A stretch of 35,111 nucleotides of DNA from Chloroflexaceae bacterium (GTDB lineage Bacteria > Chloroflexota > Chloroflexia > Chloroflexales > Chloroflexaceae). The stretch's first letter is position 1, and every line of letters begins with the position of its first letter. The position numbers and the translations under genes were made by a program. The stretch spans positions 1 through 35,111 of the forward strand of contig JAAUSQ010000014.1 of NCBI GenBank assembly GCA_012033195.1, written 5' to 3'. The notes below the pieces were generated by a model. That model was not told the origin of the DNA. It made no database searches and was given only the letters and a program-made list of their open reading frames with translations. Positions 1 to 35,111 of this stretch are shown here, piece after piece.

Positions 1-542
1 TTGATGCTGACCCGCGCATAATCGGGTAGGAAGGTAGCGCAGCACAGCAACCGACCGCATGGGCCAATGCCGCCCAGCAATTTCGCTTCGTCGCGTGGCC
101 CGATCTGGCGTAGCTCAATACGGCTGCGAAAGGTGCGTGCCAGGTCGCGCACCAGCGCCCGAAAATCAACGCGCTGCTCGGCGGTGAAGTAAAACGTCAG
201 CCGCGACCCATCAAAGCTATATTCGGCCTTGACCAGATTCATCGGTAGTTGATGCGCCTTCACCTTCTCGGCGCAACGCTTCAGCACTTCGTCGTGGCGC
301 GACTGGAACTTTGCCATGCGCTCGAAGTCGGCAGGCTCGGCCCGTCGAATAACGCTGCGGAGTTCGCCGACCACTTCTTCGGGGGTAATAGTACGCATGC
401 CGTGGGCGACTTTTGCCATCTCCGGGCCGCGCGCTGTGTCTACAATCACCATTTCGCCCTGCTGCAAATCGGTGTTGCCCGCAGGATCAAAAAAATAGGT
501 CTTTCCGCTATCCTTAAAACGGATACCGACAATTGCAATCAT
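1..542 (-). CDS. ricT: PSP1/RicT (YaaT)-like regulatory protein, 3' end outside window
   Basis: Reading the minus strand from ATG at 542 gives 180 open codons with no stop before the window edge, so only the N-terminal part is present. The protein starts MIAIVGIRFKDSGKTYFFDP and carries the PSP1 signature GGIGPCGRLLCC near residues 163-174, with closely spaced cysteines. In Bacillus subtilis the family member RicT (YaaT) acts in the cytoplasm with RicA and RicF, binds iron-sulfur clusters and affects RNase Y-dependent mRNA processing; whether this applies here is inference. The start codon overlaps the stop of the upstream cyclase gene as ATGA (542-539), which fits translational coupling and fixes the start. 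Family assignment is firm; the exact role is not. Confidence 0.88.
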   Translation of the reverse strand, partial: MIAIVGIRFKDSGKTYFFDPAGNTDLQQGEMVIVDTARGPEMAKVAHGMRTITPEEVVGELRSVIRRAEPADFERMAKFQSRHDEVLKRCAEKVKAHQLPMNLVKAEYSFDGSRLTFYFTAEQRVDFRALVRDLARTFRSRIELRQIGPRDEAKLLGGIGPCGRLLCCATFLPDYARVSI

Positions 543-2062
543 GTCTGACGATGTCCTATCACTTTGAAGGTACGCACCCGCTGCTCTTTGCCTTTCAGTT
601 GCAACGACCCGATCTCCTGCACGATAAAGGCTTCGCCGATCATCTGGCGCGTTGTTTCGCCGATGAAGACCGTGCCCGGTTCGGCTGCCGACTCCAGGCG
701 TGAGGCGATATTGACGGTGTCGCCAATCGCGGTATATTCCAGGCGGTGCCGTGTGCCAAAGAAGCCCGTATAGGCAATTCCGGTATTGATGCCAATTCGA
801 ATATTAAAGTGTTTGTGCATATCAAGCTTCTGGAGCAGCCGTTGCTGAGCCGTCTGCATGCCAAGTCCGGCTTGTACGGCATTGACCGCATGGGTATCAC
901 TGATTGGCTCATCGGGCAGGCGGGGTGCACCGAAGATTGCCATAATTCCGTCGCCGATATATTTATCGACGGTTCCATTATACGTAAAGATGACCTCGGT
1001 CATCTCGTGCAAGTATTCGTTGAGTAAGTCCTGTACCTCGTGCGGGGCAAGCTGTTCGGAAAGGGCCGTGAAGCCTTTGATATCGGCAAACAGAATGCTG
1101 ACCATCTGCTCTTCGGCGGCCCACAGCTTGCCGTGCTGCAAGACATAGCGGGCCAGCGCTTGCGCCACATTGGGCGATAAAAAGCGTTCCAGGTTCTGGC
1201 GCACCTGCGACTGACGACGTACTTCTTCGGTCAGGCGGGCACGTTCGATGGCAACCGCCGCCTGACTTGCGAGGGTGGCCATCAGGTCGCGGTCGCGGTC
1301 TTTAAACTGGTCGCTTCCCGGCGAGTCGATCATCATGATGCCGATAGCACGGTTCTGGATCATCAGCGGCACACAGATTGCCGAGCGGATGTTGGCACTG
1401 ATGATGCTCTCGGAGCCAGCAAAGTCGAGGCGCGCATCGCGGGTCAGTACCGCTTCGCCTGCTTCCAATGCCTTCCGCACAATGGTGCTGCTAATGGCGA
1501 CATCGCCCTGCCCCGGCGGGTTGATGACCATTGGGACCAGTTCTGCATCTTTGCGGAGCAGCAGCAGACCACGCTGGGCGGGCACCATCCGCAGGGCTTC
1601 CTCAACCACGGTGTCGAGCAGTTCGTGAAAATCGACTATTTGATTGAGCCGCAGACTGAGTTGAAAAATCTCTTTTAGGCTGATAGTTGACTCAATCGCC
1701 TGTTCAGCCGCTTGGACGGGTTGCGCCTCGGCTGCCAGCGGAAAGTAGCGGCTATCATCAAACACCACATTCTGGGCGGCGCGTTCATCGAAGCGCAGTT
1801 CGAACGGGCCAATCGTTACAACGTCGCCATCGCGCAGATGTTCTTCGCGCACGCGCAGCCGATTAACAAAAATACCGTTGCGGCTATCCAGGTCGCGCAC
1901 CCACGATTCACGCCCGCGTTGCTCAATGCGTGCATGGTGCCGCGATACGATGGCGTGATTGAGCACGATATCGTTATCGAGTTGTCGCCCGATGGTGATG
2001 CCTTTCTCGGTCAGGGGAAAGGTCTGCTCTACATTGCTAATGGTAACCGATATACGTGCCAT
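539..2062 (-). CDS. FHA-GAF-class III adenylate/guanylate cyclase
   Basis: This 507-residue soluble signalling protein has three domains in order. An FHA phosphothreonine-binding domain (about 1-92) has the GR, SRHH and NG motifs. A GAF domain lies at about 135-285. A class III nucleotide cyclase domain covers about 320-500. The two metal-binding aspartates are visible in FADIKGFT and GDGIMAIFG, the substrate lysine in VDKYIGDG, and the transition-state Asn/Arg in GDTVNIASRLE. The position that is Asp in class IIIa enzymes is Thr (EYTAIGD), as in class IIIb cyclases. It probably makes cAMP in response to a GAF ligand and a phosphorylated partner; ATP versus GTP use is inferred. It has a promoter at 2127-2155 and its stop overlaps the ricT start. 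There is no obvious Shine-Dalgarno sequence. Confidence 0.92.
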   Translation of the reverse strand: MARISVTISNVEQTFPLTEKGITIGRQLDNDIVLNHAIVSRHHARIEQRGRESWVRDLDSRNGIFVNRLRVREEHLRDGDVVTIGPFELRFDERAAQNVVFDDSRYFPLAAEAQPVQAAEQAIESTISLKEIFQLSLRLNQIVDFHELLDTVVEEALRMVPAQRGLLLLRKDAELVPMVINPPGQGDVAISSTIVRKALEAGEAVLTRDARLDFAGSESIISANIRSAICVPLMIQNRAIGIMMIDSPGSDQFKDRDRDLMATLASQAAVAIERARLTEEVRRQSQVRQNLERFLSPNVAQALARYVLQHGKLWAAEEQMVSILFADIKGFTALSEQLAPHEVQDLLNEYLHEMTEVIFTYNGTVDKYIGDGIMAIFGAPRLPDEPISDTHAVNAVQAGLGMQTAQQRLLQKLDMHKHFNIRIGINTGIAYTGFFGTRHRLEYTAIGDTVNIASRLESAAEPGTVFIGETTRQMIGEAFIVQEIGSLQLKGKEQRVRTFKVIGHRQT

Positions 2063-2089
2063 GGCGCGCCCCGTCTACACTACAGGTAC

Positions 2090-2105
2090 TATGATCACTA
2101 TCATA
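2090..2105. promoter_or_regulatory. Inverted repeat in the cyclase 5' leader
   Basis: TATGAT-CACT-ATCATA is a perfect 6-bp dyad with a 4-nt centre. It lies about 15-30 nt downstream of the predicted start of transcription of the cyclase operon, where a repressor would block it. It could equally be a weak mRNA hairpin. Confidence 0.35.
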
Positions 2106-2126
2106 ATAGCTTACTACATGGGCGCA

Positions 2127-2155
2127 ATTATAGCGCAGCTAGAAGCCCTCCGCAA
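2127..2155 (-). promoter_or_regulatory. Sigma-70-type promoter of the cyclase-ricT operon
   Basis: On the minus strand there is TTGCGG (2155-2150), a 17-nt spacer, then a perfect TATAAT (2132-2127). Transcription would start near 2120, about 58 nt upstream of the cyclase start. The same TTGCGG-17-TATAAT layout occurs at 24828-24856. Confidence 0.7.
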
Positions 2156-2188
2156 CCTACTACATACGTGCGTATTGTCAAGAAAGGG

Positions 2189-2776
2189 TTAGGGTGCGAA
2201 GGTCGCCGCGATGGTGAGGGCGTGCGCGAGCCGTTGGCGGTACTCGTCGCGTGATAGCTCGATGGCTCCAAAACGCGCCAGATGTGCGGTGATGAACTGC
2301 GTATCAAGCAGCACAAAGCCACCCTGCCGCAGTCGTTCCACGAGATGCACTAGGGCGACCTTGCTGGCATCGGTGGCGCGGCTGAACATGCTCTCGCCGG
2401 CAAACAGGCCACGAATGGCTACCCCATACAGGCCACCAACCAGATGCCCCTCATGCCATGTCTCGACACTGTGGGCCAGTCCCATCCGGTGCAGGTTGGT
2501 GTACGCCTCAATCAGTTCTTGCGAAATCCAGGTGCCGTCGCGGTCGGGGGCGGGTTCGGCGCAGGCTTCCATCACGGCTCGGAATGCGGTATCAACCCGA
2601 ACTTCAAAGCCAGCATTACGGACGGTGCGGGCGAGCCGCCGATTGACCCGGAAGGTATCAAGCGGAATGATGGCACGTGGGTCGGGGTCGTACCAGTAGA
2701 TCGTACCATCGTCGTGGGCCATCGGGAAGACGCCCTGAGTATAGGCAGCAACAAGCATGCGTGGGTCGAGTTGCAT
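2189..2776 (-). CDS. aat: Leucyl/phenylalanyl-tRNA--protein transferase
   Basis: This 195-residue cytoplasmic enzyme transfers Leu or Phe from aminoacyl-tRNA to N-terminal Arg/Lys of proteins, creating N-degrons for ClpAP/ClpS-type proteolysis. Family blocks are all present: GVFPMA near residue 14, YWYDPDPRAIIPL, the central TWISQELIEAYTNLH, the core GGLYGVAIRGLFAGESMFS, and LLDTQFITAHLARFGA near the C-terminus. The length is at the short end of the family, as usual for Aat without the extended N-terminal region. The open frame continues far upstream into the malate synthase gene, but the ATG at 2776 is the only sensible start and gives the usual N-terminus (MQLDPRMLVAAYTQG). It lies 68 nt after the malate synthase stop and has no clear Shine-Dalgarno, so it may be co-transcribed with aceB. 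Confidence 0.95.
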   Translation of the reverse strand: MQLDPRMLVAAYTQGVFPMAHDDGTIYWYDPDPRAIIPLDTFRVNRRLARTVRNAGFEVRVDTAFRAVMEACAEPAPDRDGTWISQELIEAYTNLHRMGLAHSVETWHEGHLVGGLYGVAIRGLFAGESMFSRATDASKVALVHLVERLRQGGFVLLDTQFITAHLARFGAIELSRDEYRQRLAHALTIAATFAP

Positions 2777-2844
2777 AGGCAGGGTTTGGCGTGTACCACG
2801 CCCCGCTCTGGTTATCGTGAGAGGGGCGCGGATGTCGAGTCGTT

Positions 2845-4446
2845 TTAGTCGATTGCGTCGTAGGCGGGCAGCGTCAGGAAGTCTACAAAGTCGTCGCTGG
2901 TCGTCAGTGTGTCGAACAGGTCGGCGGCTTCTTCGTACTTGCCAAGGCTGTAGCTTGGGCCAAGCAGTTCCTTGATGCGGGTCAGTTCTTCCGGTACCAT
3001 CTGGCGGAACAGTTCCACCGTCACCTTGCGCCCATCGTCGAGGTTCCCGTGCGGGCTGCGAATCCACTGCCAGACCTGCGCCCGCGAGATCTCGGCGGTG
3101 GCGGCATCTTCCATCAGGTTGAAGATCGGAACACAGCCGGTGCCCGCCAGCCATGCGCCCAAGTATTGAATGCCAACGTTGATATTGGTACGCAGGCCCT
3201 GCTCGGTGATTGGCTCCCTGGGGCCAAAGGCCAGCAGGTCGGCGGCGGCAACGCTCACATCTTCGCGCTTGCGCTCGATCTGGTTGGGGTTGGGCATGTG
3301 CTTGTCGAAGGCTTGCAGCGCCACCGGCACCAGGCCAGGGTGGGCAACCCACGTGCCGTCGTGTCCGTCGCTGGCCTCGCGCTCTTTGTCGGCGAGGACT
3401 TTTGCCAGCGCTTTTGCGTTGGCTTCGGGGTCGCTCTTGATCGGGATCTGGGCGGCCATACCGCCGACTGCGTGAATGTTGCGCTTGTGGCAGGTCTGGA
3501 TTGCTAGCAGCGAGTACGAGCGCATAAAGTGGGTAGTCATCGTGACCAGGGCGCGGTCGGCCAGTACAAAGTCAGGGTCGGTGCGGAACTTCTTGATGCA
3601 GCTAAAGATATAGTCCCAGCGTCCGCAGTTCAGGCCTGCCGAGTGGTCGCGCAGTTCATACAATATTTCGTCCATCTCGAAGGCCGCCAGAATGGTCTCG
3701 ATCAGCACGGTGGCGCGGATGGTGCCCTGTGGGATGCCAAGCTCGTTCTGGGCCATCACAAAAATATCGTTCCAGAGCCGTGCTTCCAGGTGGCTTTCGA
3801 TCTTGGGCAGGTAGAAGTAGGGGCCGCTGCCGTTGTCCATCCGGGTGCGGGCATTGTGGAAGAAGTACAGCGCAAAGTCGAAGATGCTGCCAGCGATAGG
3901 TTTGCCATCCACCAGCACGTGCTTTTCGAGCAGGTGCCACCCACGCGGGCGCAGCATCAGCACGGCGGGCTTGTCAATCAGCTTGTATTCTTTCCCTTCG
4001 GGGCTAACAAAGTCGATGGCGCGGCGGTTGGCATCCCGCAGGTTGATCTGGCCCTGAATAACATTGTCCCAGGTGGGCGTGCTGGCATCTTCCAGATCGG
4101 CCATAAACACTTTTGCGCCCGAATTGAGCGCGTTGATAATCATTTTGCGGTCGGTTGGCCCGGTAATTTCAGTACGGCGATCCTGCAAATCGGCGGGAAT
4201 GGGGGCACAACTCCACGCTGGGTCAGCGCGAATGTGGGCGGTTTCGGGCAGGAAGTCGGGCCACTGCCCTGCTAGCAGGCGGGCATCGCGTTCTTGCCGC
4301 AGGGCCAGCAATGCTGCGCGGCGGGCACCAAAGGCACGCACAAGGGTTGCAACAAAGGTCAGTGCTTCGGTTGAGAGAATTTCGCCATACTCCGGCGTGA
4401 TGGGTGCATTGACCTCAACACCGGTGGGAAGTGTTACAGTACTCAT
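2845..4446 (-). CDS. aceB: Malate synthase A
   Basis: This enzyme condenses glyoxylate and acetyl-CoA to malate, the second step of the glyoxylate shunt, in the cytoplasm. From ATG 4446 it is 533 residues, normal for the malate synthase A family. The family signature [16 protein letters not shown] is intact near residue 260, and [13 protein letters not shown] (metal/substrate site region) lies near 115. I chose the ATG at 4446 because AAAAGGA lies about 12 nt upstream; an in-frame ATG at 4467 adds seven residues (MKRTDPT) and cannot be excluded. It follows the isocitrate lyase gene on the same strand, separated by a probable terminator at 4574-4609, so the two shunt genes may be partly uncoupled in expression. 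Confidence 0.96.
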
Positions 4447-4573
4447 CGTCGGGTCTGTCCTTTTCATTTCACAAGCGGGTTCCTGACAGTGCGTCTATCT
4501 TTGCATGATGCAATGGTGGTGTGTCGCCTCATAGTATCACACAACTCTACAGTGGCGGACACACAACAATGCA

Positions 4574-4609
4574 CGAGGGCACCGAGTAAAGAAGTGCTCG
4601 ATGCCCTCG
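4574..4609 (-). terminator. Stem-loop after isocitrate lyase
   Basis: CGAGGGCA-CCGAG pairs with CTCG-a-TGCCCTCG around a 10-nt loop, giving an 8-bp stem, a one-base bulge and four more pairs. It begins 39 nt downstream of the aceA stop. The sequence after it on the minus strand is only moderately T-rich, so termination may be partial and allow some read-through into aceB. Confidence 0.55.
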
Positions 4610-4647
4610 CGATCCGTCATTCCATAACGATGGTCACCAACAAGCGC

Positions 4648-5925
4648 CTAGTGGAACTGCGCTTCTTCGGTTGAGCCAGTCAGCGCAGTGGTCGAAGCCA
4701 TACCACCCGACACGACCTGGGTTACATCGTCGAAGTAGCCCGCACCCACTTCGTGCTGGTGGCGGGTGGCTGTGTAGCCATCGGCTTCGGCGGCAAACTC
4801 GGCGGCTTGCAGTTCGGCGTAAGCTGCCATCTGGCGCTCGCGGTAGTCTCTGGCAAGCTGGAACATGCTGAAGTTGAGCGTGTGGAAGCCAGCCAGCGTG
4901 ATAAACTGGAACTTGTAGCCCATCTCACCGAGTTCGTTCTGGAAGCGGGCAATCGTGTCGTCGTCCAGTTTCTTCTTCCAGTTGAACGACGGCGAGCAGT
5001 TGTAGGCCAGCAACTTGCCAGGGAAGCGGGCGTGGATGGCTTCGGCAAAGCGGCGTGCCTCATCCAGGTCGGGCGCAGCCGTTTCGCACCAGACCATATC
5101 GGCGTAGGGGGCGTAAGCAAGGCCACGTGCGATGGCGGCATCCAGACCATTCCGCACATAGTAGAAGCCCTCCTGCGAGTGCTCACCGGTCAGGAAGGGG
5201 GCATCGTACGGGTCGATGTCACTGGTCAGCAGGGTGGCAGCGTTAGCATCGGTGCGAGCAATAACCATCGTGGGTACACCCATTACGTCGGCGGCGAGGC
5301 GGGCCGAAACAAGGTTGCGGATGGCGTTCTGGGTAGGCAGCAGCACCTTACCGCCCATGTGTCCACACTTCTTCTCAGAAGCAAGCTGATCTTCCAGGTG
5401 GATACCAGCAGCACCGGCTTCGATCAATCCCTTGGCCAGTTCAAACACATTCAGCACGCCTCCGAAGCCGGCTTCGGCATCGGCTACAATCGGGGCGAAC
5501 CAGTGGATATCGCGCTTGCCCTCGGCGTGGTCGATCTGGTCGGCGCGTTGCAAGGCCTGGTTAATGCGCTTCACCACGGCGGGTACGCTGTTGGCGGGGT
5601 ACAGGCTCTGGTCGGGGTACATCTGTCCGGCAAGGTTGGCATCGGCGGCGACCTGCCAGCCACTGAGGTAAATAGCCTTCAGGCCAGCGCGTACCTGCTG
5701 CAATGCCTGGTTGCCCGACATCGCACCCAGGGTGTTGACGTAGGACTCGGTGTGCAGCAAGTCCCATAGCCGCTCGGCACCGAGACGGGCCAGTGTGTAT
5801 TCAATCTGCACAGAGCCACGCAGACGGAGAACATCTTCAGCGGCGTAGGGGCGGGTAATACCCTGCCAGCGGGGGTTAGTTTCCCATTGGGCGGTCAGTT
5901 CGGCAGCAACTTGATCCTGGAGCAT
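4648..5925 (-). CDS. aceA: Isocitrate lyase
   Basis: This 425-residue cytoplasmic enzyme splits isocitrate into glyoxylate and succinate, the first step of the glyoxylate shunt that lets cells grow on acetate or fatty acids. The catalytic signature [13 protein letters not shown] is present near residues 185-200, with the active-site cysteine. [12 protein letters not shown] and the TIM-barrel block [16 protein letters not shown] are also intact. The frame is open 14 codons further upstream, but ATG 5925 is preceded by AGAGAGGAAG at ideal spacing, so I use that. The next gene downstream is malate synthase, which supports the pathway call. The 322-nt region upstream holds possible control elements (6012-6025 and 6219-6236). 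Confidence 0.97.
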
Positions 5926-6247
5926 AACAACTTCCTCTCTACAGCTTCGTAGGTTTTGAAACGGCAATGAACAACAGCAACGAACAGCAAATGCATATCA
6001 GCGCTAACACCGAACAAATCTGTTCAGGTACGCTGGTATGTATCTGTAGCCAAAACCAGATGTGTGCCCGCATCAGGTTAAAGTTCTTGAAAAAGGGTCT
6101 GAAAAAGAAGGGGAGTACGCACAATCATGGCTGATCGGCCCTGATTCAGCCCCAGTTTCAGCTTAATCGGCATTTGCGCCAGATAATATAGTTTTCTTTC
6201 TGTATAATATTGATAACAGTTACATCTTAGTTACATGACGCAGGGCA
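5926..6247. promoter_or_regulatory. 322-nt non-coding region upstream of isocitrate lyase
   Basis: It is noticeably AT-richer than the genes. It holds a dyad GAACA-AATC-TGTTC (6012-6025), clustered GTTC half-sites between 5965 and 6025, and a direct repeat GTTACAT at 6219-6225 and 6230-6236, exactly 11 bp apart. I see no confident -35/-10 pair. A 61-codon open frame on the minus strand (5939-6124) has no Shine-Dalgarno or family resemblance and is not called. Confidence 0.45.
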
Positions 6248-6565
6248 TTATTCCTGTTCATCTGGCGATATCCATGTTCTGCCATAATTGATTTTTAGCT
6301 TTTCCAAAATAGCTTGCTCCAGATCAATATCGAGCAGATAGGCCAGTTGCAGCAAATAGTTCGCAACATCGGCAAGCTCACCCGCTAATGCGGTCTGATC
6401 AACTGGTTGATCGGTAAATTGAAAATGCTCCAGTACTTCAGCAGCCTCAACAGCAATCGAAACTGCAATATTGCGCGGTGTCTGCGAAAAGGGTGAGTCG
6501 GGCGCATACCAGCCTTTCGCGGTAACAAACTTGTTGATTTCATCGGTAAGCTGCTGGATATCCAT
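6248..6565 (-). CDS. MazG-like nucleotide pyrophosphohydrolase
   Basis: This all-alpha protein of 105 residues matches the small MazG/dCTPase-like family, which hydrolyses non-canonical or excess (d)NTPs to monophosphate and pyrophosphate (house-cleaning). The metal-binding ExxE...ExxD pattern is present as VEAAEVLEHF (about 43-52) and ELADV (about 66-70). A conserved hydrophobic helix follows (ANYLLQLAYLLDID). The length fits the single-domain members rather than the tandem E. coli MazG. The start at 6565 is preceded by a weak AAAGAG. It is divergent from the membrane-protein gene at 6680. The substrate cannot be told from sequence. Confidence 0.88.
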   Translation of the reverse strand: MDIQQLTDEINKFVTAKGWYAPDSPFSQTPRNIAVSIAVEAAEVLEHFQFTDQPVDQTALAGELADVANYLLQLAYLLDIDLEQAILEKLKINYGRTWISPDEQE

Positions 6566-6679
6566 AATTACTCTTTAGCTGCGAAAATAAGCCGCTACGG
6601 ACATGATACAATGAAAACGACCGGAGAACCCATACTATTTTATGTTTACCTTTATGCATTGTGTGTCACAACAGGATAT

Positions 6680-7132
6680 ATGACACCACGCTCTTCTTCA
6701 GCATCATCATGGCTTATTGCGGCCCTCTCGCTGGTGGGCGGGATCGGCATCATCTATGGTGCCTGGACAGGGCTGGAGCCGTCGCCACTGCAAACAGTGA
6801 TCGGGCTGTGGGGAGTGCTCCTGATTGTGATCGGAGTAGTGGCATTGATTGGCACATTGAAGGTAGCGTCAGGAAGCATAGATACTGCATTAACAGAAAA
6901 GGAGACACCGATGATGACGATTGATCAGATTATCGAATATATGGAGCAGACGATTGCCCAGGACTATCTGGCCGGTAATAAGGTCAACCTGCGCCAGACC
7001 CAGACCGCCGCCGGTATTCTGATGGCGGCGGCAGATTCGGTATCCGATATGGAGTCGGCGCGGCGCTTCCGGTTGGTGGCAGCGCAGGCAGCCAACCAGC
7101 TTGAAGCGGTAGAACGGGCAGAACAGCGCTAA
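6680..7132 (+). CDS. Small two-helix membrane protein with a soluble C-terminal helical part (unknown function)
   Basis: I do not recognise the family. From ATG 6680 (AGGA just upstream) the product is 150 residues. Two hydrophobic segments at about 10-27 and 37-57 form a membrane hairpin. A soluble segment rich in Gln, Ala and Arg follows from about 78. The frame is also open 23 codons upstream, without a ribosome site. A strong internal ribosome site (AAAAGGAG, 6897-6904) stands 6 nt before an in-frame ATG at 6911. The last 73 residues may therefore be made separately or may be a separate gene fused by an indel. It lies 42 nt upstream of the ftsW/rodA-like gene on the same strand and is probably in one operon with it. 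Confidence 0.6.
   Translation: MTPRSSSASSWLIAALSLVGGIGIIYGAWTGLEPSPLQTVIGLWGVLLIVIGVVALIGTLKVASGSIDTALTEKETPMMTIDQIIEYMEQTIAQDYLAGNKVNLRQTQTAAGILMAAADSVSDMESARRFRLVAAQAANQLEAVERAEQR
6897..6913 (+). promoter_or_regulatory. Strong internal Shine-Dalgarno and ATG inside the 6680-7132 frame
   Basis: AAAAGGAG followed by ACACCG and ATGATG is a near-ideal initiation site. Starting here yields a 73-residue soluble helical protein beginning MMTIDQIIEYMEQ. It is the best ribosome site in this part of the window. Confidence 0.55.
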
Positions 7133-7174
7133 GCGGCTGCCATCAATCCACCAACTAGAAGCGTGTGAGGAACC

Positions 7175-8584
7175 ATGGAGTTCTTAAAACGTCTGCGCTC
7201 GTTTCGGCGCACCGAGTTCTGGCTGCTTGCCATCGCGATGATCTTGTTTGCATCGGGCTACTTGCAGGTGATTTTCGAAAGCCAGCGCCAGCAGGTGACC
7301 AGCGTGCCCGATGTGGGGCGGGTGCTTGGTTTTCTGTGGCCTTCGGTGCTGCCGTTTTTCCTGTTTCTGGGTATTTCTATCTGGATGAGTATTCGGAAGA
7401 TCCAGGCCGACCAGATATTGCTACCGCTGGTGGCGCTGCTGACGGGCCTAGGGTTGATGATGATTGCCCGTCTGGAGCCGGATCTAGTTACGCTGTATGG
7501 TGCCGACTTTGACAATGTCGATACAAAACAGACGCTCTGGGTAACAATTGGTCTTATCATCCTGATGCTGATGCTCTTTGTGCCGTGGGATCAAATCTTC
7601 ATCCGGTTGGTTAATAGTTCGCTGATGGACTGGCTCGAACACTACCGCTATGCATGGCTGACGCTTGGCCTGAGCCTTGTGGCGGCAACGTTCATCTTTG
7701 GCGTTGATCCGAACAATAGTGGTGTGAAGGTCTGGTTTGATTTTGGGTTCTTCCTCTTTCAACCGTCCGAACTGCTCAAGATCATTCTGGTCATCTTCCT
7801 GGCCTCCTACCTCGATAACCACCGTGCCGTTGTTGCATCGGGCTATCGTGTCGGGCCGTTGACGTTGCCACCGCTGCCCTACCTGATACCGCTGGTGGGT
7901 ATGTGGGGGCTGGCAATGGGCATTATCATTTTTCAACGCGACCTGGGTGCGGCGCTCTTGCTGTTTGGTGTCTTCCTGGCGATGCTGTACGTTGCCATCG
8001 GGCGGGTGTGGTATGTCGGTGCAGGCATTGTAGCGTTTATCATTGGGGCCGTCGCAATGTACCATGCCGACCGCTTTGGCCTCGACAGTGTGGCAAACAT
8101 TGTACGGCTGCGGGTGGGTATCTGGCTCGACCCGTGGGCGACGGCGCAGGGTACCGGCTACCAGATTGTACAGGCAAGTTATGCGCTGGCTTCGGGTGGT
8201 ATTTTCGGGGCGGGCCTGGGGCGGGGTATTCCCGCGATTGTATCGGCGGTGCATACCGACTTTATCTATACGGCGATTGGTGAGGAACTGGGGCTTGCGG
8301 GTACGCTGGCAGTATTGATCGCCTACCTGATGCTGATCTTTCGCGGCTTCCATATTGCGGTAAACATACCGGGGCGCTTTCAGGGCTTCGAGCAATTGCT
8401 CGCGGTGGGGCTGACATCCATTCTAGCTATTCAGACGTTTGTCATTATCGGCGGCAATCTGCAACTCATCCCGCTGACTGGTATCACGCTGCCGTTCATC
8501 TCGTATGGTGGCTCGTCTATCATTATCAACTTTCTGATTATTGGCCTCTTGATGCGGCTTTCGGCAGGGCGGGAAACGGCATGA
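7175..8584 (+). CDS. FtsW/RodA/SpoVE-family peptidoglycan polymerase
   Basis: This 469-residue polytopic inner-membrane protein belongs to the SEDS family, which polymerises lipid II into glycan strands in division (FtsW) or elongation (RodA). Family blocks are present: FQPSELLK near residue 195, FQRDLGAALLLFG near 250, the long GIWLDPWATAQGTGYQ, FGAGLGRG, the HTDFIYTAIGEELG motif, and PLTGITLPFISYGGSS near the end. About ten to eleven hydrophobic segments are visible. The start is supported by GTGAGGAACC just upstream. FtsW versus RodA cannot be decided from this alone; the atypical loop before QPSE and the lack of division genes nearby leave it open. Its stop overlaps the next start as ATGA. 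Confidence 0.92.
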   Translation: MEFLKRLRSFRRTEFWLLAIAMILFASGYLQVIFESQRQQVTSVPDVGRVLGFLWPSVLPFFLFLGISIWMSIRKIQADQILLPLVALLTGLGLMMIARLEPDLVTLYGADFDNVDTKQTLWVTIGLIILMLMLFVPWDQIFIRLVNSSLMDWLEHYRYAWLTLGLSLVAATFIFGVDPNNSGVKVWFDFGFFLFQPSELLKIILVIFLASYLDNHRAVVASGYRVGPLTLPPLPYLIPLVGMWGLAMGIIIFQRDLGAALLLFGVFLAMLYVAIGRVWYVGAGIVAFIIGAVAMYHADRFGLDSVANIVRLRVGIWLDPWATAQGTGYQIVQASYALASGGIFGAGLGRGIPAIVSAVHTDFIYTAIGEELGLAGTLAVLIAYLMLIFRGFHIAVNIPGRFQGFEQLLAVGLTSILAIQTFVIIGGNLQLIPLTGITLPFISYGGSSIIINFLIIGLLMRLSAGRETA

Positions 8585-9457
8585 CAGGTGGCAAGGCCGA
8601 TATTGGCAGCAAGCGGCTGATCAGCCTCGCGCCCGATGCATGGGTGCGCTGGGTCACACAACGGCCCGATGTGGAAGCCCGCGAGGTGGTTAGTTCCGAT
8701 TTTCAATGGGTGAGCCGCGAGAGCGATGTACTGGTGCGTGCCTATAGCCCCACAGAGGGCGAGTTTCTTGTATTAAACGAGCTGCAATTGCGTTACGACG
8801 AACGCATGCCGCGACGGATGCATGCATATGCGGCCCTTGCAGAAGAGCGCTACAATCTGCCAGCCTATCCGGTACTGGTCAACATTCTGCCCTCATCCGC
8901 GACAACCGTGCCGGTGCCCAACCGCTACGAGGCCAGCTTTATGGGCTTGCAGGCCGCCGTGACTATCACGTAATCAATTTGTGGGAGGTTGATGCGGCGT
9001 TGCCCTTGCAGCAATCGCTCTCAACGCTGCTGCCGTTTGTGCCTATTATGCGTGGGGGCGATAGTCAAGAGATGATTCAGCAGGCAGTCCACATGCTGCG
9101 GGCCGATGAACAGCTACGGAATATCGAGGCGTTGCTGGCTTTTTTTGCAAGCTTTGTGCTAGAATTTGAAACAATTCAACGCATCATGAGGTGGGATATG
9201 ATCATACTAGAAGAATCACCCTGGTATCAAGAAATCTTGCGACGGGGGCGGCAGCAAGGCGAGCAGATGGGCGGCAGCAAGGCGAGCAACGGGCACTGTT
9301 ACGTATCCTGGCGCGGCGCTTTGGCAGTGTGCCGGATGAGGTGACGGCGCAGATTGAACTGCTTGATGTGGGGCAGCTTGAGCAGTTGCTGGACGCGGCG
9401 CTCACATGCGAGACGCTTGCAGCGTTTCAGGCGCACCTGCCCGCTACTCACTCCTGA
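8581..9457 (+). CDS. Rpn/PD-(D/E)XK-type nuclease-like protein with DUF4351 tail, broken by two frameshifts
   Basis: Three consecutive reading frames form one ~292-residue protein once single bases are restored. The N-terminal part has the pattern of the Rpn/transposase-like PD-(D/E)XK fold (DVLVRAY...NELQLRYDERMPRRMHAYAA). After a lost C at 8954-8955 the next frame reads RRDYHVINLWEVDAAL. After a lost G in the run at 9269-9271 it continues into the DUF4351 C-terminus (RALLRILARRFG...VGQLEQLLDAAL). The second break falls in a repeat: a 20-nt unit at 9246-9265 and 9269-9288 that, if repaired, encodes GRQQGEQM-GRQQGEQR. Relatives are abundant, multicopy and often decayed in Chloroflexota and cyanobacteria, so a true pseudogene is possible. 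The start overlaps the ftsW/rodA stop. The 3' end overlaps the convergent ligase gene by 10 nt. Confidence 0.8.
9246..9288 (+). repeat. Imperfect 23/24-nt tandem repeat inside the Rpn-like gene
   Basis: The 20-nt string starting GGGCGGCAGCAAGG occurs at 9246-9265 and again at 9269-9288, a period of 23. With one more G the period would be 24 nt, keeping the frame and encoding an eight-residue repeat GRQQGEQM. Confidence 0.85.
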
Positions 9458-11916
9458 GCAGTCGCTGGATCCACCCGTTGCAGGTAGTTGCGAACCTGTG
9501 TAAGCAGCGCAGGATCGTTGATAAGCTCGGCGGCTGCAACTGTTGTGCGGGCCAGTTCTCGCTCGGTGTCGGTCGTTAGCAGGTGCGCTATCTGGGGCAC
9601 AACCGTCATATCGGGCGGTACAATCCAGGTTGCCAGCAGATCAGGCAAGGCTGCTGTGTCGTTGCGGCGCATCGCATCCTGGAGCAACACAATCGCCAAC
9701 TGCTGGGTTGGCTCTTTCCCCACAATCTGCGACTCAGCAACGGCTGCCGCCAGAAAGCGCTCGGCGGACTGTGGCTGATCGGCCTGCCACGCGGCCAGCA
9801 CCCCTACCGCCCAGATATCGATACTATCCCAGGTATGCGCCAGTTGCTCTATCGCTTCGAGTGTGGCAGCATCGGCGGTGGCAACCAGAGCGCGGGCCTG
9901 TTGCAGGTCGGTGTATTCGCCTGCGGGAAGCGGTTGCTGCTGACAGAGCGTGCTTTGCTGGCAGGCCACGCTCTCGGCGAGCGGAGGCTCACGTTGCAGG
10001 GCTTCCTGCCAGAAGGCTGCGGCCTGCTCGGTATCGCCGCGTGTTTCCGCGAGGCGGGCCAGCAGTACATATGGTGCTACCCAGCGCCGATCTGTTGCGA
10101 TATACTGCTGTAACAGCGTTTCAGCCGCTTCGGTTTGCCCCATTGCCAGCAGCAATGCCGCTCGATTAACAGGTGTTGATCGGTTGGTGGGGTCGGCCTG
10201 TTGCGCGGTTTCCTGCGCAGCGAGTGCAGGCGGCAGTAGCTCCGGGTTATCCAGCGCCAGCCATGCCAGGGTGGTAGCGCGTTCGCTGTAGGCGGCCTGC
10301 CCCCACGGGTAGCGTCGTATCGTTTGCTCATACCGATCGAGTGCCTGCTGTAACTCGCCACGCTCGGCGGCGGCACGGGCAGCGGTGCTGCTGGTTTCAT
10401 ACGCACTGCGCTGGATACCAATACTGATAGCACTGCCCCACGCCAGCAGCGCCAGCAGCACAATAGCAATGTGCAGCGGGTGCATTCGCCGCAACCGTCG
10501 CCAGAGGGTAGCCTGATGGGTGGCGGCGGTATCGGCACGGGCCACCGCGTGCCACGCGCCACCAACTGCTAGCGCCGCCGCGCCAGTGTAAAGCGCAATC
10601 CCCAGCAGGTCGAGGGTAGGTACTTCGACCATGCCATGCACACACACGCCGAGGATAGACGCCCCGCCTGCCAGCAGTAGCAGCCGACCATCGGCAGGGG
10701 TAGTGGTGTGGCCTGCTGCATCCACCGCGAGCAGCGGCGCAGCCGTGCGCCAGCCGCGCCACGCGAGCCAGAGTGTTGTACCACCGAGCGACACGAGCGC
10801 CAGCACGCCGAAGATGCCCGACTCGCTTAGCAGGGTCAGGTAGATGCTGTGGGCATGCTGTGCCTGGAAAAAGCGGCTGTGTGGTTCGACGGTGGCGTAA
10901 CGTGTGGCAAAACCTTCTGGCCCCACACCGATCAATGGGCGTTCCTGGAAAAACTCGATAGCCCAGCGCCAGAAGGTGGAGCGTCCGGTTGAGGTGGAGA
11001 GGCGGCTTACGGTTTCAGCAGCGGTGACGGTGGTCTGCTCGGTGCGTGGCTGTATGCCACGCTGCGCCTCGACTTCGCGCAGATTTATGAGCACGAGCGC
11101 CAGGAACAGGGCGGCATAGCCACCTGCTAGCAGCATGGTTGTGCCGAGTCGCCGCCAGCGTCGTTTGCTCAAGGCACTCCAGGCCAGCAGCAGCACCATA
11201 CTACCTGCAATGGCGAAGGTTGCCAGCCACGCGCCCCGCGATGAGGTGTAGACCAGCATCACCACCGCCAGCAGCAGCCAGAGCGCCCATACCACCCGCT
11301 GCCAGAGATGCTGCGCCCGCCAGAGCGCGGCAATTGCCAGCGGCAAACCAATATTAATGATTAGGGCAAGCTGGTTGGGGTGCGTTTCGGCAACCACGGC
11401 CCGGAAGCCAACCGGGAGCCATGCTTCGCCGGGTTGCCAGAGCATGGCCCATTCAAGCCACCAGCCTGCTAACACGCCGATACCCATCAGGAGCATGGTG
11501 CTGGATGCAAGCAGCGTGGCCCACAGAAAAAGCTGCGGTCGCCAGCCCGCAGCCAGCAGATCGATTGTTAGGAACAGCAGTACAGCAAGTTGCACCCAGT
11601 CGAAGAGGGTGCCCGCAACGGTCACGGGGGCGGCAATGGCAAACAGGCTACTGATGAGCAGCGTAGCACCACCAAGCAGCAACGGCAGACCAAGCGGCGA
11701 TTGCACCGTGCCGCGAGGTGCTAGAAGCCGCCAGCCAGCCCACAGCACCAGCAGACCAAGCGGCACTAGCAACGCAATGTGCAGCGGGCCGGGTATGATG
11801 GCACGCACAACTGGATAGCCAATACCGATGGCGACCAGCAGAAAGCGTAGCACATCGGTGGTGGGCCACAACCAACCAACTGGGCGGGCGTGCTGCCCCG
11901 TCAGACTATCAATCAT
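9448..11916 (-). CDS. O-antigen ligase/polymerase (Wzy/WaaL)-like membrane protein with C-terminal TPRs
   Basis: This 822-residue protein has about 10-12 hydrophobic helices in the first ~480 residues and a soluble repeat region after about 515. The O-antigen-ligase core includes the cytoplasmic/periplasmic loop motif ERPLIGVGPEGFATRY...HAHSIYLTLLSESGIFGV near 330-370, including the family's conserved His. The C-terminal ~300 residues contain tetratricopeptide-like repeats (GELQQALDRYEQTIRRYP, GQTEAAETLLQQYIATD, GDTEQAAAFWQEALQREP). It likely joins or polymerises surface glycans or glycosylates proteins at the outer face of the membrane; the substrate is unknown. The start at 11916 has AAGGA directly before it, overlapping the stop of a 44-codon gene. 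No linked glycosyltransferases are in the window. Confidence 0.85.
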   Translation of the reverse strand: MIDSLTGQHARPVGWLWPTTDVLRFLLVAIGIGYPVVRAIIPGPLHIALLVPLGLLVLWAGWRLLAPRGTVQSPLGLPLLLGGATLLISSLFAIAAPVTVAGTLFDWVQLAVLLFLTIDLLAAGWRPQLFLWATLLASSTMLLMGIGVLAGWWLEWAMLWQPGEAWLPVGFRAVVAETHPNQLALIINIGLPLAIAALWRAQHLWQRVVWALWLLLAVVMLVYTSSRGAWLATFAIAGSMVLLLAWSALSKRRWRRLGTTMLLAGGYAALFLALVLINLREVEAQRGIQPRTEQTTVTAAETVSRLSTSTGRSTFWRWAIEFFQERPLIGVGPEGFATRYATVEPHSRFFQAQHAHSIYLTLLSESGIFGVLALVSLGGTTLWLAWRGWRTAAPLLAVDAAGHTTTPADGRLLLLAGGASILGVCVHGMVEVPTLDLLGIALYTGAAALAVGGAWHAVARADTAATHQATLWRRLRRMHPLHIAIVLLALLAWGSAISIGIQRSAYETSSTAARAAAERGELQQALDRYEQTIRRYPWGQAAYSERATTLAWLALDNPELLPPALAAQETAQQADPTNRSTPVNRAALLLAMGQTEAAETLLQQYIATDRRWVAPYVLLARLAETRGDTEQAAAFWQEALQREPPLAESVACQQSTLCQQQPLPAGEYTDLQQARALVATADAATLEAIEQLAHTWDSIDIWAVGVLAAWQADQPQSAERFLAAAVAESQIVGKEPTQQLAIVLLQDAMRRNDTAALPDLLATWIVPPDMTVVPQIAHLLTTDTERELARTTVAAAELINDPALLTQVRNYLQRVDPATAQE

Positions 11917-11919
11917 TCC

Positions 11920-12054
11920 TTAGCCTGAAAGCAGGGATGATTCATCCTCGCCTACGATGCGGTCGGTTAGATAATCAACCAGGCGGGCGACGAGCAGCCC
12001 CAGTACCAACGAAAGCAGCCCATGCACAAGGCGGCGTTTAACACTTGCATCCAC
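11920..12054 (-). CDS. 44-residue small membrane-type protein, GTG start
   Basis: This short open frame runs from GTG 12054 to TAA at 11920. CGGAG lies 8 nt upstream of the GTG. The product begins with a basic stretch (DASVKRRLVHG), then a hydrophobic segment (LLSLVLGLLVARLVDYL), then an acidic tail. Only 3 nt separate it from the ligase-like gene, so the two are probably cotranscribed and coupled. I do not recognise the family. The ribosome site, amphipathic organisation and tight spacing are the support. Confidence 0.55.
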   Translation of the reverse strand: MDASVKRRLVHGLLSLVLGLLVARLVDYLTDRIVGEDESSLLSG

Positions 12055-12157
12055 GTTTGTACTCCGTTTGTTTTACAATTGCGTCTCTTCGTACGGCTTC
12101 TAGTATACCATTCTCGGAGCGTTATCAAGTGATAGGCGATACCGCGCCGATGGGTTG

Positions 12158-12345
12158 CTACCGCCCCAGTACAGTCTGCACAGTGGTGCGGATCTGGTAG
12201 ACGCGTTCCTGCACAAACTGGGTAATCAGGCGGCGTGTTTCGGCCCGCTGCGGGGAGCGAAGAGCCACGCCAGCACGCCGCCAATCAGCAGGCCTGCCAG
12301 TAGTCCTTCGAGCAGATCGTTTTCTTGCTTATTGAGTGTGTTCAT
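12158..12345 (-). CDS. YtxH-like small membrane protein, one frameshift
   Basis: From ATG 12345 the frame reads MNTLNKQENDLLEGLLAGLL and continues IGGVLAWLFAPRSGP, then hits a premature stop. Restoring one base at 12241 (GG read as G on the coding strand) continues with ETRRLITQFVQERVYQIRTT to a stop at 12158, about 62 residues. The glycine-rich membrane helix followed by LFAPRSG.ETR and a helical tail is the YtxH-domain pattern, a family of small stress-associated envelope proteins of unknown mechanism. GAGAGGG lies upstream of the start. A TGCTATACT extended -10 at 12380-12388 would start transcription about 28 nt before the ATG. Confidence 0.7.
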
Positions 12346-12379
12346 CCGGGTGTACCCTCTCGCTACGTGTATCCGGTTG

Positions 12380-12388
12380 AGTATAGCA
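12380..12388 (-). promoter_or_regulatory. Extended -10 promoter of the YtxH-like gene
   Basis: The minus strand reads TGCTATACT (12388-12380), an extended -10 with the TGn motif. There is no good -35, as is common for extended -10 promoters. The predicted start of transcription is near 12373. Confidence 0.45.
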
Positions 12389-12480
12389 CATGCTTGTATG
12401 GCCGCGACTGGCTGCAAGGCGCGTGCCCGGTGAGGATAAAGGCATCGAAAAAATTGATGATGCAGATAGATTTTTCTGGT

Positions 12481-12510
12481 TGGACAGGGCAGACCATTCT
12501 GCACTATTAT
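12481..12510 (+). promoter_or_regulatory. Promoter of the MFS transporter gene
   Basis: TGGACA (12481-12486), an 18-nt spacer and TATTAT (12505-12510) form a plausible sigma-70-type promoter about 88 nt upstream of the MFS start. Confidence 0.45.
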
Positions 12511-12597
12511 GTAGCATATGCCTACTATGTATCGAACACGCTCTGTTCCCACATGGTGCAACCAGTATACCGTACACGATGAAAGGATCTTCCCCTG

Positions 12598-13822
12598 ATG
12601 ACAGCGCAAAGCTCGTTCCGCAGCATTGCCATTGTAGTGGTCTGTGGTGCGTTCATGGTTACAATCAGTATGGGTATTCGTCAGTCGTTTGGCATCTTTC
12701 AGCAGGCCATGATTACCGAACTTGGCACAGGCCGCGAGTCGTTCGGTCTCGCGTTGGCAATCCAGAACCTGCTGCTTGGCCTGCCACTGATTGGCATCTT
12801 TGCCGACCGCTTCGGGGCGCGTCTGGTGGCGCTGATTGGGGGGCTGTTGTATGGGGTTGGTCTGGTGGCGATGGCGTTTGTCAACAATGTGCCAACCCTG
12901 TACCTGAGCTTCGGTGCACTGGTGGGCGCGTCGATTGGGGCAACTGCCTATGTAGTGGTGCTTGGGGCGGTGGCGCGGGTGGTGCCGCCCGAAAAGCGTA
13001 GCACCGCATTTGGTATTACAACAGCGGCGGGGTCGTTCGGGATGTTTGCATTTGTGCCGCTTGCCCAATGGCTGCTTTCGTGGATGGACTGGCAAACCTC
13101 GTTTCTGATTCTGGCGGGCGTGGCGGCATCGATGGCACTGCTGGCGCTGGGCTTTCCAGGTGGCACACGGCGCGGGCGTGCCCTGGGCGCACAGCCCGAT
13201 ATTGAAGACTATACCCTGACCCAGACCCTGCAACGGGCACAGCGCCATTCGGGGTACTGGCTGCTGAATGCGGGCTTTTTTGTGTGTGGCTTCACGTGGC
13301 TTTTATCACGGCCCACCTGCCCGCGTATCTCAACGATAATGGGATTGACCCGCTGGCGAGTGCAACCGCCTTCAGCCTGATCGGGTTTGCCAATATCATT
13401 GGCTCGTACTTGTTCGGGATGCTCGGCGACCGCTACCGCAAAAATACTTGCTTGGCCTCCTCTACTTTGTACGGGCCATTGTGATCGGGTTGTTTCTGCT
13501 GCTGCCGCTCACCGGTGCATCGGCGATTGTGTTCGGATTGGCAATTGGCTTTTTGTGGCTGGCAACCGTGCCCCTGACCAGCGGCATGGTCGCGCAGATC
13601 TTCGGCTCGCGTTACCTTGCTACGCTGTATGGCATTGTTTTCTTCAGCCATCAGATCGGCGCATTTCTGGGCGCGTGGCTTGGTGGTCGCCTGTACGACA
13701 CAACCGGATCGTATGATGTGGTGTGGATGATTGCGTTTGCGCTTGGTGTGTTTGCGGCCCTCATCCACCTGCCCATCGCCGATGCCCCGGTGCAACGTGC
13801 GCCTGCCGTCTCTGCGCAGTGA
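12598..13822 (+). CDS. MFS transporter, broken by two frameshifts
   Basis: Restored, this is a ~408-residue, 12-helix major facilitator of the monocarboxylate/OFA-like type. It begins MTAQSSFRSIAIVVVCGAFM and shows the A-type loop motif (GIFADRFGARLVALIGG) near residue 75 and its second-half counterpart (GMLGDRYRKKYLLG) near 280. The frame is lost at 13293, where one C is missing (GGCTTC|ACGTGG should read CGFHVAFITAHLP). It is lost again in the A-run 13440-13444, one A short. Both repairs give continuous family sequence. The substrate is unknown; an organic anion is a guess. AAAGGA lies 10 nt before the start. As printed, the gene would give only a truncated protein. Confidence 0.85.
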
Positions 13823-13906
13823 ACAGTGGGATGTGTTGGGCGGCCTGTCTCTCAGGCGGGCCGTGTTTGTCAGGATGTTAACATTGCAAATGTGTTTGAT
13901 GCACTA

Positions 13907-13915
13907 TGCTATAAT
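13907..13915 (+). promoter_or_regulatory. Extended -10 promoter of the duplicated-domain lipoprotein gene
   Basis: TGCTATAAT is a perfect -10 with the TGn extension. The start of transcription would be near 13922, giving a ~65-nt leader. There is no convincing -35. Confidence 0.55.
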
Positions 13916-13986
13916 TTTCTGCATTCCTGTTTGTGTTTCGACGGTCGTCGTGATAGGTCTATAACAGTTGCAGAAAGGACATAGCA

Positions 13987-14931
13987 ATGTCGATTGGCAC
14001 GTTGCGTCTGGTGTTGCTCACCCTCCTGATGATGCTGGTAGCTGGATGTGGTGGCACTGCGCCCGCCGAACCAGCACCGGAGGCTCCCGCCGAAGAGGAA
14101 GCAGCGCCTGCCGAGGAGGAAGAATCGCCCGCCGAGGAGGAAGAATCGCCCGCCGAAGAGTCAGCGGGGAGTGGGGATATTATATTGTGCTGCTGAACGC
14201 CACCTTTGCGCGGGAACTGGACGAGAACCAGGCCCCGATTGACCCGACCGAGACGTTCCCGCCCGAAGGCCCGATCTATCTGTCGCTGGAGTTTGAGGGG
14301 CGGCCCGAAAGCGGCCTGGTAAAGGCGGAATATTATTACCAGGATCAATACATCACCGAGGCTACCGTTGATTTTGCGGATGTTAATTCCGGGGTAATCT
14401 TTTCGGTAGGCGAAAATACGTTTGTCGGTTTCACCCTCGAACCCGATCAGCCGTTTCCGGCGGGCGATGAGTATACCGTTGAAACCTTTGTTAATGATGA
14501 GCCACTGGGCACTTACACATTCAGCATCGAGTCATCGGGCGCAGAGCCACCCGCCGAGACAACCGACGATACAGCGGGCGGGACGGCGGTGCTGCTGAAT
14601 GCCACCTTTGCGCGGGAACTGGACGCAGACCAGGCCCCGATTGACCCGACCGATACCTTCCCGCCCGAAGGCCCGATCTATCTATCGCTGGAGTTTGAGG
14701 GGCGGCTCCAAAGCGGCATTGTGACGGCAGTGTACTACTATCAGGATGAGTTAATCACCGAGACATCGATTGATCTGGCAGACACCACGCTGCCCGATGC
14801 GGCGACCAGTACGTTTTGTTGGCTTCTCGCTGGCACCAAACCAGCCGTTTCCGGTGGGCGATGAATATACGGTTGAAGTGTATCTTGATGATGGGTTGCT
14901 GGATACCTATACATTCAGCATTGGTGAGTGA
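13987..14931 (+). CDS. Lipoprotein with acidic linker and two near-identical domains, two compensating indels
   Basis: The product starts MSIGTLRLVLLTLLMMLVAGC, a lipoprotein signal with lipobox VAGC. A Glu/Pro/Ala linker of ~35 residues follows, then two copies of a ~115-residue beta-rich domain starting VLLNATFARELD (from nt 14187 and 14589). The printed frame breaks at the G-run 14173-14176 (one G short) and again at 14814-14817, where one T is extra compared with repeat 1 (TFVGF). Correcting both gives 314 residues ending YTFSIGE. It is probably exported, lipid-anchored and surface-exposed or cell-wall-proximal. I do not recognise the repeat family. AAAGGA lies 7 nt before the start. The two domains are nearly identical at DNA level, implying recent duplication. 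Confidence 0.8.
14110..14151 (+). repeat. Two tandem 21-nt units in the acidic linker
   Basis: GCCGAGGAGGAAGAATCGCC plus C is perfectly repeated at 14110-14130 and 14131-14151, encoding AEEEESP twice, with degenerate copies on each side. The length can be expected to vary. Confidence 0.85.
14187..14928 (+). repeat. 402-nt-period domain duplication in the lipoprotein gene
   Basis: The unit beginning GTGCTGCTGAA at 14187 recurs at 14589. The first ~130 nt of each copy differ at only a handful of sites; the later part is more diverged but clearly homologous (FPAGDEYTVETF versus FPVGDEYTVEVY). Confidence 0.85.
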
Positions 14932-14935
14932 GAGG

Positions 14936-14944
14936 TGCTATAAT
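14936..14944 (+). promoter_or_regulatory. Extended -10 promoter of rnpB
   Basis: TGCTATAAT ends 13 nt before the predicted mature 5' end of the RNase P RNA. The motif is identical to that at 13907-13915. The lipoprotein stop is only a few nt upstream, so the promoter is packed against it. Confidence 0.6.
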
Positions 14945-14957
14945 AGCTTGATAGCAA

Positions 14958-15401
14958 GTGTGTTCGTGAGTGAACCATCGCTGGTGGCCGAACCACCAGA
15001 GGAACTTCCCGACTCTCCGCCCGCTGCGGCGGCAGGCTACCCCCCGAAACCGTAAGGGGGGGCACGGGTGGCGTAAGCTGCCTGTGACGCAAGACGGCAA
15101 CAGAGAGCAGACCCGCCGATGGCGCACTGCGTACAGGTGAGGGGTGAAAGGGTGCGGTAAGAGCGCACCGGCGTTGTCAGCGATGGCAGCGGCCAGGCGA
15201 CTGCGCTGGCTGATGGGGAGCAAGGCACGTGGGATGGGCTACCTGGTGGGAGCCGCAAGGCGTTTGGACCACCTCGTTCATTCGTGCCGCAGCCGCAACG
15301 GTGAGGCCGGGTAACACCCGGCAGGCTAGGAGCGGCCTCTGCATTGCAGAGAGATAGATGATGGTTTATAACAGAATCGGGGGTACGACTTACGAACACA
15401 C
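14958..15401 (+). ncRNA. rnpB: RNase P RNA, bacterial type A
   Basis: This is the catalytic RNA that matures tRNA 5' ends. Terminal helix P1 is formed by 14958-14971 and 15388-15401 (14 pairs, one G-U). The core AACAGAGAGCAGACCCGCCGAT (15098-15120) and GGGTGAAAGGGTGCGGTAAG followed by AGCGCACCG (about 15141-15170) are almost identical to the E. coli RNA. Helix P4 is made by CCCGA in GAGGAACTTCCCGACTC (14999-15015) and TCGGG in ACAGAATCGGGGG (15371-15383). P4 thus differs from the usual CCGGG/CCCGG but stays paired. The ends are inferred from P1. It is followed by a terminator at 15466-15492 and has its own extended -10 promoter. Open frames overlapping it are not genes. Confidence 0.95.
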
Positions 15402-15465
15402 AAACAGGCTAGCGAAGCCAGACCGCCCCACTGCCGTGGGAGGGCATTCCCCGGCTCTCGTTTCC

Positions 15466-15492
15466 TAGCCCGCGCAGGCGGGCTATTCTCTT
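15466..15492 (+). terminator. Intrinsic terminator of rnpB
   Basis: TAGCCCGC-GCAG-GCGGGCTA is a perfect 8-bp stem with a tetraloop, followed by TTCTCTT. It lies 65 nt after the mature 3' end of RNase P RNA, leaving a trailer to be processed. Confidence 0.75.
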
Positions 15493-15515
15493 GCCCGATT
15501 GCCCCGTGCTCATAG

Positions 15516-15544
15516 TTGCGACTGGGCCGCTCTCCTGGTAGGAT
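15516..15544 (+). promoter_or_regulatory. Promoter of the FlgD-Ig-like lipoprotein gene
   Basis: TTGCGA (15516-15521), a 17-nt spacer and TAGGAT (15539-15544) predict a start of transcription near 15551. This rules out the upstream ATG at 15545 as the translation start. Confidence 0.5.
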
Positions 15545-15592
15545 ATGCGGGTGTGCAAGAAACACTCTGTAGTATCCAGGATGATAAGATTG

Positions 15593-16831
15593 ATGACTTC
15601 AACAACTCTGCTGACATATACAGTGCGGCTGGCAATCGGTGGTGCCGTGCTGCTGGCGGTGCTTGTGCTGGCGGCGTGCGGTGGTATTGGGCAGCCGTTG
15701 CTCAGCGATGTGCAGGCCGACCCTGCCACGTTGCGCCCGACGGGAGCGGGTGAACTGGTCAACATCAGCTATTATATCGGGCGCGATGCGCTGGTCAGCG
15801 TGTATCTGGAAGATACCAACGGGCAGCGCTACCCCCTGCGCGATGATGCCCTGCGCCATCCGAATAGCGACCCCTACACCTTGCGCTTTGATGGCACCGT
15901 GCCTACCGATGATGACGTGATTTTGCAGCGCATGCTGCCCGATGGTGCCTATACCGTGGTGGTGCAGGCCGAGGATATGAGCGGCAACCGCGCCGAAGAG
16001 CGGGTACAGATTGATCTGGCGACGGGCGACGTGCCGCTGCCCGATATCGAGAACCTGATGGTCTTTCCCGAAACTATTTCGCCCAACGCCGATGCGATTA
16101 ACGACATTACCGAGATTACCTACCGCATTCCCCTTACGGCTACTGTCGATGTAACCATTACCACGCCAGAGGGTCAGGTGTTGCCGTTTGTCACCCGCGA
16201 AGAGGTGGAGCCATCCGAGCGCCGCCACGTCTGGAACGGTAGGCGACCCGATGGCGGCCTGCTGCCCGATGGGGTGTATACCTACACGGTACGGGCCGAA
16301 GACCTGTATGGTAATCTGGTGCAGCGGCAGGGCACGATTGAACTGGAGAACACCGGGCAACCTGAAGCAACCATTTTGTATGCCCGTATTGCGCCCGAAC
16401 ACCTGATGCTTGGTGATACATTGACGGTGACCATGCGTGTGCGGAACACTGGCCCGGTGCCTATCCGCACCTATGGCCCACCAAGCGGCTACACCTACAC
16501 TACCGACGATGTGTATTCGTCCATCGAAGGGGGGCAGTATACCGCGCAGGCGGGCGGCTTCTGGCGTATCGGGATGGATTGGGATGCTAACTCGGGCGGT
16601 GGGGCGCGGCGCTATCCGTTTCGCTGGGCACTCTCCGACCGACCACCGGACGAGTGGAAAGTGCCATTTGAAGAAGACTGGCTGATGCCTGGTGAGGAGG
16701 CCGAGGTTGTTGGGCATGTCGTCATCTTACAGCGGGAGACGCGCATGACGTTCTATGTCGGTCTTATTCAGGACGGTGTGGGCTTCTTCCAGGATCGCAC
16801 AGCTCGCACGCTGGTTGAAGTCGGCTTTTAG
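15593..16831 (+). CDS. Lipoprotein with FlgD-type Ig-like domains
   Basis: The protein (~412 residues) has a signal peptide MTSTTLLTYTVRLAIGGAVL followed by a lipobox VLAAC. The middle part contains FlgD/Ig-like units with the typical FPETISPNADAINDITEITY and LPDGVYTYTVRAEDLYGN blocks (about 140-250), preceded by a similar module ending MLPDGAYTVVVQAEDMSGN. The C-terminal third is another beta-sandwich-like segment. Such domains mediate assembly or adhesion at the cell surface; no catalytic motif is visible. The ATGs at 15545 and 15581 are in frame. The promoter at 15516-15544 excludes 15545, and AGGA is better placed for 15593, though 15581 remains possible. Confidence 0.75.
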   Translation: MTSTTLLTYTVRLAIGGAVLLAVLVLAACGGIGQPLLSDVQADPATLRPTGAGELVNISYYIGRDALVSVYLEDTNGQRYPLRDDALRHPNSDPYTLRFDGTVPTDDDVILQRMLPDGAYTVVVQAEDMSGNRAEERVQIDLATGDVPLPDIENLMVFPETISPNADAINDITEITYRIPLTATVDVTITTPEGQVLPFVTREEVEPSERRHVWNGRRPDGGLLPDGVYTYTVRAEDLYGNLVQRQGTIELENTGQPEATILYARIAPEHLMLGDTLTVTMRVRNTGPVPIRTYGPPSGYTYTTDDVYSSIEGGQYTAQAGGFWRIGMDWDANSGGGARRYPFRWALSDRPPDEWKVPFEEDWLMPGEEAEVVGHVVILQRETRMTFYVGLIQDGVGFFQDRTARTLVEVGF

Positions 16832-16936
16832 GCGGGGTGGGTAGCCTTGCTCACTCCTGACTGGCACAGGGCTTGCTAGCTTCTCTGTATGATCAGCATT
16901 TCATAACTATATTGGAGAGGAGCGGGAGCAAGAGCG

Positions 16937-17464
16937 ATGTTTTTTAATACATGGGCCGATCTAGGACGCATCCTGGTTGTGGGGGTGTGTGCATACGTTG
17001 CGCTGATTGTGCTGCTGCGTATTTCGGGCAAGCGCACCCTTTCCAAAATGAACGCCTTTGATCTGGTGGTAACAGTTGCGCTCGGCTCCACGCTGGCAAC
17101 CATTTTGCTCTCGAAAGACGTAGCGCTTGCCGAAGGCATCCTGGCGTTTGCGCTGCTGGTCGGGCTGCAATATGTCATTGCATGGCTCACAGTGCGCTCG
17201 CGTGCGGTGGGCGATCTGGTGAAGGCCGAACCTGCCTTGCTGTTTTATCAGGGGTGCATGCTGCACGAGGCGCTGATGCGGGAGCGTGTGACCGAAGGTG
17301 AGGTGCGGGCGGCAGTTCGTAACCAGAACATTGCTTCGATGGATGTAGTAAAGGCGGTCGTGCTCGAAACCGATGGCACGTTCAGTGTCTTACCGCAGAC
17401 CGACAAGGCCGCAACAGCGCTTACCAATGTGCGCGGTTATGCTTCGCGCAGCAATGCCGCCTGA
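16937..17464 (+). CDS. DUF421 (YetF/YcaP)-family membrane protein
   Basis: This 175-residue protein has three hydrophobic segments in its first ~85 residues, then a soluble C-terminal domain. The DUF421 hallmarks are present: LLRISGKRTLSKMNAFDLVV near 27-46, the VALGSTLATILL segment, and the C-terminal pattern with EGEVRAAVRNQNIASMDVVKAVVLETDG. B. subtilis YetF-type members are envelope proteins linked to spore and cell-surface properties; the molecular function is not established. GGGAGCAAGAGCG precedes the ATG. It converges with the lipoprotein gene at 17490 with only 25 nt between them. Confidence 0.88.
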   Translation: MFFNTWADLGRILVVGVCAYVALIVLLRISGKRTLSKMNAFDLVVTVALGSTLATILLSKDVALAEGILAFALLVGLQYVIAWLTVRSRAVGDLVKAEPALLFYQGCMLHEALMRERVTEGEVRAAVRNQNIASMDVVKAVVLETDGTFSVLPQTDKAATALTNVRGYASRSNAA

Positions 17465-17489
17465 TAATTCAGGGCGAAGAGCGCTTGCG

Positions 17490-18386
17490 CTATTGCTCGA
17501 TGTCATCCACTAGTAAGATCGATGTCGCTGGATTTAAATCTTCATTTGGATCAGTGACCAGACCTGCCGGGAAGGATACGCCCCGAACCGGCTGATCGGT
17601 ATCCAGACACAGGTCGTGATTATTATCGCCGTCGTTGAGGTTGCCAAGGGCAAAAGGACGTATTTCCTGCGTGGTGCCATCTTCCGCGACAATCGTGACG
17701 GTATACTGTTGCCATTCGGTAGCATCGATTTCGTCGCCTCCTGGCCGGGTAATGCCGCCTGTCCATTTGACACGCACAACCTGACGGGTCCCCTGGGAGG
17801 GGCACCCGCTACCCTGCGACTGCCGCCCTGCTCGATCCAGAATCCAGTACGACTGGGGCAAGATTTCGGCATCAATAAGCGTTGGCCCTGCCGCAAGGGG
17901 GATAACCGTAATCGATGTACCACTGAAATTGTGTGTTGTCCCGAAGTCGGGCATAGACAGCACCTCATCCACCACTTCAACACGCACTGGTTCATTTACT
18001 TCGGCAGTGCCAAACTCACCAATTAAGAGCACAGTACGGTTTTCACCCGCATCAATTGCGGGGAAGAGGATGGCGCAGACGGGGGTTGCCAGCGTCCCAT
18101 CCGCAGCAGTTACGCGAAAATCTGCTGCATCAAGTGTGTCGGGGTCGGCGGGATGCGAGAGGACAACAGGCATGCCATCCTGATTGGCACTGTCGGGGCA
18201 GAGCAGCGGTCGAATTGGAGGGATTTGATTGTCTAATCCGAAGAAGGCCGAGCGCAATTGCCCAGCGGGGCGGGCAGTACTGGTAGGTTGGGGAGCAGGT
18301 GGCTGTGACAGGCCACATCCGGCGGTAAAGAGTATCACCATTAAACAAACGAATGGCAGAATGAACGAGCGCATGCCTATGTGCAT
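17490..18386 (-). CDS. Predicted lipoprotein of unknown function
   Basis: Starting at ATG 18386 (AGAGG upstream) the product is 298 residues beginning MHIGMRSFILPFVCLMVILF, followed by lipobox TAGC, then a Pro/Thr/Ala-rich linker and a secreted domain with at least four cysteines. A second ATG at 18374 would shorten the signal n-region by four residues. The frame is open to 18476 but lacks a ribosome site there. The mature part has a beta-rich look (DAADFRVTAADGTLATPVC, EVNEPVRVEVVDEV, QYTVTIVAEDGTTQ) and an Asp/Asn-rich segment LGNLNDGDNNHDLC that could bind calcium. I do not recognise the family. Confidence 0.65.
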   Translation of the reverse strand: MHIGMRSFILPFVCLMVILFTAGCGLSQPPAPQPTSTARPAGQLRSAFFGLDNQIPPIRPLLCPDSANQDGMPVVLSHPADPDTLDAADFRVTAADGTLATPVCAILFPAIDAGENRTVLLIGEFGTAEVNEPVRVEVVDEVLSMPDFGTTHNFSGTSITVIPLAAGPTLIDAEILPQSYWILDRAGRQSQGSGCPSQGTRQVVRVKWTGGITRPGGDEIDATEWQQYTVTIVAEDGTTQEIRPFALGNLNDGDNNHDLCLDTDQPVRGVSFPAGLVTDPNEDLNPATSILLVDDIEQ

Positions 18387-18498
18387 CCGGTCGCGGCACC
18401 TCTTGCTTGTATCGTTGCGAAGCACAACAAACGTAGATGTGATATGGAGCCGGAAGGCATACCCTCTCGGCTCCATTCGTCACAGAAGAACAGGTGGG

Positions 18499-19098
18499 TT
18501 ACTTCAGCAGTCGCCAACCACCCGGCAGCGCTACCGCCGCCAGAACGATCTTGATTGCGTCACCAATCAGGAAGGGCAGTACACCCGCCGTGAATGCTGT
18601 TGCCACGCCCATACCCAGCCCAAATGCTAGCCAGCCTGCACCAAGCGTGTAGATAACAACATTACCGAGTACCATTCCCAGGGCAGTCTTCCAGATACTG
18701 CGATCCCAGCCCCGCTCGGCCAGCCAGCCCATCAGCGCGGCGGCGATGGGGAACGAGGCCAGATAGCCCGCTGTGGCACCCTGCCAGATTTCAATGCCGC
18801 TGCTGCCACCAGTATAAACGGGCAAGCCGATCAGACCAAGCAGCAGATAAAACAGCAGCGAGCCTCCGCCCAAGCGCGAACCGAGCAAGCCACCAACTAG
18901 TAGCACACCGAGCGTCTGCCCGGTGATAGGCACCGGGGTGAATGGTAGTGGAATACGGATCTGGGCGGTGAGCGCCACAAACAGCGCACCTGCCACGACC
19001 AGCACGGCGTTCCGAACGTGAACATTGGCAAGCCAGCGCTCACGGGGCAGCAAGCGCTGCGCGAGCGTGTCCGTCGAAGGGGTTCCAATGATCGACAT
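18499..19098 (-). CDS. bioY: BioY, biotin-specific S component of an ECF transporter
   Basis: This 199-residue membrane protein with about six hydrophobic helices has the BioY blocks: FVALTAQIRIPLPFTPVPIT near 40-60, GQTLGVLLVGGLLGSRLG next, GLIGLPVYTGGSSG near 88-101, GYLASFPIAAALMGWLAERG, and LPFLIGDAIKIVLAA at the end. BioY binds biotin and works alone or with EcfA/T energising subunits, none of which lie in the window. AAGGAGG is ideally placed before the ATG. It is 41 nt downstream of nurA on the same strand. I see no BirA operator or riboswitch, and its place in a NurA/translin string suggests constitutive expression (inference). Confidence 0.94.
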   Translation of the reverse strand: MSIIGTPSTDTLAQRLLPRERWLANVHVRNAVLVVAGALFVALTAQIRIPLPFTPVPITGQTLGVLLVGGLLGSRLGGGSLLFYLLLGLIGLPVYTGGSSGIEIWQGATAGYLASFPIAAALMGWLAERGWDRSIWKTALGMVLGNVVIYTLGAGWLAFGLGMGVATAFTAGVLPFLIGDAIKIVLAAVALPGGWRLLK

Positions 19099-19139
19099 AC
19101 AAACCTCCTTATTACAAATGTACCGGATACTGCAACGTA

Positions 19140-20243
19140 TCAGCGCGGTGTGCGATACGGGCCGAGATATCGCTGCACCAGCGCGAGATCAAATTCGTTC
19201 TGCAAGGTTGTGCGGGCACCTTCGGCGGTCGCAGCCAGGGCGTGCTGCAACTGCCGACAAATCGCATCAGCCAGGAATTGCGGGAGTGGCTCCTGCACGG
19301 TGCTAATACGCAGCGCACTGCGAAAGGTTGCCAGCACTGCGCCGAGTGGTTCGCGGGCGATCAGGGCAGCGGGCAACTCGATGCGGTAGGCCGGGCCGAT
19401 AGCATCGGGGCGATAGTAGATGACATAAAACTGCCCATAGGCGTGTTCGATGGCTAGCCGATGCTCCTGGAAACTGGGCAGTGCGCCGCTGCGATAGCCC
19501 GTCAGCAGGTGGGGACGGTCGGCGCGGATGAGCGAGGTGGGCAGGCTGTACTCGCCAGCGTGCAGCACGTTGCTCCACAGCGAACGGTCGGTAATGGTGC
19601 CGCTGAGGTGCGGGGCCAGTGTGATGACATCATCGGCGGCGGTGGCCTGCTTGGAATGGGCAATCACGCGGCGGCATTCCAACACCAGTCGCCAGTCTTC
19701 ATCCGAGAAGAACGCATCGAGCAGCGGATAAAACCGTGACCACCAGCGCGGCGGGTTGTTGCCGCGATGATCCTGGGCGAAGCGTATCAGCAGGCGGTTG
19801 ATTTCGAGCAGCACTGAGTAGAACGAGCCATCGAGCACAAACAGGCCGCTGGTGGTGGTGCGGATGCGGCGGGCCAGCAGGCGCAGTTCGAGGATGCAGC
19901 GCAGCCCACCAATCAGGCTATCAAGCTCTTCGATGGGGGGCAACATCTGCACCAGCACTTCCTGGTCAGTCAGGGTGGCATCTTCCACGGCGGCGGCGGC
20001 AATGGCGGTAAAGGTGGCTCCGGCAGTTGGCACCGAGGCATGCGAGCCATCGACCGCGCATAGGCGGCGCTCTGGCCCATCGGGGGCGGGGCGAATGCGC
20101 TTGTCGAGAGCGGCACGCAAGCGGTCGTGCTCGTCTGCGAGGCGGCGCAACGTATCGCGGCACACGGCGGCACAGTCGGTGATGGCTGCCAGGACAGCGG
20201 CAGGCAACGCGGCGGTGCCCATGTTGGCAAGTGAGTCGCTCAT
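19140..20243 (-). CDS. nurA: NurA-domain 5'-3' nuclease
   Basis: This 367-residue protein shows the NurA pattern. An N-terminal CAVDGSHASVPTAGATF (about 63-79) carries the first metal-binding Asp, a central LFVLDGSFYSVLLEINRLL carries the second, and a C-terminal FYVIYYRPDAIGPAYRIELP follows. In archaea NurA pairs with the HerA helicase for resection of double-strand break ends; bacterial copies are less studied. ATG 20243 is used; a GTG two codons upstream is possible. It is 51 nt downstream of a translin gene and 41 nt upstream of bioY. HerA is not in the window. Confidence 0.85.
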   Translation of the reverse strand: MSDSLANMGTAALPAAVLAAITDCAAVCRDTLRRLADEHDRLRAALDKRIRPAPDGPERRLCAVDGSHASVPTAGATFTAIAAAAVEDATLTDQEVLVQMLPPIEELDSLIGGLRCILELRLLARRIRTTTSGLFVLDGSFYSVLLEINRLLIRFAQDHRGNNPPRWWSRFYPLLDAFFSDEDWRLVLECRRVIAHSKQATAADDVITLAPHLSGTITDRSLWSNVLHAGEYSLPTSLIRADRPHLLTGYRSGALPSFQEHRLAIEHAYGQFYVIYYRPDAIGPAYRIELPAALIAREPLGAVLATFRSALRISTVQEPLPQFLADAICRQLQHALAATAEGARTTLQNEFDLALVQRYLGPYRTPR

Positions 20244-20294
20244 TGGCACGATCCAGTGCTACGGGTGTTCTATGGCCTCGCTGCCATTATAGCA

Positions 20295-20942
20295 TCAAGT
20301 GGAAGATGCGGTGTCATCGTCAAGTTGCTGCTCGACCTTTGCCAGCGCGTGCATCAACCGATCCTGCCGAAGTGCGGTAGTCAGGTCGCCACGGGTGCGC
20401 TCTAATACGGCCCGCAGTGCGTCGGTGGCGCGGCGCAACCCGCCTGTAACTGCGTCGGGGTAGTCAACGGTGATCAGCAAACTGTAGACATCGTCCATGA
20501 TCGTGAGCAAATGTTCACTGGCCTCCAATTCATCGCGGCGCAATCGGTCGAGGATGGCGCGGCGCAGTTCGCTGGCGGCTTCACACAGCCCATTCAGGTA
20601 GGCGGCAGGCTCGACACCGAGCGCCTCCGGGGTGGGCAGTTGGCCATTGGTGAGGAATGCATACACCAGGGCCGCCTCGGCATATTCTTTCAGGGCATCC
20701 TGGGTATAGCCCGCGCCCAGCAGCAATGGCTGGTCGGCAACGGCGGCGCGCAAGGTGGCAACGATCATAGCAGCCTCGTTGAGCAAGGCCTGGGCTTCGG
20801 TGTACTGGGCACGGTGCGCGGCGCGGATGGTGTTGGCGCACTGACGCACCAGGCTACGCGACACAGTGAGCGCCTGCTCACGCGAGCCGTGTGCGGCATC
20901 AATCTGGGCAACACATGTGGCAACGACAGTTTCGATTGACAT
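20295..20942 (-). CDS. Prokaryotic translin-family protein
   Basis: This 215-residue all-helical protein matches the translin fold: REQALTVSRSLVRQCANTIR near 21-40, the KEYAEAALVYAFLTNGQLPT block near 85-104, YLNGLCEAASELRRAIL with the conserved Glu/Arg positions near 115-131, and the signature DYPDAVTGGLRRATDALRAV near 160-179 ending VLERTRGDLT. Eukaryotic translin and TRAX form the C3PO RNase; archaeal translin-like proteins are octameric nucleases. Activity here is inferred. It is the first gene of a minus-strand run translin-nurA-bioY. Only 42-48 nt separate it from the divergent LmbE gene, so the two promoters must overlap. Confidence 0.88.
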   Translation of the reverse strand: MSIETVVATCVAQIDAAHGSREQALTVSRSLVRQCANTIRAAHRAQYTEAQALLNEAAMIVATLRAAVADQPLLLGAGYTQDALKEYAEAALVYAFLTNGQLPTPEALGVEPAAYLNGLCEAASELRRAILDRLRRDELEASEHLLTIMDDVYSLLITVDYPDAVTGGLRRATDALRAVLERTRGDLTTALRQDRLMHALAKVEQQLDDDTASST

Positions 20943-20954
20943 GAGTAAAACCTC

Positions 20955-20983
20955 TGGACAGAAGCAAGAAAGCTGTGTACACT
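20955..20983 (+). promoter_or_regulatory. Promoter of the LmbE-like gene, predicting a leaderless mRNA
   Basis: TGGACA (20955-20960), a 17-nt spacer and TACACT (20978-20983) place the start of transcription at about 20990, essentially on the ATG at 20991. No Shine-Dalgarno precedes either ATG, which agrees. Confidence 0.5.
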
Positions 20984-20990
20984 AATGGCT

Positions 20991-21743
20991 ATGATACACC
21001 AGAATGAAATAGCATATGTCGTGCCAAAGCGGGTGCTGGTCGTTGTGGCGCATCCGGACGATATCGACTTTGGCGTTGCAGGCAGTGTCGCCCGCTGGGT
21101 GGGCGAAGGTGCCGAAGTAACCTACTGTATTATTACAAATGGTGCAGCCGGCAGCAACGACCCGGCAACCGACCTGCGGGAACTGGTACGGACCCGCGAA
21201 CAGGAACAACGAGCGGCGGCGGCGGTGGTGGGCGTGCGGGATGTGCGCTTCCTGGGGTATCAGGATGGGGTATTGCAGCCGACGCTGGAGCTACGCCGCG
21301 ACATTACCCGTATTATTCGGGAGGTGCAGCCCGACCGGGTGGTAACGCAGGACCCGACAACGGTCTTTGCAAGTGATAGTTACATCAACCACCCTGATCA
21401 TCGGGCAGCGGGTGAAGCAACACTATATGCGGTGTTTCCGAGTGCCGAAACGCGCCCGGTCTTTCCCGAACTGCTGGCAGAAGGATTGGAGCCGCACCAC
21501 GTGAATGAGCTGTATCTGAACCTGACGCTCAACCCAAATACGGCCATTGATATCTCGGAAGTGATTGACCGCAAGATGGAAGCATTGCTCTGCCACACAT
21601 CGCAGAATACCGCCGAAGCAGCCGATTGGCTGCGTGAGCGCAATGCAGAAGCCGGGAAAGCATATGACTACGCATACGCGGAAGTATTTCGGGTGATGCG
21701 TTTTATTCGGGGCCAGGAGGTAGACGAAGAGGCACTGAGCTAG
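20991..21743 (+). CDS. PIG-L/LmbE-family zinc deacetylase
   Basis: This 250-residue cytoplasmic protein contains the family's zinc motif AHPDD near residues 20-24, preceded by the beta-strand RVLVVV, and the third ligand region in NHPDHRAAGEATLYAVF near 130. Relatives remove N-acetyl groups from GlcNAc conjugates, as in mycothiol, bacillithiol and GPI synthesis, but many Chloroflexota paralogues have unknown substrates. I chose ATG 20991 over 20985 because the promoter at 20955-20983 would start the transcript there. It is divergent from the translin gene. A GC-rich hairpin just after the stop (21745-21765, no T-run) could end transcription. Confidence 0.9.
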   Translation: MIHQNEIAYVVPKRVLVVVAHPDDIDFGVAGSVARWVGEGAEVTYCIITNGAAGSNDPATDLRELVRTREQEQRAAAAVVGVRDVRFLGYQDGVLQPTLELRRDITRIIREVQPDRVVTQDPTTVFASDSYINHPDHRAAGEATLYAVFPSAETRPVFPELLAEGLEPHHVNELYLNLTLNPNTAIDISEVIDRKMEALLCHTSQNTAEAADWLRERNAEAGKAYDYAYAEVFRVMRFIRGQEVDEEALS

Positions 21744-22394
21744 GCGGCGGGTTAGTCCCCCGTCGTCGCGTGCCACTGCAATAGGTCGCACTGGCTTTGT
21801 TACCACCCACCCATCGAGGTGGACGACTACCGCTGGTGGGTGCTGGCGTGCGGACGTGCGATTAGGCATGGGCATGGTCACACGGACAGCCGGAGATGCT
21901 GCGTCGGCCTGGGACAATTCGCAGCGCTCTGTGCAATAGCCCTGCCGTCAGACACAGACGGTAAGCTCCCAGGACGGTCGCTGGTGATGCCTTCTAGCGA
22001 CTCGCCCTTGAACAAGTAGCTCTCGTCGCAGTGCTGCGACACCTGCCAACGCCGGTTGGCAGGTGGCCCACGCTGGGCCAGGGAGATATATCCTGAAGGC
22101 TTATACACAGGAGTAACCGCAACAGACTCGCCTGCAAGAGGAACTGAGCGCGCAACTGTTCTCGTCGGGCTTGGTGGGAGAACAGCTCGCAAGCGTACAG
22201 GCCAATCGGCAACTAGTCCACTGAGCGCAGCGCTATTTGTATAAGTCTGTTCGAGTGCCCTCACTCAGGAAGATACCAGAACACGGCGGGCTACTATGAG
22301 GCCCTCTGAAACCGGGTTGGTACAGCAATGTGCCTTCTGAGCCTGTACCTCGTAAACACCCGGTGATGCACTCGAACCAATCCAAGGAGGATGT
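21744..22394 (+). other. 651-nt region without a protein gene, rich in strong hairpins (candidate large ncRNA)
   Basis: No frame shows family resemblance or a ribosome site. The region carries a dense series of perfect or near-perfect stems: 21804-21811 with 21835-21842 (8 bp), 21945-21949 with 21957-21961, 21977-21982 with 21996-22001 (6 bp), 22025-22030 with 22035-22040 (6 bp, 4-nt loop), 22040-22050 with 22055-22065 (11 bp, loop GCCG), 22065-22070 with 22074-22079 (6 bp), and 22156-22163 with 22178-22185 (8 bp). Single-stranded linkers such as GAACAAGTAGCTC lie between them. The arrangement suggests a folded RNA of 400 nt or more on the plus strand. It recalls HEARO/omega RNAs of IscB elements, which can occur without the nuclease gene; this is only a hypothesis. 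The aminotransferase gene starts at the right edge. Confidence 0.5.
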
Positions 22395-23863
22395 ATGTCT
22401 CCACTTACTGCCAATCAGCAGCAGATGCTGGCTGATAACGCCTGGCTCCATTTTTGCCAGATGGGGAATTTTGTCAGTACCAATGCGCGGCCTCTTGTCC
22501 TCGTGCGCGGGGAGGGGTCGCGCCTGTGGGATCACGAGGGCCGTGAATATCTGGATGCCCTATCAGGTCTATTTACGGTCAATGTTGGTTACGGTCGCCA
22601 CGAGATTATCGATGCTATCGCCCAGCAACTCCAATCGATTGCGTTTGTTAGCCCCTTTGGTTTCCCAAGCCTCCCCCTGCTTGAACTGGCGGGGAAACTA
22701 GCGGCGATTGCGCCGACTGGCCCGGCTTCGCGCAGCTTCTTTGTCACCAGTGGCAGCGAGGCGGTTGAAGCAGCCTTGAAGATGGCAAAAGCCTATCAGC
22801 GCAAGCAAGGCTTCCCCGAACGGACCAAGGTTGTGGCGCGGCGTGGTTCGTACCACGTGTCACGATGGGCGCACTCTCGGCAACGGGCGTGCCCGAATAT
22901 CGCAAGGGCTTTGGCCCGCTGGTGCCTGGTGCACGCCACGTCCCACCACCCTACCCCTACCGCTGCCGTCACTGTGCACAGTGTAGCGCGTGTACGGGTG
23001 GCTGCGCCGACGATTTTGAAGAGATCCTCGAATTTGAAGACCCAACCACTGTGGCAGTTGTGATTATGGAGCCAGTACAGAACAGTGGCGGGGCACTCGT
23101 GACACCGCCGATCTATATTCAGCGGGTGCGCGAACTGTGCGACCACTACGGGATTGTGCTGGTTGCCGACGAGGTCATCAATGCGTTCGGGCGTGTTGGC
23201 GGGTGGTTTGGTTCGAGCGAGCTTGGGCTACGGCCCGATATTGTGACAGTGGCAAAAGGTATCACCAGTGGCTATGCGGCGCTCGGTGCGGTCATTGCCA
23301 GTAAGCAGATTGCGGATGCCTTCCTCGGTACCGATGACAACAAGTTTATGCACGGCAGTACCTTCGGCGGGCACGTCGGAAGCTGTGCTGCTGCATTAGC
23401 AACGCTGGGTATCCTTGAACGGGAACAGTTGCCCGAACGGTCGCGGCAGGTTGGCGCGTGGCTGCTGCAACGGCTGCGCGAGGTATTTGCTGATCACCCC
23501 AATGTGGGCGATGTGCGCGGCAAAGGCATGTTTATTGCGATTGAACTGGTGCGCGACCGCGAGACCCGCGAATCGCTCTCGCAGGAAGTCCAGCTTATGG
23601 AATGGCTGAGCGACCAGTTGTTGCAACATGGTTTGATCTGTCGGGCCGACGACCGGATGGAGCCAGTTATCCAGGTGGCTCCACCCCTGGTGATGACTAT
23701 GGAAGAGCTTGACCTGCTGGTGCATCGCCTCACAGATGTGCTGCATGTGCTTGGGCGTCGCCTCGATAGCGTGCCTGCCCGGTACGCTGCGGTGCCCCTG
23801 CCTGCGGCATCAGCGGTACCACCTGTCGCCACGCCTGCGCGTTCACCCTCTATTGCGGCATAA
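22395..23863 (+). CDS. Class III (PLP) aminotransferase, one frameshift
   Basis: Repaired, this is a 489-residue fold-type I omega-aminotransferase. It has SFFVTSGSEAVEAALKMA (PLP phosphate site) near 120, LVADEVINAFGRVG near 258 (PLP-pyridine Asp), the catalytic lysine in VTVAKGITSGYAALGA near 290, and HGSTFGGHVGSCAAAL near 320. The frame is lost at 22857, where GG is read as G; restoring it gives SYHGVTMGALSATGVPEYRKG. A five-cysteine loop CRHCAQCSACTGGC sits near residues 195-208, where relatives carry fewer cysteines. Substrates are probably an omega-amino acid or diamine with pyruvate or 2-oxoglutarate; not determinable. A perfect AAGGAGG stands before the ATG. A terminator follows at 23878-23912. 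Confidence 0.9.
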
Positions 23864-23877
23864 TGCGGCTGCCAGAT

Positions 23878-23912
23878 GCTGGCTCCTTTGCGTTTTATGC
23901 AAGGGAGCCAGC
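23878..23912 (+). terminator. Terminator after the aminotransferase gene
   Basis: GCTGGCTCC pairs with GGAGCCAGC, and after one T-G pair TTGC pairs with GCAA around a 7-nt loop, giving about 14 pairs. The following GTGTGTTTGGTT is only modestly T-rich. Confidence 0.7.
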
Positions 23913-23935
23913 GTGTGTTTGGTTATCGTGCCACT

Positions 23936-23963
23936 TTGAGTTTTACGGGTTTTTTGTTATGCT
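23936..23963 (+). promoter_or_regulatory. Promoter of the response regulator gene
   Basis: TTGAGT (23936-23941), a 16-nt spacer containing a T6 tract, and TATGCT (23958-23963) form a plausible promoter about 33 nt from the predicted leader start to the ATG at 24003. Confidence 0.4.
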
Positions 23964-24002
23964 ATAGCCAGCACCCGCTATGCAGGTATGGAAGGGGGCA
24001 GC

Positions 24003-24680
24003 ATGCAACAGCGAATTCTAGTCATTGAAGATGAGGCCGAGATTGCAGGCTATCTACGGCGCGGGCTGATCTTTGAGGGGTTTGAGGTGGAGATTGCCAG
24101 CGATGGGCAGCGTGGCCTGGATGCGGCCCGCGAAAATCCGCCTGATCTGGTTGTGCTCGACCTGATGCTACCGGGTATCGATGGCCTGGAGGTTGCCCGC
24201 CGGTTGCGGGCCGATTCGGATGTGCCGATCATTATTCTGACAGCGCGTGATGCTGTGCCCGACCGGGTGGCGGGGCTCGAAAGTGGGGCCGATGATTATC
24301 TGGTCAAGCCGTTTGCTTTTGCCGAACTGCTGGCCCGTATTCGGGTCCAATTGCGCCGCCGCCAGAGTGCCCAGCAACCGGGTACGCTGAAGTATGCGAA
24401 CCTCACGATGGATACGGCTGCCCGCGAGGTACGGATTGGTGAGCGCCGCGTGGAATTGACTGCCCGCGAATATGAACTGCTCGAACTGTTTATGCGGAAC
24501 CCACAGCAGGTGCTGACCCGCGAAGTGATTTACGACCGGGTGTGGGGTTACGACTTCGGCGGGGAGAGTAATATCATCGAAGTGTATGTGCGGTATCTGC
24601 GCCAGAAGCTCGAAGCCCACAACGAGTTGCGGCTGCTCCACACCGTGCGTGGCGTGGGGTATATCCTCCGCGAAGAGTAG
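24003..24680 (+). CDS. OmpR/PhoB-family response regulator
   Basis: This 225-residue cytoplasmic transcription factor has a receiver domain (about 1-118) followed by a winged-helix DNA-binding domain (about 130-225). The acidic pair (EDE near 8-10), the phospho-acceptor Asp in [10 protein letters not shown] near 51, the Thr/Ala switch in ILTARD near 79, and the lysine in YLVKPFAF near 101 are all present. The winged helix shows [20 protein letters not shown] and VRYLRQKLE...[10 protein letters not shown] chose ATG 24003 because GGAAGGGGG lies just upstream; the frame also opens at 23988. No sensor kinase follows, so it is an orphan regulator in this window. Confidence 0.95.
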
Positions 24681-24697
24681 CGCACGCACACCCAGCA

Positions 24698-24730
24698 GCC
24701 TGCCCATATGGGCAGGCGCAACCTGCCCAT
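24698..24730 (+). terminator. Overlapping hairpins after the response regulator
   Basis: GCCTGCCCATATGGGCAGGC (24698-24717) is a perfect 20-bp palindrome. Its right half ATGGGCAGG also pairs with CCTGCCCAT at 24722-24730 (9 bp, loop CGCAA), followed by CTTTCT. The two hairpins exclude each other. The second looks like a terminator and the first like an antiterminator or a dimeric operator. Confidence 0.6.
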
Positions 24731-24827
24731 CTTTCTGATCTGCTCCTGGCCGGCCCGGGCTATACTATCAACCAGACACATACGTGGATACGGGGACCGG
24801 TTGGGAAGGCATTCGCAGTGGTTGCCC

Positions 24828-24856
24828 TTGCGGATTACCATGGAACTGCGTATAAT
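24828..24856 (+). promoter_or_regulatory. Promoter of the S1-domain protein gene
   Basis: TTGCGG (24828-24833), a 17-nt spacer and TATAAT (24851-24856). Transcription would start near 24863, giving a ~50-nt leader. Confidence 0.7.
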
Positions 24857-24913
24857 AGAGTAGCAACAGTGCCTTTATGCTAGGCCCACTCTACGAACAC
24901 CCAAAGCGAACGA

Positions 24914-26158
24914 ATGACAGACCAGGAAGACATCTTTAAAACAACCACATTCGATACAGACATTACTGCGGTTGAAGAACCCGCAGCGATGCTGAATGGT
25001 GCGAGTAATGAAGATGATTTTCACTTGATGGAGCAATTGTTATCTGATCCTGCACATGCGTATCACAACTTTCAGTATGGCGATACCGTCGATGGTACGA
25101 TTGTGCGGATTGATAAAGATGCTATTCTGGTCGATATCGGTGCGAAAGCCGAAGGGGTTGTGCCTGCCCGCGAGATGCAGTCGCTGTCATCGGAGGATCG
25201 GGACTCGCTCCATATTGGAGCGGAGTTGCTGGTCTTTGTCGTCCAGGCCGAGCATCGTGAAGGATATTCGATCCTCTCGGTGGATCGGGCACGGCAGGAG
25301 CGCAGTTGGCGGCGTTTGCAGCAGGCTTTCGAGCGGGGTGAGCCGATTGTGGCGCGAGTGGCGAATTATAATAAAGGTGGCTTGCTGGTCAGCCTCGAAG
25401 GGGTGCGCGGGTTTGTGCCTTCTTCGCAGGTGACGGCCATCAATCGAGGCCCCGAAACACAGAAACAATCTGAAATGGCCCGCCTGATTGGAAGCGACCT
25501 GACCCTGAAAATTATTGAAATCAACCGTGATCGAAACCGACTGATTTTGTCGGAACGACAGGCCGTGCAAGAGGCCCGCGAAGAGCGCAAGGACGAACTA
25601 CTCTCCGAGCTTCGAGAAGGCCAGATTTACCCAGGACTTGTCAGTTCGGTCTGCGATTTCGGGGTTTTTGTTGATATCGGTGGGGCCGATGGGTTGGTAC
25701 ACCTGTCTGAGTTGTCGTGGGGGCGCGTCAAGCATCCGAGCGAAATTCTCTCGGCAGGCGATAAGGTACAGGTCTATATTTTAAGTATTGACTATGACCG
25801 CCGCCGTATTGCACTATCGATCAAGCGCACGCAGGCCGAGCCATGGGCTACGGCGAGCGAACGCTACTACCTGAATCAAATTGTCGAAGGAACTGTGACA
25901 CAGCTTGCGGCGTTTGGGGCATTTGCCCGTATCGAAGATGGTATCGAAGGACTGATCCATGTTTCGGAAATGGGCGAGGGCCATATACAACATCCCCGTG
26001 AAGTCGTTGCCGAGGGCGATGTCGTACAGGCTCGTATTATCCGGATTGACCCGGCCCGTAAGCGCATCGGCTTGAGCCTGCGTCTGCGTTCCGAGTCAGA
26101 AGGCGAAGAAGAGCAGCACACAACGCCCGATGATGACGATGCAACAGTGCACGAGTAG
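24914..26158 (+). CDS. rpsA: Four-domain S1 RNA-binding protein (ribosomal protein S1-like)
   Basis: This 414-residue protein contains four S1 OB-fold repeats at about 55-120, 140-210, 238-305 and 325-393. Typical segments are GTIVRIDKDAILVDIGAKAEGVVP, FGVFVDIGGADGLVHLSEL and FGAFARIEDGIEGLIHVSEM. The N-terminus and C-terminus are acidic and probably flexible. Ribosomal S1 of E. coli has six repeats and helps load mRNA on the 30S subunit; four-repeat versions are common outside Proteobacteria, and this is probably the bS1-type protein of the organism. The start has no Shine-Dalgarno, which is common for S1 genes. It has its own promoter upstream and is followed after 246 nt by clpC. Confidence 0.88.
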   Translation: MTDQEDIFKTTTFDTDITAVEEPAAMLNGASNEDDFHLMEQLLSDPAHAYHNFQYGDTVDGTIVRIDKDAILVDIGAKAEGVVPAREMQSLSSEDRDSLHIGAELLVFVVQAEHREGYSILSVDRARQERSWRRLQQAFERGEPIVARVANYNKGGLLVSLEGVRGFVPSSQVTAINRGPETQKQSEMARLIGSDLTLKIIEINRDRNRLILSERQAVQEAREERKDELLSELREGQIYPGLVSSVCDFGVFVDIGGADGLVHLSELSWGRVKHPSEILSAGDKVQVYILSIDYDRRRIALSIKRTQAEPWATASERYYLNQIVEGTVTQLAAFGAFARIEDGIEGLIHVSEMGEGHIQHPREVVAEGDVVQARIIRIDPARKRIGLSLRLRSESEGEEEQHTTPDDDDATVHE

Positions 26159-26404
26159 TGAGGCTGTACGGCTCTAACACCGTCGTGTGTGGAGAGACCG
26201 GGCAGCACCTTGTACTCGCCTCCCTGAACAAACGCACGTGACCGAATAGAGCCGCCAGATATTACAGGCAAGGTGTGCCTGCTCTGGAAGAGCCTGGAAC
26301 AGCGTTGTGCCAGTGCGACCATATCTGGGTGAACCGAACGCATATACCGACAATCCGGCTCTAGTGAATAATGGGATTCGGTATTGCTATCAACGGAGAG
26401 AATT

Positions 26405-28905
26405 ATGTCAGATCGACTGTATGACAAATTTACCAAACGGGCCAAGCAAGTCTTACAGCTTGCAACTGAAGAAGCCCGGTCCTTCAACCATCCGTATGTC
26501 GGGACGGAGCATATTTTGCTCGGCCTGATCCGCGAGAGCGAAGGGATTGCGGCACGGGTGCTGGATGATCTGGGGGTGAAGCTGACACAGGCTCGCAATG
26601 CCGTTGAATTCATTGTGGGCATTGGGGAAATTGCCTATCCTTCCGATCAGGAATTGACCGCCCGTGCGAAGAAAGTGATTGAGTATGCGATTGAGGAAGC
26701 CAAGCGTCTGAACCATCACTACATTGGCACCGAGCACCTGCTGCTTGGTCTGGTGCGGAATGGCGAGGGTGTGGCGACTGGTGTTCTTGATATTATGGGT
26801 GTTTCGCTGGAGCAAGTACGCAATCAAGTGATGCGGGTGTTGCGGCATGGCACGGCACCGGCTACGCCCGAACGCACCGCGACGACCCAGGCGCAGCGCC
26901 AGAGCAAGACACCGTATCTGGATGCGCTGGGCACTGACCTGACCGAAATGGCAGAGGCGGGTCGGCTCGACCCGGTGATCGGGCGTAAGCACGAGATTGA
27001 GCGTGTTATTCAGATTCTCTCGCGGCGCACCAAGAACAACCCGGCCCTAGTGGGCGAACCGGGGGTTGGCAAGACGGCGATTGTGGAAGGGTTGGCGCAG
27101 CGCATTGTACAGGGCGAAGTGCCCGATAGCATCAAGGGCAAGCGTGTTGTTGCCCTCGATATGGGCGCACTGGTTGCGGGCACCAAGTACCGTGGTCAGT
27201 TTGAGGAGCGCCTGAAGCGGGTGGTTGATGAGATTAAAGAAACCCGCTGTATTCTGTTCATTGACGAGTTTCATACCATCATTGGGGCAGGTGGGGCCGA
27301 GGGTACCCTCGATGCGGCCAACATCCTCAAGCCGGCGCTGAGCCGGGGCGAGTTGCAGACGATTGGCGCAACGACCTTGATGAGTATCGCAAATATATCG
27401 AGCGGGATGCCGCACTGGAGCGCCGCTTCCAGCCAGTGATGGTGGATGAGCCATCCATTGAAGATACTATTAGCATTTTGCGGGGCATCAAGAGCCGTTA
27501 CGAAGATTTCCATCAGTTGCAGATTAGCGACGATGCGCTGAAGTCTGCGGCGATTCTGTCGGCGCGGTATGTGCCCGACCGCTTCCTGCCCGATAAGGCG
27601 ATAGACCTGATTGACGAGGCGGCAAGCCGGGTACGCATGTATCGCTCGGCAACCCCGCCCAAGCTGCGCGATGCCCTGCGTGGGCTGGAAGCACTGCGCA
27701 AGGAGCGCGAAGCGGCTCAAGACGAAGACCAGCAAATGCTGGTGAACGACCTGCGTGACCGCGAGGAGCGCATGCAGCAGCGCATTGCCTCCATCGAGAG
27801 CGAGATGGGAACCAGTGCAAGCGAGCACTCGTTTGAGCGTCCGTATGTGACCGAGGAAGACATTGCCGAGGTGATCGGGATGTGGACGGGTATTCCTGTC
27901 ACGCGCTTGCGCGGCGACGAGACGGCTCGCCTGATGCATATGGAGTCGGCCCTGCACGAGCGCGTGATTGGTCAGGAAGAGGCTATCGTCACTATCTCGA
28001 AGGCCGTACGGCGTGCCCGCGCTGGTCTGAAAGACCCGAAGCGCCCGATTGGGAGCTTCATCTTCCTGGGGCCAACCGGTGTTGGTAAGACCGAACTGGC
28101 CAAGGCGCTGGCCGAGTTTATGTTCGGCTCGGAGAACTCGCTGATCAAGATCGATATGTCGGAGTTCCAGGAGCGCCACACAACCAGCCGTCTGGTTGGT
28201 TCGCCGCCCGGCTATGTCGGCTATGGCGAGGGTGGGCAGCTTACCGACGCGGTACGCCGCAAGCCCTATAGCGTGGTGCTGTTCGATGAGATTGAGAAGG
28301 CCCACCCCGAAGCGTTCAACCTGCTGTTGCAGGTGCTGGAAGATGGCAACCTGACCGATGGTAAGGGCCGCCGGGTGGACTTCCGCAATGCTATCATCAT
28401 TATGACCAGCAACATCGGTACCGAGCACATTCGCCGCGCCAGCCGGATCGGGTTTGGTGGGGCAATTGCCGAGATTGACGAAGATGATACCCGTCGCAAG
28501 GTGGAGGACTCGCTCAAGCAACTGTTCCGGCCTGAGTTCCTCAACCGTATTGATGCGACGATTATCTTCCACCCGTTGACGACGGAAGAAATTCGTGCGA
28601 TTTCCGAGTTGATGATCGACCGGGTGCAGGTACAGTTGCGCGACCACCAGATCGAACTGGAAGTCAAGTCGGATGCGCTCGACCTGCTCTCGCGCCGTGG
28701 CTACGACCCGGCCTTCGGTGCACGTCCGCTGCGCCGTATCATCACCAACCTGATCGAAGACCCGCTGGCGGAGGGCTTCCTGAATGGGCGCTTTACACGC
28801 GGCGATAAGGTGATTGTAGATACCGAAAACGACCTGCTGCGGCTGCGCTCGCTGCGCCAGATTGAGCAGGAAGAGCCTGAGTCGGCAAGTGCGGCGCTGG
28901 TCTAA
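26405..28905 (+). CDS. clpC: ClpC-type AAA+ unfoldase (Hsp100), one frameshift
   Basis: Repaired, this is an 833-residue double-ring ATPase that unfolds proteins for ClpP. It has two Clp_N repeats (about 1-145: [12 protein letters not shown] and [12 protein letters not shown]), AAA domain 1 with Walker A GEPGVGKT near 217 and Walker B CILFIDEF near 282, a medial coiled coil (about 425-465), and AAA domain 2 with Walker A GPTGVGKT near 556 and [15 protein letters not shown]. The frame is lost at 27379: ACCTTG|ATGAG should be ACCTTGGATGAG, giving the universal [12 protein letters not shown]. No base is missing elsewhere. GGAGAG precedes the ATG. There is no CtsR box or clear promoter in the 246 nt upstream. 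A strong stem-loop follows at 28935. Confidence 0.95.
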
Positions 28906-28934
28906 AACCCATCCGCCTGCTGTGAATGCTCTAC

Positions 28935-28968
28935 AACGGCCTCCGCTTCTCCTGAAGTGGAGGCCGTT
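28935..28968 (+). terminator. Stem-loop terminator after clpC
   Basis: AACGGCCTCC pairs perfectly with GGAGGCCGTT, extended by GCTT/AAGT (one G-U) around a 6-nt loop, 14 pairs in all. It lacks a T-tract on the plus strand, so it may act as a Rho-type or 3'-end-protecting structure. Confidence 0.6.
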
Positions 28969-29054
28969 ATGCGCTCTAGAATAGTCATCGGGGGACTTGA
29001 CATTGTCCTTATAATAGTGCTAGATGAGAGGATTCTAACAACTTCTATTCCCTC

Positions 29055-29083
29055 TTGACACATCGCCGATGACGTGATATCAT
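29055..29083 (+). promoter_or_regulatory. Consensus promoter of rpoB
   Basis: A perfect TTGACA (29055-29060), a 17-nt spacer and TATCAT (29078-29083, five of six) predict a start near 29090. A second TTGACA at 28997-29002 lacks a correctly spaced -10. Confidence 0.75.
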
Positions 29084-29089
29084 TTGAAG

Positions 29090-29396
29090 TCATTGGTATG
29101 GCGATGTGCTTATAGCACCATGCTTGTCGGTGTCGCAAGGAAGCAAACGACAACCCGCCTGTGCGTGTCCCGCGCATTCCATGAGAGATATCGGCTTCAA
29201 TAGGGTTACGCCTGTTCAGAGACCATAGCTGCCCGGGTCTGCAGAACTGGCGCTTTGCGCTTTCTGAATTTTGGAAGACAGGCTTTCACCTGTGCGCCAC
29301 GCGCAACGTCTGCCGTGTGTATGGAGCATAACGTTGCAATCCCTGGTCAGGCAGCCTGACCACACCACAGGTGAAGGTAGAGCAAACGAGGTATCT
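29090..29396 (+). promoter_or_regulatory. ~307-nt structured leader of rpoB
   Basis: No gene is evident in this stretch. It contains a perfect 8-bp, 3-nt-loop hairpin (TGGTCAGG-CAG-CCTGACCA, 29344-29362). It also has a 10-bp long-range pairing of TTCACCTGTG (29285-29294) with CACAGGTGAA (29366-29375) and a competing local hairpin ACAGG (29278-29282) with CCTGT (29289-29293). The second arm of the long-range pairing ends 21 nt before the rpoB ATG, so folding could control ribosome access. Confidence 0.5.
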
Positions 29397-32300
29397 ATGC
29401 CCCCGCTAATTGAGACAGTTGTTCTTCAGCCGCTTATTTCGCCGTTCGATGATGGACGTGATATTCTGCATCGCAAAGGTATCGAGCGCCGTTCATTTGC
29501 CCGTATTCAAGATACCATCGCCGTGCCGCGCCTGATCGAAACGCAACTTGGCAGCTTCGAATGGTTCAAGCGCGAAGGCTTGCGTGAACTGTTTGATGAG
29601 ATTTCACCCATTACTGACTTTACGGGCAAGAACCTGGAATTGCGCTTTCTTGAGTATACCTTCGGGGAGCCGCGCTATTCAGAGTTTGAGTGTCGCGACC
29701 GCGACCTGACATATGCCGCGCCCCTGCGGGTGACGGTCCAGTTGCGTATTCTCTCGACTGGCGAAATTAAAGAGAGTGAACTCTTTCTGGGTGACTTCCC
29801 GATTATGACGGATAACGGCACCTTTATTTATAACGGTGCCGAGCGTGTGGTGGTGTCGCAGCTTATTCGCTCGCCGGGTGTGTATTTTAATGCCGAGAAA
29901 GACCCGACCAGCGGCCGGGCGTTGCATTCTGCCAAGCTGATCCCTAACCGGGGCGCATGGCTGGAGTTTGAAACCAACAAGCGCGATGTGATGTCGGTAA
30001 AGGTTGACCGCAAGCGCAAGTTGCCAGTCACCATTCTGCTGCGGGCAGTGCTGGCGTGGCGGGCCGACGAGAACGGTGAAGGCCATTGGGTGCCCGATAA
30101 CCAACTTGACCAGACGGGCCTGGACGAAGAAGTAATCGCCCTGCTCGAAAAGGTTGATACCGTTCCTGAGCATCCGTATGCACGGGTGACGCTTGATAAA
30201 GACCCGACCCGCCACGCAAAAGAGGCCTTGATTGAACTGTACAAGCGTCTGCGTCCGGGCGACCCGCCGACCCTGGAAAATGCCCGTTCCTTGATTGAGT
30301 CGTTGCTGTTCAACTCGCGCCGCTACGACCTAGCCAAGGTGGGCCGCTACAAGCTGAACAAGAACCTCTGGGAGCGCGACATACGCCGGGGTGGGTTCAA
30401 CGACGAGCGCAAGGCTCCCGATCAGTCGGTGCGGGTGTTGCTGCCCGACGATGTGTACCGTATTATTCAGCAGCTTGTATTGCTAAATAACGGTATCGGT
30501 AAGGCCGACGATATCGACCACCTGGGCAACCGGCGCGTGCGTACGGTTGGCGAATTGATCCAGCAGCAGTTCCGCGTTGGCCTGCTGCGGATGGAGCGTG
30601 TTATCAAAGAGCGGATGAGCTTGCAAGACCCGGAGAGCGCTACACCCAACGGCCTGATCAATATTCGTCCGGTGGTGGCGGCGATGCGCGAATTCTTCGG
30701 TGGTAGCCAGCTTTCGCAGTTTATGGACCAGACCAACCCGCTGGCAGAGCTGACCAACAAGCGCCGTCTATCGGCCCTCGGTCCCGGTGGCCTGAGCCGC
30801 GACCGTGCTGGCTTCGAAGTGCGTGACGTACATCATAGCCACTACGGGCGTATCTGTCCGGTGGAAACGCCCGAAGGCCCGAACATTGGGCTGATTGGTA
30901 CAATGAGCACCTACGCCCGTGTCAACGAGATGGGCTTCCTGGAAACACCGTATCGAAAGGTGTTCCAGGCGATTGATAATGTGCCTGCCTGGAATGAGCG
31001 CGGCATTGTGCTGCGTGATATGCACAACCTGCATACAGGTCAGCCGATTGCGCGGCGCGGCGAGCGTGTGGACCCGGTGCTGGCACGGCGGCTCGCGGTT
31101 GAATTGCTGGAAGGGCAGATCCTGCGCGAAGATATCGTTGACCCGAACGACCCGACCGGTGAGGAGATTATTGCCGAAGAGGGTACGGTGGTATCACACG
31201 AACTGTCAGAACGCATTGCCGATATGCCGCTCCGTGCGATCAAGATCCAGCCGGTTGTCTCGCGTGAGGTGGAATACCTGAGCGCCGACGAAGAAGACCG
31301 CTTTGTGGTGGTGCAGGCCAACGCGCCGCTCGACGAGCGCAACCGCTTTACGACAAACACGGTATCGTGCCGTTTTGCGGAAGAATTCATCAAAGAGAGT
31401 ATTTATCGCGTTGATTATATGGACGTGTCGCCCAAGCAGGTAGTCAGCGTCAGCACTGCGCTGATCCCCTTCCTGGAACACGACGACGCCAACCGTGCGC
31501 TGATGGGTTCGAATATGCAGCGTCAGGCGGTGCCGCTGCTGCGCCCCGATGCCCCGGTCGTTGGGACTGGCATGGAATACCTTGCCGCACGCGATAGCGG
31601 TCAGGTGGTCGTGGCGCGAGCATCGGGTGTGGTGCGGGTTGCAACGGCAGACCGCATTGTGGTGGAAGAAGAAGATGGCTATCGGCGCGAGTATCGGCTC
31701 CGCAAGTTTATGCGGAGCAATCAGGATACCTGTATCAACCAACGCCCGAATGTATCGGCGGGTGAGAATGTATATGCTAGTCAGGTTATCGCTGATAGTA
31801 GCAGCACCGACAACGGCGAACTGGCACTGGGGCAGAATATTCTGGTGGCCTATATGCCGTGGGAGGGTGGCAACTTCGAGGATGCTATTCTGGTGAGCGA
31901 GCGGCTGGTACGCGAGGATATCTTTACCAGCATCCATATCGAGAAGTACGAAGTGGAAGCTCGCGATACCAAACTTGGCCCCGAAGAGATCACCCGCGAT
32001 ATTCCGAACGTGGGCCAGGATAGCCTGCGCAACCTTGACGACCGGGGCATTATCTATATCGGTGCCGAGGTGCAGCCGAACGATATTCTGGTTGGGAAGA
32101 TTACACCGAAGGGTGAAACCGACCTGACCGCCGAAGAGCGCCTGCTGCGGGCTATCTTTGGTGAGAAGGCCCGCGAGGTGAAAGATAGCAGCCTGCGCGT
32201 GCCAAATGGTGTGCGCGGCAAGGTCATCGATGTAAAGGTCTTCCGCCGCAGCGACGGGGCCGAACTGCCCGTTGGGGTGAACGAGACCGTGCGGGTGCTG

Positions 32301-33101
32301 CTGTGCCAGAAGCGTAAGATCAGCGCTGGTGATAAGATGGCTGGTCGCCACGGCAATAAGGGTGTGGTTAGCCGTGTGCTGCCCATTGAAGATATGCCCT
32401 TTCTGCCGGATGGTCGCCCGGTTGATATTATTCTCAACCCGATTGGTGTACCAAGCCGTATGAACATCGGGCAGATCCTGGAAACCCACCTGGGGTGGGC
32501 GGCGGCGCGGATGGGCTACCGGGTAGCAACGCCGGTGTTCGACGGAGCCAACGAAGACCAGATCAAAGACCTGCTGCAAAGCGCCGGGCTGCCGCGCGAT
32601 GGCAAGGTAACCCTGTTTGATGGGCGTACCGGTATGGCATTTGACCACCCGGTAACGGTGGGGTATGCCTATATGCTCAAGCTGGCCCACTTGGTGGAAG
32701 ACAAGATCCACGCACGCAGTACGGGTCCCTACAGCCTTGTCACGCAGCAGCCGCTTGGTGGTAAGGCCCAGTTTGGTGGGCAACGCTTTGGTGAGATGGA
32801 AGTGTGGGCGCTGGAAGCGTATGGCGCAGCCTACACACTTCAGGAAATGTTGACCGTGAAATCAGATGATGTGGTCGGGCGCGTCAAGACTTACGAGGCG
32901 ATTGTAAAGGGTGAGCCAATCCAGGAGGCCGGTGTACCGGAAAGCTTCAAGGTGCTCATCAAAGAACTGCAATCGCTGGGCCTAAGTGTGGATGTGCTAA
33001 CCGAAGATGAAAAGACCGTCGAACTGACGGATGATATGGATAGTGATCTGGCAGCGCTCGACGGTATTAACCTGAGCGGTATGGAGCGCGGTGAGTTCTA
33101 A
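29397..33101 (+). CDS. rpoB: RNA polymerase beta subunit
   Basis: This 1234-residue catalytic subunit is intact. Conserved blocks are in order: [20 protein letters not shown] near 45, [20 protein letters not shown] near 140-160, the rifampicin-pocket stretch [20 protein letters not shown] near 437-456, [20 protein letters not shown] near 483, the active-site segment [17 protein letters not shown] near 978, and [20 protein letters not shown] near 1122. The frame is open 42 codons upstream, but ATG 29397 is preceded by GAGG at proper spacing and gives the family N-terminus [14 protein letters not shown]. The pocket residue equivalent to E. coli His526 is Asn454 and that of Asn518 is Thr. It is followed after 87 nt by rpoC. 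Confidence 0.98.
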
Positions 33102-33122
33102 AGTACCAGTGTGTTGATCTGA

Positions 33123-35111
<1,989 letters not shown>

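Follow-up and report, generated by a model that had tools for sequence, protein, structure and literature searches.

A Trax-type translin gene repeatedly placed ahead of DNA nuclease genes in Chloroflexota

Roles in RNA turnover and in DNA recombination, the latter disputed, have long been ascribed to the translin of eukaryotes, and a 2012 study by Gupta et al. is said to deal with translin in eubacteria. In a Chloroflexaceae genome, a translin-family gene lies directly ahead of a gene with a NurA nuclease domain, which raises the question of whether the two products act together or are merely inherited neighbors. Here, we have examined the window that holds this locus (the whole stretch of 35,111 nucleotides, contig C124 of a 4.8-Mb genome in 430 contigs that is 86.9% complete) and compared it with related loci in the phylum. 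No link between translin and NurA was found in print by a full-text literature search, the coverage of which leaves most subscription papers outside. The features of the locus are as follows:

18499..19098, minus strand: bioY, 41 nt downstream of NurA3 (PF02632, 139 bits)
19140..20249, minus strand: NurA3, a divergent NurA-domain nuclease of 369 aa (367 from the ATG) with VDGS (D67), E121 and LDGS (D140)
20244..20294, minus strand: translin-NurA spacer, 51 nt from the translin stop to the NurA ATG at 20243
20295..20942, minus strand: translin superfamily protein of Trax/C3PO type, 215 aa, with carboxylates E86, E89, E121 and E125
20985..21743, plus strand: PIG-L (GlcNAc-PI de-N-acetylase family), upstream of translin in divergent orientation; synteny control

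An ORF and strand check together with Pfam confirmed the order translin, NurA-domain gene and bioY on the minus strand, at the coordinates that the first-pass annotation had given. The 51-nt gap that it had reported holds from the ATG and shrinks to 45 nt with the GTG at 20249 as the start. By simple scans, no terminator-like sites were found in the translin-NurA3 or NurA3-bioY intervals of the window, and the single promoter-like site (20955-20983, plus strand) was no more than shuffled sequences give. Elsewhere in the window, a clpC-like gene (region 26384-28905) was present as two overlapping ORFs (26384-27439 and 27436-28905), in place of which a relative (L109) has one 838-aa ORF; this split is a frameshift or an assembly error. 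An aminotransferase-like gene (22395-23863) was likewise split between two ORFs (22395-23063 and 22865-23863) that overlap and lie in different frames, which is likely a frameshift.

The Pfam translin model (PF01997) scored the window protein at 22.5 bits, below its cut-off of 25.9, and a Pfam search of the whole genome left the protein unmatched at E 0.001, a threshold at which the model matched 8 of the 14 translin members tested. This sub-cut-off score reflects the reach of the model, because the fold and the similarity to Trax of Archaeoglobus fulgidus (AfTrax) are clear. AfTrax was the nearest solved structure by sequence (3zc1, E 7.5e-19 by phmmer), and a search of the PDB with the AlphaFold model (pLDDT 93.7) returned A. 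fulgidus and Nanoarchaeum equitans C3PO first (best E 4.2e-08), followed by human, mouse, Drosophila and fungal translin or C3PO chains. The best NCBIfam model (PRK14562.1-5) carries the name 'haloacid dehalogenase superfamily protein', which is unsupported by structure.

The window protein and archaeal C3PO/Trax (3zc0 and 3zc1 of A. fulgidus; 5jr9, 5jrc and 5jre of N. equitans) have a common fold, with TM-scores of 0.73-0.79 on query length, and a common acidic quartet. On direct alignment, E86, E89, E121 and E125 face E, E, D and E of AfTrax, and each quartet position was Glu in 185 of 186 distinct rows, with one gap (213 translin rows were taken from the loci examined). In contrast with the archaeal proteins, the third carboxylate is therefore Glu, not Asp, throughout the Chloroflexota set. 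In entry 3zc0, a complex with RNA, the AfTrax chain has Ala in place of the corresponding Asp, in agreement with a catalytic mutant. Equivalence of the quartet to human Trax was drawn from motif spacing only: the E-x2-E and (D/E)-x3-E spacing is the same, and PMC9753400 gives the human catalytic residues as E126, E129, D193 and E197. On the basis of the C3PO-like fold and the conserved quartet, the window protein is therefore of Trax type and presumably catalytic, with a fixed Asp-to-Glu change and an activity predicted from sequence. The translin fold is also common to human and Drosophila C3PO (translin-Trax; 3pja, 3axj and 1key were among the structure matches), but, unlike these, the window's genome had one translin match only, and no separate non-catalytic paralogue was found in it. 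A single gene product is likewise present in the archaeal system, and the window protein is thus presumably a homo-oligomer; according to PMC9051087, N. equitans Trax degrades RNA by itself. The window protein differs from the archaeal ones in being bacterial and in being followed by DNA nuclease genes, whereas archaeal TRAX is reported in an operon context with SepRS (PMC5424206).

Bacterial translin had been called rare at the outset, which does not apply to Chloroflexota: translin was found in 222 of 400 genomes and 134 of 225 genera of the phylum, and is thus common, though under the haloacid dehalogenase name in NCBIfam. A mobile-element origin was rejected, as translin was unmatched in 72,556 plasmid and 50,697 phage records, and so was a defence system, translin and NurA3 having no PADLOC match. 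A motif search for translin fusions, run on seven loci selected for their long open frames, returned no match. One contig titled Candidatus Gracilibacteria (L130) has a Chloroflexales-type translin and the same size, 3133, as contig C215 of a genome from the window's family (G408); it is probably a mislabelled bin.

NurA3 was matched by the Pfam NurA model (PF09376) at 31.0 bits (cut-off 21), and the model matched all 13 members of the NurA3 subfamily at E 0.001. In profile-profile comparison (hhalign), NurA3 together with its closest relatives matched a set of 22 typical NurAs from Chloroflexota at 96-98% probability. D67 (VDGS), E121 and D140 (LDGS) were invariant in the 13 members, the equivalence of E121 to the NurA Glu resting on the profile alignment. 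With the HerA-NurA end-resection system of Deinococcus radiodurans and Saccharolobus, NurA3 shares the NurA domain and its acidic VDGS and LDGS motifs; D58 of S. solfataricus NurA is needed for exonuclease activity (PMC4641729). In contrast with that system, NurA3 has no linked HerA and its C-terminal motif appears to differ. In NurA3 this motif reads PLPQFLAD, close to the EPYPLYLAD found in NurA3 relatives, and is not in register with the AH/AD of typical NurAs, the C-terminal Asp lying two residues ahead of the typical His/Asp in an ungapped alignment. Identity to the genome's typical NurA was 19% in a MAFFT alignment of doubtful register. The NurA3 profile found no solved NurA relatives by sequence, and the AlphaFold model (pLDDT 42.5) was too poor for a structure search. 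As judged from its sequence, NurA3 is a divergent third NurA of the genome, in which two better NurA matches (C373:4552-5415 and C363:403-1275) and a HerA with HAS-barrel and DUF87 domains (C191:16879-17577) are present. The C363 copy carries an internal stop codon (TAA), and no two of these three genes are neighbors.

When the HerA of this genome was used as a tblastn query against the window and the loci examined at that stage, it matched its own locus only. HerA is thus missing from the window, as had been noted, and it was rejected as a local partner, since none lay beside NurA3 or translin in these loci. The argument that had been built on the missing usual partner is weak, because HerA and two more typical NurAs sit elsewhere in the genome.

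To see how often the two genes are linked, all 82 genomes of the order were surveyed: the strong form of NurA3 was found in 29, translin in 62 and both in 28. The NurA3 counts leave out G238, the 43-bit match of which is to another NurA, and a weak second match in each of G323 and G335. The pair was adjacent in 19 of the 28 genomes with both genes, representing 13 of 17 genera, and the linkage is therefore not a feature of this genome alone. In all 19, the genes were on the same strand with translin first; two of these cases rest on fragments at contig ends (NurA3 in G408, translin in G412). The gaps between matched regions were 37-487 nt; a separate promoter could fit into those above 300 nt (5 of 19). 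An overlap of the two frames is possible in L194 (G406), and in G330 the genes are separated by a 100-aa ORF that weakly matches DUF1232 (L070:3694-3996, minus strand). In the other nine genomes (G214, G409, G416, G323, G166, G432, G341, G335 and G424) the pair was apart, with a distance of ∼1.7 Mb in G166, which is a single contig. The linkage was broken in g5, the sister genus, and in g14, which is Roseiflexus-like; NurA3 of unlinked genomes lay among unrelated genes. Translin was present in 28 of 29 NurA3 genomes, compared with 62 of 82 across the order, and the one NurA3 genome in which it was absent (G380) is 99% complete. NurA3 was missing from 34 of the 62 translin genomes of the order, and no genome of g3 or g6 had it. 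A tree of NurA3 required 4 changes of the linked label against a shuffled mean of 8.4, with 1 of 500 shuffles as low, a pattern consistent with ancestral linkage that was lost on a few occasions.

Two further gene pairs, PIG-L with translin and bioY with NurA3, provided synteny controls. Close homologues of PIG-L were identified in 24 of the 28 genomes and lay at most 2 kb from translin in 12 of them (9 of 17 genera); NurA3 was linked to translin in 16 of the same 24. By comparison, of the 23 genomes that have bioY as well as NurA3, only 5 had the two side by side (4 of 13 genera), so this neighborhood is probably incidental. NurA3 was kept and PIG-L gone in seven genomes (G230, G330, G406, G407, G408, G412 and G413), four with at least 2.6 kb of flank and three too short in flank to be sure, whereas PIG-L was kept and NurA3 gone in three (G214, G409 and G424). 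The rate of PIG-L beside translin is thus not clearly lower than that of NurA3; the excess of NurA3 is small, though in the right direction, and synteny alone therefore stays a live rival.

Beyond the order, a different nuclease was found in the place of NurA3. The first set comprised 80 loci around close translin relatives, analyzed by neighbor clustering and iterated profile searches (translin called in 76 of 80). The second comprised 78 further loci outside the order, hand-picked among the matches listed with the aim of one per genus; its neighbor clustering called translin in 72 of 80. A split Cas4-like nuclease lay directly downstream of translin on the same strand in 29 of the 80 first-set loci, all within the 53 loci L131-L183, and followed translin in 7 of the 78 second-set loci, starting 1.7 kb away in L211. 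Besides L221, L225, L263 and more, examples from Anaerolineae and relatives include:

L136:6620-6889, plus strand: Cas4-like nuclease after translin
L140:4869-5741, plus strand: Cas4-like nuclease after translin

The first piece (∼85 aa) combines a hydrophobic stretch with the Cas4 N-terminal motif, and its start is often at the translin stop, overlapping it or only a few bases away. The second piece (∼175 aa) has a hydrophobic stretch, a GRPD..EVK core and C-terminal cysteines. Three of three second pieces tested were above the Pfam cut-offs for Cas4 and PDDEXK_1, and one of four first pieces tested matched Pfam Cas4, below cut-off. In L153, L158, L176 and L183, only the first piece was present, the second not being found in the 6 kb downstream. 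PADLOC matched the Cas4-like piece mainly to Cas4 models, with weaker Cas1-fusion and DruK matches. The N-terminal Cys motif, the core and the C-terminal cysteines are common to Cas4/PD-(D/E)XK exonucleases, from which the split nuclease differs in consisting of two small ORFs, each with a hydrophobic stretch, placed after translin. Across the phylum, the strong form of the second piece (about 180 bits or more, a hand count) was found in 85 of 400 genomes, 81 of which had translin, and adjoined translin in only 6; in the window's genome it is on C151, away from translin. Just upstream of translin, 15 of the 76 first-set loci with a called translin had SSB (PF00436) and 13 had DUF3467, both names coming from Pfam scans of second-set members; examples with SSB and DUF3467 are L257, L268, L221 and L205, and L144 and L173 in the first set. 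Elsewhere in the second set, translin was followed by a UbiA-family gene (14 of 72 loci) or an HppA-like gene (6 of 72, the HppA name being assigned from sequence). Nuclease linkage is therefore recurrent, but far from universal. Two unrelated nuclease families share the slot after translin, which is the strongest new lead of this analysis and makes a translin-nuclease partnership testable, as a proposal.

How much of the pairing needs a functional explanation? Inherited synteny would treat the pair as the surviving piece of an ancestral NurA3-translin-PIG-L block that decays by rearrangement. Since PIG-L is beside translin in half of the genomes that have it, even in the three from whose loci NurA3 has gone, such inheritance explains much of the pairing, and the few label changes on the tree imply few independent events; the unrelated surroundings of unlinked NurA3 genes point the same way. 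With linkage broken in 9 of 28 genomes and PIG-L, which has no evident link, retained this often, a functional tie is not required. On the other hand, the pair spans more genera than either PIG-L beside translin or bioY beside NurA3, its direction is uniform and nuclease genes follow translin elsewhere. Pure synteny is about as likely as a functional pair, and we would give it slightly less than an even chance. An operon for regulation only, in which a shared promoter (for example, a stress-induced one) would serve translin acting on RNA and NurA3 acting on DNA without contact, agrees with the common strand, the short spacers in many genomes and the window spacer free of terminator-like sites, but the shared promoter is presumed and the spacers above 300 nt argue against it; we consider it improbable. 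A wrong label for translin or NurA3 might be suspected from the low PF01997 score, the NCBIfam name and the absence from NurA3 of an AH/AD in register, but the AfTrax similarity, the confident model with C3PO as best matches, and the PF09376 and profile-profile results make such an error highly improbable, and for translin it is largely refuted.

The functional pair is plausible, if still tentative. It would be old and probably co-transcribed, dating from the common ancestor of the Chloroflexaceae (f1) and a second family, probably the Roseiflexaceae (f3); we infer both family names. Translin would form a homo-oligomeric barrel like archaeal C3PO, bind single-stranded nucleic acid and cut RNA, and NurA3 would be a metal-dependent DNA nuclease independent of a linked HerA. 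The two might share one step at exposed ends or RNA-DNA hybrids, where RNA would be cleared and DNA strands trimmed, translin keeping hold of single strands as NurA3 digests DNA. This proposal is favored by the linkage in 19 of 28 genomes with its uniform order, by a pair that outlasts PIG-L, by clustering on the tree, by translin in nearly all NurA3 genomes and by the different nucleases that other Chloroflexota place after translin. It is weakened by the nine broken cases, by G380, by the 34 translin genomes without NurA3, by the similar PIG-L rate, by the long gaps, by the unrelated genes, UbiA and HppA among them, that follow translin in other lineages, and by the poor NurA3 model and the failure to match a solved NurA by sequence. 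Thus, the suggestion of the first-pass annotation that the two proteins act together gains from the recurrence and uniform strand and order of the pair, but loses from its breakage and from the retention of PIG-L.

A broader and rather unlikely possibility is that the translin of Chloroflexota serves DNA exonucleases in general as an accessory factor, namely an RNase barrel that binds single strands. Its partner would be NurA3 in Chloroflexales, whereas in Anaerolineae and relatives it would act with the split, membrane-anchored Cas4-like nuclease together with SSB and DUF3467; a possible setting is DNA processing during uptake or repair. If true, the disputed role of eukaryotic translin in recombination would be tied to a bacterial nuclease partnership. 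The repeated position of a Trax-type translin ahead of DNA nuclease genes of two unrelated families offers candidate partners for this protein and simple tests of them.

Follow-up and report, generated by a model that had tools for sequence, protein, structure and literature searches.

A covarying structured RNA between lmbE and a class-III aminotransferase gene in Chloroflexales, probably the 5' leader of the aminotransferase mRNA

The DNA analysed here, referred to below as the window, is a stretch of 35,111 nt from a Chloroflexaceae genome, a lineage known for anoxygenic phototrophs. Our interest was in a gap of 651 nt (21744-22394), bordered on its 5' side by lmbE (PIG-L) and on its 3' side by a gene for a class-III aminotransferase (AT), which in the window is followed by a response regulator.

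20985-21743, + strand: lmbE (PIG-L), the gene directly 5' of the gap
21744-22394, + strand: probable type A leader RNA, filling the gap between the stop codon of lmbE and the start of AT; an intergenic unit conserved in nine Chloroflexales genomes
22384-22390, + strand: Shine-Dalgarno sequence AAGGAGG of AT, read from the sequence
22395-23863, + strand: class-III aminotransferase gene (AT), with the frame broken near 22855-22865; Pfam PF00202 on both pieces

The AT gene is intact in relatives, unlike the copy in the window, where homology starts out in the 22395 frame and from 22865 continues in another; this copy may be a pseudogene or reflect a MAG sequence error. The first-pass annotation of this DNA saw no convincing reading frame in the gap, and this was borne out, as none of the open reading frames of 21744-22394 had a Pfam match. 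No repeats of the gap RNA were detected elsewhere in the source genome, in which it is present as a single copy.

The same annotation had described the gap as unusually dense in hairpins, an impression that did not hold against controls. Minimum folding energy corresponds to z = -0.70 on the + strand, an ordinary value for the composition, and to -1.72 on the - strand. The region has 5 perfect stems with 5 bp or more vs 5.1 in shuffles, and at minimum lengths of 5, 6 and 7 bp such stems are just as common in dinucleotide-shuffled sequence and elsewhere on the contig. The annotation was right about the 11-bp perfect stem closing a 4-nt loop, which is present at 22040-22065, and this single stem is unusual, being matched in 2/200 shuffles and 2/53 contig windows. 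The ordinary folding energy, together with the frameshift in the neighbouring AT, might be taken to indicate a decaying gene or a neutral, GC-rich spacer that folds by accident. Such an explanation is contradicted by compensatory changes extending over genera and families, and by strong matches of held-out models (see below), and we regard it as very improbable. On comparative sequence grounds, the gap holds a structured RNA, the reality of which is shown by its homologues and not by the stem count.

A DNA search located the stretch in relatives in the corresponding position, with lmbE on one side and AT on the other. Five of them, with the window left out, served to build a covariance model of the best conserved part (R1); because MAFFT first placed hairpin P2 wrongly in core A, variable linkers were trimmed from the training sequences, and L006 was used minus two loop bases. 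R1 matched the held-out window at 21890-22014 on the + strand (81.6 bits, E 2e-16), and a model of the 3' part likewise built without the window (R3) matched it at 22094-22230 (66.4 bits, E 6e-18). Across 82 Chloroflexales genomes, R1 was positive in nine, with one copy in each, L122 being newly found; the match in L008 is to a reduced copy (28.7 bits). Over a spread of 400 Chloroflexota, R1 matches were confined to the window's own family. AT orthologues of two further families of the order also carry the leader (L102; L103 and L104), and no type A leader was found with AT orthologues from other orders of the class. The type A comparison rests on nine sequences, few in number, and a whole-leader MAFFT/RNAalifold consensus for this type was poor. 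R3 matches below 30 bits in other genomes were treated as chance, since the top two, at 28.5 and 24.6 bits, fall on near-identical sequence, and in L151 this sequence is part of a gene that, by reading of its ORF, looks like protoporphyrinogen oxidase.

The elements of the type A leader in the window, some of them conserved and one not, are as follows.

21745-21765, + strand: P0 hairpin at the 5' end of the leader, with the motif GGGUUNGYCCCCC at 21749-21761
21898-21925, + strand: P1 hairpin GCUGCG/CGCAGC, in the R1 match; its loop CCUGGGA (21908-21914) is the putative 5' strand of PK1
21942-21965, + strand: P2 hairpin GCCGUC/GACGGU with flanks CU/AAG; compensatory changes in relatives
21967-21973, + strand: putative PK1 3' strand UCCCAGG, pairing with the P1 loop CCUGGGA; complementary in all P1-bearing members
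21977-22001, + strand: P3 hairpin GUCGCUGG/CUAGCGAC; its loop GCCUU (21989-21993) is the putative 5' strand of PK2
22040-22050/22055-22065, + strand: perfect stem of 11 bp with a loop of 4 nt, read from the sequence; its sequence is not conserved, and it falls within a variable insertion that separates P3 from core B
22094-22230, + strand: core B, AAGGC...AGGAG...GGAACUGAGCGCG (P5) GCAAGCGUACAG...GUCCACURAGCG; matched by R3 (66.4 bits, E 6e-18)
22096-22100, + strand: putative PK2 3' strand AAGGC, pairing with the P3 loop GCCUU; present in all members read
22156-22185, + strand: P5 hairpin CUGUUCUC/GAGAACAG; all five pairs vary with pairing kept
22249-22377, + strand: 3' domain with a 10-bp closing helix GUUCGAGUGC/GCACUCGAAC, a perfect inverted repeat just 5' of the ribosome-binding site

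Four of these hairpins change in sequence among relatives while their pairing is preserved. P1 reads GUUGCC/GGCAAC, GUUGCU/AGCAAC or GUUACC/GGUGAC in relatives, and both sides of its pairs 2, 4 and 6 change among seven members; P2 occurs as GCCCC/GGGGU, GCUUC/GAAGU and GCCGU/ACGGU. The arms of P3 vary around a constant GCCUU loop, with 48/48 cells of the 6-bp core paired in eight sequences and both sides of pairs 3-5 changing, and P5 is paired in 30/30 cells of six members, vs 47% with swapped arms. Taken together, P1, P2, P3 and P5 pair in 155/155 cells and 0/20,000 permutations of the 3' arms were as good, a figure that serves as a guide and carries no p-value, since it comes from related sequences in which the arms were set by eye. 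Homologues with the same folding and covarying pairs, suggested earlier as a check on the proposed large structured RNA, were found for P1, P2, P3 and P5, and that proposal gains support from the held-out model matches, the compensatory changes and the conserved synteny. Outside these hairpins, the P0 motif precedes the P1 loop by 157-198 nt in 7/9 members, including two without an lmbE neighbour, and the closing helix of the 3' domain has counterparts of other sequence in L006, L008 and L009 and is absent from L102. A separate observation is a purine-rich AGGAG at 22109-22113, conserved in relatives shortly after the PK2 strand, which is Shine-Dalgarno-like and has no conserved start codon behind it.

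Two loop-to-strand complementarities, one for P1 and one for P3, would form pseudoknots (PK1 and PK2, respectively). As the strands of both are invariant, we infer these contacts from complementarity and not from covariation; the last pair of PK1 is lost in L009. The orientation of the RNA is fixed as the + strand by G-U pairs, which would be A-C on the - strand. Core A measures 119, 122, 123, 124, 125 or 143 nt, and length differences that are not multiples of three indicate that it is non-coding, with no shared reading frame. A protein-coding function on either strand was ruled out by these non-triplet length changes and the absent Pfam match; a conserved protein frame, named at the outset as one observation that would speak against an RNA, was found on neither strand.

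A scan of the gap and its homologues with all families of Rfam 15 gave no match, the HEARO, T-box and tmRNA models recommended for checking included, and ARAGORN reported neither tRNA nor tmRNA. The first-pass annotation had suggested, as a speculation, a stand-alone HEARO/omega RNA, i.e. a guide RNA of an IscB-type nuclease. The resemblance is a loose one of size, GC content and phylum: both RNAs are large, GC-rich and composed of several hairpins, and HEARO (RF02033) occurs in Chloroflexota, these genomes among them. In contrast to HEARO, the gap RNA lacks a model match and an IscB neighbour and lies beside AT. RF02033 did not match the window at gathering nor at E up to 10, and did not match the homologues, whereas in a positive control the same model found HEARO in 10/41 related genomes, a sub-threshold match in the source genome included. 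It was reported to match 65% of IscB/HEARO nuclease 5' UTRs (PMC9755519). The neighbours of the gap are PIG-L and a class-III aminotransferase and not a nuclease, a comparison by which stand-alone HEARO copies would be missed too; the gap RNA is also single copy, tied to AT and distributed along the AT gene tree. Given the working control, the lack of an RF02033 match leads us to set the HEARO assignment aside, its chance of being correct being negligible. On another contig of the source genome, a HEARO-like match occurs at G000:C106:6903-7111, with 73.3 bits falling below the cut-off of 83. The Chloroflexi-1 RNA (RF01698), found in Chloroflexus aggregans (PMC2864571), matched neither the window nor any homologue scanned, and in a literature search of open-licence papers the gap RNA was nowhere described.

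The association of the RNA with its neighbours is one-sided. AT is its 3' neighbour in 8/8 genomes with a readable 3' side; in G071 leader A is at a contig end, with the next gene beyond view. Among the 18 AT-bearing Chloroflexales, leader A was found in 8, a second structured RNA (leader B, described below) in 10, and neither in 0. A gene other than lmbE precedes the RNA in L103 and L104, where the RNA and AT nevertheless remain together, and no leader was found in 11 family members whose lmbE has no adjoining AT; in 9/11 of these, the response regulator found after AT in the window comes closely behind lmbE. These changed neighbours and the absence from AT-less relatives indicate that the RNA travels with AT, not with lmbE. 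The same genomes bear on the idea that the region is a long 3' untranslated region of lmbE instead of an AT leader. We consider this improbable, although in most relatives, as in the window, the region begins immediately at the stop codon of lmbE: L103 and L104 contradict it by having the RNA and the P0 motif with no adjoining lmbE, and AT-less relatives keep an intact lmbE while the RNA is gone. It is rather unlikely, too, that the gap is transcribed into a non-coding RNA of its own, trans-acting or structural, to which AT is merely a stable neighbour. The large size, the presence of several contacts resembling pseudoknots and the lack of obvious masking of the Shine-Dalgarno sequence by the 3' closing stem would be in keeping with such an RNA; the coupling of a structured leader (A or B) to AT in 18/18 AT-bearing Chloroflexales genomes, the persistence of the RNA-AT pair when the upstream neighbour changes, and the fact that the RNA was never seen elsewhere in these genomes argue against it.

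As far as can be read from sequence, the ~600-nt + strand RNA is probably the 5' leader of the mRNA of AT, an omega-aminotransferase, with sensing assigned to its 5' part and control in cis to its 3' part; its conserved structure has the orientation of the coding strand and immediately precedes a single gene. In the proposed mechanism, the folded 5' part (P1-P2-PK1-P3-PK2) would act as the sensor, the likeliest signal being a metabolite from an amine or amino-acid pathway; expression of AT would be controlled in cis by the 3' part of the leader. The guess about the signal comes from gene neighbourhoods pointing to amine or amino-acid catabolism: the surroundings of AT in L142 encode a second class-III aminotransferase along with an aldehyde dehydrogenase and a saccharopine dehydrogenase-like protein; in L140, an amidohydrolase and an M20 peptidase are encoded close to AT. 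A search of the leader for an expression platform found no terminator-like site, and alternatives sequestering the Shine-Dalgarno sequence were, by inspection, not conserved. The leader is possibly an orphan riboswitch. It resembles orphan riboswitch candidates and other structured mRNA leaders (e.g. PMC2864571) in being covarying, confined to one strand, placed just 5' of one metabolic gene and apparently equipped with loop pseudoknots, but it differs in falling outside Rfam 15, in being longer (~600 nt) and in being limited to Chloroflexales among the genomes searched. Its length, great for a riboswitch, the frameshift in the AT of the window, the lack of a recognised expression platform, the small number of sequences and the failure to see this leader at AT orthologues of other orders count against the leader reading.

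The type B leader is a structured RNA found 5' of the same AT in L017, L018 and L023-L030, which form the sister clade. It contains the motif GCGUCGGGGCAYGUGCCYACGAUGUG, shows compensatory changes of its own and has a covarying multibranch 3' domain. The model built for it (R2) finds exactly the ten type B genomes and one further match, in G049, which at 25.7 bits is weak and was treated as chance. Both types share the gene context, the position, a pseudoknot-like contact of a hairpin loop and a closing 3' domain; however, their sequence models do not cross-detect, and the 3' domain of type B folds into a multibranch structure carrying a conserved motif of its own. Together, the types add to one gene a pair of RNA architectures that are uncatalogued and supported by covariation; their association with that gene is clear, and the ligand pathway can be put to the test.

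The distribution of leader types agrees with the AT tree, type A being basal and type B occurring in one clade that adjoins L008, the genome with the reduced type A leader. This topology suggests, but does not prove, that B replaced A. If the leader is a riboswitch, it would represent a new class, and the change from A to B before one gene would show remodelling of a large leader RNA. We put forward as a tentative possibility that the leader represents a new class of riboswitch, exceeding most known ones in size, with an amine or omega-amino acid as the sensed compound and the omega-aminotransferase under its control, and that it was remodelled into type B in a Chloroflexus-like clade with its job kept. 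The reduced leader of L008 (847-1111) lacks a normal P1 and P2 and retains P3 and core B; as its AT adjoins the type B clade on the tree, this leader may be an intermediate.
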